DNA of 64,000 nucleotides, taken from assembly GCF_003967015.1 (NCBI RefSeq), contig NZ_AP017560.1, positions 620,001-684,000 of the forward strand. The letters run 5' to 3'. The notes beneath the pieces are model-generated. The model saw only the letters and a program-made list of their open reading frames with translations, did not search any database and was not told where the DNA came from. Shown here in pieces: positions 1 through 64,000 of the stretch (position 1 is its first letter; each line of letters begins with the position of its first letter). This DNA is from Pseudanabaena sp. ABRG5-3. GTDB lineage: Bacteria; Cyanobacteriota; Cyanobacteriia; Pseudanabaenales; Pseudanabaenaceae. The position numbers and the translations under genes were made by a program.

Positions 1-52
1 CACCAGTTCTGGCGCGTAGTTCTTGAATTTGTTGGGTTGTAATGTCTGCCAT
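1..52 (-). CDS. tsf: Elongation factor Ts, N-terminal fragment (cut by window edge)
   Basis: Only the first 17 codons, reading MADITTQQIQELRARTG, are present before the window ends. They match the usual start of EF-Ts, in which an N-terminal UBA-like helix pair carries a pattern like LVKELREKTGAG. EF-Ts exchanges the nucleotide on EF-Tu during translation. The gene usually follows rpsB on the same strand, but here the DNA upstream is a short gap and then a gamma-glutamylcyclotransferase-like gene. The call rests on a very short match. Confidence 0.5.
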   Translation of the reverse strand, partial: MADITTQQIQELRARTG

Positions 53-183
53 ATTAATAAGCTTGTTTTGGGATCTCTAGGGCAACATTTCGAGGAGCTT
101 GGAGTTTTGCTCGTTGCCGAAAATATCTCTAAAATGTTGTTTGCAGTACTCTAAGTTATCACAATTCCGTGTACACAAGGTTT

Positions 184-639
184 TCAAAATTTGGGGCGAT
201 CGCCTGAAAAATTACTCCACCATCCATCAGTCTGAGCAATGCCTGCAAATTTGATTACCTGTTCTTTGGTCATTAAGTAAGCCCATGCCAATCCTAGAGA
301 ACTTCCTGCTAGATCAAAAGTTTCTATCTTTTGGCGATCATATAAATTTTCAGATAAATTTTCAGAAGTAGCCCGATCGCTTTGATAGTCTTCTAGATCA
401 TCCATAGCTTCTAAAATAATGTCATCGGGAAATGTAAGCAAATATCCATATACTTGCTTATTACCGATGGTCATCGCAGGATAACCCATCGGCAGAGCAA
501 ATAATTCACCATAGGCGATCGCCTGTTGCTGAGTGATTACTTGACCAGCACAATATTTGTCATAGTTAGCTTCGTTAGGCTTGAGCGTGCCATAGACAAA
601 GACATGGCATTGGTCAGGGCTTGGGCTATTTTCTGTCAT
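184..639 (-). CDS. Gamma-glutamylcyclotransferase-like (GGCT/AIG2 family) protein
   Basis: A 151-residue protein whose N-terminal VFVYGTLKPNE matches the YGTL substrate-binding loop of the GGCT/AIG2-like fold. Members act on gamma-glutamyl amino acids or gamma-glutamylamines and release 5-oxoproline. An acidic stretch, DIILEAMDDLEDY (about residues 73-85), is where the family's catalytic Glu usually lies. The length fits a single-domain cytoplasmic member. It lies upstream of tsf on the same strand, but a roughly 130-bp gap makes co-transcription unsure. The exact substrate cannot be read from sequence. Confidence 0.82.
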   Translation of the reverse strand: MTENSPSPDQCHVFVYGTLKPNEANYDKYCAGQVITQQQAIAYGELFALPMGYPAMTIGNKQVYGYLLTFPDDIILEAMDDLEDYQSDRATSENLSENLYDRQKIETFDLAGSSLGLAWAYLMTKEQVIKFAGIAQTDGWWSNFSGDRPKF

Positions 640-783
640 GATTCCATCATAATATTTTTATATTTATGGATTGAGCGAAGTCGAAACTCGCTTCTACTTT
701 ATGCTGATGCGATCGCCCCTACATCAGAGCTAACATAGAATGTAGTCGCCGTCCAGAAGATTAGCAATAGGAAACCAGCATCG

Positions 784-2691
784 ATGAGTAATGACAAAGA
801 TAGTTTTAAGGACAAATTTGCCTTTAAAGTCGAAGGTCTAGAATCTCTAGTAGATGATGTCAAGCAGTTGCTAAATCTTGATCAACTCATCGATCTGGCG
901 CAAAAACTCGAAGAGAAACAAAAATCTGGCGAGATTCACACAGAGGTAAATGTCACATCACGTCCTTTGGCCAGCATTCCTCGACGCGGTAATATTCCCC
1001 GATCGCCCCGTGCTGCTACAGCAACAGGCGGAAGTGGCGAAGTAACATCGCCTGATGTGGTTAAACCTGAAACACCCTCAGAGCATTCCCCCAAGGACAA
1101 GCCCCAAGCGATCGCCGAATTAGTAGGTGGCTTAGGCGATACCCTAGCGCAATTGCGGGATTTAGTGGAGATTCCTCTCAAACGCCCAGATGTACTAGCC
1201 AAGTTGGGCTTAGAACCACCTAAGGGTGTGTTATTAGTGGGACCTCCGGGAACAGGCAAAACCTTGACGGCTCGATCGCTAGCCAATGTATTAGGCGTAA
1301 ATTACATTGCGATCGTGGGTCCCGAAATTATTAGCAAATACTATGGCGAAGCGGAAACTCGGTTAAGACAAGTTTTTGAGAAAGCCGCCAAATCTTCTCC
1401 CTGTCTAATTTTTATCGATGAAATTGATGCACTCGTTCCCAATCGGGCAAATGTGGAAGGAGAAGTAGAAAAGCGACTAGTGGCTCAGTTGTTAGGTTTA
1501 ATGGATGGATTTGCGGAAACCAAGGGTGTGATTGTCCTAGCAGCAACAAATCGTCCTGATGCGATCGATCCTGCTCTCCGTCGTCCGGGGAGATTCGATC
1601 GCGAGATTATTTTCCCCATACCCGATCGCAAAGCACGCCGAGAGATTCTCGAAATCCATACGCGATCAATGCCATTAACTAGTGATGTGGATTTGGAAGA
1701 TATTGCTGATCGCGCCTATGGTTATGTGGGAGCAGATATTAAAGGACTATGCCAAGTGGCGGCAACTAATGCTCTGCGCCGTCAGGTTGCCAATGTAGTC
1801 GATATTCCTGATAATCTGAATGTTAATCGTGAAGACTTTGAATTTGCGCTAAAGCAAGTACAACCTGCTGTATTGCGATCGCTCCAAATCCAAGTTCCCA
1901 AAGTCAAATGGTCAGAAATTGGCGGACTCGCTACAGTCAAGCAAACGCTCCAAGAAGCTGTGGCTGGAGCATTAGTCGATCCCGCACTCTATGCCCATAC
2001 TCGTGCTAAGGCGGCGCGTGGGGTGCTGCTCTATGGTCCACCCGGAACAGGAAAGACTTTACTGGCAAAGGCGATCGCTACCCAAGCCCAAGCCAATTTC
2101 ATTTCCGTGGCAGGTTCAGAATTACTGACAAAATGGGTAGGGGCTTCTGAACAATCCATCCGTCAGTTATTTGCCCAAGCAAGACAGGCTTCTCCCTGTG
2201 TGATTTTTATTGATGAGATTGATACCCTTGCTCCTGCACGAGGTAGCTATCAAGGTGATAGTGGTGTTAGTGATCGCGTAATTGGTCAACTACTCACAGA
2301 ACTTGATGGGTTGCAATCGGCGGAAGGATTACTCGTAATTGGCGCAACCAATCGTCGCGATTTTATCGATCCTGCATTATTGCGATCGGGCCGAATTGAG
2401 CTGCATATGATGGTGGATTTACCTGATACCGATAGTCGTCGTGCAATTTTGGAAGTACATAATCGCGATCGCCCCCTTGATTGTCATCTCAATTTAGAAA
2501 TCTGGGCAGAACGGACGGAAAATTGGAATGGAGCTGATCTTGCTTTCTTAAGTAACCGTGCGGCGATCTTTGCGATTCGTCGCCATCAACGCGATCACTC
2601 TAATCAATTAGAAAATCAACTAGAAAATTTGCGAATTACGAATGAAGATTTTGAACAAGCCTTTGCCGAAATCCAAGCACAAAGAAATTAA
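784..2691 (+). CDS. CDC48/VCP-like ATPase with two AAA domains
   Basis: A 635-residue protein with two AAA modules. The first has Walker A GPPGTGKT near residue 153 and Walker B LIFIDEID. The second has Walker A GPPGTGKT near residue 420 and Walker B VIFIDEID. Both carry arginine-finger and sensor segments ([17 protein letters not shown]). This is the architecture of Cdc48/VAT unfoldases, which pull proteins apart with ATP. The first 110 residues are low-complexity and do not look like the Cdc48 double-psi barrel N-domain, so substrate or adaptor binding probably differs. The second module ends RSGRIELH rather than RPGRFD, a variation often seen in bacterial members. The gene stands alone and ends in a hairpin shared with the converging gene. 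Confidence 0.88.
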
Positions 2692-2720
2692 TTGAAGAGC
2701 GCATAGCGCTCTTCAATTAA
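2688..2720. terminator. Bidirectional hairpin spanning two converging stop codons
   Basis: Perfect 15-bp arms (2688-2702 and 2706-2720) with a 3-nt loop. The arms contain the stop codon of the AAA ATPase and the stop codon of the gene on the other strand. AT-rich ends give U-rich tails in both directions, as expected of a shared intrinsic terminator. Confidence 0.7.
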
Positions 2721-3001
2721 TATTCAAACACCCAAATTGCCCATCCTTTGGCAATTACTGTGATTACATAGGCTACAGAAAGGCGACTAGTTAATTTTTC
2801 TACTTCCGCCCAACTAGAACTAGTCCGAAATAGACTATAGGTAAAACTGTTATAAGTAATTGCAGCTATGGGTTTATCTAAATCGTCCAGTTTAATATGG
2901 TGATATCGAACTTGAGCAGGCAAAATTACAAAGTTAGATGTTTTTTGCCCTCCCAAACGAAACAATTCACTTTCATTTAATGGGGCATTTTGTTCTGTCA
3001 T
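2717..3001 (-). CDS. Hypothetical protein, 94 aa
   Basis: No family recognised. The predicted product is a soluble mixed alpha/beta protein with an aromatic, hydrophobic C-terminus (KGWAIWVFEY). It starts at an ATG and ends inside the hairpin shared with the AAA ATPase gene. The absence of a signal peptide suggests a cytoplasmic protein. Convergent placement and intact length support a real gene. Confidence 0.6.
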   Translation of the reverse strand: MTEQNAPLNESELFRLGGQKTSNFVILPAQVRYHHIKLDDLDKPIAAITYNSFTYSLFRTSSSWAEVEKLTSRLSVAYVITVIAKGWAIWVFEY

Positions 3002-3063
3002 AAATATTTTCCTAATCTCACTCCAGTTTAATATATTGCTACAGCCATACTTGTTAAGACATG

Positions 3064-3114
3064 AAGTTCAAGAGAGAGCGGTGGCAAGAAATGCCACCGC
3101 TCTCTCTTGAACTT
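3064..3114. terminator. Long perfect hairpin
   Basis: 23-bp perfect arms at 3064-3086 and 3092-3114 with a 5-nt loop. It touches the stop codon of the membrane-protein gene that ends at 3114 on the minus strand, so it can terminate that transcript. The stem is much longer than a typical intrinsic terminator. Confidence 0.6.
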
Positions 3115-3959
3115 TAAAAATTTGGACTTACCTTCTGCAATTCCGACATCGTTTTCTGTACATCGATCGCAATCTGCAAGGTGGTATCAAAAATTCGTCC
3201 ATATTCCTTGGCTTGCTCCCCTACCTGCATAGACTCAAAAGCATTTAAATCAATATCAAAGCGATCGGGATGAAAGTCAGGATGTTCTCGTAAAATCCGT
3301 TCCGTTTTTAAGGCTCTAACGATATCATTGCGAGTCATTCGCAAAGCCGCGATCGCGGCTTCTCTAGATTCTAATTTGATCGTATTACCTGCTTCTTTTA
3401 GTTGATCAAACACATCGATATCCCGAACAACCTTGTTGCACTTATCAACTTCCGTAAATAGGCGTGTCACAATTTTGGGAATTTCTAGTACAGGCTGTTT
3501 GGACTTTTTCCAATTTTGATCGATCCATTTAGTCAAAAACCAAGCCAAAATGCCACTGGCGATCGCTAAAATCAAACATAGGCAAATCGTCCCTAAAGTA
3601 GCACCCATCAAAACATAAATTGAGTAAATTGATGCTGCCAAAGCGATACAAAAACAGACGACCGTAACTTCGGCAATTTCAATAGCAATACTCAAGGCCC
3701 CCAATAGTAAGCTGATTAGCAGGATAATTCCTGTAAATCGTAATGCAGGTAAAAACATACCTGCAAATATGGCAAAGGAGATTGTCCCAACGCCTATAGC
3801 GATCGCGCGCTGAATCATAATCTGTCGCGGTGTTAAATGATTTGATTGCAACAACTTCTGGCGATCAAAACCAGTCAATTCCAAAAGTTCTGCTTCAGAA
3901 ATTAATAACCGTTCCAGATCGGCTCTCATAATTTTGGCTACTATCGTTGTCGTCATCAT
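3114..3959 (-). CDS. Hypothetical membrane protein
   Basis: A 281-residue protein. An N-terminal cytoplasmic segment (about 1-48) is followed by roughly four hydrophobic helices between residues 49 and 143 (for example AIAIGVGTISFAIFAGMF and IILLISLLLGALSI). A long soluble, charged helical domain runs from about 150 to 281. No enzyme motif was seen and no family was recognised. Two adjacent ATG codons (3959 and 3956) could start it. A perfect 26-bp palindrome ends the leader one to two bases upstream of the start, which is odd for a translated gene. Confidence 0.65.
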   Translation of the reverse strand: MMTTTIVAKIMRADLERLLISEAELLELTGFDRQKLLQSNHLTPRQIMIQRAIAIGVGTISFAIFAGMFLPALRFTGIILLISLLLGALSIAIEIAEVTVVCFCIALAASIYSIYVLMGATLGTICLCLILAIASGILAWFLTKWIDQNWKKSKQPVLEIPKIVTRLFTEVDKCNKVVRDIDVFDQLKEAGNTIKLESREAAIAALRMTRNDIVRALKTERILREHPDFHPDRFDIDLNAFESMQVGEQAKEYGRIFDTTLQIAIDVQKTMSELQKVSPNF

Positions 3960-3960
3960 A

Positions 3961-4135
3961 GAACAAGGGGCTTAAGCCCCTTGTTCTTTAGGATTAAAAA
4001 ATCTTACTTCGCAAAATTTTTTTATAAAGTTTTAGCCTATGCAGTTTTGATTTTGCCGTAGGCAAAATCAAAACTCAAAAATCTTACCGAGTCTTGTTGT
4101 GAGTTTTCAAATGAGCTTATGCTCATTTGAAAACT
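3961..4135. repeat. Cluster of three perfect palindromes
   Basis: Three unrelated hairpins lie within 175 bp between the DUF3386 gene and the membrane-protein gene, both on the minus strand. They are 3961-3986 (26-bp uninterrupted palindrome), 4044-4057/4061-4074 (14-bp arms) and 4102-4116/4121-4135 (15-bp arms). The last can terminate the DUF3386 transcript. The first lies directly before the next start codon and could instead affect its translation. Confidence 0.65.
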
Positions 4136-4142
4136 GTTATAG

Positions 4143-4856
4143 CTATAGCATCTGAATATCACTAAAGATAATTTCGTAGTTTTTGGTTTGCCCTTGCTCA
4201 TTGGATTGCACAACTTGCTTAGTCATTACATAGTAATTGCCAATCTTTTCGTAGATATCCTCAAACCGAGCTTGACGGACAATCTCATCATTCATTGGAT
4301 TACGGAAAACCGCAGTGTAGAGAGATGAAATGTAACCTTCGCCTGTATCCAAATGATCGAGGTGATTAATTACAAAGCCAATTCTACCCATGACACGACT
4401 AACCATCGAGATCTCTTTACCACGTACTTTGTAATTTGATCCCATTGAGTCACCCGTTACCAAAATCTCGACGGCTCCTGACTCATCGGTTGCACCAAGA
4501 TTAAAGCTAGATTTACCATGAGCTTCTTCAAAGGTCTTGCGTTTGCGGTGGGTGACGACATCGCGCAGTTGATTGTACAGCCATTCCTGACCTTCATCAA
4601 CGGATACTGTTTTTTCTTCACCACTAGGAGTGCGACTGGTACGCTCAACTAATTGAGGTTCATCCATGCTCACTTCCACGGTCAGATCACCATTGATGCG
4701 GGCTTTTCCTGTGCGAGCCACGCCATTGATCGCTACCGATACATTAGCGGTTAGCCCAGGGAAGTTGCTATCCCATGTATAGCGATTTTCGTAAGCGGCC
4801 TGAAATAAATCACGGGCGTTAGTATCGAATTTAGTGTCTGGGGCTGCTGTAACCAT
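4143..4856 (-). CDS. DUF3386 family protein
   Basis: A 237-residue protein starting MVTAAPDTKFDTNARDLFQAAYENRYTW, the characteristic opening of cyanobacterial DUF3386 proteins. Other family-like segments are LYNQLRDVVTHRKRKTFEEAHGK in the middle and LDTGEGYISSLY, GNYYVMTKQVV near the end. The family is restricted mainly to cyanobacteria and has no established function. No signal peptide or membrane helix is visible, so it is probably cytoplasmic. It is followed by the palindrome cluster and preceded by a Family A palindromic repeat. Confidence 0.85.
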   Translation of the reverse strand: MVTAAPDTKFDTNARDLFQAAYENRYTWDSNFPGLTANVSVAINGVARTGKARINGDLTVEVSMDEPQLVERTSRTPSGEEKTVSVDEGQEWLYNQLRDVVTHRKRKTFEEAHGKSSFNLGATDESGAVEILVTGDSMGSNYKVRGKEISMVSRVMGRIGFVINHLDHLDTGEGYISSLYTAVFRNPMNDEIVRQARFEDIYEKIGNYYVMTKQVVQSNEQGQTKNYEIIFSDIQML

Positions 4857-4932
4857 TTTTTGTTAAACGTATTGAGTATTTTTCTATTTTATCCCGAAAC
4901 CCTATAAGCCTAGTGATGTTCATGGTATGCCA

Positions 4933-5035
4933 TAAGTACTTGTGCAAAATAAATTACCCAAACCCGTAAAGTTGCGCCCCATAGGGGCGCAACTTTACGG
5001 GTTTGGGTTTGTAATTAATTATGCCTAGCTACTTA
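4933..5035. repeat. Palindromic repeat, Family A copy 1
   Basis: A nested hairpin with a perfect 25-bp inner stem (4956-4980 and 4984-5008). The outer boundary ends in AATTATGCCTAGCTACTTA, shared with copies near 7035, 36000 and 55335. The outer arms are conserved among copies while this inner stem differs from theirs. It lies between two minus-strand genes. Confidence 0.65.
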
Positions 5036-5055
5036 CCACGAGCATCATTAGGGAT

Positions 5056-6771
5056 TTAATTTCCGGGTGTGGGCTTAAGTGTAAACAAAAAATCTAAGCG
5101 GGTGGTTTTGGCATCAACATTGGTGGAAGTAACTGAGATCCCATTGATTGCATCTAAAACAGCTCGAACTTCGGTAAAGCTGGGATTAGATTTAACTTCA
5201 GGAGGTAATAGGCGATCGGCAAGAGTCAGGGCTGTAGTCATATTTAGATAGAAATAACCACCATTGGATTTGGGAAGTCCTGTAGTCAAGATTTGGAAGG
5301 GACTACTTTCGGGTAAGTTGCGAGCGGGCTTAGGAACAAAGGTATCTGCAAGATCGCCCATTGACCAAAAGACAAAGTTATTATCTAAACTGCCACGGGT
5401 TGCGATGGTTGTATTAGCGATCGCCCAAGTTACTACGGATTTGTCTCCAATTTGCTTTGGCTTTAGCTCAACCCCTTTGGGCAATAATCCACTAGAGGAC
5501 TGGGCCGCTTTATCAATTTTATCGAGAGCTGCTTGAGCCACATTCTGATCACTAGCTTGGGCGATCGCCACAAAGCCAAATCCGGGGCTTGCCAAAATGC
5601 CTTGGTTATTAGGAATGGCTGCGATCGCAAATTCTCCATTCATCCATTTGAGAATATCTTGATCCAGATCAAGCTTGGTCGTATCTTTTACCCCTTTGCG
5701 AATCTGATCGATCAGTTGAGCCGAGCTAGCATTTCCCTTAGACTGAGCAACTAAAGATTGCCAAGACTGATATAGATTCACCCCTGATACCAATAAGAAG
5801 GTTTCCTGTGGCAAAAGATTGAGTACCTTTGCTTCGTTATTTATCAGTGGATTAGAGTTCTCATTCTTGAGATAGGTATTAATCTCAAAGCGTAAACCTT
5901 CCTTCTGGGTTCCACCAGTAAGCGTCATCGCATCCAGTTCGCGACGGGACTGGGTAATTGCCGATTCATTCAAATTCAGCTTTGCCTGAGAGCCGATAAA
6001 CTCTAGTGCTACTTCCCCATCCAGATAAACTTGCAACAACGGATCGGCGATTTTAGTTTGATTAGCAGAACCATAAATCTTGGCAAAGATCGGCTTTTTG
6101 GCAAGGGAGGAACTAGTACCTTTGTAAGTATCGATCGCCTGCTGCATCAATGCAGGGCTGGTGGAGAGTGCCACATACTGCCCTCCCAGATCTGCGGTCA
6201 CAACACTATTATTTGGGTCACGGGTGGGTGACTCATAGTAGGTGACATCTTTATACTGCTTAGAGGTAAATCTTGCCCCTTGCTGCGTTAAAGCTTCACG
6301 ATATTTGGTCAGAAAGGCATCAGACTTGCTGCGATCGCGGGTTGGGGCAATCACTAAGGTTGCCGCAGGCGCTTGTGGCTGGGCAGAGTTTGGAACAAGT
6401 GCTGTCATCACATAACCATCTAACCAAGGCTGCACATCACGTCCATATTCTGTTTTGCTTTGGACTAGCAGAGAATTAAGTGGAGATTTAGTGATCCCAT
6501 CACTAATTAGCTTTTGTGATGCAGGTGTCCCAAATTGCGCCAATTTATTCCAAGGCTCAGATTTGGTATTAAATGCCATTACGATTTGTGCTTCTTGGGG
6601 GATCGCTGCTGCCGCACCCAAAATCCCTTTAGTTGCTTGCGATCGCTGAGAAAAATAGAAATAGGCTCCCCCTGCGCCTGTGGCAACCACAGCAGCGCCA
6701 ATGCCTATGTACATCAACAGAGTCGATTGTTTGGTTTGTGTAGATTTGTTAGTTCTGGATGACTTTGACAT
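5056..6771 (-). CDS. DUF3352 domain protein, membrane-anchored
   Basis: A 571-residue protein. Residues 1-17 are basic and Ser/Thr-rich. A single hydrophobic segment (about 19-41, LLMYIGIGAAVVATGAGGAYFYF) then acts as a membrane anchor or uncleaved signal. The remaining roughly 530 residues are probably periplasmic or lumenal and carry the repeated beta-rich DUF3352 pattern (IPQEAQIVMAFNTKSEPWNKL near the start; LPQETFLLVSGVN and a related WAIANTTIATRG in the second half). DUF3352 proteins are widespread in cyanobacteria and have no assigned function. The gene is monocistronic here, with repeats on both sides. Confidence 0.82.
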   Translation of the reverse strand: MSKSSRTNKSTQTKQSTLLMYIGIGAAVVATGAGGAYFYFSQRSQATKGILGAAAAIPQEAQIVMAFNTKSEPWNKLAQFGTPASQKLISDGITKSPLNSLLVQSKTEYGRDVQPWLDGYVMTALVPNSAQPQAPAATLVIAPTRDRSKSDAFLTKYREALTQQGARFTSKQYKDVTYYESPTRDPNNSVVTADLGGQYVALSTSPALMQQAIDTYKGTSSSLAKKPIFAKIYGSANQTKIADPLLQVYLDGEVALEFIGSQAKLNLNESAITQSRRELDAMTLTGGTQKEGLRFEINTYLKNENSNPLINNEAKVLNLLPQETFLLVSGVNLYQSWQSLVAQSKGNASSAQLIDQIRKGVKDTTKLDLDQDILKWMNGEFAIAAIPNNQGILASPGFGFVAIAQASDQNVAQAALDKIDKAAQSSSGLLPKGVELKPKQIGDKSVVTWAIANTTIATRGSLDNNFVFWSMGDLADTFVPKPARNLPESSPFQILTTGLPKSNGGYFYLNMTTALTLADRLLPPEVKSNPSFTEVRAVLDAINGISVTSTNVDAKTTRLDFLFTLKPTPGN

Positions 6772-6891
6772 GGATGTGGGATAAACCTAAAAGTTGCAAG
6801 ACATCAAAATTATTGATAGCGCCAAATCTCAATCAAGATACTACAGATTTGGTTACAGAGGATTACCCAAAACTTTTTTGAAAGCTTGGCA

Positions 6892-6980
6892 TTGCCCCTT
6901 AGGTTTCTGCAATTTAATAAAAAACAGATTTTTTGGTGCTGTTTCGCCTCACCACAAAAAATCAGTTCCTTATTTTCCTG
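6892..6980. repeat. Family B hairpin repeat, degenerate copy
   Basis: Begins CCTTAGGTTTCTGCAATTTAA and contains GATTTTTTGGTG facing CACCACAAAAAATC. The same outer text and core recur near 8897, 54664 and 62821. The arms of this copy are imperfect. Confidence 0.5.
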
Positions 6981-7034
6981 CTCATCCCTTAGTTTAAAGC
7001 TCTATCAGTATGCTGGCAGTATTATAGTAATTTC

Positions 7035-7138
7035 TAAGTAGCTGGGCATAATTAAAAACCAGATCCAAAACCTGTGGCGTACGCGCAGCGTACGCCACAG
7101 GTTTTGGGGTTTTATATTTAATTGCGCCCACCTACTTA
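7035..7138. repeat. Palindromic repeat, Family A copy 2
   Basis: Outer arms TAAGTAGCTGGGCATAATTAA and TTTAATTGCGCCCACCTACTTA enclose a perfect 20-bp inner stem (7065-7084 and 7088-7107) containing CCAAAACCTGTGGCG. It shares both its outer arms and the start of the inner stem with the copies at 36000 and 55335. Confidence 0.7.
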
Positions 7139-7168
7139 TATAGCTATAGCAATCCTAAGTCATTTACT

Positions 7169-7300
7169 GATGTTACGTGGAAGTTTCTAAAGTAGGGTCG
7201 GGTTTTGCCTATAGATCTTGCTTTAGCCCAGAATTATCAACTAAACCCGCCCCTACTGTGCATACGATTACCTTACGGAGTGATGGTTCCACGTAACATC
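7169..7300. mobile_element. 132-bp MITE-like element with target-site duplication
   Basis: Terminal inverted repeats GATGTTACGTGGAA (7169-7182) and its exact complement (7287-7300). An 11-bp direct repeat, AGTCATTTACT, flanks it at 7158-7168 and 7301-7311, as expected of a target-site duplication. Inside is a second inverted pair (AGTAGGGTCGGGTTT and AAACCCGCCCCTACT) with one mismatch. There is no transposase gene, so it would be mobilised in trans. The parent element is unknown. Confidence 0.7.
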
Positions 7301-7323
7301 AGTCATTTACTAAGATTGCGATA

Positions 7324-7365
7324 ATTTGTATGAAGCGTACCCGCATAAGTGCGCTTCATACAAAT
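7324..7365. repeat. Hairpin with 14-bp arms
   Basis: ATTTGTATGAAGCG at 7324-7337 pairs with 7352-7365. It lies just after the MITE and about 290 bp before the response-regulator gene. Its role is unknown. Confidence 0.5.
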
Positions 7366-7653
7366 CATTTAGAACTGGTATATATTCCTTATATTGATTA
7401 TATTGAATAAGCTTTTGCGAAAAAACTAAATTTAACTAAATTTTTAGTAACCGCCTGAGTATGTTGATGGAATTAACCGTAGGATTGTTTAGCAATAGGG
7501 TAAGCCAATGCTTGATAGTTATTTGATGCGTTATGTTTCACGAACAAATTCTCCAAATAATCACGCATTCTTAAATTAATTTCAACTTCTAAAAGTCAAT
7601 TTTTCGGATCCTTCTAACTAGAAAAATCAATTTCTAAGACGCATGGATAACAA

Positions 7654-8901
7654 ATGGATACAGATAATCTAGCCGTTTATAGCCTTGTAGAACAATTACG
7701 CGGCTATGGTCGCAAGCAGTTTACTGGGAAACTGGAACTTCATAGCGTCAAAGAATATAAATGGATTATTTACTATTGCCACGGTAGGTTGGTATGGGCT
7801 TCGGGTGGGGTACATAACCATCGACGTTGGCGCAGATTAATGGGGCAGTACAAATTACAGATCGATTTTAATAAAATTTCTCTCCGCACCCCCGAAGAAA
7901 TTAGACTATGGGACTACCATGTGCTGGTCATCCTCATGAAACGCATGGTCTTGTCTCGTGACCAAATCTCGCCAATCATTGAAAGCTTTGTTCATGAAGT
8001 ATTATTTGACATTATTCAATGTGCAGCTAATGAGCGAATCACCTACTACTGTGATTTTGAAGATGAAATTACCCCTGTAATTTCCCTAATCCATGCAGAA
8101 CATGCTATTGAACGCGCTCACGAAGATTGGATTACATGGCGTAAATTAGGAATAGCTGACTTTTCGCCAAATCTTGCTCCTTGGATTAAGCGTCCTGAAC
8201 AACTTAGGGAAGAAGCCTCAGAACTTACCTATAAAACTTTAATTACGATCCTTGATGGTAGGCGATCGCTACGGGAACTATCTACATGGATGAAAAAAGA
8301 TTTACTTCCTCTTGTTCAATCTCTAATTGCCTATTATCATCGTGGGCTGATTGGACTCGCAGAAGTTCCTGATATCCAAGCTCCTCTCCCTGCTATTGTA
8401 TCAAGTAGAGAATCAGAACCAGAAGCCACCCAATTATTAGAAAGTAACCAGAGTCAAAACAAGTTACAAATTTTACCTCGTCCTCTTATTGCTTGTGTAG
8501 ATGATAGCAATCAGGTATGTGCAACTATTGAACAGATTGTCTCAAAGTTCGGTTTTGGATTCTTAGCAATTAAAGAATCTATTAAAGTATTACCACTACT
8601 GGTTGAACATAAGCCAGAGATGATTATTTTAGATTTAGTCATGCCAATTGTTGGTGGATATGAACTCTGTTCACAGATCCGTCGTATTCCAGAGTTTAAG
8701 GATACGCCAATTTTAATTTTGACTAGTAATGACACATTGATTGATCGCATTAGGTCTCGTTTTGTTGGTGCAACTGCCTTTATATCAAAGGCATCGGGCA
8801 ATGAAAAAATTGGTGAACAAATTAAGAAGTATCTTCTTACTTCTGATACAGCAATCAAAGATTCTCCCTATGTTGATAATGTATCTGACTTATCTAGCTA
8901 A
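7654..8901 (+). CDS. PATAN-type response regulator (PatA/PixG/TaxP1-like)
   Basis: A 415-residue protein. The N-terminal region (about 5-240) has the PATAN/DUF4388-like opening LVEQLRGYGRKQFTGKLEL and a helical middle found in cyanobacterial PatA-type regulators. A linker of about 30 residues follows. The CheY-like receiver domain (about 277-395) has acidic DD (283-284), phosphoacceptor Asp327 in ILDLVMP, Thr357 and Lys379, so it looks phosphorylatable. Relatives act beside CheA/CheW/MCP pathways in pilus-driven phototaxis or in heterocyst patterning. No che genes adjoin it here, although a CheW gene occurs 46 kb away. A Family B hairpin directly follows. Confidence 0.85.
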   Translation: MDTDNLAVYSLVEQLRGYGRKQFTGKLELHSVKEYKWIIYYCHGRLVWASGGVHNHRRWRRLMGQYKLQIDFNKISLRTPEEIRLWDYHVLVILMKRMVLSRDQISPIIESFVHEVLFDIIQCAANERITYYCDFEDEITPVISLIHAEHAIERAHEDWITWRKLGIADFSPNLAPWIKRPEQLREEASELTYKTLITILDGRRSLRELSTWMKKDLLPLVQSLIAYYHRGLIGLAEVPDIQAPLPAIVSSRESEPEATQLLESNQSQNKLQILPRPLIACVDDSNQVCATIEQIVSKFGFGFLAIKESIKVLPLLVEHKPEMIILDLVMPIVGGYELCSQIRRIPEFKDTPILILTSNDTLIDRIRSRFVGATAFISKASGNEKIGEQIKKYLLTSDTAIKDSPYVDNVSDLSS

Positions 8902-8968
8902 GGGTTCTGCGATTTAACAAGGAACCAAATGTTTTGTGGCACGGCTTCGTTGTGCCACAAAACATCGT
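8897..8968. repeat. Family B hairpin repeat / likely terminator
   Basis: Starts at the response-regulator stop codon with CTAAGGGTTCTGCGATTTAA. It has perfect 14-bp arms ATGTTTTGTGGCAC at 8929-8942 and 8952-8965. The same outer text is found inverted at 54664-54751. It can serve as the terminator of the response-regulator gene. Confidence 0.6.
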
Positions 8969-9206
8969 ACGTGTCCCTAAAATTTATCTAATACAGACTT
9001 CTACAATCAACATTTCTATCCCACATTCCGCTTGTAATGGAAGGAAAAAATAATTATGAAACAGTCACAGGGAGGAGATAGTATCGTTGGCAGGCAGGAG
9101 AAAAGAAATTCAAAATTTGAATCCGAAGAGGAGACAAATTAACAACTTCATTAGTTGCACATCACGTTATTAACTCTATGGAATTTTTTACAGTTCTAGC
9201 GATCGC

Positions 9207-9267
9207 CTAGTCTCTGATTTGCCATGTGATCGCTGGGGATAAATGGGCATCAAATCCAGATGGTCAT
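9207..9267 (-). pseudogene. DUF5615 (PIN-like) toxin, truncated and frameshifted, copy 1
   Basis: The ATG overlaps the stop codon of the DUF433 gene (ATGA), as in intact DUF433-DUF5615 pairs. The reading begins MTIWI, but an extra T shifts the frame. The +1 frame continues DAHLSPAITWQIRD and stops. DUF5615 toxins normally start MTIWIDAHLSPAIA and run about 110-120 residues, so only the first 15-20 codons survive. Confidence 0.65.
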
Positions 9268-9499
9268 GCGACTAATACGGGATGATTGAGTTTACGTGAT
9301 GTGTAGGCTAGTGCTGCTTTGCGGTCATCTCTTTCAGGATCGGGCATTTCTTCTAAAATTTCTTCGGCACTAAGTCCAGCTACAAATAAGTCGAGAATAT
9401 CGGAGACACGAATTCTCATGCCACGAATGCAGGGGCGACCACCGCATTGCTTAGGGTTGATTGTGATTCTTTTAAGTAATTCTGGCATTTGATTTAGTT
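9228..9499. repeat. Direct repeat, copy 1, carrying a DUF433 gene
   Basis: About 272 bp nearly identical to 10303-10573. The repeat covers the whole DUF433 gene and the first codons of the toxin remnant, and both edges are sharp. Few base differences suggest recent duplication or gene conversion. Confidence 0.8.
9264..9488 (-). CDS. DUF433 antitoxin, copy 1
   Basis: A 74-residue protein of the DUF433 family, with the hallmark INPKQCGGRPCIRGMRIRVSDILD followed by LSAEEILEEMPD. The family is a DNA-binding, winged-helix-like antitoxin usually paired with a DUF5615 PIN-like toxin. Its toxin partner is destroyed here. It differs from the second copy by a handful of residues; for example, this copy reads PDPERDDRKAALAYTS where copy 2 and the family usually read PDLERDDLKAALAYAS, so this copy seems to be drifting. 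Confidence 0.85.
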   Translation of the reverse strand: MPELLKRITINPKQCGGRPCIRGMRIRVSDILDLFVAGLSAEEILEEMPDPERDDRKAALAYTSRKLNHPVLVA

Positions 9500-9513
9500 C
9501 CCTGCCACCTTAT

Positions 9514-9768
9514 TTAAAGGTTATTTTCTTGAGTCTTAGGCAAGGTTGTAACTGTAGTTGATTGGTTCTGTTGCGTCACTCTAATTAGGAATCTTAGGGC
9601 TTCATTAACTGCATCGGCGTTTGGAAATATTGCAGCAACATCAGGTTCTAGACGCACAGTTGAACCGCCAAAGTTTTTACGTCCTGAGCCTAGTTTTCTG
9701 ACACGCAGACTTTTGAGGTCATATTCGGGTCTAAGGTCGTCTTCTAGTTCTAATTCAGCCTTCTTCAT
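9514..9768 (-). CDS. Antitoxin of a BrnT-type module
   Basis: The open frame extends to 9804, but ATG 9768 (MKKAELELEDDLRPEYDLKSL) fits better and gives 84 residues with a 14-bp overlap of the upstream BrnT gene. It contains LRPEYDLKSLRVRKLGSGRK and VRLEPDVAAIFPNADAVNEALRFLI. The latter looks like the ribbon-helix-helix DNA-binding half seen in BrnA-like antitoxins. Transcribed after brnT, it would neutralise the toxin and repress the operon. It is intact. Confidence 0.75.
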   Translation of the reverse strand: MKKAELELEDDLRPEYDLKSLRVRKLGSGRKNFGGSTVRLEPDVAAIFPNADAVNEALRFLIRVTQQNQSTTVTTLPKTQENNL

Positions 9769-10027
9769 ATGCTTCACGCTCCGATTTTGTAACTTCTCTG
9801 GCACTGATAATCCGAATTGATTCTCTTCTTTCTGTATAGGAAACGATTAATAATCGTCCTCGATTTGATTCGCCGACAATTAAGTAACGTTCTTCGTCTT
9901 CTGAGTGGTCTAGATCATAGAAATCAACATAAAGCGGATCGTCAAAGATAGTTTTCGCTTCGTCGAAGGAAACTCCATGCTTTGCCAAGTTTTTGATTGC
10001 TTTGTTTTCGTCCCACTCATATTTCAT
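9755..10027 (-). CDS. brnT: BrnT family ribonuclease toxin
   Basis: A 90-residue protein starting MKYEWDENKAIKNLAKHGVSFDEAKTIF, the standard BrnT signature (WDxxKxxxNxxKHGVSFxEA). It ends with RIISAREVTKSEREAYEE, the usual ISAR helix. BrnT has a RelE-like fold, cleaves RNA and is neutralised by the downstream antitoxin. Length and motifs are complete, so the toxin is probably functional. Gene order toxin-then-antitoxin with overlap is the norm for this family. Confidence 0.9.
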   Translation of the reverse strand: MKYEWDENKAIKNLAKHGVSFDEAKTIFDDPLYVDFYDLDHSEDEERYLIVGESNRGRLLIVSYTERRESIRIISAREVTKSEREAYEEG

Positions 10028-10117
10028 GAATTTATTTTAACAAGTATTGAAAGCGATCGCCTAGTCTATAAATTGCAATGCGATCGCCCAATAAATTTCT
10101 AATGCGATTAGCGATCG

Positions 10118-10253
10118 CTAAGTTTTTTCAATAATGCGTCGAACTTCTGCAACTTTACGGTTACTTGGTTTGTCTGCATAAGTTCCAATAATGTTAAATT
10201 GAGTTTCCGCTAATTTCTACTAACGATTCACCTGTAGCTAGTATTTCTAATGC
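10118..10253 (-). pseudogene. Decayed coding remnant, family unknown
   Basis: Two protein-like stretches lie in different frames: ALEILATGESLVEISG (from 10253), then QFNIIGTYADKPSNRKVAEV and RRIIEKT to a stop at 10118-10120. A single frameshift would join them. No family was recognised. It lies between the second toxin remnant and BrnT and seems to be what the DUF433 duplication landed in or brought along. Confidence 0.35.
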
Positions 10254-10254
10254 T

Positions 10255-10341
10255 CTAAGTAGCGAAGGCGTTTATGTTAAAGGTTTTAGAGATCCAAGGG
10301 ACGATCGCTGGGGATAGATGGGCATCAATCCAGATGGTCAT
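10255..10341 (-). pseudogene. DUF5615 toxin N-terminus, truncated, copy 2
   Basis: Starts with ATG 10341 overlapping the second DUF433 stop. It reads MTIWIDAHLSPAIVPWISKT then FNINAFAT and stops after 28 codons. This is the correct DUF5615 start without the frameshift of copy 1, but the remaining roughly 85 residues are missing. It is almost certainly inactive. Confidence 0.7.
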
Positions 10342-10573
10342 GCGACTAATATGGGATGATTGAGTTTACGTGATGCGTAGGCTAGTGCTGCTTTGAGGTC
10401 ATCTCTTTCGAGATCGGGCATTTCTTCTAAAATCTCTTCGGCGCTGAGTCCAGCCACAAATAAGTCAAGAACATCGGAGACGCGAATTCTCATGCCCCGA
10501 ATACAGGGACGACCGCCGCATTGCTTGGGGTTGATTGTGATTCTTTTTAGTAATTCTGGCATTTGATTTAGTT
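10303..10573. repeat. Direct repeat, copy 2, carrying a DUF433 gene
   Basis: About 271 bp nearly identical to 9228-9499. One missing base relative to copy 1 (in the toxin start) accounts for the frame difference between the two toxin remnants. Confidence 0.8.
10338..10562 (-). CDS. DUF433 antitoxin, copy 2
   Basis: 74 residues, matching copy 1 except for a few positions and closer to the family consensus (PDLERDDLKAALAYASRKLNHPILVA). The protein is a complete DUF433 antitoxin without a working toxin. It follows the MazF gene by 5 bp, so it may be co-transcribed with that module. Confidence 0.85.
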   Translation of the reverse strand: MPELLKRITINPKQCGGRPCIRGMRIRVSDVLDLFVAGLSAEEILEEMPDLERDDLKAALAYASRKLNHPILVA

Positions 10574-10939
10574 TAAGTTGAGCGTATATTTCAAGGCTGT
10601 ATCAAGGTTTTGTGACGGAATCGACCCGATTAATCGATAAATTGCTGATGTGGCGATCGTTGCTAAGTTGTCAGTCATGATTACAGAATCAACGAGTAGC
10701 CCTGACTGTTGACCTTCTGGCGAGTTCTGTAAAATGGTAACGCGACTGGAATGACCTGCGCGAAACATCTGACTGGTAATCATGGCGACAATAATTTGAG
10801 GTAGCCCTGTTTGCAAATTGTCAGCTTGCACAATTATTGCAGGGCGAGTTTTGGCGGTTATCAAGTCAGAATTTGGGAATAATACGAGGACTACATCACC
10901 TCGTTTAAAGTTTGGCTTTGGCTGCGTCATAGTCATCAT
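10568..10939 (-). CDS. MazF/PemK-type endoribonuclease toxin
   Basis: 123 residues, with the family opening FKRGDVVLVLFPNSDLITAKTRPAIIVQ (GDVV..PFP....KRPAvV) and the later conserved segment IVAMITSQM. MazF/PemK toxins cleave mRNA at short sequence motifs. The start region has ATGs at 10939, 10936 and 10930. It overlaps the 3' end of the antitoxin gene by up to 35 bp, so translational coupling is likely. Intact. Confidence 0.88.
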   Translation of the reverse strand: MMTMTQPKPNFKRGDVVLVLFPNSDLITAKTRPAIIVQADNLQTGLPQIIVAMITSQMFRAGHSSRVTILQNSPEGQQSGLLVDSVIMTDNLATIATSAIYRLIGSIPSQNLDTALKYTLNLN

Positions 10940-11159
10940 AAATGCTCATTTCAGGGCTATTCCAATCTTCGGCAAAGGTGGCTAGACTTGTTCGTAAAAT
11001 TTCCGCTTGTTTTTTGTCAATGCCTTGAGAGGCTAGGTCAACTGCTTTAGTTTCTAGGAAGGTAACAATGACTCGCGTTCCTTCAAGTAAATTGTTGTTT
11101 GGACTTTCAATAAGTTCTACTTGTCCATTACGATAGATTCCTTCAACAGTAGTTAACAT
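10905..11159 (-). CDS. DUF104-like antitoxin
   Basis: 84 residues beginning MLTTVEGIYRNGQVELIESP, then LLEGTRVIVTFLE. This matches the short beta-strand opening of DUF104/AF2212-like antitoxins (xAxYxxGxxxxLexxxLxEGxxVxVxxxx). The C-terminal half (AEDWNSPEMSIYDDYDAAKAKL) resembles toxin-binding tails. It precedes and overlaps the MazF gene. The family assignment is moderate, the antitoxin role likely. Confidence 0.72.
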   Translation of the reverse strand: MLTTVEGIYRNGQVELIESPNNNLLEGTRVIVTFLETKAVDLASQGIDKKQAEILRTSLATFAEDWNSPEMSIYDDYDAAKAKL

Positions 11160-11186
11160 TTTTCACCTCTTTATAAATTTAAATTT

Positions 11187-11267
11187 TTAACGTTCTACAG
11201 ATCTCGTCATTTCAATGAGCGATTCAAAAGGTAGAGATAAATTTACGGTTGCTTGGGTTGTCTGCAT
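11187..11267 (-). pseudogene. Truncated antitoxin-like open frame, 26 codons
   Basis: Reads MQTTQATVNLSLPFESLIEM then TRSVER and stops. The opening resembles small cyanobacterial antitoxin-type proteins, but it breaks off after 26 residues. It lies directly upstream of the DUF104-like antitoxin on the same strand. Probably a remnant. Confidence 0.35.
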
Positions 11268-11372
11268 AGTAGTAAGGCTTAATCGATTAATAAACTGATA
11301 ATGTCACTACCCAAACAATATCTACCTATTTAAGGTCTATCTTCTTTTAGTAGAGTAGATTTATACAAAGTG

Positions 11373-12125
11373 TTAGACTGTGAAAATTATAGAGCTAGAC
11401 ATAGATTCTTTCTCCTGTAAATAAACCAGAAACGTGAAATCGTTATAGAAGACCATTCTGATAACAAAGTTCTTATCCGTAGTCTTAAAAAACTGATAGT
11501 AGAATACGTCTGGATTCTTGCCTTTTCTGGCTAATCCTAACTCTTGGTATTTTTCTAAATGAATAAATGCTTGGTTAATTGGATCTAAAATATAAGCATC
11601 TTGTGAGTAGCTCAAATCTCGATTAAGGAATTTAGGACTTTTGATAATACAGCTACCTGTACATTTCTTTGTATAGCCTGATTCAAGATAGTACAAGGCA
11701 CGAGCAATCGACTCAATCACACGTTCTATACGTTGCATCTCACATGATATGGCTGTTGTGTTGTAAGGAATAAGTACTCTATTCTTCCTAGAGATAACTC
11801 TTGCACTTTTAGCAGTCAAGAAAATTCTCTTCCCTAAAAGTCCCTCACGTCTAAGCAAAGCTCTAACCCATTTTGATTTAAACAGAGTAAGTGCTAGACT
11901 GCTTGTGGATGCCATAGCTATCACGGCTGCTGTATATTCATCATCTTTGGATCGTGAGTTGTTATGGTCGGAACAGGCAGGTACAGTTATTAGATTGTTT
12001 GTATAATCATGATTACCATCAGATAAATCTTTCTTTTTTGGGAAAAAGCATTTTGGAGGAATATGATCCTTTGTCGTTGCTATTTTCTCACAGCAATAAC
12101 ATTGTGGCTTTTCAAATGAGTTCAT
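11373..12125 (-). CDS. HNH endonuclease-like protein
   Basis: 250 residues. The N-terminus has a CYCC zinc knuckle, then TTKDHIPPKCFFP (the H of the HNH core) and, about 35 residues later, VPACSDHNNSRSKDDEY (the N/H portion). This CxxC-H-PP-CxxHN order is typical of HNH nucleases in defence and mobile contexts. The remaining roughly 190 residues match nothing I recognise. The gene stands alone inside the TA island. The target could be phage or other DNA, but nothing in sequence shows this. Confidence 0.72.
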   Translation of the reverse strand: MNSFEKPQCYCCEKIATTKDHIPPKCFFPKKKDLSDGNHDYTNNLITVPACSDHNNSRSKDDEYTAAVIAMASTSSLALTLFKSKWVRALLRREGLLGKRIFLTAKSARVISRKNRVLIPYNTTAISCEMQRIERVIESIARALYYLESGYTKKCTGSCIIKSPKFLNRDLSYSQDAYILDPINQAFIHLEKYQELGLARKGKNPDVFYYQFFKTTDKNFVIRMVFYNDFTFLVYLQEKESMSSSIIFTV

Positions 12126-12205
12126 TACTTAGTGAATTAGACCTAATAAATGTGATTATTTTTTATGGATGGTAATCATCTTGACGATCGCAATATAACC
12201 ATGTT

Positions 12206-12418
12206 TCAAAGACCATCAAAATCTGTAACAGCAAACTCTTGCTGAATCTGAGAAAGCTCAGCTTGAATTTGTGGATCTTGTGCCATTGCCGCTAGTTCAT
12301 TTCTAATCCGAATTTGATGCGCTATATGCTCTAAAAGCCACAACTGCTCAGTTAGATTGAGAGCGTCTATGGATTTAGCAATAATCTTCAGTTCACTTGA
12401 CCGTTCTCTAATTAGCAT
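12206..12418 (-). CDS. Orphan antitoxin-like small protein
   Basis: 70 residues, with ALNLTEQLWLLEHIAHQIR followed by an acidic tail with IQAELSQIQQEFAVTDFDGL. This layout (a short dimerising helix pair and a tail ending in a DGL-like motif) is common in cyanobacterial antitoxins that precede RelE or MazF toxins. The next gene downstream is the HNH protein, not a toxin, so it appears orphaned. Confidence 0.55.
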   Translation of the reverse strand: MLIRERSSELKIIAKSIDALNLTEQLWLLEHIAHQIRIRNELAAMAQDPQIQAELSQIQQEFAVTDFDGL

Positions 12419-12471
12419 AGTTTCTAACCTTGCTTATCTCTAATTGATTCAATAAGAACAGGAGGTAATGA

Positions 12472-12675
12472 TTAAGATTTACGCCATTCTTGACAAAGAC
12501 GAGTTACCTCATCAAAAGTCGGATCATTTTCAAAACTTCCAGCAACCTTTAGCCACCAAGGAGACTTTTTCTGTGTAAATGCAGATAGTATTTGTCTCAT
12601 TTGCGCTATTTCAGCCTCTAAAGTTGCCACTCGTGCTTCCAAAGGTTGAGGATCTGCAATTTGTTGAGAGAGCAT
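12472..12675 (-). CDS. Orphan antitoxin-like small protein
   Basis: 67 residues: a coiled-coil-prone N-terminus (LEARVATLEAEIAQMRQIL), then WWLKVAGSFENDPTFDEVTRL and CQEWRKS. The second half resembles VapB-like antitoxins of cyanobacteria that usually precede a PIN-domain toxin. No PIN gene follows within the 53 bp to the next gene. Assignment by resemblance only. Confidence 0.5.
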   Translation of the reverse strand: MLSQQIADPQPLEARVATLEAEIAQMRQILSAFTQKKSPWWLKVAGSFENDPTFDEVTRLCQEWRKS

Positions 12676-12747
12676 ATAAGTGTTTACTACAAGTTTCGAT
12701 CGCTATTGTAGCAACACCTATATGCTCTATATGTTATTTTCTGCGAT

Positions 12748-15700
12748 CTATGGCTTCTGTTCAGGGAACATACACTTATCGGAATCGCAACCAGCAGGCC
12801 CCGCCTCCATCAACTCACCCGAATCATAACGCAACAAACTCGCGTAAAAATCATCAGACTTGCGACGTACTAGCACCTCAGCACTGAGCTTCTCATAGGT
12901 AGCCTTATCGATTGGCTCAAAAGGCAAACGGGGGAAAGTTTGGAGGTCATCAAAACGCGCCAATAGCGCCGCCGAGATATAACCCTCATCATCACGAATA
13001 GCTTCGTAAATCTTCTTCCCTAAAGGCTCGATTTCATGCTCGCGCAATTCCAAGGTTGCCGAAGTATTATGACGGGTGTAATGCTTCTGCACCTGCATAT
13101 AGAAATCAAATTGCGCCATCACATCAAACTTGCTGATTTCCACCTGATCCGCACCGTCAAGGTCAGCCCAAGACACGCTCACAGGAATCTCCACCAGCCA
13201 TTCCGTACATCTCGGATCGAAAGGATCGTTTAGCAATTGTCCATTCTCATCCTTGTCCGATTGTGAAGGAATGATGCTATAGCCATAGTCCATGCAAGCC
13301 CGCGCCACAGGATCTTCCTTACGGAAAGTAATCCGACGGATAAATCGCTGCGCCTTCGGTGGATGCCATCCAGGGGAAGCACCAGTCAGTAAGGATTTCG
13401 TGCCTGCTGGCTGAGTTGTCGTGCAACGATTGGGGCGGCGTAAGCCATGCGCGTCGCAATATTCCCAAACCGTCTGATGCACGATTTCACGCCAGCGATT
13501 TAGATAATCAGCTTCCTTCTCTTTGAAGTCTAGCCCCTGCACAGTGTCAGGACGACCCGCCTCAAACCAGCGCAACCATTCTACACCAAAGGCATGAACG
13601 AAGAAGTCAAATAGACCTGTGAAGGATACGCCCACAATTGGGTCAACTTCACGACTAAATTGATAGCGTTCTTCATTGAAGCGATGATTGAGTAAAGCAG
13701 CAACGGACAAAGCGCCTGCTTTAAAGGCTTCTTCCTGTTCTTTCTCATTACGAGGATTGAGTTGATTGAGATGCACCTCAGACAAATTGCAATGGAAGTC
13801 TGCCCCAGTTATTTCTCCACATGGATTCAGGGCATAACGCTGTAATCTATGCGCTAGCTCACGTTCAGTGACTTCAGGCTGATGCGATCGCAACCATTCT
13901 TTGCCTTCTCCTTTCACATAAGCAGCAAGGAAATCACGCTTGAGTTCGGTCGTTGTAATCAAGTCAGCATTAGAACGCGCGATTGCCTCACCTGCCCATT
14001 GAATTGCACCTTCACCCGAATAATATTGCTTACGAACAGCATCAACACATTCTTGTTCAGTCGGTTTGCGATGGAATACACGAGTATGATTCGCCATTCT
14101 CAAAGCATCACGCTCAGGATCAATTCTCCAATTACCAGCTTCGTCTTGCTGCCAAAGATTATCCTTTGCCACAGAACCTAAAGTATCTTCTGAAGAGAAT
14201 TGGCGCATTCCTGCTGAGTTGTGCGTCAGATAGCCATCACAGTAGAAGCAATGAGCTTCTTCCACTTCAATGTCGTAGGTTTGCACATAGTCTTGACTAC
14301 CTAAACCTTTAACGCTCACTGGAATATCCATGCTTACATCGGATTCGGCAATGTAGCGCTCATAGTTAGAATTAACAGTGCGAGAGCCTTGGAAACCCAT
14401 GTCACGCATTTCGCTATAGGTATAGACTTCACGCATCATTTCGGCAGCGATCGTAAAGCCATACATTTTCAGTCCTTGACGGATTTCACCCTTAACTGAA
14501 TGCTGTGCAATGAGTGCGTTGTATCGTTCTTTTAGAGCAGGAATAGTGAGATTATATTTTGCTTGCCAGTTTAGTTCTTTAGGCGTAGTAATACTGATTC
14601 TGCCAGCAATCCCAAGACTCGAAAGAACAGCACTTACCTGTCTAACAAATTGACGGTAAACAGATGTCACAAGATGTGGAGGACGATTATCAACTGCACC
14701 ATCGCTATCCATTAATCCTGCAAGATAAGCAGAACGAATATCTGTAGATCCTTGCAAGATGAAAGATGGAATTTCTAAAACAGTACTTGGCTGTTTAATA
14801 TGTTTATGGAAGTATTCAGCCAAACGAATTGATGTACAGACTGTTTTTGCGGTGTTTTCTCCCTTGACTACACCGTGAGTAGCTGTCAAGCCAAACATTG
14901 CTAAGGCTTGATCTAGTTTCGCTTGTAGTTTTTGGCAAAGCTCAGGCTGAGTTGCATTCATCGCCCATTCTACTCGTCCATAGGGCTTGTCATGCTTATT
15001 CCGTCCTAAAGCCACATAGCCATCACCATGCGTAAATCCAATCAACCAAGCCACTTCGGGAGTTAAGGTTGGAATTGTAATGGATTTGGCATTGCGACTA
15101 TGACTAGGACGTTGCTCAGTATCATCTTCTGGTAAATGAGTGACATTTCCTGAAAGAATTTGAGTGCTGTGCATGAGGCGATCGCCTTCATCAAGTGCCG
15201 CCACATATTTCCAACGAATACTACCCTTGGCATCAGCTAAAACGGCTATACGATGGTTAGTAGTCGCTCTAGGGAAAGTGGCATTAGTTTCAATCTCTTG
15301 AACTTCTTGGATTCCCTGATCGAATTTGTTGAGGACTTTACGGAAGCCCAAAGGAGTTTGAACCAAATCGCCAACTTGCACATCCTTAATCGCAACTAAT
15401 CCCTTGTCTGTATGCACAAGAGCATCTTCAGGAAGACAACGGCGGATATTCCCAGCTACGATGCAAACGGCGGCTTCATCGATGAGGATGCAGCACTCGA
15501 CGGAGGTGAGTTGACGACCGATCGCTTTATTTAAAATATTGGCACAGCGATCGTAGAGCGTGGGCAACTTGACAGGATTTGCCATGCCGCCGAAGCCCTT
15601 GAGGGGTTCACCACTGGGGCGAACATCGCTGATATCAACGGTAATTTGGACGGGCTTAGTCTCATCAAATTGTTCGTTGCTAGAGAGTTCGAGCAAAGAT

Positions 15701-16272
15701 TGATAGGACTTGACCCAACCTTGACGACTATCGCCGACAAAAAACTTGACGGCATTGTTAGCGTAGTCAAATTCGACTTCGGTATTGTGGCGACGCTTTT
15801 CGACAGGGGTTGCGCCGATCGCACCGATCACATTTACTTGCAACTGGTTACGAATTACGGGTAGTTGGCTGATGTACTGCGGCTCTAGTACGCCGCCAGT
15901 GCCAGAGCCTTGCATGGCGAGATCCATCATCAAGCCAAAGGAGCGCCAGTCGATGACATTGGTGCTGGTGCAGTTATAGGAGCCAGAGAAATTTTCGGGA
16001 CGATCAACCCAATCCGTACCACCAACCCACAGCCAACGCCCAGAGGTGAGGGACTTTAGCTGCTTTTGCATCTTGTCGATTAGGTCAGCTTGTTCTTGGG
16101 TCAGCTTGCCTAGCGTTTTTAAACCTGTAAGTGTGCGATCGCATACCTCCGCCCAGCTTTCCCGCTTGTTATTATATTTGCGGCTATATGTCCTAAAAAA
16201 TACGGGATAAGCGGCAGGAGCGCTGTCGGGAAATCGCACCTCTTTATCGAGGCGAATAAATTCTTGCACCAT
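12748..16272 (-). CDS. nrdJ: Class II (adenosylcobalamin-dependent) ribonucleotide reductase, intein-containing
   Basis: A 1174-residue precursor; removing the intein (residues 279-685) leaves 767 residues, the size of monomeric class II ribonucleoside-triphosphate reductases. Class II reductases make deoxynucleotides using a cobalamin-derived thiyl radical and need no oxygen. Key residues seen are Cys101 (NCTSTNV), the NPCGEI loop with the thiyl-radical Cys818, Cys828 (FHCNLSEVHL) and the C-terminal redox pair Cys1162/Cys1167 (GCDSDKC). The intein lies between NIRR and SAGMRQFS, a conserved active-site region. The gene is separated from a small upstream gene by a hairpin block. The start at 16272 gives the family opening FIRLDKEVRFP. 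Confidence 0.9.
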   Translation of the reverse strand: MVQEFIRLDKEVRFPDSAPAAYPVFFRTYSRKYNNKRESWAEVCDRTLTGLKTLGKLTQEQADLIDKMQKQLKSLTSGRWLWVGGTDWVDRPENFSGSYNCTSTNVIDWRSFGLMMDLAMQGSGTGGVLEPQYISQLPVIRNQLQVNVIGAIGATPVEKRRHNTEVEFDYANNAVKFFVGDSRQGWVKSYQSLLELSSNEQFDETKPVQITVDISDVRPSGEPLKGFGGMANPVKLPTLYDRCANILNKAIGRQLTSVECCILIDEAAVCIVAGNIRRCLPEDALVHTDKGLVAIKDVQVGDLVQTPLGFRKVLNKFDQGIQEVQEIETNATFPRATTNHRIAVLADAKGSIRWKYVAALDEGDRLMHSTQILSGNVTHLPEDDTEQRPSHSRNAKSITIPTLTPEVAWLIGFTHGDGYVALGRNKHDKPYGRVEWAMNATQPELCQKLQAKLDQALAMFGLTATHGVVKGENTAKTVCTSIRLAEYFHKHIKQPSTVLEIPSFILQGSTDIRSAYLAGLMDSDGAVDNRPPHLVTSVYRQFVRQVSAVLSSLGIAGRISITTPKELNWQAKYNLTIPALKERYNALIAQHSVKGEIRQGLKMYGFTIAAEMMREVYTYSEMRDMGFQGSRTVNSNYERYIAESDVSMDIPVSVKGLGSQDYVQTYDIEVEEAHCFYCDGYLTHNSAGMRQFSSEDTLGSVAKDNLWQQDEAGNWRIDPERDALRMANHTRVFHRKPTEQECVDAVRKQYYSGEGAIQWAGEAIARSNADLITTTELKRDFLAAYVKGEGKEWLRSHQPEVTERELAHRLQRYALNPCGEITGADFHCNLSEVHLNQLNPRNEKEQEEAFKAGALSVAALLNHRFNEERYQFSREVDPIVGVSFTGLFDFFVHAFGVEWLRWFEAGRPDTVQGLDFKEKEADYLNRWREIVHQTVWEYCDAHGLRRPNRCTTTQPAGTKSLLTGASPGWHPPKAQRFIRRITFRKEDPVARACMDYGYSIIPSQSDKDENGQLLNDPFDPRCTEWLVEIPVSVSWADLDGADQVEISKFDVMAQFDFYMQVQKHYTRHNTSATLELREHEIEPLGKKIYEAIRDDEGYISAALLARFDDLQTFPRLPFEPIDKATYEKLSAEVLVRRKSDDFYASLLRYDSGELMEAGPAGCDSDKCMFPEQKP
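14218..15438 (-). mobile_element. Intein with LAGLIDADG homing endonuclease in nrdJ
   Basis: 407 residues (279-685 of the precursor). Splice block A starts with Cys279 (CLPEDALVHT). Block B includes ATTNHRIAVL. Two endonuclease motifs follow, WLIGFTHGDGYVAL (about 409-422) and AYLAGLMDSDGAVD (about 515-528), each keeping its catalytic Asp. Block F is YDIEVEEAHCFYC and block G YLTHN, with the penultimate His684, Asn685 and the +1 extein Ser686. All residues needed for splicing and for DNA cleavage look intact, so the element is probably both splicing- and homing-competent. It interrupts the protein immediately after NIRR. Confidence 0.93.
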
Positions 16273-16602
16273 AAAAAATGCTTTTGTTTTAACGTTGAGT
16301 CAGAATAATACCTTAACTCACATTTAGCGGAGAAATCCAATCAAAATTTATTCGGCACACTATTAGTGGATTTTCCTCCAGAAAACCTATAGCAATAAAA
16401 GGATTACTTAGGACATAAAACCCCAAATATAAGTAGCAGCACTTCGCGCTGCTACTTATATTTGGGGTTTTGAAAATAAAAGATGAGAGATAGCTCAAAA
16501 CGATATCTCTCATCTTTTATTTTGATTTGTCTTTTACTATGCTTGATGAAATAAATTTCCCCCTACAAAATATAAGACTCGCATTGCGAGCCTTAATTAA
16601 CC
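16273..16602. other. 330-bp spacer with two stacked hairpins
   Basis: No coding signal was found between nrdJ and the small gene upstream of it. It contains the two hairpins listed at 16417-16523. The stretch next to nrdJ (16273-16410) is AT-rich and presumably the nrdJ promoter region. No cobalamin riboswitch could be recognised by eye. Confidence 0.5.
16417..16523. repeat. Two back-to-back long hairpins
   Basis: The first has perfect 24-bp arms (16417-16440 and 16448-16471). The second, two bases later, has perfect 20-bp arms (16473-16492 and 16504-16523). The second can terminate the cinA/small-gene transcript coming from the right. The first is unlike the other repeat families here except for a shared AAGTAGC motif. 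Confidence 0.65.
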
Positions 16603-16746
16603 TTAATGGCGATGGTTGCGACGTGAGTTATTTCTTACTGGTATCGGAATCAACTCAGGTTGGGGCTGGTTTTGTCCCAAAAGGGCTTCCAAAACACGAT
16701 TTAGAATTTCGCCGATCTCTTTCAGTGCTTTCTTGATCGCTTTCAC
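16603..16746 (-). CDS. Small basic protein, 47 codons, downstream of cinA
   Basis: A GTG-started frame with AGGGAG about 10 bases upstream of the start and an in-frame stop further upstream, which fixes the beginning. The product starts (M)KAIKKALKEIGEILNRVLEA, an amphipathic helix, continues LLGQNQPQPELIPIPV and ends in a basic tail RNNSRRNHRH. It lies 33 bp after the cinA stop on the same strand, so it may share the cinA transcript. The helix plus IPIPV plus Arg/His-rich tail looks designed rather than random. Small cyanobacterial proteins of similar layout may exist, but I cannot name a family. Confidence 0.5.
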   Translation of the reverse strand: MKAIKKALKEIGEILNRVLEALLGQNQPQPELIPIPVRNNSRRNHRH

Positions 16747-16779
16747 TATGCTTGGCTCCCTATCATCATCTAGGTTTAT

Positions 16780-18039
16780 TTACCCAATCATAACAAATCT
16801 TTTTCTAAACAAATCTAAAGCTGAGCTTACAGTTGCCATTCTGATCCAATTTCTACCTCTAGAGGGACTAAACCGTAACTCGATCGCCTTGACTTTGCCC
16901 TGAGGATCAGCGATCCCAACGTAAACTAGCCCCACAGGTTTGGTCTCTGTGCCACCCGTTGGTCCTGCGATCCCCGTGATGCTAATGCCCCAGTCAGATT
17001 TCAGTTTTGACTTAACCCCGATCGCCATTTGTTCGGCAACAATCGCACTAACAGCACCGTGCTGATCGAGAATTTGGTGATCGACATTTAACAAATCAGC
17101 TTTGACCTCATTGCTATAGCTGATCACTCCACCAAGGAAATAACTCGAACTACCTGATACATCCGTAAGTGCCTCACCTAGCCCCCCCCCTGTACAGGAT
17201 TCGGCAACTGCTAGGGTTTGTCCGCGTTCTTGTAAAAGTTTACCTGCCACACTTGCTAAGGTGTCCTCATCAGTGCCGTAGCAAAACTCGCCTGTGAGTC
17301 CTCGGATTTCCGCTTCGATGGGGGCAATTAAGGCGATCGCCTCTGCTTGAGTATTGGCTCTTGCCGTAATCCTGAGTCTTGCTTGCCCGTAATTAGCGTA
17401 TGGTGCAACCGTGGGATTTTTGAGATCAAATAAATGATTGACCTTAGTTGCTAGGGCTGATTCCGCGATCCCCCAGTACAGCAATACTTTAGAGTGAAAT
17501 ATACCTTGCCCATAATTTCTATCTTGCAACAAAGGTGCAGCCGTTTGCTCCCACATGGGATATAGCTCACTCGGCACACCGGGGAAAGTGAGAATTAATA
17601 AATTGGGCTGTGGTTCCCAGATCATGCCAGGGGCAGTACCAACAGGGTTATGTAAAATCTCGGCTCCCTTAGGTAGTAGAGCTTGTTTGCGATTGTTGGC
17701 AGTGAGTGTCCTGCCAGTTTGCGATGCCATTTGCTGGATACGCTCCCAAATTTCGGGACGTTCTTCGAGGGGGGTATTAAAGAAATTGGCGATTGCCTCG
17801 GTGGTGAGATCATCAGGTGTGGGACCTAGCCCACCAGTAGTAATGATTAAGTTAGAGCGACTAACAGCAATTTCTAAAGCTTGATGAATGCGATCGGGAT
17901 TATCGCCTACAACAGTTTGGTAAAAGTGCGGAACCCCTAATAAGGCAAGTTGTTGGGCTAAGTATTGAGAATTGCTATTGAGAATTTCGCCTAGCAATAG
18001 CTCAGTCCCAATGCAAAGAATTTCTGCGCCAACATTCAT
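16780..18039 (-). CDS. cinA: CinA: competence/damage-inducible protein, NMN deamidase
   Basis: The open frame reaches 18054, but ATG 18039 (MNVGAEILCIGTELLLGEIL) matches the family start and gives 419 residues. The N-terminal half is a molybdopterin-binding-like (COG1058) domain with TTGGLGPTPDDLT. The C-terminal half (from about 255) is the PncC-type domain with LAVAESCTGGGLGEALTDVSGSS and GIAGPTGGT, which deamidates nicotinamide mononucleotide in pyridine-nucleotide recycling. The full two-domain length is intact. It is followed by the small 47-codon gene and preceded by a terminator after khpA. Confidence 0.93.
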   Translation of the reverse strand: MNVGAEILCIGTELLLGEILNSNSQYLAQQLALLGVPHFYQTVVGDNPDRIHQALEIAVSRSNLIITTGGLGPTPDDLTTEAIANFFNTPLEERPEIWERIQQMASQTGRTLTANNRKQALLPKGAEILHNPVGTAPGMIWEPQPNLLILTFPGVPSELYPMWEQTAAPLLQDRNYGQGIFHSKVLLYWGIAESALATKVNHLFDLKNPTVAPYANYGQARLRITARANTQAEAIALIAPIEAEIRGLTGEFCYGTDEDTLASVAGKLLQERGQTLAVAESCTGGGLGEALTDVSGSSSYFLGGVISYSNEVKADLLNVDHQILDQHGAVSAIVAEQMAIGVKSKLKSDWGISITGIAGPTGGTETKPVGLVYVGIADPQGKVKAIELRFSPSRGRNWIRMATVSSALDLFRKRFVMIG

Positions 18040-18064
18040 AATACTCACTCTCATTAGTTTCTAA

Positions 18065-18099
18065 AAAATAAAAGGGACGCTTAGCGTCCCTTTTATTTT
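18065..18099. terminator. Intrinsic terminator after khpA
   Basis: Perfect 16-bp arms (18065-18080 and 18084-18099) with GC core GGGACGC and A/T-rich flanks that give a U-tail on the minus strand. It lies between the khpA stop (18107) and the cinA start. Confidence 0.75.
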
Positions 18100-18106
18100 A
18101 GTTATT

Positions 18107-18478
18107 TTAGTTAATGATCTCGCGTCGCTTCGGTTTTTCAACGTTAATCCGAGGACGTTCGACGGTTACTTCTTGGCGTTCTTGACGCTCTAAATTATAG
18201 TTTTGAGAGTCGTCAGAGGTTGTGCTAGGGGTTGGGTCAAAAACTTCAAATCTGGTGCTATGACCAAATTCTTGGGCTGCGGTCATGACAACTGTCCGCA
18301 CCGCTTGGATTGTTCGTCCCCCTTTGCCAAAAACTCGCCCTCGATCTTCTGGATCGAATGCAACTCTGATCCAGACGCGATCGCTTTTGCTATTTGACTC
18401 AAAATCTACCCGCAGGGCATCTGGATGAGATAGTAATGGCTTTAGCAAAAAACTAATTAAGGAGTTATAGTCGGGCAT
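18107..18478 (-). CDS. khpA: KhpA-type KH-domain RNA-binding protein
   Basis: 123 residues. One KH domain (about 1-80) carries the GxxG loop VFGKGGRTIQAVRTVV, and its opening LISFLLKPLLSHPDALRVD matches the YlqC/KhpA family. KhpA binds RNA, often with KhpB, and influences cell-envelope and translation-related processes in other bacteria. A charged tail (about 85-123) with repeated arginines extends beyond the usual 75-80-residue protein, as in cyanobacterial members. It lies 71 bp after rpsP on the same strand, the standard rpsP-khpA arrangement. Confidence 0.9.
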   Translation of the reverse strand: MPDYNSLISFLLKPLLSHPDALRVDFESNSKSDRVWIRVAFDPEDRGRVFGKGGRTIQAVRTVVMTAAQEFGHSTRFEVFDPTPSTTSDDSQNYNLERQERQEVTVERPRINVEKPKRREIIN

Positions 18479-18549
18479 TTCTTAGTTAGGCATTGCTGTT
18501 AGGTAAAAACTTATAATTATTTTATTTTAATTACTTTATTAATTATGTT

Positions 18550-18798
18550 TTAAGCGCTAACGAGATCGAATACCTTAGCTTTTTCGAGGATGCGACGTAC
18601 TGTATCAGTGGGTTGAGCACCTTTTTTGATGCGATCAACGATCGCAGGTACATCAAGTTGGGTTTCTTTGGTACGTGGGTTGTAGAAACCAAGCTCGGCA
18701 AGGGGACGACCATCGCGGCGGCTGGTGCTATTGACAACAACAATGCGATAGCTGGCTTCAAACTTCTTGCCAAATCGCTTTAATCTCAACTTAATCAT
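18550..18798 (-). CDS. rpsP: Ribosomal protein bS16
   Basis: 82 residues opening [20 protein letters not shown], with the conserved [16 protein letters not shown] and [17 protein letters not shown]. bS16 is a 30S assembly protein. Full-length and followed by khpA on the same strand. Confidence 0.97.
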
Positions 18799-19116
18799 GG
18801 GTTTATGGCTCTAAAATTCTGCGTGATTCGGTTCAATATTTTAGCAGAATTATAATTGTAGCACGATCATAATTTGTTTTTTGATTCAATATAATATCAA
18901 AGCTAAAAGTTGCGGTGCACGCGCCGCAGCTTTTAGCTAACAAGCGAAAGCCCCACACCCTATCCGTTTACAAAATGGGTGACGGGATGAAAACGAACCA
19001 GAAAATAAATTGAGCGATATTGAATCAATAAACCAGATCGACATTGACTATTATGATTTTCCATCTAAGTTTTAAACTAAAATAGGACAGATACTAAAGA
19101 AGAGAATCATCATTCA
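18799..19116. other. 318-bp divergent spacer between rpsP and the glycan gmd gene
   Basis: No coding region seen. It holds an imperfect hairpin at 18901-18938 (AGCTAAAAGTTGCGG facing CCGCAGCTTTTAGCT, one wobble). Divergent promoters for rpsP and gmd must lie here, but no motif is clear enough to annotate. Confidence 0.5.
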
Positions 19117-20073
19117 ATGAAAAGAGCATTGATTTGTGGAGTTTCTGGTCAAGATGGGGCATATCTAGCAAAATATCTGTTACAAAAAAACTATAAAGTT
19201 TACGGCACATCACGAGATGCACAGGTGTCTGGCTTTCATAATTTAGCTTATTTGGGAATCCGAGAAAAAGTAATTCTAGAATCTATGGCATTAAATGACT
19301 TTCGTAGTGTCTTGCAAGTCATCAAGAAAAGTAATCCTGACGAAGTATATAATCTTGCGGGACAGAGTTCTGTAGGACTATCTTTTGACCAACCTGTAGA
19401 AACATTAGATAGTATTGCTACTGGAACATTGAATTTATTAGAAGCTATTCGATTTACTGAGCTTCCTATTAAACTTTATAACGCAGGATCGAGTGAATCA
19501 TTTGGAGATATTGGCAATAGTGCCGCAGATGAATTAACGCCTTTTCGTCCTCGTAGTCCCTATGGTGTGGCGAAAGCAGCAGCTTTTTGGGAAGTGGCAA
19601 ACTATCGAGAAGCATATAGTCTTTTTGTATGTTCAGGTATTTTGTTCAACCATGAATCTCCATTACGTCCTGCACGATTTGTTACTCAAAAAATTGTCGA
19701 TGCCGTTTGTCAAATTAAACAGGGAACTATGTGTGAGCTAAGGTTAGGTAATATAGCAATTGAACGAGATTGGGGATGGGCTCCAGAATATGTAGAAGCG
19801 ATGTATTTAATGTTACAAGAACAAGAACCAAATGATTATGTGATTGCAACTGGAAAAAGTTACAAATTAGAGGATTTAGTAGAGGAAGCGTTCGGCTATT
19901 TTGATTTAGATTGGCGCAAATATGTTGTCAGTGATAATCACTTTTTTCGACCAACTGACTTAGCAGTTAATAGGGGCAATCCTCAAAAAGCCAATGACAA
20001 CTTACATTGGAAAGCTAAGCTTACAATGCCAGAGGTGATCAGAAAAATGATTGAGGCTAGGCTTAAACGTTAA
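19117..20073 (+). CDS. gmd: GDP-mannose 4,6-dehydratase
   Basis: 318 residues, extended SDR fold. The Rossmann motif is GVSGQDGAYLAKYL near the N-terminus. The active site is Ser125-Ser126-Glu127 (AGSSESFGDIG) and Tyr149/Lys153 (SPYGVAK). LFNHESPLRPARFVTQKI and WGWAPEYVEAMYLML are GMD signatures. GMD converts GDP-mannose to GDP-4-keto-6-deoxymannose, the precursor of fucose, rhamnose-type and other deoxysugars. It is the only plus-strand gene of the glycan cluster, and its 3' end overlaps the convergent glycosyltransferase gene by 11 bp. It keeps the full catalytic set, unlike the related gene at 26400. Confidence 0.9.
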   Translation: MKRALICGVSGQDGAYLAKYLLQKNYKVYGTSRDAQVSGFHNLAYLGIREKVILESMALNDFRSVLQVIKKSNPDEVYNLAGQSSVGLSFDQPVETLDSIATGTLNLLEAIRFTELPIKLYNAGSSESFGDIGNSAADELTPFRPRSPYGVAKAAAFWEVANYREAYSLFVCSGILFNHESPLRPARFVTQKIVDAVCQIKQGTMCELRLGNIAIERDWGWAPEYVEAMYLMLQEQEPNDYVIATGKSYKLEDLVEEAFGYFDLDWRKYVVSDNHFFRPTDLAVNRGNPQKANDNLHWKAKLTMPEVIRKMIEARLKR

Positions 20074-21244
20074 TGAATTTTTGGTATGCAATTTGTGTGC
20101 GTTTTGCAATCTGATCCCAAGTGTAATTTTCTTGTAGCTTTGTATGTCCAGCTTGTCCTAGTTGTTCAGCTTTGGTGGGATTAAGCAAAAGTTGGCAAAT
20201 TGCATCTGCAATATCCTTAGGACTTTGTTCGACTAATAAGCCATTAATGCCATCATCAATTACTTCAGAGACGGCGGGAATTTTGCATCCAATAGCAGGT
20301 TTTGCGAAATGCCAAGCTTCAGTGTAGACACCTCCAAAGCTTTCTTGGCTTGATGGTACACAAAGCAATGTACAAGCAGCTAACGCGTTAGTTTTATCCT
20401 GAAGTGATAAAGCGCCGAGACGATGAATTCTATGGTCTTGATTTTTAAAATACTTTTCTGAGTTGGAGATCGAGGGGCCTGTAAAGACAAACTGAGCTTC
20501 GGGAAACTTTTGCCAAACGATGGGCGCAGCTTGGAGCAGTTGTTGGTATCCCTTGTATGAATAATGTTGGGCTAAAAAAAGAATGATAGGATCGGCGATT
20601 TTGTAAGATTCTTTGAAAGCTGGACTATCTGCATTCTCGGCTAAGACTGGGCCTATACCTGTGACTATGATGCGATTGCTGTCAACGCCTAAGTTAATCA
20701 AAGTTTGTTTTTCCGTTTCCGTGAGAGCGATCACAGCATCGGCTAGTTGGTAGAGTTTGATATAGGCGCGATAGCGCCAACCGACCCACCTTGGATGATG
20801 CACGGGGGTAAAAATGAAGGGAATATCGTATTTCTTTGCTATTTGGTAAGAGGCATAGCTTAATCCTTCTCTGCCAATGCGGACATTATGAATCAGGTTG
20901 GCGGATTGGGCATATTGATCGAGATAGCGACTGATGCAATTGGCGATCGGTGGTAAGGCAAGATCCATCCAAGGATAATAAAGGGGTAAATAGGGAAGTA
21001 ATCGGGCTTTATCGATGAGGTTTATGCCCATGCAATGCACAGGAATATCGTCGGTGATGTAATCTTTGCTTTGGGATGGGGCATTGACGGTAGTCCCCAT
21101 TAACCAGTCAGTGCGATTTTGATGCCAATGGGTAAAGACTTGAATTTGATGCTGTTGTTTGAGTTGTTGGGTGATTAAGTGTTGATGGAGTTGTGCACCA
21201 CCGATCGCAGGAGGATAGGTGGTGAGCGTGTAAAGAAGTTTCAT
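20063..21244 (-). CDS. GT4 family glycosyltransferase
   Basis: 393 residues in the GT-B fold. The N-terminal half begins MKLLYTLTTYPPAIGGAQLHQ, a nucleotide-sugar-independent acceptor-type Rossmann opening. The C-terminal half has PIILFLAQHYSYKGYQQLL and the donor-binding EX7E motif ESFGGVYTEAWHFAKPAI. It is probably a retaining transferase that adds a sugar to the surface glycan. Last gene of the leftward operon, 3 bp after the neighbouring GT4 gene. It is unlike the next three GT4 genes in the N-terminal half. Sugar donor unknown. Confidence 0.88.
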   Translation of the reverse strand: MKLLYTLTTYPPAIGGAQLHQHLITQQLKQQHQIQVFTHWHQNRTDWLMGTTVNAPSQSKDYITDDIPVHCMGINLIDKARLLPYLPLYYPWMDLALPPIANCISRYLDQYAQSANLIHNVRIGREGLSYASYQIAKKYDIPFIFTPVHHPRWVGWRYRAYIKLYQLADAVIALTETEKQTLINLGVDSNRIIVTGIGPVLAENADSPAFKESYKIADPIILFLAQHYSYKGYQQLLQAAPIVWQKFPEAQFVFTGPSISNSEKYFKNQDHRIHRLGALSLQDKTNALAACTLLCVPSSQESFGGVYTEAWHFAKPAIGCKIPAVSEVIDDGINGLLVEQSPKDIADAICQLLLNPTKAEQLGQAGHTKLQENYTWDQIAKRTQIAYQKFINV

Positions 21245-21247
21245 AAT

Positions 21248-22546
21248 TTAAGAATTGGCAGCAACTTTATAAACTTTAATTGTTTCTTTGGCACATTTTG
21301 ACCAGCTAAATTGGGCAGCTCGATCTATACCTTTTTGCGATAGCTGAGACCTGAGTGTTGAGTTATTAATTAGATTTAGCATTGCTTGGCAAAGATCATC
21401 TCTACTCGTGGGATTGATCATAAGCCCTGCATCACCTACAACTTCGGGGAGTGAACTTGTATTAGAAGTGATGACAGGTGTACTGCATTGCATGGCTTCG
21501 AGAGGTGGCAAGCCAAATCCTTCGTAGAGGGATGGATAGACAAAGGCTAATGCGCCGCTATAGATGGCGCTAAGGTCGTGATCGGGGATATATCCTGTAA
21601 AGATGACGTGTTTTTTTAAGAGAGGATTGTTTTGAACAGTTTGAAATATATCATTGTTTTTCCAGCCGCTAACTCCAACGAGAACAAGGCTTAGGTCTAG
21701 GTTATGGTCTTGGGCAAGAAGTTGAGCGAAGCATTCTAAAAGGAAGCTTAAATTTTTGCGGGGTTCTAGGGTGCAGAGGCTTAGTAGGTAAGGGGTATCA
21801 GGAATTTGATATTGTTTGAGTTTTTGCGAGATGATGTGGCGATCGCTGACTGGATAAAAGTTTTCGCTGGCGGCGAGGGGTGTCACAAAAACTCGCTCTG
21901 GGTTCATGCCTGTATGGTTGCAAAAATCTTGTTTAGTGTTTTCAGAAATACAGATAATCCAATCTTGATGGCGATCGATGCTGTTAATAATTGATTTAAA
22001 TCTTGACTGACTATTTTGGGTAAAGTTATGGGGGGTGAGAATGGGTAAAAGATCATAAATGGTTAAAACTCGTTGTAAGTTTTGGGTAGTAGTGCAATGG
22101 GGAGTTGGATAAAAGGGAGAGTGATAAATATTAAACTTATAAGGACTAAAGGTAGACTTTACGTCTAGTTTACTTATTAATTTAAAAGGTATTTGAATTG
22201 AGAGGCTAGGTTTGTAGAGTATTGGATATTTTTTTAGGGAAACTTGAATTAATTGGCGTTGCAGTTGAATAGCTGCTTGGTAGATAGGTGTTAAGTTGAA
22301 GCGGCTGACAAAGCAAGGATCAAAAAGAGTTTTTTTTTCTGGGGTTTGATTTTGTAGATAAAGAGATGCGCTGATATTTTCCCAAATACTATTAATTTGA
22401 TTGAAGGAAATAGCTGTAGTTTCAATCTCTGATGATTTGACAAGCTCAAAAAATAGAGACTCGACAACACGATATACTCCTGTTTTTGCTTTAGGGTTAA
22501 TAAATCCTTGTCCTAATGTGGAAATATCGTAGGCAACTTTAAGCAT
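21248..22546 (-). CDS. GT4 family glycosyltransferase, tandem paralogue 1
   Basis: 432 residues. Opening AYDISTLGQGFINPKAKTGVYR is shared in pattern with the next two genes. The GT4 donor domain has LCTLEPRKNLSFLLECF, the [25 protein letters not shown] core and EX7E motif [19 protein letters not shown]. Probably mannosyl- or rhamnosyl-type activity, judged only from the family. Stop and start codons of the three paralogues are within a few bases of each other, indicating one transcript. Confidence 0.88.
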   Translation of the reverse strand: MLKVAYDISTLGQGFINPKAKTGVYRVVESLFFELVKSSEIETTAISFNQINSIWENISASLYLQNQTPEKKTLFDPCFVSRFNLTPIYQAAIQLQRQLIQVSLKKYPILYKPSLSIQIPFKLISKLDVKSTFSPYKFNIYHSPFYPTPHCTTTQNLQRVLTIYDLLPILTPHNFTQNSQSRFKSIINSIDRHQDWIICISENTKQDFCNHTGMNPERVFVTPLAASENFYPVSDRHIISQKLKQYQIPDTPYLLSLCTLEPRKNLSFLLECFAQLLAQDHNLDLSLVLVGVSGWKNNDIFQTVQNNPLLKKHVIFTGYIPDHDLSAIYSGALAFVYPSLYEGFGLPPLEAMQCSTPVITSNTSSLPEVVGDAGLMINPTSRDDLCQAMLNLINNSTLRSQLSQKGIDRAAQFSWSKCAKETIKVYKVAANS

Positions 22547-22549
22547 GAT

Positions 22550-23863
22550 TTATTTATTTGCAATTATTTTTTTGTAAATTTCTACAGTTTCATTAGCACA
22601 TTTTTCCCAACTAAATTGTTTGGCTCTGAATATTGATTTCTGGCTTAAAGATTCTTGAAGAGATGTATTAGTGAGAATATCTAGCATTGCTTTTTTTAAT
22701 TGATGTTGATTTTGTGGTTCAACGAGAATACCTGAATCTCCAACTACTTCAGGTAAAGATGTAACATTAGATGAAATAACGGGTGTGCCACATTGCATAG
22801 CTTCGAGAATTGGCAAACCAAATCCTTCATAGAGAGATGGAAATACAAATGCGATAGCACCACTGTAGATAGCGCTAAGATCTTGATCTAGGACATAGCC
22901 AGTTAAGATAATACGTGATTTATATTGAGCTATTTGTTGCATGGTTTTTTCTATATCTGGACGTTTATAGCGTGTCGTACCAATCAACACTAAATTAACG
23001 TCCAAGCTAGGATTTTCTGAAATTAAGTCAACGAAAGTATTAATTAGATGGGGAATATTTTTGCGTGGATCTAGATGGCTAGCAAGACAAAGAAAATATG
23101 GAGTATTTGGGATTTGATATTTTTGATTTATATTGTTGATAATTTCTTGATTAGTTACAGGATAAAAATTTTTATCTGCGGCGAGATAGGTTACGAATGT
23201 GCGATCGCGATGCATTCCTGTGTATTCACAAAACTCTTGGTGAGTATACTCAGAAATACAGACAACCCAATCTGTTTCGGGATTGATACTTTTTAGGATT
23301 TCTTGAGTATAGAGGGTGAGGGGAGGGGTAACAAACTCAGGCTTTTTAATAGGAATTAGATCATAGATTGTAATTAGTCTAGGTGTATTTCCCGTGAGAT
23401 TTTTAGGAGGCAATTTATAATATGTTGAATGGATTAGATCATATTTCTTACTATCAAATATTTGCTGATTGTCATAGTCTGTTAGGGATGTTAGCTTTAA
23501 TAATTTAAAAAAGCCTCTTACTAGAACAGATTGCCATGAGTATCTAGGTAAACTTTGAAAGTTTTTAGAATAGTAAGTTGAAAGACACAGTTTATAGAAC
23601 CAGTTTAGATAAAACCGACTTTTAAAGCTATTAATAAATTTGCAAAAGTCTTTTTGAGGAAATTGGTTGTAATACAGTTGGCAATTAACTGATGAGAAGG
23701 CAGGTGTATCTGTACATAAACTTGTTAAAGATATGTCTATATTTTGGTCTTTTAGGAGTTCTAATAAAAGCTCTTCAGTTAGTCTATAAACACCTACTTT
23801 GTTGTCAGAGTAACTAAAGAATTTTCCTAAAAAAGTTATGTCATAGGCTACTTTAATCTTCAT
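22550..23863 (-). CDS. GT4 family glycosyltransferase, tandem paralogue 2
   Basis: 437 residues, same architecture as the neighbours: opening [39 protein letters not shown], and donor motif [19 protein letters not shown]. The middle part (about 55-150) differs strongly from paralogues 1 and 3, which suggests different acceptors. AT-rich with almost no HIP1 sites. Confidence 0.87.
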
Positions 23864-23869
23864 GTTTAT

Positions 23870-25180
23870 CTATTTCTCTAATATGTGTTGATAGATTGCG
23901 ATCGTTTCTGCTGCGCATTTCTCCCAACTAAAGTTTTGAGAATGTTGTAATGCTTGCTTACTTAACTGTTGGCACAGATTTGGATTGTTAAGTAATTTGG
24001 TCATGGCTTGACATAGTTGTGATTCATCAGTTGCATCTACCATAATTCCTGCATTACCGACTACTTCTGGCAATGAGCTATTGTTAGATGTAATTACAGG
24101 AAGTCCACACTGCATTGCCTCTAAAGGTGGTAATCCAAAGCCTTCGTATAAAGAAGGATAAACAAAAAAGATTGCTCCGCTATAAATACTACTTAGATCT
24201 TTATCGTCTATAAATCCAGTAAATATTACTTTATCTTTCAAGTTAGAGTGTGTATCTGCTGTCTGAAATATTTCTTCATAAAGCCATCCTTTTGAACCTG
24301 CCAAGACTAGGTAAACATCATCGTATCTATTCTCTAATAATATTTTAAAAAAACATCTAATGAGATGTGCTGTGTTTTTTCGAGGTTCAAGAGTTGATAG
24401 TCCTAATATGTATCTTCCTTGAGGAATTTTATATTTATCAAGATTTGCTTGGATTTTATCAGTATTACTTTCTTTATAAAAATTGTTTGATGCTCCAAGA
24501 TGTGTCACAAAAACTCTTTCCTCAGGCATACCAGTTAATTTGCAAAAGTCTTTTTTAGTCGAATGGGAAATGCATATCACCCAGTCTTTATATATTTCTA
24601 TACTAGGAATCAGTTCTTTTAGAAAGAAGTCTTGCATCCCTTCCGTAAAAAACTGTGGCATTAATACAGGAATCAGATCATAAATAGTAATGATTCTTTG
24701 TTTGACAGTGATTTTGTATTTACTGAAATTAGGCAATGGAAAAAAGAATGAGTGATAAATATCAAAATCTTTTCCGATTTTTTTTGGAATCGTTAAATAT
24801 GTTAAACAATCTAGAAACTTTGATTGTATTTTCCTTTTGCCACGATTTAAAAGTGTTCTTGATTTATTATTGTGAATACTATTTATTATATTAATATAGG
24901 CATTTTTGAACAGGAGGAAATTATATAAAAGATCTATATTTCTTGAACTCCATTTAATCTTTTCTTGATTTAGATAGTGTTTAGTTAATATGGCTTCGTT
25001 TAAGTTGACACAAGATGTAAACCAAGATTCAACACTTGATGAATTTTGAATCTCTTCGAGGATATTCTCTATTGCTCTAAATATACCTGTTCTAGTTTTG
25101 GGATCAAATCCTCTACTACCCAAGTTAGCTCCAAGCCCTAGATTCGATATTTCATATAACACTGTAATGACTTTATTCAT
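23870..25180 (-). CDS. GT4 family glycosyltransferase, tandem paralogue 3
   Basis: 436 residues. Opening [21 protein letters not shown], then [11 protein letters not shown]. Donor domain has [34 protein letters not shown] and a following [19 protein letters not shown] shared almost word for word with the other two paralogues. Conserved donor half and variable acceptor half indicate duplication followed by divergence in acceptor choice. Confidence 0.87.
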
Positions 25181-25182
25181 GT

Positions 25183-26343
25183 CTATTTGTTTTTTATTGA
25201 TTTGAGTATTTTTTGGTAAGCTATAAAAACAATATACGGAAATAATGGAATTAGAGATTTAATTAAATTAGGATGTATTCCATATCGTTTAAATGTATGA
25301 TACAAAGACCAGAAGAATTGTGTAAATCTTCGTTTATACAAAACGGAAGAAATAGTTTGGTAGTAAAAAGTAAAATTCAGATCAATATTATTATGAAACT
25401 TAGAGTACGCAACAAAAAAATCTTCATTAATAATAGATAAAACGCAAGAAAAAACATTGTCAATAGTTGTATCTGTCATTTCAATAATATGATCTGTAGG
25501 TAATCCGTGATATCTATGATCGTATATAAAAGAAGCATACATAGATTTATCGGCTTTGAGTAGTTGAATCATTGGAAGTTTTTTTGCCCAACTTGAAGTA
25601 GTAAGCCATGAAATACCACTAGAGCATCCTATTAATAGAGAACAATATTTTGTTAGCTCAGCATTTTCACGAAATGATAAATTACTAGCATCAATAATAT
25701 TTGCATATTGGCTACTCTTTTGAATGGATATATTTGATGACATTACAATTTTCCAGTCAGGTAAATGTTGAGCTATTTTCTGGGCTAATTCAATGGCAAA
25801 TTCTTCTGTTACGAAAGACTGATCACTTTTTGCAGAACATTCAAATAGAACAACTTTTTCGCTATTTATCAAATTATTTGCTTGAGCAAAATCATAAACA
25901 TTTTTAATTTCTTCATCCGTAAGATAAATAACAGGAGTAACTCCGACAGTAATCGGTTTACCATAAAATCTTAGAATTGAAGATCGCAAAGTTCCATCAT
26001 AGGTTTTATAGTTGTCAGGATAAATTTGAGTTAAAAATATTTGATCAAATTCTCCATTTGTATGTTTCTCTAAGGCTTGATCTGCAAACTGAAACCATGC
26101 TTCAGCTATTTTATCTCTGCTACTTATGGGTATTTCCCAAACCTCATCAACATGGGGATTCCCAATAAGAATAGAACTATATATAGAGCCGATCGCCCAA
26201 GTTAAGTGACTATCTGGGTAATCAGCCTTAATTTGTTTAGCCAGTGTAGTTGCATATAGGCAATCCCCAAAAGATGCTAGATGTCCAAGTAAAATTCGTT
26301 GTGGCTTGCTTGTTGAAGTTAGGCTGTCTTGATTTGGATTCAT
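25183..26343 (-). CDS. GT9 (heptosyltransferase-like) glycosyltransferase
   Basis: 386 residues. The opening RILLGHLASFGDCLYATTLAKQI and YPDSHLTWAIG follow the ADP-heptose:LPS heptosyltransferase pattern (xGDxLxxTPxxxxLKxxxPxAxIxxx). A second GT-B half (about 160-300) has VLFECSAKSDQSF and LIGCSSGISWLTTSS, comparable to the donor-site glycine-rich segment of GT9. About 70 extra residues at the C-terminus include a basic/hydrophobic tail. The sugar is not evident, and GT9 members in cyanobacterial glycan clusters are uncharacterised. Confidence 0.75.
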   Translation of the reverse strand: MNPNQDSLTSTSKPQRILLGHLASFGDCLYATTLAKQIKADYPDSHLTWAIGSIYSSILIGNPHVDEVWEIPISSRDKIAEAWFQFADQALEKHTNGEFDQIFLTQIYPDNYKTYDGTLRSSILRFYGKPITVGVTPVIYLTDEEIKNVYDFAQANNLINSEKVVLFECSAKSDQSFVTEEFAIELAQKIAQHLPDWKIVMSSNISIQKSSQYANIIDASNLSFRENAELTKYCSLLIGCSSGISWLTTSSWAKKLPMIQLLKADKSMYASFIYDHRYHGLPTDHIIEMTDTTIDNVFSCVLSIINEDFFVAYSKFHNNIDLNFTFYYQTISSVLYKRRFTQFFWSLYHTFKRYGIHPNLIKSLIPLFPYIVFIAYQKILKSIKNK

Positions 26344-26399
26344 ATGTAAGATATCTGTTAGGTAGATTTTTACTGTTATTGATATTACTCGTTAAATAA

Positions 26400-27296
26400 T
26401 TAGAAATTATAGTTGTTTGGTATGGTCTGAGAGTTATACATTATCTGTGCTAATTCTTTTAGCGAGATTTTAGGCTGCCAATGTAGTGATTTTATCTTTT
26501 GAGGATTTGAAACCAATCGCTTGTATTCAGATCGAAATCCTTCTTTTAAGAATACATAATTTTGCCAGTTTTTCCCGATCAGCTTAAAACATTCCTCTAG
26601 CCAATCTTGGATAGAATAAGTTATGCCAGAGCCTATAACGGCTTCATATAAATTGTCTTGCTGGACTAAGGTGAAGATTGCTTTTGCTACATCTCCTGCA
26701 AATGTCCATTCTTTCTCAATTGAGACATCTCCTAATTCAAGGCTGTTTTGTTTTCCTAAATTAATATTTTTGACTGCTTGGATAATCATTTGACTAATAT
26801 GATTTGGTTTTCTGAGAGGACTTTCGTGATGGAATAGGTAGCCGACATAGACTTTTAAGCCTAGTGATCGATAGTAGCGAGCAGCGTACACAGATTGAAT
26901 TCTAGCTATAGTATAGGGACTGGTTGCGTCAAAAGGACTGTCTTCAACAATAGGTAAACCTTCATTCTTAAATTGCAATCCACTTCCAGTAATAAATACT
27001 TTTGTAGTCGGACTATGTTTATAGACTGCCTCTAAAATATTAAGTGTTCCTGTGGCAATAGTTTGATGATTCTCAAAGAGAGCGCTATGGAGTGTTGTGG
27101 AGTTAGCTGCTAGATGAAAAATATAATTAGGATTATATCTGTGAATAAGTTGTTCAACTTCTCTATAGTTTGAGACATCACCTTTATAAGAACAAGAGGA
27201 ACGAGATACAGCGATACATTCTATTTCCTGTTGATTACACAGGTGAGAAAGATAAAATCCATCTTGTCCATTAGCTCCAAAAATTACTGCTTTCAT
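26400..27296 (-). CDS. GMD-like SDR protein with altered catalytic residues
   Basis: 298 residues with the Rossmann motif GANGQDGFYLSHL and overall GMD family layout (HHESPLRKPNHISQMI, EKEWTFAGDVAKAIFTLV). The catalytic YxxxK is changed: SPYTIAR gives Tyr128 with Arg132. The SSE segment of true GMD, which supplies the catalytic Glu, is replaced by GSGLQF. It may be a reductase or epimerase of a different type or an inactive regulator; dehydratase activity seems doubtful. It overlaps the 609-residue fusion gene by 4 bp. Confidence 0.75.
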   Translation of the reverse strand: MKAVIFGANGQDGFYLSHLCNQQEIECIAVSRSSCSYKGDVSNYREVEQLIHRYNPNYIFHLAANSTTLHSALFENHQTIATGTLNILEAVYKHSPTTKVFITGSGLQFKNEGLPIVEDSPFDATSPYTIARIQSVYAARYYRSLGLKVYVGYLFHHESPLRKPNHISQMIIQAVKNINLGKQNSLELGDVSIEKEWTFAGDVAKAIFTLVQQDNLYEAVIGSGITYSIQDWLEECFKLIGKNWQNYVFLKEGFRSEYKRLVSNPQKIKSLHWQPKISLKELAQIMYNSQTIPNNYNF

Positions 27297-29122
27297 AGAT
27301 TGTTTTTTTGAAAAACTAGTGTGGCAAAAGTATAATTGTATTTACCAACATAAGTGAAGTCAGGATTTGGGCAATCCCAATTAGGTTCATCAACAAGAGA
27401 ACAACCTACTAAAAGAGGAAGAATTCTTTCTTTTAAATCTTTTTGAGTGTAAAGACGATAGTCTTCTAAAGGAATCTGATCTCCAAAATGATAGCGATCA
27501 TCATAATCAAATGTTAAAATTGCTATACCTCCAACATCTAAAAGTTCCACAATTTGAGTGACAAATAGTTCGTCATTCCTAATATGTTCTAATACAGAAG
27601 TTGAAAATATAATATTATAGATTCCCTTTAAGGTAGAATGGTTGTGAAAAAAAGTAGAGAGATCATAGTTGATTACAGGATCAACTTCCTCAATTTTGTA
27701 GTTTAGTTTTTTCAGACTGATTGCTGCTGTATCCTCAAAGCTTCCAATGCATAACATTTGGGGCTTGTCTATTTGAGAGGCAAACTTTTCTACAGTATCT
27801 AACACAAAAGCTTGCTGAATATTCGCTTCATGGATCTTACGTTCAATTACTTCAGGAGCTAATTCTCTTAACTTGTTAATAACCTCTTTATATTGGTCAC
27901 GTGCTGAGTTATCTAAAATCCTATTAAATAGAATAATACTGGGAATACCTACAGATGTTAATTGAAGTTTATCGAAACTACAGAAGATAGGAATGTTGCT
28001 TGAGAGTTTGTGTAAGACTCTATCTAGAATACGTTCGTAGTCCATTATGAGGTTCTCAGGACTCCATTCACTGACAAATCTCTGAAGATGTTGTGTTCCC
28101 TGATTAATAATTTCTTTTAACTTTACTTTCTTTTTTGTCCAGAGCCATTCACCAGGAATTTTACCTTTGAAGTTTCTAGAATAAATCATTCTTTTCAGAA
28201 TGATGTAGATTTTTACTATGATCCTCTTAAGTTTACCTAAGTTACCATAATCATCTGCGCTACGATTTGTAATAAAAATGGTTATATTGTTTTCTAGAAA
28301 TGATTTATCAGAGGTAATATGTCTAAACATATTACTGTCTGTAACTCCTATGGGTCTGTTAACTGCAAGAGCGTAGTCAATTACACTTGATATACCTCTG
28401 TTTCTGTGTTCTTCATAGAGAAAAACATTAATGGTATTTTGGGCTAAGAATGATAGTAGTTGACTATCATCTAAAAAGTCATGGCTAATGAGTAACTTTA
28501 TCTTTGGCTTAACTACTAGTTGCTTACATTTGCTTATTATTTCTTGCGAGTCCAGACTGGCAAATTCCCCAACTGGGATGTGCAGTTTGATTATAGCTTC
28601 GTCAAATTCATCTTGTACTGCAATAATCAGTTTCTCAAATCCCTTGCCAGCAGTTGCAAAACCAAAGCTACCAATAGTTATAACTGGTGGTACTGGGTAT
28701 GTATTGACATATTCGGGAACTAGTCTCCCAGTCTTAAAAACAATTGGATTATTGGGAAATAGAGTTGGGTCAGGAGCTATATAGTAGTCAAAGAGGTCTT
28801 GCTTTAGTCCGTTAACTAATTCCTGTGTAACCTCGTGAATAATACCTATTTGTGGAATTGATATTTTTTCTTTTAAGTCTTGATTAAACCAAGGGAGTGT
28901 TTGTGGATGGTGATTATAAATAATTGAATTTGGTTGCAACTGATTAATTGTCTCTAAAAGTTCTTCTCTATTTGAACATTCTTTATAAATAAAAGAATAC
29001 TTATTAGATTTTTGAATAGTCTTTATTATGTTAATGCCATATTGATATACTCCACATTGTTTGTTTTTATGTGAGACAAATAGTATTTTTTCTTTGTTAT
29101 TATCAGTGCTTAAACTATTCAT
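27293..29122 (-). CDS. Glycosyltransferase-like domain fused to a SAM methyltransferase
   Basis: 609 residues. The N-terminal part (about 1-380) looks like a GT-B-type glycosyltransferase (KILFVSHKNKQCGVYQYGINI, VITIGSFGFATAGKGFEKLI). The C-terminal part (about 440-600) is a class I methyltransferase with motif I PQMLCIGSFEDTAAISLKK, a post-I acidic residue in EEVDPV and IIFSTSVLEHI. Such fusions couple glycan chain modification to methylation. Donor and target are not identifiable. It is in the middle of the leftward operon. Confidence 0.72.
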   Translation of the reverse strand: MNSLSTDNNKEKILFVSHKNKQCGVYQYGINIIKTIQKSNKYSFIYKECSNREELLETINQLQPNSIIYNHHPQTLPWFNQDLKEKISIPQIGIIHEVTQELVNGLKQDLFDYYIAPDPTLFPNNPIVFKTGRLVPEYVNTYPVPPVITIGSFGFATAGKGFEKLIIAVQDEFDEAIIKLHIPVGEFASLDSQEIISKCKQLVVKPKIKLLISHDFLDDSQLLSFLAQNTINVFLYEEHRNRGISSVIDYALAVNRPIGVTDSNMFRHITSDKSFLENNITIFITNRSADDYGNLGKLKRIIVKIYIILKRMIYSRNFKGKIPGEWLWTKKKVKLKEIINQGTQHLQRFVSEWSPENLIMDYERILDRVLHKLSSNIPIFCSFDKLQLTSVGIPSIILFNRILDNSARDQYKEVINKLRELAPEVIERKIHEANIQQAFVLDTVEKFASQIDKPQMLCIGSFEDTAAISLKKLNYKIEEVDPVINYDLSTFFHNHSTLKGIYNIIFSTSVLEHIRNDELFVTQIVELLDVGGIAILTFDYDDRYHFGDQIPLEDYRLYTQKDLKERILPLLVGCSLVDEPNWDCPNPDFTYVGKYNYTFATLVFQKNNL

Positions 29123-29136
29123 GTTTTTACATAAAT

Positions 29137-30396
29137 CTAGAGTTTTATGATTTCAATATCGGGTAGTGGAAATATTAAGCCGACTCCTTTATTCAGCATC
29201 TCTTGTTCTCGTTGCACAATTTCTTGTTTGAAGTGCCAAGGCAAAACCAAATAATAATCAGGATTCATAGCTCTAGAATCAGCTTCGCTCACAATCGGAA
29301 TTTCTGTGCCAATTGTGTAGGCTCCGTACTTGTCAGGGTTTCTTTCTGCGGCTACCTCAATAATGCGATTGTCGATCCCACACCATTGCAAAATTGTATT
29401 TCCTTTTGTCGAAGCGCCATAAACATGAATTTTTTTACCTTCTTTCTTAAAGTTTTTTAGTAAGGTATTTAATTCTTCTTTATGGACATTAATGCGATCT
29501 TGAAAGTTTTTGTAAGGCTTGTCTGTGTCAAGTTCTAGATCGAACTCTTCTTGCCGCAATAACTTGATGTTTTGTTGATATTCATCCTTTTTGTAAATAA
29601 AGTTATTGGAATGAGTGGCATAACAGCGAATACTGCCCCCATTAATGTCATTTAAGGTTGCATTAAATACTTTCATTCCAGCCTGTTTCAAAATGTATTC
29701 AATAATTGCAAGGCTGTAATATTCAAGATGTTCGTGACAAATCGTATCGTAAGAATTCATCTTGAGCATGGTTGGCATATAGGACATCTCAAAGATCCAA
29801 ATACCATCAGGAGCTAGAACTTGCTTAATTGCTTGAACAAATTCAATCGGATTCTCTAAGTCGTAAAACATCGCTATCGAAGTGATGATGTCGCATTTAT
29901 CCCCTTGCAAAACCTTGAGCAACTCATCGGAAGGGAATAGATCTTGAAGAACCTTAATGTCACCTTTTACTTCTTGAGCAACATCTGAGGGATCGATACC
30001 AAACTTTTTGTATTCTGAGGGATAGCAATTTAGTAATGTTCCATCATTACAGCCAATGTCTAAGACGATGGCGCTAGATTTATTTAAAAGTTGCGTAGCA
30101 TCTACAGCGATCGCTTTAAGATGATTTCGCATCGTGTTATTCGTCCCCGACCGATACCAATAAGCTGAGTAAAGTACCTCTGGCGGAACGGTATATTCCA
30201 TTTGCAACAGTCCACAGGCTTTTTCATCGCGCATTGGGTCGCAGCGCACTAGGGATGTTGCAATTTTGCGAGTAGGAGGCATCTCCTTACCAGGTTTTAC
30301 AAATGAACCTTGCAAGTGTTGGTCACCTAAGCTAATAACGCGAGTAAGAGCATGAGAACCACAGACACGGCAGGTTTTGCGATGGACTAGGTGCAT
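29137..30396 (-). CDS. SAM-dependent C-methyltransferase (NDP-hexose type)
   Basis: 419 residues. The N-terminal zinc-binding motif CRVCGSHALTRVISLGDQHL (Methyltransf_13), central class I SAM fold with VLDIGCNDGTLLNCYPS, and C-terminal Methyltransf_14 domain with YGASTKGNTILQWC fit the C-methyltransferases that act on keto-deoxysugars (TylCIII/SibB-like). A product such as a branched deoxysugar would be consistent with a GMD-derived keto sugar, but this is inference. It overlaps the next upstream gene by 10 bp. Confidence 0.88.
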   Translation of the reverse strand: MHLVHRKTCRVCGSHALTRVISLGDQHLQGSFVKPGKEMPPTRKIATSLVRCDPMRDEKACGLLQMEYTVPPEVLYSAYWYRSGTNNTMRNHLKAIAVDATQLLNKSSAIVLDIGCNDGTLLNCYPSEYKKFGIDPSDVAQEVKGDIKVLQDLFPSDELLKVLQGDKCDIITSIAMFYDLENPIEFVQAIKQVLAPDGIWIFEMSYMPTMLKMNSYDTICHEHLEYYSLAIIEYILKQAGMKVFNATLNDINGGSIRCYATHSNNFIYKKDEYQQNIKLLRQEEFDLELDTDKPYKNFQDRINVHKEELNTLLKNFKKEGKKIHVYGASTKGNTILQWCGIDNRIIEVAAERNPDKYGAYTIGTEIPIVSEADSRAMNPDYYLVLPWHFKQEIVQREQEMLNKGVGLIFPLPDIEIIKL

Positions 30397-30851
30397 TTTG
30401 GGTTCTCCTTATTTGTCAACTGCGAAATTGTGGTTTGAAACTGGCGATCAATGCGATCAATACATTTATTACGTTCTAAATTTAGCAGAGCAAGCTGCTT
30501 AACAACTATATCTTTTTCAGCGATCGGTACTTTTTCAAATTCATATACTTTCTCTTGTTCGTGCCAGAGTTTACAGTTTACTTCTGCCAATTGGGAAAAA
30601 ACCTCTCCTATGTTGCCATTAACCTCTGGCACATAGTTCCCATCTTTCTTAAAAACTTTGTTAGCGGAAAACACAAGTTTTTCTATAGGTATCTCCCCTG
30701 CAATAGCATCTTCTACAAATTCGTTGATTTCAAACTGTAGTTGCTTTTCTTGAATAGCTAAACTACTTAGACGCTCTGAATCTTCAGAATGCCATTGTTT
30801 AAGTTTCACTATTGTTAGCTTATCACAGAGAGAGCCAAGAGTTTCTGCCAT
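30387..30851 (-). CDS. Uncharacterised protein of glycan clusters (DUF4254/DUF6165-like)
   Basis: 154 residues, all helical. The opening LGSLCDKLTIVKLKQWHSED and later LAEVNCKLWHEQEKVYEFEK show a repeated W-H-E/D pattern. This resembles small helical families that accompany LPS and glycan genes (DUF4254 or DUF6165); the exact family is not certain. No signal peptide or membrane helix. It overlaps the C-methyltransferase gene, so the two are co-translated. Confidence 0.55.
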   Translation of the reverse strand: MAETLGSLCDKLTIVKLKQWHSEDSERLSSLAIQEKQLQFEINEFVEDAIAGEIPIEKLVFSANKVFKKDGNYVPEVNGNIGEVFSQLAEVNCKLWHEQEKVYEFEKVPIAEKDIVVKQLALLNLERNKCIDRIDRQFQTTISQLTNKENPKCT

Positions 30852-30867
30852 TTGTTTCTCCTTACAG

Positions 30868-31626
30868 TCAATCTTTAGGGACGATTAAATAATTGATTTC
30901 ATTAACAACTCTATCTATCTTGTAATTAATCTGATCTATAAAATCAATATAATCTTGCCACGATGTATTAAATTCTTCCTGAAATTGAACTTCATATTCA
31001 AAAATAATTGGCATTCTAAATCTTTTAATTGTTTCTACAGCACCTTGCAAAGCAAACAAATCGCTACCTTGGATGTCAATTTTGATAAAGCTAATAGGGG
31101 TTATTATATTCAGACTATCAATGGTAATAGTTGAAACTGTTCTTCCTTCATTTGCTTGAGGTGATAGACCATAAGAGCCATAGGAGCTAAATCTTTTGAA
31201 ATCTTGAACAGGGTAGAACATTGTACTTCCACAGTTATTGTATACAGCCTTCTCAATAGCAACAATATTTCTACGGTTATTTACTTCTATGTTCTTTTTA
31301 AGTAGTCCAAAAATAAAATCATCTGCCTCAAAGGAATATACTGTTCCTCCCTCGCCGACAAAATCCGAGAATAGAAGACTCATTTGTCCAAGATTAGAGC
31401 CAATGTCTAAAACTGTTGTATCTTTACCTATATACGACTTAGCTACTTCAACAATTTCTGGCTCGAATATATTTCCCTTTTTCATTGCCTGAACAATTAT
31501 GTCATCCTTGGCATCGGTAGGTAAATAGTAGAAGCCTAAAGATGTTTTATACAGGGAAAACCTTTCTGAGGGATGAACTAACTTGCTAAGTAACTGTTTA
31601 ATTAATTTACTTAATTTGAAAAACAT
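30868..31626 (-). CDS. FkbM family methyltransferase
   Basis: 252 residues. Class I motif I TVLDIGSNLGQMSLLFSDFV, then YSFEADDFIFGLLKKNIEVN and the FkbM signature FIKIDIQGSDLFALQGA. FkbM-type enzymes O-methylate sugars or lipids in surface glycan pathways. A short hydrophobic N-terminus (1-15) is not convincing as a signal peptide. Its position after wzt suggests glycan capping or modification, but no acceptor is shown. Confidence 0.88.
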   Translation of the reverse strand: MFFKLSKLIKQLLSKLVHPSERFSLYKTSLGFYYLPTDAKDDIIVQAMKKGNIFEPEIVEVAKSYIGKDTTVLDIGSNLGQMSLLFSDFVGEGGTVYSFEADDFIFGLLKKNIEVNNRRNIVAIEKAVYNNCGSTMFYPVQDFKRFSSYGSYGLSPQANEGRTVSTITIDSLNIITPISFIKIDIQGSDLFALQGAVETIKRFRMPIIFEYEVQFQEEFNTSWQDYIDFIDQINYKIDRVVNEINYLIVPKD

Positions 31627-31648
31627 ATATTTACTATTTACCTATTAT

Positions 31649-32941
31649 TTAAGCTAATTGTTCAATCTTCCAATCTAAAATAGGTCTGATAACTCCAGGT
31701 ATATGATTACTAAATCCATTCCTTGTAGTGTAGATCGCTTTGTCTACTATTTCCGAGACATGAAAAGACATTACTCCTGACTCATAGAAATGAACATGAA
31801 CTCCTTTGTCGCATGATGCTAGCCCAACATCAATAAAGTATGTATCACTATTAAAAAAATTTTTAGGGATATGACATTCAGCCAAGTATTCTCCTTTTTC
31901 TGCATCTTGAAGTAGGTGATTGGGGGGCATGGAGATAAAAGCTATTTCATTTTTGCTTGTAAGTATATTTATCTGTGGATAGGTATGGAATACATTATCT
32001 TTTGCTTGGTTAAATATTTTATATTTTATTCCTATTTTGATTTCTTCTCCAATATCAATATCCGTAGTAAATTCATGTCTACTATTTTTAATATAACATT
32101 CTAGTAATTGGGCATACTCATCACCAGCTTTTTTAGGAATTTTCGTAAAATCAATATATGATAAAGATACTTTATTGTCAGAATCATAATAATTTAAGAT
32201 TACCTCTGAAGGTAGTCCTGAATTAACAATCATTCCTAAATTGAGTAACATTGCTTTTTGACAAAGAGAACTTATCATACTCATTTGATGGCTCACAAAT
32301 AGAACAGTTTTTCCCTCTTTTTGACTAACCTCATTCATCTTCCCTAAACACTTCTTCTGAAACTGAACATCACCTACCGCCAACACCTCATCCACGATCA
32401 AAATCTCAGGTTCTAGATGTGCCGCCACCGCAAACGCTAACCTCACATACATCCCCGACGAATAAAATTTAACAGGTGTATCTAAAAACTTCTCCACCTC
32501 CGCAAATGCTACAATCTCGTCAAACTTGCGGCTGATTTCAGCACGCTTCATCCCCAAGACCGCACCATTCATAAAAATATTTTCGCGTCCCGTTAACTCA
32601 GGATGAAACCCCGTCCCCACTTCCAATAGTGACCCTACTCGACCTCTGATAATCGCCTCACCTGAAGTTGGCCGCACAATCCGCGAAAGGATTTTTAGCA
32701 AAGTACTTTTCCCCGCTCCGTTACGTCCAATGATGCCTACTACCTCACCCTGATTGACATCAAAGCTGATATTCTTCAAAGCCCAAAAATCCTCAGACTG
32801 TGACTGTCTCCATTGTCCCCGCAACAACCCTTTAAACCCATCAACCAAATCTTCCCGCAAGCTATGGTAAGGCTTCGGCGTAGTTGACTGGATCTGGTAA
32901 CACTTACTTAAATCTCTAACCTGAATTACTGGTTGCGTCAT
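31649..32941 (-). CDS. wzt: ABC transporter ATPase of glycan export (Wzt-like)
   Basis: Start chosen at ATG 32941 (MTQPVIQVRDLSKCYQI); the longer frame begins with TTG. 430 residues. The NBD (about 1-240) has Walker A GRNGAGKSTLL, signature-type YSSGMYVRLAFAVAA and Walker B LIVDEVLAVGD. A C-terminal beta-rich domain (about 265-430) matches the carbohydrate-binding domain of O-antigen Wzt proteins, which recognises the glycan's terminal modification. It would drive export of the undecaprenyl-linked chain with Wzm. Two DUF29 genes lie between it and wzm. Confidence 0.9.
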   Translation of the reverse strand: MTQPVIQVRDLSKCYQIQSTTPKPYHSLREDLVDGFKGLLRGQWRQSQSEDFWALKNISFDVNQGEVVGIIGRNGAGKSTLLKILSRIVRPTSGEAIIRGRVGSLLEVGTGFHPELTGRENIFMNGAVLGMKRAEISRKFDEIVAFAEVEKFLDTPVKFYSSGMYVRLAFAVAAHLEPEILIVDEVLAVGDVQFQKKCLGKMNEVSQKEGKTVLFVSHQMSMISSLCQKAMLLNLGMIVNSGLPSEVILNYYDSDNKVSLSYIDFTKIPKKAGDEYAQLLECYIKNSRHEFTTDIDIGEEIKIGIKYKIFNQAKDNVFHTYPQINILTSKNEIAFISMPPNHLLQDAEKGEYLAECHIPKNFFNSDTYFIDVGLASCDKGVHVHFYESGVMSFHVSEIVDKAIYTTRNGFSNHIPGVIRPILDWKIEQLA

Positions 32942-32956
32942 ATTTTTTAATAACAA

Positions 32957-33382
32957 CTAGGTTAAATTAATATCGCGTTCCAATACATCCTCAATAGTAT
33001 AGGCGCAATCAATAGGCATATCTAAATCTGTTTCTGCGATCGCATCCAATCGACCAGTTTTGTAAACCTGATGTAAATATTCATTTGTTAGATAACGCTT
33101 GAGGCTTGGACTATCTTGCAAATATTCTTTAATATTTAGCCTTTCTCGTTGGATCGTGGTTTGCCAACTCCTCGACCTACGTTGTGGTTGATAGTCCCAC
33201 TTCAGTAAATGATGCACAATTAAACGCAAACTACTCAACAGTCGATCGCGCTCCCGTTTAGACAAATCGCGTACCTCCTCCACTAAATTCTCGATATCTA
33301 ACTCATCAAAACGTCCTGCCTCTATGAGATCTGCCATCTGTTCAGCCCACAAGCCATAATCTTGCTCATATAAAGTTGTCAT
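32957..33382 (-). CDS. DUF29 family protein
   Basis: 141 residues with the DUF29 core LYEQDYGLWAEQMADLIEAGRF, DIENLVEEVRDLSKRERDRL and LKWDYQPQRRSRSWQTTIQ. DUF29 is a helical family abundant and multi-copy in cyanobacteria, of unknown function, and often near mobile or TA genes. It lies between wzm and wzt on the same strand. It ends 15 bp before the wzt start. Paralogous to the adjacent DUF29 gene. Confidence 0.85.
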   Translation of the reverse strand: MTTLYEQDYGLWAEQMADLIEAGRFDELDIENLVEEVRDLSKRERDRLLSSLRLIVHHLLKWDYQPQRRSRSWQTTIQRERLNIKEYLQDSPSLKRYLTNEYLHQVYKTGRLDAIAETDLDMPIDCAYTIEDVLERDINLT

Positions 33383-33492
33383 ACTATCTTGAAAACCTCA
33401 ATTGTTCTTGTAGGGATCTGATTTATTTTGCTGTGATCGCAACCCTTTACTAAAAATTGACTTACTCTGGTTTCTACCAATTAAATTTTATT

Positions 33493-33930
33493 TCAAGGTT
33501 CGGGGAAAAAATCTGGATTCATAATTTCTTCTAATATAAATGGGCAAATTTCAGGGAAGTTGTTATCGGGTAAATCAGTTTCCGCGATCGCCAAATCCCT
33601 AGCCTCAGTCCAACTTTCTGCTAAAGCTTCACCAATGCGCGACTTTAAGCCGGGATTGCGACGCAATAATTTATCAATAGATGTACGTTGTACGCGAATT
33701 GTGGCTCGCCAACTATTGGAGCGCCGCCAATGTTGCACTTTCCATTTCAATAGATGAGCAATTAGTTGCATAAGTCTTGACTCTAGCTGATCGTAATGTC
33801 GATTTCCCAAATCTGTCAGCTCCTCAATTAAATGGGACAAATCCAACTGATCAAACTGTTTTTGACGCAAAAGCTCTGACTGTTGATATGTCCAAGTATA
33901 AAAGTCTTGTTCATAGAGCGTATTATCCAT
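33493..33930 (-). CDS. DUF29 family protein, second copy
   Basis: Start taken at ATG 33930 (MDNTLYEQDFYTWTYQQ), preceded by GGAGAAGC; 145 residues. Shares the LYEQD, DLSHLIEEL and LLKWKVQHWRRSNSW segments with the neighbour but only moderate identity, so this is an old tandem duplication or two independent arrivals. Function unknown. Confidence 0.83.
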   Translation of the reverse strand: MDNTLYEQDFYTWTYQQSELLRQKQFDQLDLSHLIEELTDLGNRHYDQLESRLMQLIAHLLKWKVQHWRRSNSWRATIRVQRTSIDKLLRRNPGLKSRIGEALAESWTEARDLAIAETDLPDNNFPEICPFILEEIMNPDFFPEP

Positions 33931-34004
33931 TTTGCTTCTCCAAAACTTGGAATAATCGTGTTTCACGCGCAACGCAGAACATCATTAATTATTAAAAAAT
34001 ATTT

Positions 34005-34829
34005 TTAAATATAGTCTGCAAACCCACTTTCGACAGACCGAAATATCCATGCACCGATTGTAAAAAGGGCGATCGCGCATAAAGACGACCAACCAAAACC
34101 GAGCCAACTAAAGGTAGTCTGTCCTGTTACGGCAAAGCGAAATACATCTAAAAGCCCTGACATGGGGTTGAGGTAATACCAAAACAAAAATTGTTTAGGC
34201 ACGATCTGTACTGAATAGACTACGGGTGAAGCATAGAGCCAGACCTGAAGTAAAAAAGGAATAATGTACTGAAAGTCTCGATAGCGCACATTGAGAGCAG
34301 CTAAAATCATGCCTATGCCCGTAGCCAATACCATTGTGATGATCATTACGGGTGGTATCAAAAGTAAACCCCATTCTGGGCGCATCCCATAGACAAAAGC
34401 GAGAGGCAATAATAAAAATAAAGAAACAACAAAATCAATCCATGCAGAGCCGACTGCGGCTAAGGGAATAATGAGCCTCGGAAAGTAAACTTTTGTGATT
34501 AATTGTGCTTCCATTAGCAAACTTGCTCCAGAACGGCTCACACCTTCTGCAAAAAGCCCCCACAGGACTAAAGCTGAATAACAAAAAATAGGATACGGTA
34601 CTCCATCGGACGGGATTTTGACTAAGTTGCCAAAAATAATACTAAAGATCGTCATTGACACTAGGGGCTGAATCAGAACCCAAGCAATGCCAATAACTGT
34701 CTGCTTATAGCGCACCGTAATTCTTCGTACCATGAGCATATATAGCAATTCACGATATTCCCAAAACTCATGAATTCCTTCACCTAAAGATGTATTTTTT
34801 GAGCGGATAATAGTTACTCTAGAATTCAT
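34005..34829 (-). CDS. wzm: ABC transporter permease of glycan export (Wzm-like)
   Basis: 274 residues, six predicted membrane helices (for example VIGIAWVLIQPLVSMTIFSI and IVSLFLLLPLAFVYGM). Contains the ABC2 permease pattern found in KpsM/Wzm/TagG proteins, with RYRDFQYIIPFLLQVWLYASPVVY near residues 190-215 and WYYLNPMSGLLDVFR. First gene of the leftward glycan run. Works with Wzt to flip the glycan across the inner membrane. Confidence 0.92.
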   Translation of the reverse strand: MNSRVTIIRSKNTSLGEGIHEFWEYRELLYMLMVRRITVRYKQTVIGIAWVLIQPLVSMTIFSIIFGNLVKIPSDGVPYPIFCYSALVLWGLFAEGVSRSGASLLMEAQLITKVYFPRLIIPLAAVGSAWIDFVVSLFLLLPLAFVYGMRPEWGLLLIPPVMIITMVLATGIGMILAALNVRYRDFQYIIPFLLQVWLYASPVVYSVQIVPKQFLFWYYLNPMSGLLDVFRFAVTGQTTFSWLGFGWSSLCAIALFTIGAWIFRSVESGFADYI

Positions 34830-34905
34830 ACCGTTAGTTAACCTATTGGATCTGGAAATTTTTGAGAATGGAGAAATCTAAACCTATCAGTAGAAGATGA
34901 CTCTC

Positions 34906-35982
34906 TCAGTATTTTGGAATGATATAGGATTCGATCGCGTTTAATAACTGTTCCTGTGTCCAATTTTGATAGAGATTGGCGGTGATCGCTGCACCACCAG
35001 CACCGACCCCTTCTTTGACAAAGCCCTGTTCATAGGCAAGTAACTGGGGAAAATTAGATTTAGCAAAGCTCAGCTTAGTTGCAAGCAATGGTACATCTTG
35101 TACAGTTAAGGCTAGATCTATTGTATTGCCTGTGGGATCTTCGGCAACCCATCGAGTTGTGCCAATGATGATTGACTCAGGATGCCATGTAAGATTTTGA
35201 TATTTTGCGATCGCTCTGGCGAGAGCATATACCGCTAGCATTTGTGTGCCGCCTGCAAGTAGGACTCCTGAATGACGACTAGCAGCGATCGCCATGCCTG
35301 CAACTACAATTTGCATGGGATCGCCAACAGCGGCAACGATTTCAAAGGGTGTTGCCTGTGCAGAGAGATGCTCCAATCCTGACTGGACAATTTTCCATTT
35401 TTGCTCATGGTTACAAGTGGGATGGGAGCTATTGATTTTATCCTTAGCATCTATTCCTAAAGCCGTGAGTACAGATAGAGCTGTTGTTGTTCCACCAACC
35501 ACACATTCACTGAGAATTATATAATCGCCTGATTGTGCTAATTTTTCGCCCCATACTAAGCCCTGTACAAATAATTGCAGTACGGTTTCTATGGGTAGAG
35601 CTTTGCCTGTACTCACGCACTGAGCAGGTAGACCATTAAGGGAAATCGCCTTAGTTTCATCTGTCGGTGCGATCGCTAAACCTGCATCAAAAATAAATAG
35701 AGGTAATGACTGAGCGGCAACAACGGCGCGGGAAATTAAGACGGGTGATGCACCTGCAACTAGAGGTGGTAAAGGGAAGTTGATATTTTTGCCTGTGGCG
35801 AGAAATTCGGCATCAGCGATCGCTGTATATTTACGGGCTTCAGGTGTGGCTCCTGCGGCGGAGATGTTGGGAATGAGCCCTGTTTCAGTAAAACCCAACA
35901 CACAGGCAAATACTGGGCGTTTACCTCGATAGGTTTTGAGCCAAGCTTTGGCTTTTTTGCGTTGTGTGTAGATTTTGATCAT
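34906..35982 (-). CDS. CobT-like protein (TIGR00303 family)
   Basis: Start set at ATG 35982 (MIKIYTQRKKAKAWLKTYRG); the longer frame runs into a palindromic repeat. 358 residues. Segments FIFDAGLAIAPTDETKAISL, VQGLVWGEKLAQSGDYIILSECVVGGTTTALSVL and HSGVLLAGGTQMLAVYALA match the nicotinate-nucleotide:dimethylbenzimidazole phosphoribosyltransferase-related family found in cyanobacteria. It is likely to work in corrinoid lower-ligand metabolism, which fits the cobalamin-dependent reductase earlier in the window, although activity in these homologues is uncertain. Confidence 0.82.
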   Translation of the reverse strand: MIKIYTQRKKAKAWLKTYRGKRPVFACVLGFTETGLIPNISAAGATPEARKYTAIADAEFLATGKNINFPLPPLVAGASPVLISRAVVAAQSLPLFIFDAGLAIAPTDETKAISLNGLPAQCVSTGKALPIETVLQLFVQGLVWGEKLAQSGDYIILSECVVGGTTTALSVLTALGIDAKDKINSSHPTCNHEQKWKIVQSGLEHLSAQATPFEIVAAVGDPMQIVVAGMAIAASRHSGVLLAGGTQMLAVYALARAIAKYQNLTWHPESIIIGTTRWVAEDPTGNTIDLALTVQDVPLLATKLSFAKSNFPQLLAYEQGFVKEGVGAGGAAITANLYQNWTQEQLLNAIESYIIPKY

Positions 35983-35999
35983 TAACCTTTTATAGCAAA

Positions 36000-36096
36000 T
36001 AAGTAGCTGGGCGCAATTAAATATAAAACCCAAAACCTGTAGCGCACACTGCGCGTGCGCTACAGGTTTTGGGTTTTAATTATGCACACTACCTTA
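36000..36096. repeat. Palindromic repeat, Family A copy 3
   Basis: TAAGTAGCTGGGCGCAATTAA outer arm, perfect 23-bp inner stem (36025-36047 and 36055-36077, core CCAAAACCTGTAGCGCAC). It lies between the DUF2256 mini-gene and the CobT-like gene, both on the minus strand. Confidence 0.7.
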
Positions 36097-36109
36097 CCTA
36101 TAGCAAAAC

Positions 36110-36259
36110 TTAACTATTGCTTTTTTGTTTGCGACAGCGATCGCTACAATATTTCACTTCATCCCAACATTTTTCCCATTTCTTGCGCCATGTAAAGGGC
36201 TTACCGCAAACTATACAATCTTTGCTCGGTAAAAAGGATTTATTGCCTTTGTGAGTCAT
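36110..36259 (-). CDS. DUF2256 zinc-finger mini-protein, 49 aa
   Basis: 49 residues starting [20 protein letters not shown]. It has the DUF2256 signature CxxC-x12-C...YCSDRCR: Cys15, Cys18, Cys31, Cys38 and Cys42, with [20 protein letters not shown] in the middle. DUF2256 proteins are tiny zinc-ribbon-like proteins of unknown function, often near DASH cryptochrome genes (none here). Full-length and intact, and too short for many gene finders. Confidence 0.82.
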
Positions 36260-36269
36260 ATTTTTAACT

Positions 36270-36584
36270 CTAACTCGTTATTGGGATGATATATCTAATT
36301 GTGAAGACTACTATGCAGCAAGTCATCCTAATCCTTTAGAAATTTTCTTACTCATTGAAGTGGCTGACTCGACTTTAAAATACGATCGCGAAGTTAAAGC
36401 TCCTCTCTATGCTAAAACGGGTATTGCTGAACTGTGGATTGTGAATTTGGAATCACAGGTATTTGAGGTCTATCGACAACCTAGTGAAACTGGCTATCAG
36501 CAGATGCAGATTTATGTAAAGGAGCAAGTCATTACATTGGAAAAGTTGCCTGATGGAGTGTTTGCTGTGAATGATATTTTCTAG
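36270..36584 (+). pseudogene. Uma2 family endonuclease, 5'-truncated
   Basis: The C-terminal half of a Uma2 protein: ASHPNPLEIFLLIEVADSTL then KYDREVKAPLYAKTGIAELW and IVNLESQVFEVY. The frame is open upstream to about 36270 but the N-terminal half (normally another 70-90 residues including the start) is missing. The possible GTG at 36360 cannot produce a whole domain. Probably dead. Uma2 proteins are PD-(D/E)XK-like and multi-copy in cyanobacteria. Confidence 0.65.
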
Positions 36585-36630
36585 ATGTTGATGTTATTAA
36601 CAACAATAAAACTGTGAATGAATAAATTAG

Positions 36631-36846
36631 TTAGGAATTCTGAATCAGCATAACTTTCTGTTCTGCTTTTTCTAGATATTCACGGCAATAATGCGATCGC
36701 TGCATTCCTTCTTCATAGAGCGCCAGCATTTCATCGAGAGCCGCCTCACCATCATCGAGAATTTCCACAATTTCTTCGAGACGTTGCAATTGTTCCTCAA
36801 AGGAGAGATCTTCTAGATTTTTTTTGACATCATTCAGGTCGGTCAT
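36631..36846 (-). CDS. xseB: Exodeoxyribonuclease VII small subunit
   Basis: 71 residues. LSFEEQLQRLEEIVEILDDGEAALDEMLALYEEGM is the XseB signature of two antiparallel helices. Several XseB chains bind XseA to make exonuclease VII, which degrades single-stranded DNA in repair. It overlaps the xseA 3' end by 17 bp. Confidence 0.93.
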   Translation of the reverse strand: MTDLNDVKKNLEDLSFEEQLQRLEEIVEILDDGEAALDEMLALYEEGMQRSHYCREYLEKAEQKVMLIQNS

Positions 36847-38065
36847 ATACTTTCTCGATTACTTGCTCAATGCTAACTTGGGCGATTTCAGAACTTCTCA
36901 CGATTTCCACTTTAGCAAATGTCCCCGCAAATTCCGAGAGAGATTGATCATTAGTCAGTAAGCGATCGCCTACTTTTAATAGCGCAAAACCACGCTGTAA
37001 TGGGGATAGGGGATGTAGCGATCTCAAATGGGCGGTAATTCTATCGAGTTTAGTGGCAGATTGGCGGAGATGACGAGCGAGAGACTTTTGCATTGATTGC
37101 TCGGCTTCATCTAACTGTTGAGCGCGATCATGGAGGCGATCGCTAAAGTTTTGGAGAGCATAGCTATTAGTGAGGGAATTTAACCTTTGGTGATAGTTGT
37201 GCATTTCCTGCTGCACACTACGAGTGAGGCGATTTTCCCAAAAGTCAAGCTGTTGCAAGAGCGTATCGCGATCGCATTGAGACACAATTTCCGCCGCCGC
37301 CGTTGGTGTTGCTGCTCGTACATCGGCGACAAAATCAGCGATCGTAAAATCCGTTTCATGTCCCACTGCGGAAATAATAGGAATGCGCGAATGATAAATG
37401 GCTTCAGCTACGGGCAAAGTATTAAATGCCCACAGATCCTCGATGGAACCACCACCACGCCCCACAATCAAGACATCGGCATCGGTATTTTGCAAAGTGG
37501 CGATCGCTCCTGCAATCTCGTCGGGGGCAGTTTCCCCTTGGACAGTGGCGGGACATAGATAAATCTGACAATGCGGCGATCGCCTATTTAATGTGCTGAG
37601 AATATCTTGAATCACGGCTCCCGTTGGGGAAGTGACGACCCCAATTTTGAGAGGCAAGCTGGGAATATTGCGTTTGTGTTCAGGATCAAAATATCCGCGT
37701 TCTGCTAATTCTTCCTTAAGTGCAGCAAATGCTAGATATAAATCACCCTCACCTGCGGCAGTCATGCGATCACAATCGATTTGATAGCGCCCCCTTGGGG
37801 CATATACCGTTAATCGCCCTTGTACTACGACCTGCATTCCATTTTTAGGACGAAAGGACAAACTGCGGCTTGCCCACATCACACAGTCAATCTGAGCGGA
37901 CTCATCCTTAAGGGTAAAATAGCGATGTCCAGAAGCAGCAGTTGTAAAGCCTGAAATTTCCCCCGTTACGCGCACAAGCCCAATTTCTTCGCGCAACAAA
38001 AGCGTAATTGCCTGCGTCAAACTAGCTACCGTCATCGCATTTTTAGAACTACCCATACAATCCAC
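36830..38065 (-). CDS. xseA: Exodeoxyribonuclease VII large subunit
   Basis: 411 residues. An N-terminal OB-fold (MTVASLTQAITLLLREEI, LVRVTGEISGFTTAASGHRY) is followed by the catalytic domain with KIGVVTSPTGAVIQDIL, LIVGRGGGSIEDLWAFN and SAVGHETDFTIADFVADVR. The helical C-terminal part binds XseB. Both subunits look intact. ATG 38065 and ATG 38053 are possible starts; the upstream gene is divergent and 24 bp away. Confidence 0.95.
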   Translation of the reverse strand: MDCMGSSKNAMTVASLTQAITLLLREEIGLVRVTGEISGFTTAASGHRYFTLKDESAQIDCVMWASRSLSFRPKNGMQVVVQGRLTVYAPRGRYQIDCDRMTAAGEGDLYLAFAALKEELAERGYFDPEHKRNIPSLPLKIGVVTSPTGAVIQDILSTLNRRSPHCQIYLCPATVQGETAPDEIAGAIATLQNTDADVLIVGRGGGSIEDLWAFNTLPVAEAIYHSRIPIISAVGHETDFTIADFVADVRAATPTAAAEIVSQCDRDTLLQQLDFWENRLTRSVQQEMHNYHQRLNSLTNSYALQNFSDRLHDRAQQLDEAEQSMQKSLARHLRQSATKLDRITAHLRSLHPLSPLQRGFALLKVGDRLLTNDQSLSEFAGTFAKVEIVRSSEIAQVSIEQVIEKVYDRPE

Positions 38066-38089
38066 TGCTCATCCTGCGATCGCCATAAT

Positions 38090-38506
38090 ATGAAAACCTT
38101 GCCCAAATACTTTTTTAAATCTCTGACCTATTCTATGCTGCTCCTCGGAGTCTTGCCAGCCGCAGCCCAAGCTCAAGCTGACATGCAAGGCAATTACTTT
38201 AGAAATGAAACAATGGTACAGGCAGCTAGCAGAGATTCTAAGCTGTCGGCGGGATCGCTCTGGCTAGTGAGGGTAGATGGGCTGAACTGTAGGCGATCGG
38301 CAAGTATTGATAGTCCGATCATGCGGATTTATGATGTGGGGGCGTTACTAGAGGTAGAGGTTTATCGAGGTGGTTCCGATGAAGTTTTAGTTAATGCCCT
38401 AGATCAAAATGGTAGACCTTGGATGCCAGTACGGGGCAAAAATGTGGAAGATGTTTGCTTTGTCCGTGCTAATAGCCGCTATATCCAGCCATTTACACCA
38501 AGATAG
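38090..38506 (+). CDS. Secreted SH3-like hypothetical protein
   Basis: 138 residues. Signal peptide (1-27, ending AAAQAQA) followed by a roughly 100-residue mature protein. The mature part has LNCRRSASIDSPIMRIYDVG, WMPVRG and CFVRANSRYIQP, matching the bacterial SH3-like pattern of secreted proteins. No enzyme motif. Starts 24 bp from xseA in the divergent direction, so the two share a promoter region. Function unknown. Confidence 0.7.
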   Translation: MKTLPKYFFKSLTYSMLLLGVLPAAAQAQADMQGNYFRNETMVQAASRDSKLSAGSLWLVRVDGLNCRRSASIDSPIMRIYDVGALLEVEVYRGGSDEVLVNALDQNGRPWMPVRGKNVEDVCFVRANSRYIQPFTPR

Positions 38507-38512
38507 TTAGAA

Positions 38513-38553
38513 CGATTTTGAAGCAATGCGCGTCGCGCATTGCTTCAAAATCG
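38513..38553. terminator. Strong hairpin after the SH3-like gene
   Basis: Arms of at least 18 bp, 38513-38530 and 38536-38553, with a GC-rich centre (ATGCG/CGCAT). It lies immediately after the SH3-like stop codon and before the Rrf2 gene. Confidence 0.6.
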
Positions 38554-38632
38554 CAATTAAATCCAGAATTTACAGTGTTATGCCGTAGTATCATAGGATG
38601 CAGTAGTTGGGGATCGTTTAACACTTTTCGTT

Positions 38633-39142
38633 ATGGATTACCACTACCTAAATTTTAAACAAGCTTTAAAAACACCTTCAAAACAAGAGTTACAGACAGT
38701 TGTGGAACTTTCTTTAAAGAGTGAATATGCAATCTTGGCGATGCTTGAGCTAGCCAGTAACTTTGCGATCGATCAACCCCTCCAAATTCGGCAAATTGCC
38801 CATCAGCAGAATATTCCCGATCGCTATTTAGAGCAATTGCTGGCTACTCTCAAGCGGCAGGGGCTGGTTAAAAGTCAGCGTGGCTCGAAAGGGGGATATA
38901 TTTTGGCGCGTGAGCCTTGGGAAATTAGCTTATTGGAAATTATTCAGGGCATCGAAGGTTACGATCCGATCGCGGAAAACAATAGCAAATCAGGTCAAGA
39001 GAGTGCATCTCTGTCGGTAATTCGTGAAGCGTGGGAGGCTGCTCAAAAGGCGGCTGCGCATGTTTTAGATAGCTGTACGCTGAAGGATCTTTGCGATCGC
39101 CAACGCCAACGCCAAATCGCCACCACTATGTATTACATCTAA
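38633..39142 (+). CDS. Rrf2 family transcriptional regulator
   Basis: 169 residues. Winged-helix Rrf2 core with VELSLKSEYAILAMLELAS, QIRQIAHQQNIPDRYLEQL and LKRQGLVKSQRGSKGGYILA. Rrf2 proteins sense Fe-S clusters, redox or metabolites. Only two cysteines (SCTLKDLC) are present at the C-terminus where IscR has three, so a classical IscR-type cluster is uncertain. About 20 extra residues precede the usual family start (LSLKSEYA). The targets cannot be read from the sequence; pntA1-pntA2-pntB lies downstream on the other strand. Confidence 0.85.
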   Translation: MDYHYLNFKQALKTPSKQELQTVVELSLKSEYAILAMLELASNFAIDQPLQIRQIAHQQNIPDRYLEQLLATLKRQGLVKSQRGSKGGYILAREPWEISLLEIIQGIEGYDPIAENNSKSGQESASLSVIREAWEAAQKAAAHVLDSCTLKDLCDRQRQRQIATTMYYI

Positions 39143-39177
39143 ATACCGTCAGTTCGGGTTAAGCTGGCAACTTTTAG

Positions 39178-39218
39178 GCTTTGAGAGAGGGTTTGCGTAG
39201 CAAACCCTCTCTCAAAGC
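39178..39218. terminator. Hairpin after the Rrf2 gene
   Basis: Perfect 19-bp arms, 39178-39196 and 39200-39218. The sequence lies between two converging genes (Rrf2 and pntB). Confidence 0.6.
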
Positions 39219-39292
39219 TCGTTTCAAATTATCCCGCTTACGTTACTGCTATACCATTTTGGGGATTGAAAAGCTTGATATTTGCAATCATC

Positions 39293-39329
39293 AAAGGAAA
39301 GCAGCTCCCAAAGGGAGCTGCTTTCCTTT
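39293..39329. terminator. Terminator of the pnt operon
   Basis: Perfect 17-bp arms (39293-39309 and 39313-39329) with GGGAGCTGC core and a T-rich tail on the minus strand. It ends 7 bp from the pntB stop codon. Confidence 0.75.
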
Positions 39330-39336
39330 TGATTAT

Positions 39337-40749
39337 TTATATCTGCTTTAGCTCATTGGCAAGCTTGCCAACCATGTCCTTGGCTCCACCAAAGAGCATC
39401 ATTGTTTTTTGCTGATAGAACAGATCATTCTCTACGCCAGCAAAACCTGCACTCATACCGCGTTTAATCACGATCGCATTTTTGGCGCGATCCACTTCTA
39501 GAATCGGCATTCCGTAAATAGGACTAGCTTGATTAGTCCGCGCCGCAGGATTAACCACATCGTTAGCACCGATAATCAAGACGACATCAGTATTCTCAAA
39601 CTGAGTATTGATGTCATCCATGTCATAGAGTTGCGAATAGGGAACATTTGCTTCAGCGAGTAACACATTCATATGTCCGGGCATCCGTCCTGCCACAGGA
39701 TGAATTGCAAACTTCACCTCTACACCTTTGCGTTCGAGCATATCGGACAATTCACGGACGGCGTGCTGGGCTTGGGCAACTGCCATGCCATAACCGGGGA
39801 CGATGACAACTGATCGCGCATAGCCCAACATCATCGCACATTCTTCGGGATCGATGGTTTTGACGCTCTTGTTGGCATTGTCACCTGCATCACCACTAGC
39901 AGCAACGGGGGAACCAAAGCCACTAAATAGGACGTTGGTGAGGGTGCGATTCATCGCTTTGCACATGATCTGGGTGAGGATGAGACCTGATGCGCCAACT
40001 AATGCACCCGAAATAATCAACACATTGTTCATCACCACGAAACCTGCGGCACTGGCGGCAACCCCTGAAAGGGAGTTAAGCAGCGAGATCACCACTGGCA
40101 TATCACCACCACCGATGGGGATCACAAACAGCACGCCGACGAGGAGGGAAACCACATTAATGCCAATGAAGCCCGCCAGATCGGCAGGATTGATAATTAA
40201 GAGGATCGAACCAAAGGCAAAGGCGGCTAACAGGAGAATGTTGATAGTCTGCTGATAGGCAAAACGAATCGGTGCGCCCTTGATGATCCCCTGTAATTTG
40301 GCGAAGGCAACCATACTACCTGTGAAGGTAATATTGCCGATGAGGATGCTGATGATAATCGACAGGTTATCAGCTAGGGCAAGGGTTTGACCATGACTGA
40401 TGACTTGCCAATATGCACCTACAGCAACTAAAGAAGAAGCTAAACCACCCAAACCATTGAGTAAACCGACCATCTGCGGCATATCGGTCATGGCAACTTT
40501 GTAGGCAATCAGCGCACCAATGATGGAACCGATCGCGATCGCGACCAAAATTAAGCCATAGCTCAAGACTTGCTTATCGAGTAAGGTCGCCACGACCGCA
40601 AGTAACATGGCGATCGCTCCTAGTAAATTGCCCTGACGCGCAGTGGCTGGTGATCCCATCTGTTTGAGACCGATGATAAAGAGTGAGGCAGCAACTAGGT
40701 AAGTTAACTGAATCCCAGTTGGGATGTAGTTCGAGATATTCTCTAACAT
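39337..40749 (-). CDS. pntB: NAD(P) transhydrogenase subunit beta
   Basis: 470 residues. About seven to nine membrane helices fill the first 270 residues. The soluble NADP-binding domain (about 290-470) has VPGYGMAVAQAQHAVRELSD, HPVAGRMPGHMNVLLAEA and LIIGANDVVNPAART. The enzyme couples proton flow to NADP reduction by NADH. Last gene of the leftward pntA1-pntA2-pntB operon. Confidence 0.96.
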   Translation of the reverse strand: MLENISNYIPTGIQLTYLVAASLFIIGLKQMGSPATARQGNLLGAIAMLLAVVATLLDKQVLSYGLILVAIAIGSIIGALIAYKVAMTDMPQMVGLLNGLGGLASSLVAVGAYWQVISHGQTLALADNLSIIISILIGNITFTGSMVAFAKLQGIIKGAPIRFAYQQTINILLLAAFAFGSILLIINPADLAGFIGINVVSLLVGVLFVIPIGGGDMPVVISLLNSLSGVAASAAGFVVMNNVLIISGALVGASGLILTQIMCKAMNRTLTNVLFSGFGSPVAASGDAGDNANKSVKTIDPEECAMMLGYARSVVIVPGYGMAVAQAQHAVRELSDMLERKGVEVKFAIHPVAGRMPGHMNVLLAEANVPYSQLYDMDDINTQFENTDVVLIIGANDVVNPAARTNQASPIYGMPILEVDRAKNAIVIKRGMSAGFAGVENDLFYQQKTMMLFGGAKDMVGKLANELKQI

Positions 40750-40755
40750 CGCAAT

Positions 40756-41046
40756 TTATGCCTCTTTCTTCTTGAACATTTGCAACATGCGATCGGTGAC
40801 TAGAAAGCCACCGACAACGTTGATAGTGGCGCAGACCACCGAGATTAGTCCGAGAACTACGGATAGATTAGGATTCACATCGCTACCTGCGACGATGAGT
40901 GCGCCAATGACCGAGATTCCTGAAATGGCATTGGAACCTGACATTAGCGGTGTGTGCAATGTTGGTGGAACTTTGTTAATTACTTCAAATCCTGCAAAGG
41001 AAGCAAGTACAAACACAAATAGAGCGCTAATTAATGATTCATTCAT
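40756..41046 (-). CDS. pntA2: NAD(P) transhydrogenase subunit alpha 2
   Basis: Start at ATG 41046 (MNESLISALFVFVLASFAGF), preceded by GGAG. The longer frame starting at 41154 would overlap pntA1. 96 residues with three hydrophobic helices, matching the short membrane subunit of three-subunit transhydrogenases (SGSNAISGISVIGALIVAG, VLGLISVVCATINVVGGFLV). It ends 6 bp before pntB starts. Confidence 0.92.
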   Translation of the reverse strand: MNESLISALFVFVLASFAGFEVINKVPPTLHTPLMSGSNAISGISVIGALIVAGSDVNPNLSVVLGLISVVCATINVVGGFLVTDRMLQMFKKKEA

Positions 41047-41078
41047 AGTTTGTGATTCTCCTGCGGGAGAGGTGAGGG

Positions 41079-42224
41079 CTAGGCGGTAACTGCTAATTGC
41101 GATAGCGCATCTTTTACGCGCTGATTGAGAATTTCGCCAGCGTGGGTAATGCAAGTACTGCTGATAATGTCATCGGCAAAATCGAGATTTAGTTCGCCTT
41201 TCTTGATTAAATGATTGAGCAGATTGAGTAAATTCTTTGCGTATTTCTGAGAAGCATGGATGGGCATCGTGGCGGGTAAATTAATGGGCGAGATGATGGT
41301 TACACCGTGGGAAATCACATCCTTACCTGCAACCGTTCCTTCGCAATTGCCACCCTGCTCACCTGCGAGATCGACAATGATTGAACCGCGCCGCATTTGC
41401 GAAATCATCGCTTCCGTAACCATCACAGGTGCTTTGCGTCCAGGGACTTGAGCGGTGGTGATTACAATATCCGCTTCCTTGATATGTTTAGCTAAAACTA
41501 CCTGAGCATGATGTTTTGCCGCCTCAGAAATTTCCTTGGCATAGCCACCTGCGGCTGTAGTATCTTCTTGCAAAATCACATCGATAAATTTTGCACCGAG
41601 GCTCTGCACTTCCTCCCGCACCGCAGGACGGATATCATAAGCTTCGACTTGAGCGCCGAGACGACGAGCCGTTGCGATCGCCTGAAGTCCTGCCACACCT
41701 GCACCTAATACCACGACCTTAGCAGGCGGGATCGTGCCTGCGGCGGTAGTCAGCATCGGTAAATATTTTGGTAAGGCGGCGGCGGCGAGGAGTACTGCCT
41801 TATAACCTGCGATCGAGGCTTGCGAAGAGAGCGCATCCATACTTTGGGCGCGACTGCTGCGGGGGATCATCTCCATACTCAGAGCGGTGACTCCTTGATG
41901 GGCAAGGCGGCGAATTAGTTCGGGTCTTCCTAATGGATTGAGAAAGCCGATGGTGATTTGTCCTTGTTTGAACATACTCACTTCTTCTTCGCGAGGTGCT
42001 CCCACCTTCAGCAGAATATCTGACTCATTGATGAGAGTGCTTTTATCAGTAATAATCTTGGCTCCTGCTTCTGTATAGGCAGAATCCGCGAAAAAGGATA
42101 ATTCACCAGCATGACTCTCAACTAAGACTTCTAAACCATTTTTGGTCAAGCGACTAACAACTTCAGGAATTAGCGCGACTCTACGTTCACCAAATTCTAT
42201 TTCTTTGATAACGCCTATCTTCAT
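41079..42224 (-). CDS. pntA1: NAD(P) transhydrogenase subunit alpha 1
   Basis: 381 residues. NAD(H)-binding soluble subunit with MKIGVIKEIEFGERRVALIP, VVLGAGVAGLQAIATARRLG and IVDLAGEQGGNCE. The AlaDH/PNT fold is complete. Cyanobacteria use the split alpha1/alpha2/beta form. First gene of the operon. Confidence 0.95.
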   Translation of the reverse strand: MKIGVIKEIEFGERRVALIPEVVSRLTKNGLEVLVESHAGELSFFADSAYTEAGAKIITDKSTLINESDILLKVGAPREEEVSMFKQGQITIGFLNPLGRPELIRRLAHQGVTALSMEMIPRSSRAQSMDALSSQASIAGYKAVLLAAAALPKYLPMLTTAAGTIPPAKVVVLGAGVAGLQAIATARRLGAQVEAYDIRPAVREEVQSLGAKFIDVILQEDTTAAGGYAKEISEAAKHHAQVVLAKHIKEADIVITTAQVPGRKAPVMVTEAMISQMRRGSIIVDLAGEQGGNCEGTVAGKDVISHGVTIISPINLPATMPIHASQKYAKNLLNLLNHLIKKGELNLDFADDIISSTCITHAGEILNQRVKDALSQLAVTA

Positions 42225-42485
42225 TCATGCACCTTAATTCACGTATGTTCAATTTCTGCACTCAACAGAACATCACATCCTTTATAGATGGATTACTATC
42301 AAATCTGTCGGAAGTGGTCATAATATAAACATTTATTTAAGGATGCTCTGTATTGGTCTAGGCGATTCTTTAGGAAATCTTTACTGTCTTAATGAAAATA
42401 ACGAGAAAATACTTAACTTTTATAAACAAGCGTATCAATTTATAACGGGATCAACTACGTGAAATTTCACATATAGCCCTAGCCA
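42225..42485. other. Spacer upstream of pntA1 with no gene
   Basis: About 260 bp without a coding signal, AT-rich. It presumably contains the pnt promoter. No motif is clear enough to annotate. Confidence 0.4.
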
Positions 42486-42538
42486 CTCATGCAACCCAAT
42501 AGAGAGTTGCGCCGCAACTCTCTATTGGGTTGCATGAG
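42486..42538. repeat. 25-bp-arm palindrome abutting a gene remnant
   Basis: Perfect arms 42486-42510 and 42514-42538 with a 3-nt loop, core CCCAATAGAGAGTTGC. The remnant of a type I restriction-like gene begins exactly at its right edge. Confidence 0.7.
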
Positions 42539-42778
42539 GTTGGGATTCCACAAACTCTTGCTTATGTGATGGCTGCACCTTCAGAACAAGTTCCATTGTT
42601 TAGCATGATTACCAATGGCAATAGTTTCCTATTTGTGAAGGTAGATCGTCAGCTTGGGATTTATGATTTTTCAGAAACCTATTCGATGTTGTCAAGGACT
42701 AACTGTCTGTACGATGTGTTGCAAATTTTAAAGGCGATCGCTCAGATATTTTTGCAGGATATCCAGTTATCGAAATAA
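42530..42778 (+). pseudogene. Type I restriction subunit R-like protein, C-terminal remnant
   Basis: 82 codons reading VGIPQTLAYVMAAPSEQVPL, then SMITNGNSFLFVKVDRQLGI and a final helical CLYDVLQILKAIAQIFLQ. The TNGxxFxFxK and YDxxxVLKxIxQ pattern resembles the N-terminal endonuclease-like domain of type I R or related cyanobacterial proteins. The beginning of the domain is absent and replaced by the palindrome at 42486-42538. There is only a TTG for a start. Probably not functional. Confidence 0.5.
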
Positions 42779-42955
42779 AGCTTGATTTTTATTGCGACGC
42801 TTGATGATGTAGCGATCGCGCTGGGTGGTGATGGCGATCGCCAATGGGTGAAAGATTTTGCTGCGAGTGGTAAAAGTCAAGCGGTGTATGAGCTGGCGGC
42901 GTGGTTGGATAGTTTTGGGCTAAAATTGACTGTAATTGTTAGGCAATTGGAGTAA
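42779..42955 (+). pseudogene. Unrecognised coding remnant upstream of hicB
   Basis: Open from just after the preceding stop to 42955, reading SLIFIATLDDVAIALGGDGD, RQWVKDFAASGKSQAVYELA, AWLDSFGLKLTVIVRQLE. Protein-like composition and HIP1 sites suggest real coding history, but no ATG is present and I recognise no family. Part of it is repeated after hicA (see the 23-bp direct repeats). Confidence 0.35.
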
Positions 42956-42957
42956 GC

Positions 42958-43161
42958 ATGAAATTTCAAGTTATTCTGGAACCGAGTGAAGATCTAGGCT
43001 ATACGGTTTATGTGCCTTCTTTGCCAGGTTGCATAAGTGAAGGAGATTCAGTAGAGGAAGCTCTCGAAAATATTCAAGAGGCGATCGCGCTTTATCTTGA
43101 ACCTGTAGAGGATGATTTGTTGATGTCTGAACGTGCAATGCTTCAGGAAGTTGAAGTATGA
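42958..43161 (+). CDS. hicB: HicB family antitoxin
   Basis: 67 residues starting MKFQVILEPSEDLGYTVYVP, with SLPGCISEGDSVEEALENIQEA in the standard HicB core (VPxLPGCxSxGDTxEEAxxNxxEA). The DNA-binding ribbon-helix-helix segment usually present at the C-terminus is short or absent, making it a minimal HicB. Good Shine-Dalgarno (GGAG). Overlaps hicA by 4 bp. HicB would bind HicA and neutralise it. Confidence 0.9.
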   Translation: MKFQVILEPSEDLGYTVYVPSLPGCISEGDSVEEALENIQEAIALYLEPVEDDLLMSERAMLQEVEV

Positions 43162-43385
43162 GCAAAGTCCCAAATTTGCCCTATGATCGCATTATCAATG
43201 CGTTACAAAGAGATGGTTGGATTGTAGTGCGTCAGAAGGGAAGCCATATCCGTCTTCAAAAACGCACAGTTGATGAAACTCTAAAAATTACGGTTCCTGC
43301 TCATCGTCCAGTCAAGCGATCTACTCTGTCGCACATTTTAAAACAGGCAAGAATGGATCTAGATCGGTTTCTTGAGCTTTTATAA
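43158..43385 (+). CDS. hicA: HicA mRNA interferase toxin
   Basis: 75 residues. The dsRBD-like fold has RIINALQRDGWIVVRQKGSHI, the GSH with the catalytic His, and TLSHILKQARMDLDRFLEL. HicA cleaves mRNAs independently of ribosomes. Intact. Here antitoxin precedes toxin, the inverted order often seen in cyanobacteria. Confidence 0.92.
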   Translation: MSKVPNLPYDRIINALQRDGWIVVRQKGSHIRLQKRTVDETLKITVPAHRPVKRSTLSHILKQARMDLDRFLELL

Positions 43386-43407
43386 TCGCCAATGGGTGAA
43401 AGATTTT

Positions 43408-43650
43408 TCATGCTGTCAAACTCACGGTTGATAAGATATTGGAACCTGTGAGATCGATCGCTTGGTCGTAGCGAGTAATCAGTTTTTGAATGATTTTTTG
43501 ATTGCGGTGAATTGTGCCTGTTTCATCGCCTTGGAAGTCGGGATAGGCGACTTTGAGATTGGGAATGGTGGCACTGAGGATGTTGTGACTGCCGACATAG
43601 GCGAATTTGCGATCACAGACAAAGTATTTGCTATGTCCGCATGATGGAAC
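43408..43650 (-). pseudogene. Phospholipase D-like C-terminal remnant
   Basis: Minus-strand reading GHSKYFVCDRKFAYVGSHNI, then LSATIPNLKVAYPDFQGDET and a tail IDLTGSNILSTVSLTA, ending at 43408. HSKYFVCD...VGSHN is the HKD motif of the PLD superfamily (HxKx4Dx6GSxN). It covers only one HKD half and its upstream part is missing. It overlaps, in another frame, the open frame at 43479-43811. Confidence 0.6.
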
Positions 43651-43811
43651 CTTCCGCCAGTTTTCTCAAAGACGATTTCGGTTTCGGGTTGAGTTTGCAG
43701 AAGACCTAGTTGTTCGAGAAACTTTTGCGGCGGAAGGTTATATTTGTCGATCATGGTTTGGGCTTGTTTGAGCAGTTGGGAGATGGCTCTGAGATCTTTG
43801 GCGTTTTGCAT
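43479..43811 (-). pseudogene. Chimeric open frame: small helical protein read into a PLD remnant
   Basis: 110 codons. The first part MQNAKDLRAISQLLKQAQTM, IDKYNLPPQKFLEQLGLLQT looks like a genuine short helical protein. After VFEKTGGR (about residue 54) the reading runs into the out-of-frame PLD remnant, giving a meaningless, Ser/Ala-rich tail. The original stop was probably lost at this junction. It starts 4 bp after the DUF4258 gene, so it could be the partner of that gene. Confidence 0.45.
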
Positions 43812-43815
43812 AGGT

Positions 43816-44172
43816 TTATTTTCTGGCTTTGCGTTTGCTGTCGAAGTTCCAATAGGTAGTGAGAATTTGCAGGTTTTGGAAGTCCTGTAAACAGATGACT
43901 TGCAAGTCTCTGAGGGTGTCGGTAAATTTGGCGTAGGGACTGGTTTTGAGTTGGCGATCGCTTAATGTGTAGACGATCGCACCATGCCGATCGCTGCGTT
44001 GTTGTCCGTAAGCGATGGCGATGCGGATCATGTCGTTGCTGATGGCGCGTTGTTGTTGGCGGCGTTGGAGGTGGTTGAGGTCTTTGGGTTTGCGGATGGG
44101 GGTAAGGGCGATCGCTTGATCGAGGAGTTCATCGGTTGCGGCGATTTGTTGGATTTGTTTGTGGGTGTTCAT
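43816..44172 (-). CDS. DUF4258 family protein (toxin-like)
   Basis: ATG 44172 gives 118 residues (longer frame to 44205). Core: NHLQRRQQQRAISNDMIRIA, IAYGQQRSDRHGAIVYTLSD and DLQVICLQDFQNLQILTTYW. This matches DUF4258, a RelE/BrnT-related fold that often acts as a toxin. Next gene is the helical partner open frame 4 bp downstream, a toxin-antitoxin-like arrangement. The start is next to the NACHT gene in the divergent direction, about 175 bp away. Confidence 0.6.
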   Translation of the reverse strand: MNTHKQIQQIAATDELLDQAIALTPIRKPKDLNHLQRRQQQRAISNDMIRIAIAYGQQRSDRHGAIVYTLSDRQLKTSPYAKFTDTLRDLQVICLQDFQNLQILTTYWNFDSKRKARK

Positions 44173-44346
44173 AACCTTGTTGGTGATTTGTCTCGATGAA
44201 TTCATTAAAACGCCATCACCAAAATAAAAACCCTTGCGAAAACCCTAAAATCCCCTAGAATGCCCTAGACTTTGCAAATAGGGGATTACAAGCATTTTTT
44301 AGTAGGCTATGATAGGCATCAAAGCAATGGTTTGTATGCAAAAACT

Positions 44347-47300
44347 ATGTCCTATCAAAATTTTCTGAATGACATTGCAGATAAATATGATCTTTCAGGA
44401 GATGAGAAAGAAACATTTAAGTATGTATTCGATTGCAAAATAAAAAAGCATCAATATGTGTTGGCTCAAGAGCTAAGTATCTCTGATAAAGAGTTGCAAT
44501 CTAGGCTCACAATAATTTATGACAAGTTCAAACTTGAATTAAAAGAGATAAATAGTAAAGGAAAATTTAAAGCTCTTGGATATTGGTTGCAAAAGCAATA
44601 TGAAGAGAGCATTCAAGTTTTACAATCTCATACTATTGATTGGCAGAAAGTTTGTAGGAGAAGATTGGCTAAACAGAAAGAGGATAGGCAACTGCGAAAA
44701 AATGCGACTGCTATTGGTGCGGAGGTGAATGTTTATGTGCCTCTCGATCTTTTGGAACAGAAAGAGCAGACTCGTAGCAAGCAAGACAAAGGAGATTCAG
44801 AGCGCAATCAGTATCAAGAACGAAAGGTAGTAAAAACTTACGAGCATGATGATTTCTTAGGATCGCTGACTGATCGGCAGAGTAAAAATAAGCATATTGC
44901 GATTGTAGGTGAAGCGGGGGCTGGTAAAACTACGTTATTAGCAAGAATTGCTGATGAGTTGGATAAAAAGCAGAAGTTACAAATTTTTGTAAGTTTGGCA
45001 GATCTGCAAGGGCGATCGCTAGAAGAGTATATCTATGGAAATTGGCTATCTAAAGCGCTAGGTGTGCAAACAGATTCTATAAATGCAGAGCAAAAAAGCG
45101 ATCTATTTCAACAGTTTCAAGCTGGTGAGATTTGGTTGCTGTTGGATGGTTTGGATGAAATGAGGGCTAAGTCTTCGGCGGATGCGTTAGAGAAGATTAA
45201 TCGCGAAATTAGAGAGGTGATTGGTCAATCGCGAGTGGTGTTAACTTCTCGGTTAAATGTTTGGGATGCTTATCTGAATAGGTTATCAGGTTTTGATACG
45301 TTCAGAATGGAGGATTTTTCGCCTGAGCAAGTGGATAAATTCATCAGAGATTGGTTTGTTAGTGCTGAGAAGCCTGAGAGTGCGCCAATTTTGCAAGCTA
45401 AGCTCAAGGAACCTAATCGCGATCGCATTCGGGATATGGTAAGGCATCCTTTGCGGTTGGCTTTGTTGTGTCAGGCTTTTTATCGCGATTTGAATACGGA
45501 ACTTCCTGAAACGAAAGCGGGATTATATGAGCTATTTGTTCGCTATTTTTATGAATGGAAGCCTAATATTGTTGATGAGGATTTAACTCAGGACACATTA
45601 CGAGAAGAATTGCATCTTGCCTTGGGGAAACTAGCGATCGCTGGTATTGATGGTGATGCAGGTTTTCGGCTGTCGCGTAGTTTGGCTGTAAAGGAGATGG
45701 GAGATCGCTTGTTTAAGTTGGCTAGTGATGTTGGTTGGTTAACTTTGATCGAGCGTGATGAGCAAGATCAAGAGGTTTATGCTTTTTATCATGCATCTTT
45801 TCAAGAGTATTTTGCTGCTTTAGCGATCGATGATTGGGATTTCTTTTTGCCTAACAATCATATTGATAAGCCAGCAAAGGATCATAATGATAAGTATAAA
45901 GAATATCGAGTTTTTGAACCTAGATGGAAAGAAATTATAGCATTTTGGATGGGGCGAAAAGATAGATATATTGAGAAAGAATCTTTTATTAAGGTATTAA
46001 TAGAATTTGAAGATGGATGTAAAGATTTTTACTGGCATCGTGCTTACTTTCTTGCTGCGACTTGTCTAATTGAATTTAAAAATTGCAAATTTGCCGAGGA
46101 AATTATAGAGCAAATAATTGAATGGACTTATACTTATAGTTATATCAATATTGAATACCCGTATTATGGGCATTATATCAGTTCATTAGACAATGAAGCA
46201 CATACTATACTTATTACGCTAAGCCAATTTCAAGTTTACAATAAATTTATTATTGATAGACTCAGTGAGCTTTTAAAATCATCTGAAATTGATAAAAATT
46301 CATCCATCTTAATAGCAGAAATATTAGGCACAATAGATTTTGGCAATCCAAATGCACTCTTTTATTTAGTTCAAATTGTCAAAAGCTCTAAATTTAAGAA
46401 GCCTGATTTGAAGTCTTATAGCGCCACATGTTGGAGAGCAAAATCCAGTCTAGAGCAACTAGCAGTGGGCGATCTGAATACAATCAGTATGCTTACTGAA
46501 ATATTGCAAGATCCACTAATATGCGAAGACACTCATTCGCTAGTCTTAAATATATTAAAGGTAATATCTGTTAATCATATTGAAGAAACTGATTCTGATA
46601 GTCCAGCTAATTTTAACAACATTACTAATACACTTGAAGAATTACAAAGATTTTTAAGAGATGAATATATACAATATAGAAAAGTAATACCAATACTGGA
46701 AGAACTGGTAGATATAGTCAATAAGATAATAGTAGGAAAAGAAGAATTAGACTCAAAACTACTCTTTGACGATTCGGATATTAAATTGCTTTTCTATAAA
46801 AAATTAGTAGATATAATAAATGATGAAATAGTAAAAAATAAACGGTTAGGAATGAAAAGAAATGCTAATTATATAGATGTTGAATACCTTTTTTATAGAA
46901 TATTTTGGTGTAAAAATAACAGGCTTGATGAAATAGTGTGGAGTCTGGGAAAATCAGCAGTAGGTAATACTGAGAGTGTCTCTATCTTAGTGGACACCTT
47001 AAAGCATGAACAACTTGACAACTATACTCGATATCGGCTTGCAGAATGTCTAGAAACAATAGATAGAGGTAATATTGAAGCTTTTTCTTCTTTAATGAAA
47101 ATCATACTGGAGAATAAACATTTAAGTAATGAAGCAGTACACTCTTTAAGTGAAATAGCTGTTAGTAATGCTGAGGTAATTTCTATCTTAGTCAATACCT
47201 TACAAAATGAACAACTTGATGATAATACTCGCTATAATCTCGCAAAAGTTCTAGGTAAAATAGATACGGGTAACGTTACATCTATTAGTACTTTGATAGA

Positions 47301-48333
47301 ATTGCTGCTCAAATCTATAAATGATGAGCATCCAGACACATCAGAAGCAGAACTTTTAGGAGAAGTAGGGGCTGGGAACTCGGATGTTATCAATTTATTG
47401 CTTAAAATTTTGCGCGATACCAAATCTACTGATGAAATGTGCAACTCAGTGTTAGTTGGGTTGCTTAATGCCTTAAATGGATTGCCAGATAAAGAAATTG
47501 AACTGTGGAAATTAGATGTAATCAGATCTGTGGAAGCCGCTTTGCAGAAAGCACCAGTTCTTAGCGATGTAAATTGGTTGGCAGCAAAGGTTTTATGTAT
47601 TGTGGATAAAGGTAATACTACTGCTATTAGTGCTTTATCTATGCTTCTATTAAACTTTAAATCTTATTCTTGTTCTTACCGTAATGATGATAGTGATGAT
47701 TCTGATGGGATACTATCTCTTGTAGATATTTTCACTAATATTGTTGCAGGTGGAAGCATTTCATCATGGAAATTTGCGGTAAATAAACTAAGAGAAGGAG
47801 TCAATCATAAGACTTATAAAAACATCTACAATAATTTTAATTGTTGCTATGAATCCCTCTGGCATTGCGCTCAAAATATGAGCTATCAAGATTTTTATGA
47901 TGCATGGCACTCATCCACAACTACTATTCAACACCTAGAGCATCAGTTTTTAGATTACGATGCAGTTCAACAAGAACTCGATCGCAATGCTGACCATCCC
48001 AAAATACTCTGTTTAGTTGTCGATATCAGCCATCTCGAAAACTTCACTGATCAAAATCTCCTATCAAAAAGAATTTGGAATGGACTGCAAAGGCAATTTC
48101 CTGATTGTGAATTTCCCAAAGTTAACGATATTGGAGATTTAGAATACGAACTTAATAAATTGCAAAGGAATTTAGGTAAAAAATTAGCGATCGCCCTTTA
48201 TGGCAGAAGTGCTAATGAAGCGATCGCGCAACTCTGCCAAAGCCTAGCACCAATCCAAATACGCCCATTCATAGGAGGACAAACCACCCAAGAACTCATC
48301 ACTCAAATTAATGCTTGGCTAACGGAAATGTAA
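44347..48333 (+). CDS. NACHT-domain NTPase with HEAT-like repeats (bNACHT / NLR-like)
   Basis: ATG 44347 (MSYQNFLNDIADKYDLSGDE) is the likely start; the longer frame begins with TTG 44272. 1328 residues from the ATG. Residues 1-65 resemble a helix-turn-helix module (LAQELSISDKELQSRLTIIY). After a linker, the NACHT domain has Walker A GEAGAGKTT (188-196), Walker B LLLDGLDEM (264-272) and VVLTSRLNVWD. About 560 residues of alpha repeats follow, with repeated AxGNxExISxLVxxLxxEQLDDxTRY units. A C-terminal alpha/beta region (from about 1225) reads KILCLVVDISHLENFTDQN. The order sensor repeats, STAND NTPase and helical N-terminal module is that of bacterial NLR-like antiphage proteins. The effector is not identifiable. 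It stands alone in a TA island. Confidence 0.85.
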   Translation: MSYQNFLNDIADKYDLSGDEKETFKYVFDCKIKKHQYVLAQELSISDKELQSRLTIIYDKFKLELKEINSKGKFKALGYWLQKQYEESIQVLQSHTIDWQKVCRRRLAKQKEDRQLRKNATAIGAEVNVYVPLDLLEQKEQTRSKQDKGDSERNQYQERKVVKTYEHDDFLGSLTDRQSKNKHIAIVGEAGAGKTTLLARIADELDKKQKLQIFVSLADLQGRSLEEYIYGNWLSKALGVQTDSINAEQKSDLFQQFQAGEIWLLLDGLDEMRAKSSADALEKINREIREVIGQSRVVLTSRLNVWDAYLNRLSGFDTFRMEDFSPEQVDKFIRDWFVSAEKPESAPILQAKLKEPNRDRIRDMVRHPLRLALLCQAFYRDLNTELPETKAGLYELFVRYFYEWKPNIVDEDLTQDTLREELHLALGKLAIAGIDGDAGFRLSRSLAVKEMGDRLFKLASDVGWLTLIERDEQDQEVYAFYHASFQEYFAALAIDDWDFFLPNNHIDKPAKDHNDKYKEYRVFEPRWKEIIAFWMGRKDRYIEKESFIKVLIEFEDGCKDFYWHRAYFLAATCLIEFKNCKFAEEIIEQIIEWTYTYSYINIEYPYYGHYISSLDNEAHTILITLSQFQVYNKFIIDRLSELLKSSEIDKNSSILIAEILGTIDFGNPNALFYLVQIVKSSKFKKPDLKSYSATCWRAKSSLEQLAVGDLNTISMLTEILQDPLICEDTHSLVLNILKVISVNHIEETDSDSPANFNNITNTLEELQRFLRDEYIQYRKVIPILEELVDIVNKIIVGKEELDSKLLFDDSDIKLLFYKKLVDIINDEIVKNKRLGMKRNANYIDVEYLFYRIFWCKNNRLDEIVWSLGKSAVGNTESVSILVDTLKHEQLDNYTRYRLAECLETIDRGNIEAFSSLMKIILENKHLSNEAVHSLSEIAVSNAEVISILVNTLQNEQLDDNTRYNLAKVLGKIDTGNVTSISTLIELLLKSINDEHPDTSEAELLGEVGAGNSDVINLLLKILRDTKSTDEMCNSVLVGLLNALNGLPDKEIELWKLDVIRSVEAALQKAPVLSDVNWLAAKVLCIVDKGNTTAISALSMLLLNFKSYSCSYRNDDSDDSDGILSLVDIFTNIVAGGSISSWKFAVNKLREGVNHKTYKNIYNNFNCCYESLWHCAQNMSYQDFYDAWHSSTTTIQHLEHQFLDYDAVQQELDRNADHPKILCLVVDISHLENFTDQNLLSKRIWNGLQRQFPDCEFPKVNDIGDLEYELNKLQRNLGKKLAIALYGRSANEAIAQLCQSLAPIQIRPFIGGQTTQELITQINAWLTEM

Positions 48334-48348
48334 GACAGGAGAAATAAA

Positions 48349-48543
48349 ATGAATACCAAAGAAGCGATCGCCCATGAAATTGAACAAGTACCTGAAGCAT
48401 TATTAGAACAAGTACTCGAATTTTTGCTGTCCCTCAAATCTCAATACCAACAGGAAAAATTAGAAATCACTATGATGAGCGAATCATCCCTAGCAAAAGA
48501 CTGGCTTAGCCCAGAGGAAGATGAAGCATGGCAAGATTTGTAA
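48349..48543 (+). CDS. DUF2281-like antitoxin
   Basis: 64 residues: MNTKEAIAHEIEQVPEALLE, QVLEFLLSLKSQ, then an acidic tail LAKDWLSPEEDEAWQDL. This is the common cyanobacterial layout of an antitoxin preceding a MazF toxin. It overlaps the toxin gene by 16 bp and begins 15 bp after the NACHT gene, so it may be transcribed with it. Confidence 0.8.
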   Translation: MNTKEAIAHEIEQVPEALLEQVLEFLLSLKSQYQQEKLEITMMSESSLAKDWLSPEEDEAWQDL

Positions 48544-48860
48544 AAGGAGATGTCGTTATCGTCCCTTTCCCATTCTCTGACCTATCACAAAGCAAACGCC
48601 GCCCAGCCTTAGTAATCGCAACCCTACGAGGTGACGATCTAATCTTGTGTCAGATTACCAGCCAAAATCTTACTGATGCCTATGCAGTAACCATCAACAA
48701 CAACGACTTTGAGACAGGCAGTTTAAACAAACCTAGCAATATCAGACCCAATCGCATATTTACCGCCGATCAGTCGATTATTTTATCCATTGCTGGACAT
48801 CTCAAATCTATCAAAACAAATCAAGCGATCGCTAAAGTTATCGAGATAATCAGTCAATAG
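48528..48860 (+). CDS. MazF/PemK-type endoribonuclease toxin
   Basis: 110 residues: FVKGDVVIVPFPFSDLSQSK, RRPALVIATLRGDDLILCQI, ITSQNL. The MazF core with KRRPALV and the CQITS segment is complete. The protein would cleave cellular mRNA when free of its antitoxin. Overlaps the DUF2281-like gene. Confidence 0.92.
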   Translation: MARFVKGDVVIVPFPFSDLSQSKRRPALVIATLRGDDLILCQITSQNLTDAYAVTINNNDFETGSLNKPSNIRPNRIFTADQSIILSIAGHLKSIKTNQAIAKVIEIISQ

Positions 48861-48870
48861 AAGAAAAACT

Positions 48871-49066
48871 ATGGCAGAAGTAAAAGTCTACTACGACAAG
48901 CTAGGAAACACCTCACCGTCTGGTTTGGCAATCCTAAGCAAGAATATATCTGTGAAGAAACAGGCGATGAAGTCATCCTGATGAAAGAAAAATCTGGTGA
49001 GTCATCGGCTTTGAAAAACTCAATTACAGCCTCCAAGAATCATCTAATCTCAGATTTTCCTTTTAA
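48871..49066 (+). pseudogene. DUF2283 protein with two frameshifts
   Basis: Starts MAEVKVYYDKLGNT; a missing C then shifts the frame, and the other frame gives LTVWFGNPKQEYICEETGDE, VILMKEKSG; a second shift leads to VIGFEKLNYSLQESSNLRFS and a stop at 49064-49066. DUF2283 proteins (about 65 residues) are TA-associated. A second, shorter copy starts at 50474. Confidence 0.75.
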
Positions 49067-49158
49067 ACCTTGGCAGCATAAGTATCTCAGCTTAATTAAT
49101 CAAATGATATATAATCAATCGATTGATATCAATCGATTGATTATTGCAAAAGAACACT

Positions 49159-49407
49159 ATGGATTACTTACTACTTCAAGATGCCACAGCCAACTTTAAT
49201 AATTTAATCAATCAAGTCAGCGCAAACCATAAACCAGTCATGATTAAAGGCTCAGAAAATGACGTAGTTGTGATTTCCAAAGAAGACTGGGCAGCGATCG
49301 AAGAGACTATCTATCTTAACTCCATACATGGATATATCGACTCACTCAAAGAGGTTATGGCTAGCCCCAGAAGTGAATGGGTAAATGCTCAAGAGCTAGG
49401 ATTATAA
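49159..49407 (+). CDS. Phd/YefM family antitoxin
   Basis: ATG 49159 gives 82 residues (a TTG 15 bp upstream is less likely). Signature MDYLLLQDATANFNNLINQV, KPVMIKGSENDVVVISKEDW, AAIEETIYLNS. Phd/YefM antitoxins repress the operon and bind YoeB/Doc/RelE toxins. It is followed 2 bp later by the YoeB gene. Confidence 0.88.
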   Translation: MDYLLLQDATANFNNLINQVSANHKPVMIKGSENDVVVISKEDWAAIEETIYLNSIHGYIDSLKEVMASPRSEWVNAQELGL

Positions 49408-49409
49408 CA

Positions 49410-49670
49410 ATGTGGGAAGTTATCCTTAGTAAAAAAGCCCAAGAAGATTTAAAAAAATTGAAAAGTATTGGGCTTTTTGAGAAAACCAAAGAGCTAGTTG
49501 CCATACTCAGAGAAAATCCATTCACAAATCCACCACCTTACGAGAAATTAGTTGGAAATTTGCAAGGCTTCTATTCAAGGCGTATAAATATCAAGCATCG
49601 CTTGGTCTATCGTGTAGTTAAAGAAAGCAATACCGTTGAAGTTTTACGAATGTGGTCACATTACGAATAG
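49410..49670 (+). CDS. YoeB/Txe family toxin
   Basis: ATG 49410 gives 86 residues: MWEVILSKKAQEDLKKLKSI, then NPPPYEKLVGNLQGFYSRRI and NIKHRLVYRVVKESNTVEVL. This is the complete Txe/YoeB ribosome-dependent mRNA endonuclease, including the C-terminal MWSHYE. It uses the upstream antitoxin and overlaps no other gene. Confidence 0.92.
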   Translation: MWEVILSKKAQEDLKKLKSIGLFEKTKELVAILRENPFTNPPPYEKLVGNLQGFYSRRINIKHRLVYRVVKESNTVEVLRMWSHYE

Positions 49671-49674
49671 CTTT

Positions 49675-50115
49675 ATGAAACCATTAACTATAGAAATTCC
49701 TGAATCATTGCAACAAAAGCTGATTGAAATTGCCAATCAAAGCAATGTCACCGTTGAGAGCTTCATTCTCGGCATTCTTGATCGTGCTGCGGAAGTTCCT
49801 AATCATTCTATAGGCACACCACTCAAAACCCTAATAGAAATCCAAAACATACTCACTGAGCTAAAGCCCGAACTAACAGATAAATATCACGTTAACCAAC
49901 TAGGAATTTTTGGCTCCTATGCTAGAGGCGATTACAACTCAGCCAGTGATATCGATATCCTAGTGGAATATGCTCAGAAACCAAGCTTATTTGACTTAAT
50001 CGAACTACAACAGTATTTAAGCGATCGCCTCCAAATGAAAGTTGATTTAGTCACCAAAGACGGACTCAAACCGCAAATTAAAGAAAAAATCTTAGCAGAG
50101 GTCATTTACCTATGA
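49675..50115 (+). CDS. MNT-type nucleotidyltransferase antitoxin with N-terminal extension
   Basis: ATG 49675 gives 146 residues. Residues 1-40 ([20 protein letters not shown]) look like a ribbon-helix-helix-like module. The NTase core (about 75-146) has [20 protein letters not shown], the GSx(n)DxD signature of minimal nucleotidyltransferases. MNT antitoxins AMPylate or otherwise block the partner HEPN toxin. It overlaps the HEPN gene by 4 bp. Confidence 0.85.
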
Positions 50116-50459
50116 CTGATCGCCCCATTGACGATTTCTTGCAAGATATTCTCCGAGAAATTGAGAGAATTGAGCGGTTTATGGCTGACATAACAAGTCT
50201 TCAGCAATTTGAGCAAGACGAAAAAACTACCTATGCAGTAATTAGATCCCTTGAGCTAATTGGCGAAGCAGTCAAAAAAATTCCCCAATCTGCAAGGATT
50301 CAAAATCCTGAAATCCCTTGGAAAGCGATCGCAGGAATGCGCGATATTCTGATACATCATTATTGGGATGCAGATCTAGAGACAGTTTGGGATGTCACAC
50401 AGCACCATCTCGAACCACTAAAAGCAATTATTTTAAAACTTTTAAACACTTCAGATTAG
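50112..50459 (+). CDS. HEPN (DUF86) toxin
   Basis: 115 residues. Helical HEPN protein with the RxxxxH RNase motif in RDILIHHYW and the opening [18 protein letters not shown]. It pairs with the MNT gene directly upstream. Both look intact. HEPN RNases of this type cleave tRNA or other RNA. Confidence 0.9.
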
Positions 50460-50473
50460 ATTTTTAAAAACCT

Positions 50474-50551
50474 ATGGCAGAAGTAAAAATCTACTGCGAT
50501 AAACTAGGCAACCCCGTCACCGCATGGTTTGGCAAATATATTGGCAAATAA
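50474..50551 (+). pseudogene. DUF2283 protein, truncated second copy
   Basis: 25 codons reading MAEVKIYCDKLGNPVTAWFG KYIGK. The first 20 residues match the DUF2283 opening seen at 48871, then the gene stops. The two copies lie 1.6 kb apart in the same direction and flank the YefM-YoeB and MNT-HEPN modules. Confidence 0.6.
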
Positions 50552-50627
50552 ATTTGCGCTTAGGATGGACTTAGAGCATGATTGAGAAATAATCGCTCTA
50601 TTGTCCGAGGATATCCGAGGAGAAATT

Positions 50628-51719
50628 ATGAATTCTACATACAAGGCATTTTGGCTAGAAAGCGGCGATCTCGTTGTGATAGACCAAACCCAGCTTCCCT
50701 TCAGTTTGGTGACAAAGACCCTCAAAACTAGCGCTGCTGCAACACTCGCCATTCAAGACATGACCGTGCGCGGAGCAGGCGTAATCGGCAACGTCGCCGC
50801 CTTTGGCGTGTACCTAGCTGCGAGAGAAAGCAAAGGTGATCTTGATAAGATTAAAGAACTTTCCGCAGTGATTCGTCGCGCCCGTCCCACGGCTGTAAAC
50901 CTGATGTGGGCAGTCGATCGCTTACTCTCTGTATTAGAAAAAGCCGCCACAAAAAAACTTGATTTAGTAGAAGTTGCACTCAAAGAAGCGATCGCTATTT
51001 CCGATGAAGATGTAGTTGGTACGCGCAATATTGGTAAATATGGCTGTGAAATAATTGAGGCGATCGCCAAAACCAAACCCCAAGGTGAACCTGTCAATAT
51101 TCTGACGCACTGTAATGCGGGGTGGTTAGCAATCGTTGATCGCGGTAGTGCCTTAGCACCGATTTATGAAGCTAGCGATCGGGGGATTAACGTTCATGTA
51201 TGGGTCGATGAAACCCGTCCGCGCAATCAGGGCGCAAACCTGACCGCATGGGAACTCGGACAGTCCCAGATTCCGCATACCTTGATTGCCGATAATACGG
51301 GCGGACTATTAATGCAATATGGTAAGGTCGATCTCTGCATCGTCGGAACCGATCGCACCACCCGTAGTGGTGATGTTGCTAATAAAATCGGTACATATCT
51401 CAAAGCACTCGCCGCCTTTGATAATAAAGTTCCCTTTTATGTGGCCTTACCGAGTTCTACCTTTGATATGCAAATCTCCGATGGGTTAAAAGAGATTGCG
51501 ATCGAAACTCGGAGTGCTGATGAAGTTCTCTATCTGCAAGGTCTACAGGATAACGGGGAAATTGGCAAAATCCGCATTGCCCCCTTAGAAACTCCTGCGC
51601 TAAATTATGCCTTTGATGTCACGCCTGCCCGACTAGTTACAGGATTGATTACTGAGCGTGGTATTTGCGATGCTAATGAAACCGCAATCTCCGCTATGTT
51701 TCTCGATCTCATTCCGTAA
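50628..51719 (+). CDS. mtnA: S-methyl-5-thioribose-1-phosphate isomerase
   Basis: ATG 50628 (MNSTYKAFWLESGDLVVID) follows GAGGAG and gives 363 residues. Segments IQDMTVRGAGVIGNVAAFGV, ILTHCNAGWLAIVDRGSALA and VDETRPRNQGANLTAWEL are MtnA signatures (catalytic Cys in HCNAG, Asp in VGTDR). It isomerises methylthioribose-1-phosphate in methionine salvage. The pathway partner mtnP is 6 kb downstream. Confidence 0.94.
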   Translation: MNSTYKAFWLESGDLVVIDQTQLPFSLVTKTLKTSAAATLAIQDMTVRGAGVIGNVAAFGVYLAARESKGDLDKIKELSAVIRRARPTAVNLMWAVDRLLSVLEKAATKKLDLVEVALKEAIAISDEDVVGTRNIGKYGCEIIEAIAKTKPQGEPVNILTHCNAGWLAIVDRGSALAPIYEASDRGINVHVWVDETRPRNQGANLTAWELGQSQIPHTLIADNTGGLLMQYGKVDLCIVGTDRTTRSGDVANKIGTYLKALAAFDNKVPFYVALPSSTFDMQISDGLKEIAIETRSADEVLYLQGLQDNGEIGKIRIAPLETPALNYAFDVTPARLVTGLITERGICDANETAISAMFLDLIP

Positions 51720-51751
51720 TTTATAGAAGGCGCAAAGCGCCCTCTGTAAAT
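51719..51751. terminator. Hairpin between mtnA and the converging small gene
   Basis: GAAGGCGC facing GCGCCCTC with AT-rich outer arms, loop AAA. Imperfect, but placed between two convergent stop codons. Confidence 0.5.
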
Positions 51752-51975
51752 TATGGAATTTGAAAATCTTCGATTTCGATAATATCGCCGATCGCTGCCA
51801 TCGTCATGACATCATCACGAATTTTGGCGGTAACACTTACCTTCAAACCTTCCTGTAAAATTTCTTCAGGGGCAGGTTGCCAAATTTCATACTGCTCATC
51901 GGTATCCGTAACGATCGCCCAAGCACCTGTACCAATATCGATATATTCCACAGTTCCAGTAATTTGAATGTTCAT
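51751..51975 (-). CDS. Hypothetical OB-fold-like protein
   Basis: 74 residues: MNIQITGTVEYIDIGTGAWA, IVTDTDEQYEIWQPAPEEIL, TAKIRDDVMTMAAIGDIIEI. Beta-rich with a ligand-binding-like GxWxI segment. A conserved-looking small cytoplasmic protein; no exact family. Convergent with mtnA. Confidence 0.6.
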   Translation of the reverse strand: MNIQITGTVEYIDIGTGAWAIVTDTDEQYEIWQPAPEEILQEGLKVSVTAKIRDDVMTMAAIGDIIEIEDFQIP

Positions 51976-51998
51976 TTTTATCTAGAAGTTGTAAATTT

Positions 51999-52031
51999 TT
52001 TCAGAAGGCTTGCGATACAAGCCTTCTGAAA
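51999..52031. terminator. Hairpin downstream of the protease gene
   Basis: 14-bp arms TTTCAGAAGGCTTG at 51999-52012 and its complement at 52018-52031. It ends 3 bp from the protease stop codon. Confidence 0.6.
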
Positions 52032-52033
52032 GT

Positions 52034-53851
52034 TTAAATGGTTGCAGTCTCTGACTTAATCGATAGATAGGCACAGCCAAAACAGAGGATAGCATTGACG
52101 CTAAGAAATGCGATCGCAGGTAGTCCATCGCCAATCCACATCATTTGTGGCGCTAACACTGCACTTGTAGCTAAGCAGGCAGAAGTGCCTATTGCCGAAC
52201 CCATCGCAAACCATTTCCATTGCGGATGTCCCAATAGAATAACTAATAAACCTAGTGGTAATAGGACACTAGCTGTAATCGGATTGAGCGCATTGGTATT
52301 AGAAAAAGCATTACCTAATTCAGGGAGTGAACTTCCTGCAATACGGAAAGGTAGTTGAGTAATGTCAAATAAATAGAAGCCACGCAAGAAAAATAAACCT
52401 GCACCACCAAAGAAAACCCCATTAGAAAACGCCCAATTCCATCGGAAGGGTAGCCAACGATTGATTAGCCATGCCAGTAAATAGGAACCAATCACCATAA
52501 TTAACTTGGGAATTAAGGCGATCGCGCCACCATCTACCCAAAAGCGAGGACTCAAGTAGCCATTGTCCCGCGCCCAACGTAAGAAGTCGGGAATTCCCAA
52601 TTGTCCCTGAGAAGCTAAATTCACAGCCGCCGCCGCATTCAAATGTCCCGCACCATAGTAGTTGAGTGTATCGTCAGTCACTTTGCGCGAAGATTGCTTA
52701 AGGACTTGAAAGACTTTTTCAGGATTTTTTACTCCCGATGCTTCGATCAAGGCGACAACTCCCGAAACATGGGGGGCTGCCATACTTGTGCCTTGAAACG
52801 CCCGAAATACCGATTCCTTCGTTTTGGGGTCAATGGTATTTTGCAAAATGCCACCAGACATATCGCCTTTTTCACCATTCTTACCCCTTGTAATTGATCC
52901 ACCTGGAGCCGCTACATCAATACCCGCACCGTAATTAGAATAGGGAGCTTTCTCGCCAGTGGAACTGGTGGCAGATACAGCGATTACTTTAGGATAGCGG
53001 GCAGGATAGAAGGCAGCATTGCGGTTTGAGTTGCCAGCCGCCGCCACGATTACCACGCCTTTTTTGTAGGCATAGTCGATCGCCTCCTGCATGAGTTTAC
53101 TTTCTCCACCACCACCGAGACTCATATTGATCACATTTGCGCCATTGTCAGCCGCGAAAATAATCGCCTCAGCAATATCGGAAATAGTGCCACCACCCGA
53201 TGCTGACAGCACCTTAAGCGGCATGATATTAGCTTCATAGGCAATTCCCGCAACACCGAAGTTATTATTGGTTGACTGAGCGATCGTGCCTGCCACATGG
53301 GTTCCATGCCCATTGTCATCACTAGCATCTTCGCGATCATTAACAAAGTCATATCCCTTGACAAAATTAGTGTTTTTTAAGTCATCAACCTTGCTTACAC
53401 CTGTGTCAATTACCGCGACGGTGATCCCTTTACCTTTAGTCTTTGCCCATGCTTTCTCGACCTCGATCGCCTTGAGATTCCACTGATCCTTATACATGGG
53501 ATCATTAGGAGTTGTGCCACCGAAGAAGTCCATCGAATAGACATAATTCGCTTCGACAAATTCTGTCAATTCCTGTAGTTCTTTTGATTGCTTCAGCTTT
53601 TCGAGAACTTGAGTATCGCCTTTGACGATATAAAGATTATTTCCCTTAGAAAAAGCGCTATTAAACTTTGGCTCAATCCCATATTTAGAAGCGATCGCTT
53701 TTAGTTCGCGATCCACTTGAGCAGGAGACAAATTATCGCGAAAGTTTAAGACCATCGAATCAAATTTACCCTCGACAGCTAAACCTTGGTAAGTGGAAAG
53801 CGCCCAGAATAAACCTGCAAAAAACAAACAAGAGAGCAGAAATTTTTTCAT
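52034..53851 (-). CDS. Subtilisin-like (S8) serine protease with membrane-spanning C-terminus
   Basis: 605 residues. Signal-like hydrophobic N-terminus (about 1-25), then an inhibitor-like propeptide (about 30-105). The catalytic domain (about 125-410) has Asp149 (VAVIDTGVS), His182 (GHGTHVAGT), oxyanion Asn274 (AAAGNSN) and Ser356 (GTSMAAPHVSG), so the triad is complete. The last roughly 190 residues hold about four to five hydrophobic helices. This probably places the protease outside the cytoplasmic membrane with a multi-pass anchor. Substrate unknown. Confidence 0.88.
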   Translation of the reverse strand: MKKFLLSCLFFAGLFWALSTYQGLAVEGKFDSMVLNFRDNLSPAQVDRELKAIASKYGIEPKFNSAFSKGNNLYIVKGDTQVLEKLKQSKELQELTEFVEANYVYSMDFFGGTTPNDPMYKDQWNLKAIEVEKAWAKTKGKGITVAVIDTGVSKVDDLKNTNFVKGYDFVNDREDASDDNGHGTHVAGTIAQSTNNNFGVAGIAYEANIMPLKVLSASGGGTISDIAEAIIFAADNGANVINMSLGGGGESKLMQEAIDYAYKKGVVIVAAAGNSNRNAAFYPARYPKVIAVSATSSTGEKAPYSNYGAGIDVAAPGGSITRGKNGEKGDMSGGILQNTIDPKTKESVFRAFQGTSMAAPHVSGVVALIEASGVKNPEKVFQVLKQSSRKVTDDTLNYYGAGHLNAAAAVNLASQGQLGIPDFLRWARDNGYLSPRFWVDGGAIALIPKLIMVIGSYLLAWLINRWLPFRWNWAFSNGVFFGGAGLFFLRGFYLFDITQLPFRIAGSSLPELGNAFSNTNALNPITASVLLPLGLLVILLGHPQWKWFAMGSAIGTSACLATSAVLAPQMMWIGDGLPAIAFLSVNAILCFGCAYLSIKSETATI

Positions 53852-53998
53852 AACTCTAAAACCTTAGTCTCAAGTCCTCAGCCGCTATTTTTTTATCATA
53901 TAGTTTATGTTCCCACCTTCGGTGGGAACACAAATGCTTAACTAAAAAAGCGCGATCGCCAAACCTTTACTTACAGCAGTTTTTGATCAAAAGAACCA

Positions 53999-54049
53999 CA
54001 AGAAAATTTTTAAAAGCGTTGCAAAGAAACGCTTTTAAAAATTTTCTTG
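53999..54049. terminator. Long hairpin downstream of the Rieske gene
   Basis: Perfect 22-bp arms, 53999-54020 and 54028-54049, AT-rich. It ends 31 bp from the Rieske stop codon (minus strand). A second short hairpin is at 53909-53917/53921-53929, near the protease start. Confidence 0.55.
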
Positions 54050-54079
54050 GTTCGGGTTTGAGCGCAAAGTGCTGTAGAA

Positions 54080-54535
54080 CTAGGCGCTAACTACGACCTG
54101 ATCCTTATCGATTTTGGCAGCATAGGTGGGGAGAGGCTTCTTAGCAGGACCTGCAATTACCGCTCCATCGGCAGCAAACTCGGCATCATGGCAAGGGCAA
54201 ACATACTGTTTTTTGTCAGATTTCCAAAGTACCGCACAGTTATTATGGGTACAGGTGGTATTGACTGCTAATAACTTAGTCTTGTCCTTAGGATCTCGAA
54301 CTACAGCAATTTTTTTGTCAGACGAGACCAAAGAGCCATCCTTGTCAAGTTGAGCAACCGTGCCGATCGCTTTAAAATTACCACTAGGTGCAGCAGCTAC
54401 ACTTTCTGGCGCTGATTTAGCTGGAGACGATGAGGTATTGGAGGGGGTAGATTCACTACACCCAAGTAGAGATGATGGAAGTAGACTCACCAACCATCCT
54501 AAACCAAACCAAGAAAGTAACTTACGGCGATCCAT
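54080..54535 (-). CDS. Rieske [2Fe-2S] lipoprotein
   Basis: 151 residues. A lipobox (SSLLGC, Cys26) makes it an inner-membrane-anchored lipoprotein. The Rieske domain (about 55-150) has C95-T-H97 and C113-P-C115-H116 as cluster ligands, plus the disulfide pair Cys100/Cys115 typical of cytochrome bc1/b6f-type Rieske proteins. It is shorter than cyanobacterial PetC (about 180 residues) and lacks its transmembrane helix; a PetC3-like role in the cytoplasmic membrane is possible. No b-type or c-type cytochrome genes adjoin it. Confidence 0.85.
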   Translation of the reverse strand: MDRRKLLSWFGLGWLVSLLPSSLLGCSESTPSNTSSSPAKSAPESVAAAPSGNFKAIGTVAQLDKDGSLVSSDKKIAVVRDPKDKTKLLAVNTTCTHNNCAVLWKSDKKQYVCPCHDAEFAADGAVIAGPAKKPLPTYAAKIDKDQVVVSA

Positions 54536-54663
54536 ATTTTTTCTCTATATGTTGTTGGAATTTTGTCATTAAGACTAGCCAAAATATAACTCAGTTCCTA
54601 AATATCAGCATTCATGCTGTATACAAATCATCACAATGATCGTTATACATGGTTAAGAACTCA

Positions 54664-54751
54664 AAGTAAAACAAAGAATCGAATTTTTGTGGTGCAGCTT
54701 TGCTGCACCACAAAAAACTGGTTTTTTATTAAATTACAGAACCCTTAGTGT
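54664..54751. repeat. Family B hairpin repeat, inverted copy
   Basis: Perfect 15-bp arms TTTTTGTGGTGCAGC (54684-54698 and 54702-54716), then AATTACAGAACCCTTAG, which is the inverse of the 8897 copy's start. It lies between the divergent Rieske and CheW genes. Confidence 0.6.
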
Positions 54752-54773
54752 TTACTAAAGTTGAAATATATCC

Positions 54774-55289
54774 ATGCACACAGTGTTTGAGCAAGCTGAC
54801 CAGCAAGATGTGAAAACGAATGAACAAACCACAGTAAAACTTAATACTTATTTGAAGTTTGCGATCGATCCTCATACTATCGGTTTACTAGAAAGTGAAT
54901 TTGCACAGGAAGTTTTAACTATTAAGGCATCTCATGTCATGCCTGTGCCAAATAAACCATCTTGTATTTTAGGGATTTTAAGCCGTCATCGTCGGGTGTA
55001 TTGGGCAATTGATCTAGCGATGTTGTTAGGGCTACAGCCTCTCAATCAAACCATGCAACTTTATGAGGTAATTCTTACATCCGTACAAGAACTGGCGATC
55101 GCTTTGATAGTACCTAGCATTACAGGAATTGTGCATCTACCAAGCAATCATTTTGAGCATGATATCTCTTCTATGCCAACAACACTAAAGCCCTATCTCA
55201 AAGGATATATTCACGAGAGAGAAAGAAAAGAAATCTCTTATCTACTCCAAGCAGAAAGTATTTTAAAGTCAACCATTTTACATTCCTAG
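54774..55289 (+). CDS. CheW-like chemotaxis/phototaxis adaptor
   Basis: 171 residues; CheW domain (about 25-165) with TYLKFAIDPHTIGLLESEFA, QEVLTIKASHVMPVPNKPSC and ILGILSRHRRVYWAIDLAML. CheW scaffolds methyl-accepting receptors and the CheA kinase. In cyanobacteria this usually serves pilus-dependent phototaxis. The N-terminus is about 25 residues longer than in enteric CheW. The tandem ComFB gene is next downstream on the same strand, separated by a Family A repeat. Confidence 0.85.
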   Translation: MHTVFEQADQQDVKTNEQTTVKLNTYLKFAIDPHTIGLLESEFAQEVLTIKASHVMPVPNKPSCILGILSRHRRVYWAIDLAMLLGLQPLNQTMQLYEVILTSVQELAIALIVPSITGIVHLPSNHFEHDISSMPTTLKPYLKGYIHERERKEISYLLQAESILKSTILHS

Positions 55290-55334
55290 TTTCTGAAGTC
55301 TATTACAATAATTAAAATGTGATGTACACATCTC

Positions 55335-55438
55335 TAAGTAGCTAGGCGCAATTAAATATAAAACCCCAAAACCTGTAGCGCACTCGCAGCGTGCACTACA
55401 GGTTTTGACTCTATTTTTTAATTATGCCTAGCTACTTA
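55335..55438. repeat. Palindromic repeat, Family A copy 4
   Basis: Outer arms TAAGTAGCTAGGCGCAATTAA and TAATTATGCCTAGCTACTTA, both nearly identical to the copies at 36000 and 7035. The inner stem CAAAACCTGTAGCGCAC has one mismatch. It lies between the CheW-like and ComFB genes. Confidence 0.7.
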
Positions 55439-55493
55439 TATGTGTTTGGATAATTTAGGGAATCTTTAGTACATACACATCTCAACCAATTCC

Positions 55494-56501
55494 ATGGAAT
55501 CTTGTCGAAATGTTCTAATCGAATTTGTCTGTAGGGAAGCTCATGCTCAGGTGCAGAGCTTGGGGATTGGGATTAGACATAAATATAATGTTGACGAGGT
55601 TGTTGCTTATACATTAAATCGATTACCTCCTATGTTTGCTTCAACAGATGTGGGGTTAATCCAAAAGAGACAAGAATGTATCGCTATTCAAGACAAAATT
55701 ACTAAGATCACTCGCCAAGCGCTCATTGCCGTTCGTCGCGATCCATTACGAGAACCTAAACCATTAGCAGATATTGAGTTAGCCAATGCTCCTTATGCTT
55801 TGCTAGGTATCCAAGATTTATTAGGCTGGGAAAATCTAATGTGGTGTGACGTTCCCAAAGCTATCGAAGAGTCTTTAGAAAGTGCGATCGCTAAATTTAA
55901 TTCGGGAAATCTAGCACCAAGGCAAAGTAGGTATGGAGCTTTGGGAAGACCACAGATAAGTAGCCAAAGTTACTTGCAGAGAAATGCTCAAAAACGTAGC
56001 ATAGCTCCTGAATCTAAGCAGAAAGAATACGAGATTTATATGCTAGAATCGCGGCATTTTGTCCATTCCTTAGAAAGATTGGTGATGAAGATGGCGCAAA
56101 ACCGAGCGCAAAAATTTTCACCTACAGAACTCAAATTTATCCGTCTTGAAGATGTACTTGCCCTTACCTTAAATCGTTTACCGCCACTATATGCAACTTC
56201 TGAAAAAGGGCTCAACCATTTACGTTATTACGCCCAAATGAATATTGGTTCTGAAGTTGCGATCATGGTTCATGAAGCAATGCTAGAAGTTCGGAAAAAC
56301 AACTATCAGTCAATTTCTCCGTTAATGTTTCAGAAAATCCGTCATGAGAGAGAACAAGCGCTAGTCAAAGTGCGGAAGTTACTGCTAAATCCTGAAGTTA
56401 GGTGGCAAAATTTGCTGGAAATAGTATCGCAATCTTTGGATTTCGCTAAAAAAGGACAAGTTTGCTGGGAGAGGGCAGCTCCTAAATCAGTAAGTAGGTA
56501 A
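55494..56501 (+). CDS. Protein with two ComFB domains
   Basis: 335 residues with two late-competence ComFB modules, about 1-90 (VCREAHAQVQSL, YTLNRLPPMFASTDVGL) and about 195-295 (ALTLNRLPPLYATSEKGLNH). Both repeat the V/ALTLNRLPPMF/LYATS.KG core. ComFB proteins are c-di-GMP-related effectors in cyanobacteria and Bacillus competence. Here a duplication within one chain could allow two ligand sites. A basic linker of about 100 residues connects them. Next to CheW, so a role in motility or pilus control is plausible. Confidence 0.82.
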   Translation: MESCRNVLIEFVCREAHAQVQSLGIGIRHKYNVDEVVAYTLNRLPPMFASTDVGLIQKRQECIAIQDKITKITRQALIAVRRDPLREPKPLADIELANAPYALLGIQDLLGWENLMWCDVPKAIEESLESAIAKFNSGNLAPRQSRYGALGRPQISSQSYLQRNAQKRSIAPESKQKEYEIYMLESRHFVHSLERLVMKMAQNRAQKFSPTELKFIRLEDVLALTLNRLPPLYATSEKGLNHLRYYAQMNIGSEVAIMVHEAMLEVRKNNYQSISPLMFQKIRHEREQALVKVRKLLLNPEVRWQNLLEIVSQSLDFAKKGQVCWERAAPKSVSR

Positions 56502-56657
56502 GGATTTTCAAAACTTTCACTGCTATAAAAATGGCTACGCCATTTTTTAGTTTTAGTATTAATGCTTGGCGCTATCTCTCGTTTTTGGTTTTGATCTGGC
56601 AATAGCTATAACATAGAGATGAAGTAGATATAAATATGCAAACGTTAGGAAAAGTTC

Positions 56658-57635
56658 ATGAGCGATCGCTTAATTCGCGCTATTGCCGCCGATGCTAGAG
56701 TCAGAGTTGTTGGGGTAAATATCACCCAATCTATTAATGAAGCGTACCGCCGCCATCGCTTATCCGCAGTAGCTACCGCCGCCCTAGGTCGTGCCATGAG
56801 TGCTAGTTTATTGCTTGCCTCAAATATGAAACAGCCGCAAGCAAGAGTAAACATCAGGGTTGCAGGCGATGGCGGATTAGGGTTAGTTTATGCAGATGCG
56901 GGATTTGATGGGACTGTGCGCGGTTTTGTCTCCAATCCCCATTTCGAGTTGCCCACCCCTACCGATGGTAACCAAGACGTTGGCAAAGCGATCGGTGCAG
57001 CAGGTTTACTTAAAGTTTTGCGAGATGTTGGGTATGGCGAACCCTATAGCAGCACCGTTGAGTTAATTTCGGGCAATATTGCTGATGATGTGGCTTGGTT
57101 TCTCGCTTCCTCAGAGCAAACCTATTCCAAATTAGTTCTCACGGAAGTAATTGATCATGAGGCGATCGCCAAGGCTGAGCAGCAATCAGAAATTGCCGAT
57201 GCCCCAGTTAAATTTGCCGCAGGATTGTTATTGCAAATTATGCCTAAAGCTGCGTTAAGAGCGGCGAAAACCTCTAATTTTTCACAGGCGGATTTACTTG
57301 CTCAACTAGAAGCAAAAAGCGATATTGCTAATTTTAATGATTTGCTGACACAGGGTAAGGTGATCGAAGAAGTTATGACCGATCTCTTTGCAGACCTAGG
57401 GATCGAGATTTTGCCAATGAGTAAAGATGTACGTTTTCATTGCCGATGTACGGCTGAGCGTATGTTAGCCGCGATGAAAATGTTTGGCGAAGAAGACCTA
57501 CGCGCGATGATTGCCGATGATAAAGGTGCTGAGGCAACCTGTCATTTCTGTAGCGAGGTCTATCGCGCCACTACTGAACAGCTAAATGACTTGTTAAAAG
57601 AATTGCAGCTTGAGGCAGCAGCTCAAAAAGCTTAA
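56658..57635 (+). CDS. hslO: Hsp33 redox-regulated chaperone
   Basis: 325 residues. DRLIRAIAADARVRVVGVNI and VAGDGGLGLVYADAGFDGTV open the chaperone domain. The zinc cysteines are present: CRC in FHCRCTAERM and CHFC in TCHFCSEVY. Hsp33 becomes active under oxidative stress by releasing zinc. Full-length and intact. Transcribed rightward with mtnP 117 bp downstream. Confidence 0.95.
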   Translation: MSDRLIRAIAADARVRVVGVNITQSINEAYRRHRLSAVATAALGRAMSASLLLASNMKQPQARVNIRVAGDGGLGLVYADAGFDGTVRGFVSNPHFELPTPTDGNQDVGKAIGAAGLLKVLRDVGYGEPYSSTVELISGNIADDVAWFLASSEQTYSKLVLTEVIDHEAIAKAEQQSEIADAPVKFAAGLLLQIMPKAALRAAKTSNFSQADLLAQLEAKSDIANFNDLLTQGKVIEEVMTDLFADLGIEILPMSKDVRFHCRCTAERMLAAMKMFGEEDLRAMIADDKGAEATCHFCSEVYRATTEQLNDLLKELQLEAAAQKA

Positions 57636-57642
57636 TCTTTTT

Positions 57643-57669
57643 AAGAAGTCTCGCAACGCAGGACTTCTT
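57643..57669. terminator. Short hairpin after hslO
   Basis: AAGAAGTC at 57643-57650 pairs with GACTTCTT at 57662-57669. Weak but placed directly after the hslO stop. Confidence 0.4.
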
Positions 57670-57752
57670 ATACAGTACAAAGCACTGTATGGTTAAGTTC
57701 ACTTCTAGAGGCTTCTCAGAAAAATCAAAAAATTTGCACAATTTATAAAACT

Positions 57753-58628
57753 ATGACAGTCAACGCACAAATTGGTATTATTGGCGGCAGTGGACTCTAC
57801 AAAATGTCTGCCCTAACTGATATTCAAGAAATTAATATTGATACTCCCTTTGGCAAGACCTCTGATGCCTTTATCTATGGCAAGCTTGCAGGGACACCCG
57901 TAGTATTTTTAGCGAGACATGGGCGATCGCACCATTTACTACCAACAGAAGTTCCCTATCGCGCCAATATCTATGCCCTGAAAAGTCTAGGCGTAGAATA
58001 CATTATTTCGGCTTCGGCGGTTGGCTCTTTACAGGAATATGCCCGTCCTCTTGATATTGTGCTTCCCGACCAGTTTATCGATCGCACCACCAGCCGCACA
58101 GCGACATTCTTTGGTGAAGGGATTGTTGCTCACGTTGCCTTTGGTGAACCTATTTGTAAGTCGCTTCTATCCGTTGTTGCCTCTGCTGCCGAAAGCATTG
58201 ATTTAGGTCGCAACAAAGTTCATAAGGGCGGTATTTACCTATGTATGGAGGGACCCGCTTTCTCTACCAAGGCAGAATCTTTGCTCTATCGCAGTTGGGG
58301 CGCTAAGGTAATTGGCATGACTAATCTCACCGAGGCAAAGCTTGCCCGTGAAGCGGAAATTGCCTATGCAACGATCGCCCTAGTTACTGATTATGATTGC
58401 TGGCATGATGATCATGAAAGCGTCACCGTAGATATGATCATTCAGAATTTACAAAAAAATGCGGTTAATGCCCAACAGGTAATTCAAAATGCCGTCGCGA
58501 AAATTGCCGCGAATCCACCGAAGTCTGAAGCCCATCATGCTCTCAAAACTTCAATCTTGACCGATTTGAGTAAAGTATCTGGCGCTAGTCGTGATCGCTT
58601 AAAAGTGATTTTGCAAAAATATCTCTAA
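57753..58628 (+). CDS. mtnP: S-methyl-5'-thioadenosine phosphorylase
   Basis: 291 residues. NUP-type phosphorylase with [40 protein letters not shown] and [20 protein letters not shown]. It cleaves methylthioadenosine to adenine and methylthioribose-1-phosphate, the substrate of MtnA. The two salvage genes are in one window but not one operon. Confidence 0.95.
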
Positions 58629-58669
58629 TAAACAAGAAGCGGCGCATCGCACCGCTTCTTGTTTATTAG
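58625..58669. terminator. Bidirectional hairpin spanning two converging stop codons
   Basis: Perfect 18-bp arms (58625-58642 and 58652-58669) that contain both the mtnP stop (58626-58628) and the hemE stop (58666-58668). Core GAAGCGG. Confidence 0.7.
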
Positions 58670-59703
58670 TAGCTGAGCCCCTTAACAGTCTCAAAGAAGA
58701 ATCTTGCGTTATCTTCGGGAGTGGTGGAAAGGATGCCATGTCCGAGGTTCATGATATGACCCTTGTTACCTGCCTTCTGCACAACTTCGAGAATGCGATC
58801 GCGAATATAACTTTGCTCAGCAAAGAGCACACAGGGATCAAGGTTGCCTTGGACAGGAATATCACGACCAATGCGATCGCGGGCATCGGCAAGATCTACC
58901 GTCCAGTCAACGCTGACGATATCCACACCAGACTTCGGCATCAGGTCAAGCACACCCGCACTGCCACTAATATAGAGAATCATTGGGGTGTTGGGATATT
59001 TCGCTTTTACCTTATCCACAACCATCTTTTGATAAGGCAGCGCAAAGGTTTTGTAATCCGTTGGGCAGAGATGTCCAGCCCAAGAATCGAACATCTGCAC
59101 CACTTGAGCGCCGCACTCGATCTGGTGGATCACATAAGTACCGATCATTTCGGCAATTTTAGTCAAAAAGCTATGGATAATTGCAGGCTCTTTGTATGCC
59201 ATCGCCTTGATTGTGGAATAGTCCTTAGAACCTTTGCCTTCAACTGAATAGGCTGCTAATGTCCAAGGTGCGCCCACAAATCCAAGAATTGTCGCTTGAT
59301 CTTTAACTTCTTCTTTGATCGCGGTCAAAATCTTACGAATGAAGGGGACGGCGGTATCGGGATCAAACTCTGTAAGTGCGTCAACTTGGGCTTGAGTCCT
59401 GATGGGTGACTCAATAATTGGACCTCTACTTTCGATGATGTCAAAGTTAATGCCGATACCTGTGAGGGGGGTGAGGATATCGGAGAACATAATCACGCCA
59501 TCGGGTTGGAAAGCGCGAAATGGTTGCAAAGAAATTTCGGCGGCTAATTCAGGGATTTCCGAACGCTCTCTAAATGTTGGGTATTTGTCGCGCAGATCTC
59601 GATACACCTTCATGTATCTTCCTGCTTGGCGCATCATCCATACTGGTGGACGATCCACTACTTCACCTCTTGCTGCCCGTAGCAAGCGATCATTTCCTCC
59701 CAT
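58666..59703 (-). CDS. hemE: Uroporphyrinogen decarboxylase
   Basis: Start at ATG 59703 ([20 protein letters not shown]), the family start; the longer frame adds 25 unlikely residues. 345 residues. Signature [20 protein letters not shown] and the catalytic Asp in MFSDIL. It makes coproporphyrinogen III for haem and chlorophyll. Complete. Confidence 0.96.
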
Positions 59704-60055
59704 AATTAACTCTTTCCTATGTTTTAAATTTTTCTTATTATTGTGCTTTTGAATTATAGAACGTGACGTACCAGACATAACTAAAGTAAATAGGAGCGCT
59801 TTGCCCCGCTATTGGCACTACTCTAGCTAAATCCTAGAGGAGGTCATCGGTTCATGGCGAAATTTAGGCTTTATTTAATTTCTAATTGTGATTTGATTCC
59901 TTATACTTTTTTTAAGATATGTTATTAATACTTAAGCTGAAAAAGTTTCAGAGTTATAGATTTCTGTGCGCTGTAACACATGCCTAACCTCTAGTAAGCT
60001 ATTGATACTGTCTAAGTAAAGGTTTCAGCTAAGCCGATCGCTAGGTTTAAAAACT
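59704..60055. other. 352-bp divergent spacer between hemE and the cytochrome gene
   Basis: No confident gene. A 24-codon open frame at 59854-59928 is preceded by AGGAGGT, an unusually good ribosome-binding site (see findings). The rest is AT-rich and presumably promoter DNA for both genes. Confidence 0.45.
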
Positions 60056-60490
60056 GTGATTAAAGAAGGGGCAAATTTGACAAAGGATGCTGATGTGTTA
60101 GAAGACAAGGCATCAGAGATAACATTGCCATATGCTGAGGCAAACACACCTCAGAAAAGCTTTATGGCGATCGCGATCGCTTTTGTAATCGTAGCGATCG
60201 TAAGTATTCTCTGGCTATTACGTCCACCACTCGACCCATATACACAGTCAGTCCTTAGCCTGTCAGGAGATCCCGTACAGGGCCGATCAATATTTGTAAT
60301 GAATTGTGTGGCTTGTCATGGGCAATGGGCAAATGGCAAAGTGGGACCAAGTTTGCATGGGGTATCGGAACGTAAGTCTGATGCCAAGCTAGTCCAGCAA
60401 GTAGTCAGTGGTGAAACGCCACCCATGCCACAGTTTCAGCCAAGTCCACAGGATATGGCTGATTTATTGAGTTATTTAAAGCAACTATAA
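60056..60490 (+). CDS. Membrane-anchored cytochrome c, CytM-like
   Basis: 144 residues with GTG start. Hydrophobic segment about 38-58 (MAIAIAFVIVAIVSILWLL) is an uncleaved anchor. The haem-binding CxxCH is present in NCVACHGQW, with the distal Met ligand in PPMPQF, so a single mono-haem domain remains (about 75-144). Text such as VGPSLHGVSERKSDAKLVQQ, VVSGETPPMP and DMADLLSYLKQL resembles cyanobacterial cytochrome cM. CytM is a low-potential carrier that tunes respiration and heterotrophic electron flow. Confidence 0.75.
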   Translation: MIKEGANLTKDADVLEDKASEITLPYAEANTPQKSFMAIAIAFVIVAIVSILWLLRPPLDPYTQSVLSLSGDPVQGRSIFVMNCVACHGQWANGKVGPSLHGVSERKSDAKLVQQVVSGETPPMPQFQPSPQDMADLLSYLKQL

Positions 60491-60495
60491 AAGGC

Positions 60496-60524
60496 AAAAG
60501 AGGAGCGCAATGCACTCCTCTTTT
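60496..60524. terminator. Hairpin between cytochrome and rph
   Basis: AAAAGAGGAG... facing ...CTCCTCTTTT, 13-bp arms with one mismatch (60496-60508 and 60512-60524). Between convergent genes. Confidence 0.6.
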
Positions 60525-60529
60525 ATAAG

Positions 60530-61246
60530 CTAATAGCTAAGCGCTAACAGCTCCTTAATCCCCTTATCTGCTACATCCAGCATCTGATCCAATTGCGATC
60601 GCGAAAATGTATCAGACTCGCCAGTACCCTGCACCTCAACTAGTTTGCCCGTACTATCCATTACCACATTCATATCGACACTAACAGCCAAGTCTTCTTG
60701 GTAATTTAAATCTAAAATAGGCTTGCCATCGATTAAGCCCACGGAGACAGCCGCAACAGCCTTCCGAATTGGTGATCGCTCGATTTTTCCTTCTGCCAGT
60801 AAGCGATCGCAAGCTGCCTTGAGGGCAATAAATCCCCCTGTGATCCCGCCTGTGCGCGTCCCCCCATCAGCTTGTAGGACATCAATGTCTACGGTAAAGG
60901 TGTAATTTGCGATCGCAGTCATATCTAAAGCAGCCCTAAGACTACGCCCAATTAACCGTTGGATTTCTTGAGTACGCCCTGATAATTTGGCAAATTCACG
61001 TTGTTGACGGGGAATGGTGGACGCAGGCAACATCCGATATTCCGCAGTAAGCCAACCTTGATTACTCCCCATAAGAAACTTGGGTACACCCTCATCAATT
61101 GATACAGTGCAGATTAATTGGGTATCACCAAATTTTGCCAATACTGATCCCGCAGGTGCTTTGGTAAATGGTTGTTGTAAATGAACGGGACGCAGTTGAT
61201 CCCATGCTCTACCATCGGGACGTTGAAAATTGGATGAATTACTCAT
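60530..61246 (-). CDS. rph: Ribonuclease PH
   Basis: 238 residues: [20 protein letters not shown] opens, with [37 protein letters not shown] and [20 protein letters not shown]. RNase PH trims tRNA 3' ends phosphorolytically. Complete. It starts 10 bp after the kinase gene ends, so the two may be co-transcribed. Confidence 0.96.
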
Positions 61247-61256
61247 AGTTACTCAA

Positions 61257-62744
61257 TTATTTCTTTTTGGGTTTCGGCTTTTTTTCTAGAAGGGCGCGAC
61301 TTTGTCTAACAAAAGGAAAGTCGGGCTTAATTTCAAGAGCCTTATCATAGGCAGCGATCGCCTCATTCTCACGATCCAGTTTCGCTAGAGAAAACCCTTT
61401 GGCAGCCCAAGCATCGGCATTATTGGGTTCTAGCTTTAAGGCTTCTTCCGCCTTGGCTAATGCTTCCTGTGGTTTGTCGTTACGATTGAGCAAGATTGCC
61501 TGAGCAAGTAGTTCTTCGGCAGACTTAGTAGGAGCAGGGCTAGCGGTCGATGCACTGGGAAGAATTGGTAAAGCAGGAGGGGTTGGAGGGAGAGGGATGC
61601 TTATAACAACATTAGGACTTTCTGATTTTGGTGGTGTATTCGTCGATTTCACGATCGCCACAACTGCGGAGATGGCAACAATGCTCCCAGCAATGATCGC
61701 CAACTTTTTCCAAGGATAGACATTTTGTTGCTGAAACTTACTGACATTGGTGGTGTTAAACCGACTTACGCTAGGAGATTCCTGCATATTTGCGGGTATA
61801 TCAGTTGATTGGGCTGATTGGGTGATCGCTTGGGGCGAAGTAATAATTGTGGAACTGTTATTAGCATCTACATTAGGATGGCTACTAATTAACGTTGGTA
61901 AGTCATGCTCATTGATGCTAGGTAGAGAAGCGATCGCTGTTAAGACTTCTTGGGCAGTTTGGTAGCGTTGGCGGAAGTCATAGCGAACCATTTTATCGAG
62001 GATATCGAGAAATTGTGGTGAATAGTTGCCCTGTACATGCTCACGCCACATTAATTCCGCAGTTTCAGGATGCTCACCAAATAAGCGTGGTTCAGCACCT
62101 GTAATTGCCTGAATACCGATCATCCCGACAGCATAAATGTCACTACTAAAGCGGGGCTTGCCATTGACCTGCTCAATGGGCATATATCCGGGGGAACCGA
62201 TCGCGATCGTCAGATTGGTATGCCCCTGTGAGTCACCTGCTAAGCCATTAATTTCCTTAACTGCACCAAAGTCAATCAGGACGATTTTGCGATCTGCCTT
62301 GCGCCGAATTAAATTAGCAGGCTTGATATCTCGATGTACTATGCCCCGTTCATGCACAAATACCAATATTTCTAAAATCTCTTGCAGCAGCGCAATCACC
62401 ACAAACTCAGGCGATCGCTTACCATTGCCAATGTCCTTAGTCAGATCCGTGCCATCAGCAAATTCTTGAACTAAATAAAATTCTTCGCCTTCTTGAAAGT
62501 GGGCAAGCAAGCGTGGAATGCGATCGTGCGAACCCAATGAGTAAAGCATTTCTGCTTCTTTATCGAAGAGTCGCTTAGCAGTTTCCAGCACAAAAGGCTC
62601 ACGGGAAATCGGCTTAAGTTGCTTGACCACACAGGTGGGATGGGTAGGTAGGTCAATATCTTCTGCGAGATAGGTTTGCCCAAAGCCACCACCACCAAGG
62701 TGACTAATAATCTTGTAATGCCCTCTAAGTACGGTATTTAACAC
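61257..62744 (-). CDS. Serine/threonine protein kinase with C-terminal TPRs
   Basis: GTG 62744 (VLNTVLRGHYKIISHLGGGG) is the likely start; the longer frame begins with TTG 62798. 495 residues. Kinase domain (about 8-275) has the P-loop LGGGGFGQTYLAED, catalytic HRDIKPANLI and DFGAVKEI. A single membrane helix (about 350-372, LAIIAGSIVAISAVVAIV) and a proline-rich stretch follow. TPR units at the end (about 415-485) read LLAQAILLNRNDKPQEALAK. Receptor-like kinase facing in; the extracellular TPRs may sense a protein partner. Confidence 0.88.
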   Translation of the reverse strand: MLNTVLRGHYKIISHLGGGGFGQTYLAEDIDLPTHPTCVVKQLKPISREPFVLETAKRLFDKEAEMLYSLGSHDRIPRLLAHFQEGEEFYLVQEFADGTDLTKDIGNGKRSPEFVVIALLQEILEILVFVHERGIVHRDIKPANLIRRKADRKIVLIDFGAVKEINGLAGDSQGHTNLTIAIGSPGYMPIEQVNGKPRFSSDIYAVGMIGIQAITGAEPRLFGEHPETAELMWREHVQGNYSPQFLDILDKMVRYDFRQRYQTAQEVLTAIASLPSINEHDLPTLISSHPNVDANNSSTIITSPQAITQSAQSTDIPANMQESPSVSRFNTTNVSKFQQQNVYPWKKLAIIAGSIVAISAVVAIVKSTNTPPKSESPNVVISIPLPPTPPALPILPSASTASPAPTKSAEELLAQAILLNRNDKPQEALAKAEEALKLEPNNADAWAAKGFSLAKLDRENEAIAAYDKALEIKPDFPFVRQSRALLEKKPKPKKK

Positions 62745-62820
62745 ATTTACTCTACGGGTTATTGATAAAAATTTATAGCCATTATCGCAAAGACTCAAGC
62801 ATTAGGGACGCGAAAGAAAA

Positions 62821-62879
62821 TAAAGAACCAGATTTTTTGTGGTTTAGCTTTGCCACGCCACAAAAAATCTGGTTCTTTA
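62821..62879. repeat. Family B hairpin repeat, longest perfect copy
   Basis: Perfect 22-bp arms at 62821-62842 and 62858-62879, core AACCAGATTTTTTGTGG. Same core as the copies at 6892, 8897 and 54664. It lies upstream of the kinase gene. Confidence 0.7.
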
Positions 62880-62955
62880 TTGAAATTTTGTTATGGATTT
62901 ATGCAAACATTTGCTAATATATAAATCGCTCTGAAATTTGAGCAAGCAAAACAAC

Positions 62956-63027
62956 GGGTGACTGGCGCAGTGGTAGCGCATCGGACTCTTAATCCGCTGG
63001 CCCTGGGTTCGAATCCCAGGTCACCCA
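62956..63027 (+). tRNA. tRNA-Lys (anticodon CTT)
   Basis: 72-nt cloverleaf: acceptor GGGTGAC/GTCACCC with discriminator A, D-arm GCGC/GCGC, anticodon stem with loop CTCTTAA giving CTT (reads AAG), and T-arm CCTGGGTTCGAATCCCAGG. No encoded CCA tail; the sequence after A is TTT. Confidence 0.95.
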
Positions 63028-63317
63028 TTTTTAAAAATTCAAAAAATTTAAGAGTTAATAATCTTTCAAGACTTTCTTTGAAATTTCAGTAATGGTTTTC
63101 TTGAAGTAGGTTCTTGTATCGCTTAATAATGTTTGGCTACTTTGGTTCCATTGCTAACTTTAATCTTTCTCTTCCAATCTTATCGATCCATGAACCTATA
63201 GAACACATGATCACGGTGTTGATTGCCTAGCTGATTTTGGCGATCGCGATAGGAACAAAGTCAAACCATTATTAGTCATATTTAGATAGAACCCTATCGG
63301 CATCCCCAGAGGCGTTT
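63028..63317. other. 290-bp spacer without a gene
   Basis: Nothing coding was found. One HIP1-like GGCGATCGCG lies at about 63239. Probably promoter DNA for the following secreted protein. Confidence 0.4.
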
Positions 63318-64000
63318 ATGAGCGTTCAACAAAGTTCAAAATTGGCAGTTATTTCATCTGTCAGTATGGCTCTAAGTATTGCAGCAACTTCCTTAATGGC
63401 AAGTCCTAGCGAAGCTTATTCACGATCGCGTTTACAATCTCAATCACAAGTATCTCAACCGCAAACACCTAGCCAACCAACTTACCCCAAAGTTTCGCAG
63501 CTATTTCGCTCGACGTTGAGTTTACCTGCGGGACAAGCGATCGCTACCAAAATTAATCGCCAAGATACTCTTTACATCGCTAAGGGTGAAACTGTAAATG
63601 CCACCCTCCTCGTTGCCCAAGATATTACAGCGCCCAGTAACGGTACAGTTTTAATTCCTGCGGGAGCCGTCATCGAAGGACAATTTGTACCCGTAGAAGG
63701 AGGTTCTAAATTTGTCGCCCAAAAGTTTACTAGCCGTGGTGCAACGGTCAGCCTACAGGCTGAATCAGCACTGATTAATGACATCAAAGATCCCCGTGAA
63801 ACTAATGCTGGTTCAATCTTGACCGATGCAGGTATTGGTGGAGCCGCAGGTGCAGTTTTGAGTGGAGTCTTGCGTGGTAATGTGCAGATTCTCGATGTAT
63901 TAGGTGGTGCGGCGGCTGGTGCAGTAATTGGGAATGTAACTGCGCCACAAGTGACAGTCATCGAGCCTAATGCAGTCATTAATATTTTGACTAAACAAAC
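63318..64000 (+). CDS. Secreted cyanobacterial protein, C-terminus beyond the window
   Basis: At least 227 residues. The N-terminal signal peptide (about 1-33, MSVQQSSKLAVISSVSMALS then IAATSLMASPSEAYS) is followed by a Gln/Ser/Pro-rich linker. The next region, about 70-190, includes TAPSNGTVLIPAGAVIEGQF and a Gly/Ala-rich part with DAGIGGAAGAVLSGVLRGN. The glycine-rich segment may be a membrane-associated or assembly hairpin. I recognise no family. The end is cut off by the window edge. Confidence 0.75.
   Translation, partial: MSVQQSSKLAVISSVSMALSIAATSLMASPSEAYSRSRLQSQSQVSQPQTPSQPTYPKVSQLFRSTLSLPAGQAIATKINRQDTLYIAKGETVNATLLVAQDITAPSNGTVLIPAGAVIEGQFVPVEGGSKFVAQKFTSRGATVSLQAESALINDIKDPRETNAGSILTDAGIGGAAGAVLSGVLRGNVQILDVLGGAAAGAVIGNVTAPQVTVIEPNAVINILTKQ

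Follow-up and report, generated by a model that had tools for sequence, protein, structure and literature searches.

An intein in the cyanobacterial ribonucleotide reductase gene nrdJ and a synonymous codon signature at its empty insertion sites

The nrdJ gene of Pseudanabaena sp. ABRG5-3 is interrupted by an intein that is itself ordinary of its kind, and intein-free relatives of this gene carry a marked excess of rare synonymous codons at the very boundary where the intein would insert. Our analysis of the window (the whole 64,000-nucleotide stretch under study, positions 620,001 to 684,000 of contig NZ_AP017560.1) and of homologous genes across the phylum supports the presence, within a class II ribonucleotide reductase, of a canonical class 1 intein whose LAGLIDADG endonuclease is apparently intact. 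The explanation that best covers the whole of our observations, to which we assign a probability of roughly 0.7, is that of a homing intein at NIRR/SAGM that belongs to an old, re-invading family and for which the recoded empty genes are poor targets. Under this explanation, the precursor would be spliced by the Cys1, His-Asn and Ser+1 route to yield an active reductase (RTPR), while the endonuclease would cut the joined NIRR-SAGM sequence in the empty nrdJ copies that it encounters, and repair would copy the intein plus a few tens of bases of flank. The old family would re-invade by homing both within and between cyanobacterial genera, and the A family, to which the intein of the window belongs, would compete with a second, approximately 36% identical allele for one codon boundary. 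Intein-free genomes of carrier-containing clades would for the most part be recoded, with AGA, AGG or CGA in place of CGC or CGT at Arg278 and with GCG at Ala280, a recoding that spares the enzyme and plausibly makes the DNA a poor substrate.

Results

Anatomy of the intein and its host enzyme

The extein scored 749.1 bits against TIGR02505 (cut-off 340.05), which places the host protein in the RTPR family, and the insertion site aligns to VAGNVRR/S of the L. leichmannii enzyme (1l1l). An earlier note on this DNA had proposed a 407-residue intein with Cys279, His684, Asn685 and Ser686 as its splicing residues; the coordinates (14218-15438), the length and the residues are all exact, and the two LAGLIDADG motifs that it described do retain both aspartates (Table 1). 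Asp139 was conserved in 19 of 20 aligned sequences and Asp246 in all 20, and in the wider A-like family both aspartates were found together with a stop-free reading frame in 52 of 60 copies. The element has the features of a class 1 intein, namely an N-terminal Cys1, a His-Asn end (...THN) followed by Ser, and a precise in-frame insertion. T59-T-N-H62, which we take to be the block B TxxH of the Hint splicing domain, is present in the window, with T59, N61 and H62 invariant across the 20 sequences.

Table 1 Features of the interrupted nrdJ gene, in positions of the window.
Feature	Position	Strand	Basis
nrdJ ORF with intein, monomeric adenosylcobalamin-dependent ribonucleoside-triphosphate reductase, 1174 aa	12748..16272	-	ORF; TIGR02505
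N-extein, 278 codons, end ...AGNIRR	15439..16272	-	uninterrupted homologues
C-extein, 489 codons, start SAGMRQFS	12748..14217	-	ORF translation, C-extein matches
Intein (A allele), 407 aa, Cys1 to His-Asn	14218..15438	-	ORF; exact empty sites
Cys279 (intein Cys1) codon	15436..15438	-	Cys first in 60/60 A-like copies
His684-Asn685 / Ser686 codons, C-terminal splice junction	14215..14223	-	HN end in 59/60 A-like copies
LAGLIDADG motif 1 LIGFTHGDG, Asp139 of intein	15019..15045	-	Asp in 58/60 A-like copies
LAGLIDADG motif 2 LAGLMDSDG, Asp246 of intein	14698..14724	-	Asp in 55/60 A-like copies
Left half of inferred homing site, codons 274-278; Arg278 = CGT	15439..15453	-	extent inferred
Right half of inferred homing site, codons 279-283	14203..14217	-	extent inferred

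Profile searches gave matches above threshold to Pfam LAGLIDADG_3 (38.4 bits, cut-off 22.5) and Hom_end (31.4 bits, cut-off 21.1), and to NCBIfam intein_Cterm (16.0, cut-off 15.6, E 0.011). Pfam Intein_splicing reached 22.4 bits, under a cut-off of 35.8 that is a library value and no biological trait; the Hint domain is split by the endonuclease insertion, and the splicing-residue features are present all the same. The endonuclease matched 1dq3 (E 5e-4) and chains of PI-SceI (E ~0.07-0.09), the folds compared being those of PI-SceI and PI-PfuI. As the AlphaFold model of the intein was poor (pLDDT 50.7), evidence for the fold comes from these profiles.

The intein does follow NIRR as the earlier note had stated, although its description of the site as next to catalytic regions is loose, given that the NPCGE motif lies ~130 residues further on and is a separate insertion site. 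The note's further claim that the enzyme needs correct splicing is supported by the gene content of the genome (5.66 Mb, 99.8% complete), in which there is only one RTPR C-extein copy and in which searches for a class I small subunit, a PF02867 barrel and a class III enzyme were all negative, the PF02867 search being informative only for other kinds of large subunit since this profile misses the nrdJ of the window too. Thus, nrdJ is the sole detected ribonucleotide reductase of the genome, and with no other found, the cell probably depends on the splicing of this intein, which would make splicing essential to it.

Elsewhere in the window, positions 44272-48333 (forward strand) encode a 1353-residue NACHT NTPase with an NCC-H C-terminal motif, just under the cut-off for NCAB1, which we take to be a bacterial NLR-like candidate defence protein.

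Three alleles and exact empty sites at one codon boundary

Of 386 genomes sampled from the phylum, 37 gave an intein match (E <= 0.001), three of them weakly (G068, G284 and G352) and with an empty 278 site. The nearest named carriers are P. mucicola FACHB-723 (95%) and Pseudanabaena sp. SR411 (94%). Within the genus, the C-extein is present in 25 of 26 genomes (G405 gave no C-extein match), and at the boundary of codons 278 and 279 these 25 genes hold an insert of 1221 bp (A allele, n = 6), an insert of 1182 bp (B allele, n = 5) or none (n = 14). Matches in 37 genomes, combined with relatives that have exactly 0, 1182 or 1221 extra bases, mean that the intein is not a chance feature. Copies of the A allele are 92-100% identical within the genus; the B allele is 36-37% identical to A and ends in ...SN. 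A third allele, ending in ...VHN, occupies the same site in 3 of 80 carriers. The closest empty gene is that of G407, with a C-extein 99% identical to that of the window.

The three states are scattered over an rpoB tree of the genus (24 rows, 23 scored, G404 and G395 being absent), where they need 7 changes for a minimum of 2; shuffled labels gave a mean of 8.4 changes, and a count no higher than 7 arose 21 times in 200. A phage or plasmid origin was considered and rejected. For a phage or viral source, 3 stretches of viral contigs fit a pattern and none was a relative (a comparison that covers close relatives only), and distant matches at 22-47% identity appeared in 13 of 50,697 phage records; for a plasmid source, 1 of 72,556 plasmid records matched, at 25% identity.

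The gene also hosts other elements. In G390, a group I intron (RF00028, 90.5 bits; L143 4170-4427, reverse strand) sits at the NPCG/E position of nrdJ, and inteins of other genomes lie 1-2 codons from it, so that introns and inteins share this catalytic-motif site. An insert of ~1.24 kb is found within codons 388-413 in G391, G392, G393 and G403 (L141, L142, L135 and L134, respectively); that of G391 and G403 contains an ORF with KPDFLLADGSYVEIKGG or a close variant, which to our eye resembles a PD-(D/E)XK nuclease motif, and Rfam gave no match on L134. A split intein at this second site, suggested for these four genomes by frame lengths, was rejected because G391 and G403 show an NPCG/E insert with a separate ORF. 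The flank upstream of this insert is unusually divergent in G391 and G392, as if co-converted from a distant donor. Five Pseudanabaena genomes (L138, L140-L143) have an 1152 bp insert at codon 550/551, and the insert of G388 at this position reads as an intein (TTQPAG/TKS). Finally, a second partial match to the nrdJ N-terminus lies upstream of the gene in G407 (L120 962-1102) and G392 (L142 9162-9302), in both cases covering extein positions 7-53, and in G402 (L123 4499-4794; extein 1-50 and 64-98).

Rare synonymous codons mark the empty sites

Among the 10 members of the genus in which all three sites are free of elements, codon diversity reaches its whole-gene peak at codons ~268-292; diversity among empty genes is high also around codons 410-425. 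Scored for atypicality relative to their own codon usage, 54 empty genes from clades with carriers have their top six six-codon windows starting at codons 273-278, which amounts to an atypical stretch of ~10 codons about the insertion point (codons 274-283). The window at 279 is also fairly atypical in carriers, the second highest of theirs. The elements at 400-423 gave no codon signature with family-wise support (small introns alone: codon 412, t 4.7, p 0.21).

Rare arginine codons (AGA, AGG or CGA) were present at Arg278 in 11 of 14 discovery empties of the genus (2.0 expected) and 29 of 40 others (8.8 expected), compared to 0 of 11 carriers of the genus, 5 of 42 carriers of A or B elsewhere and 2 of 2 of the third allele; these discovery counts are exploratory, as the sites had already been read when the codon class was drawn up. 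A C-extein match was present in 143 of 386 genomes, and the 40 empty loci outside the genus are a fetched subset of these, chosen as best-scoring or fetchable by coordinates, with their codons unseen at the time of choice and the class defined afterwards. From the codon counts, 14 loci of already represented genomes were dropped, as was L023, which is identical to L009.

The Arg278 class and the test for GCG at Ala280 were then fixed before further genes were taken. For this validation set we took another 98 genes from the G024 family (18 loci plus 80 regions in listing order), of which 94 remained after removal of 4 already used. Rare Arg278 was found in 58 of 69 empties (22.0 expected) and 6 of 25 carriers (8.2 expected; Fisher 1e-7, not tree-corrected), and GCG at codon 280 in 41 of 69 empties and 3 of 25 carriers (Fisher 4e-5, not tree-corrected). 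Pooling all genes, 98 of 123 empties have rare Arg278, where 32.9 would be expected from their own usage, compared to 10 of 77 A/B carriers; over all carriers the count is 13 of 80 (21.2 expected), with AGA or CGA in each of the three third-allele carriers. GCG at codon 280 follows the same direction, with 68 of 123 empties (15.6 expected) and 15 of 77 A/B carriers. The CGT of the window gene is of the class usual among carriers. Since carriers mostly have common codons and empties rare ones, the change lies mainly with the empties.

We controlled for relatedness with paired comparisons. Across 22 independent pairs, taken on supported branches of a tree of 109 rows built without the columns of the site, common Arg278 goes with occupancy 14.5 vs 1.3 times (median p 0.001). 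A scan of 727 codons over 34 edge-disjoint pairs ranked codons 278 (t 4.9) and 280 (t 4.0) as its top two, the strongest position in the opposite direction being codon 37 (t -3.9). In the combined scan (203 rows, 55 tree-disjoint pairs, 308 codons), codon 278 reached t 7.1 (family-wise p <0.001) and codon 280 t 4.3 (family-wise p 0.005), and no other of the 308 positions passed. The tree-controlled replication is partial, the paired scan being weak in the validation set by itself: discovery alone (35 pairs, 704 codons) gave p <0.001 at 278 and 0.34 at 280, validation alone (19 pairs) gave family-wise p 0.054 at 280 and 0.45 at 278, and the genus alone (8 pairs) gave p 0.076 at 278. Of the neighbouring positions, Arg277 differs in raw counts and in the 109-row tree test but not in the combined paired scan, and Arg283 shows no difference between empties and carriers. 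Ser279 is weak after tree control, although TCN and AGY codons both occur there; of the 39 near-invariant serine positions, only one other shows this mixture, and that owing to one genome.

Genes further afield allow the same positions to be compared. Among 17 empties of other families, rare Arg278 occurs in 9 (2.4 expected) and GCG at 280 in 6 (4.0 expected), the latter excess not being clear. In family f20, all 35 loci are empty and no intein was seen at the 278 site in these 35 genes; rare Arg278 here is in line with own usage (16 of 35, 18.7 expected), the loci splitting into 19 with none (3.2 expected) and 16 that all have it (15.6 expected), and GCG at codon 280 occurs in 1 of 35 (4.5 expected).

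Proposed resistance and its alternatives

Because the encoded residues are identical, the codon difference cannot act via protein splicing, and DNA recognition or translation are the possible routes. We consider synonymous target-site resistance, arising by selection or by the survival of prior bearers, the likeliest cause, with the balance tipping modestly in its favor. In the same measure, we lean towards the view that the intein drove convergent synonymous recoding of Arg278, and often of Ala280, in many intein-free lineages, and that the third allele may be adapted to it. Arg278 is at the insertion point, close to the expected cut. Rare Arg278 in 10 of 77 A/B carriers, 8 of which retain both aspartates, means that a 'resistant' codon is no absolute barrier, or else that codons drifted after insertion. 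According to an excerpt of PMC13405050, a LAGLIDADG recognition site is typically 22 bp, about the size of the atypical stretch. Counting against resistance, homing endonucleases easily tolerate single synonymous changes, as an excerpt of PMC3024317 has it.

The strongest competing account is that the signature is not one of resistance, the carriers having received a co-converted donor codon and the empties having kept an ancestral or translation-related stretch of rare codons. Flank sharing near the site is real (see below), rare codon clusters can pace translation, and further single codons (27, 10, 3 and 318) are atypical in the empties too. However, co-conversion would explain why carriers are uniform and not why rare codons are in excess in the empties, while pacing should show in f20, where codon 278 follows usage and GCG at 280 is below it; moreover, just 278 and 280 pass the combined paired scan. 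On this evidence we regard the account as unlikely, and synonymous resistance remains our preferred reading of the signature.

Age of the intein

The earlier note took the intact endonuclease as a sign of recent acquisition, a claim that the divergence values do not support. Compared to the five other A copies of the genus, the intein of the window has a dS of 0.47-0.86, no lower than that of the extein (N-extein 0.51-0.68; distal C-extein 0.38-0.41 in four pairs, one not being computable). dN/dS is ~0.04-0.06 for the whole intein and ~0.03-0.07 for the endonuclease part (14 of 15 pairs, excluding G391/G392), which is under strong purifying selection. With intein dS no lower than extein dS and the endonuclease under such selection, an intact endonuclease does not mean a recent arrival; indeed, intactness is the rule in the A-like family.

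Recent acquisition by this genome is nevertheless an explanation with some points in its favor, as the distribution is patchy, the close relative G407 is empty, and one recent replacement is visible elsewhere. Between G391 and G392, intein dS is 0.007 and N-extein dS 0.106, and nrdJ differs at 25 sites in positions 1-241, at 7 in 242-4827 and at 52 after 4827. For the genome of the window, the dS test rejects such an event, none of the five other A carriers compared in the genus stands out as a donor by an intein dS well under the genome-wide value, and most of the family retains the endonuclease residues, even copies just 63-77% identical. Recent acquisition is accordingly very unlikely here. 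The intein looks long resident and not newly arrived, and its intact endonuclease is better explained by repeated homing than by youth.

The near-identical tract of G391 and G392 (L141 vs L142, ~242-4827) takes in the intein at 278 and the intron-like insert and runs into the beginning of the insert at codon 550; on both sides of it the two genomes differ.

Flank footprint and probable transfer between genera

TCA GCA directly follows the site in 6 of 6 A carriers of the genus but in none of the 14 empties or the 5 B carriers. A carriers are more similar to one another than to empties in three 24-nt windows from -12 to +35 nt, to an extent reached in none of 400 shuffles for each window, and B carriers show excess similarity in two windows from -24 to +11 (about 3 and 0 of 400 shuffles), with shuffles that ignore relatedness and with the rest of the gene as internal control. 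These 24-nt windows cover nt 715-978 and include 5 A carriers, G392 being left out there only as a near-copy of G391. Outside this range, in coarse 100-nt windows without shuffles, the A excess is never >0.003, and the B excess is 0.037 at 1301-1400 and <0.02 in the others. An excess of carrier flank similarity within ~35 bp of the site is what homing with short co-conversion would leave.

In some cross-genus pairs the inteins are far more alike than the exteins, as for L006 vs Pseudanabaena (extein ~66%, intein ~86% identity) and L038/L040 (67% vs 93%), a disparity indicative of cross-genus transfer. The L006 copy (5001-6221), an A-allele intein in a Pseudanabaenaceae MAG, has Asn in place of Asp139 and was probably transferred and then inactivated. 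At locus L321, which comes from a draft genome, a frameshift and three stops interrupt an A-like intein, through either real decay or an assembly error.

An intein that was inherited vertically, lost many times and never homed would account for the correlation of intein and extein identities (Spearman 0.79, 1596 pairs) and for an intein dS similar to extein dS within the genus. Against this, at least 59 state changes are needed on the best tree of 203 rows, flank similarity spans ~35 bp and not the whole gene, the outlier pairs above have inteins far more alike than exteins, and purifying selection on the endonuclease is sustained, all of which make this account highly improbable.

Least probable of all is that the haplotype with rare codons is a sign that the third allele targets, or once targeted, these sites: AGA or CGA at codon 278 in all its carriers speaks for this, but the allele is too infrequent among carriers, would need very frequent loss to explain so many empties, and is more readily seen as one whose specificity has changed, so that it can enter recoded sites. 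The purine-ending Arg278 of the third allele would fit such a specificity shift, in an allele too rare to judge.

Discussion

Inteins and group II introns in the RIR genes of Trichodesmium were reportedly described by Liu et al. in 2003. The present elements are like those known from cyanobacterial RIR/nrdJ genes in host gene, phylum, element kinds and the presence of several insertion sites per gene, and unlike them in combining three alleles at one site, exact empty sites, flank footprints and a codon association. The yeast VMA1 intein PI-SceI, also a LAGLIDADG intein, exemplifies the homing cycle of gain, spread, decay and re-invasion. The family studied here would share that cycle, although it resides in a bacterial chromosomal gene with no known sexual cycle and its endonuclease residues are intact in most copies. 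In synthetic gene drives, function-preserving changes of the target site block the homing nuclease; here, in contrast, the putative resistance would be natural, spread over many cyanobacterial lineages and located at synonymous positions.

A group I intron in the RIR gene of Nostoc punctiforme is attributed to Meng et al. 2007 in an excerpt of PMC12702839. A further parallel comes from the mcm inteins of Haloferax, likewise LAGLIDADG inteins with empty, occupied and 'resistant' alleles, for which at least the last N-extein codon is inferred to move with the intein (PMC10643990, in excerpt). The same excerpt attributes Haloferax resistance to an amino acid, a Pro following the site whose effect is believed to be on splicing, whereas in nrdJ the codons differ and leave the protein as it is; it also describes mostly synonymous site variants of Hfx. 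volcanii as still recognised. That conserved, functionally constrained target sites make immunity harder to evolve is stated in an excerpt of PMC2814812, and further background was drawn from excerpts of PMC4071816 and PMC1508164. Among the matches listed from the open-licence literature, as represented by titles and the beginnings of abstracts, we found no description of synonymous resistance at intein sites.

The codon pattern suggests an escape route that is open to any host, a synonymous change, and the natural sites are ready substrates for a cleavage assay of such escape. If true, this would be a natural counterpart of gene-drive resistance, and the recognition sites of homing endonucleases could be mapped from genomes alone.
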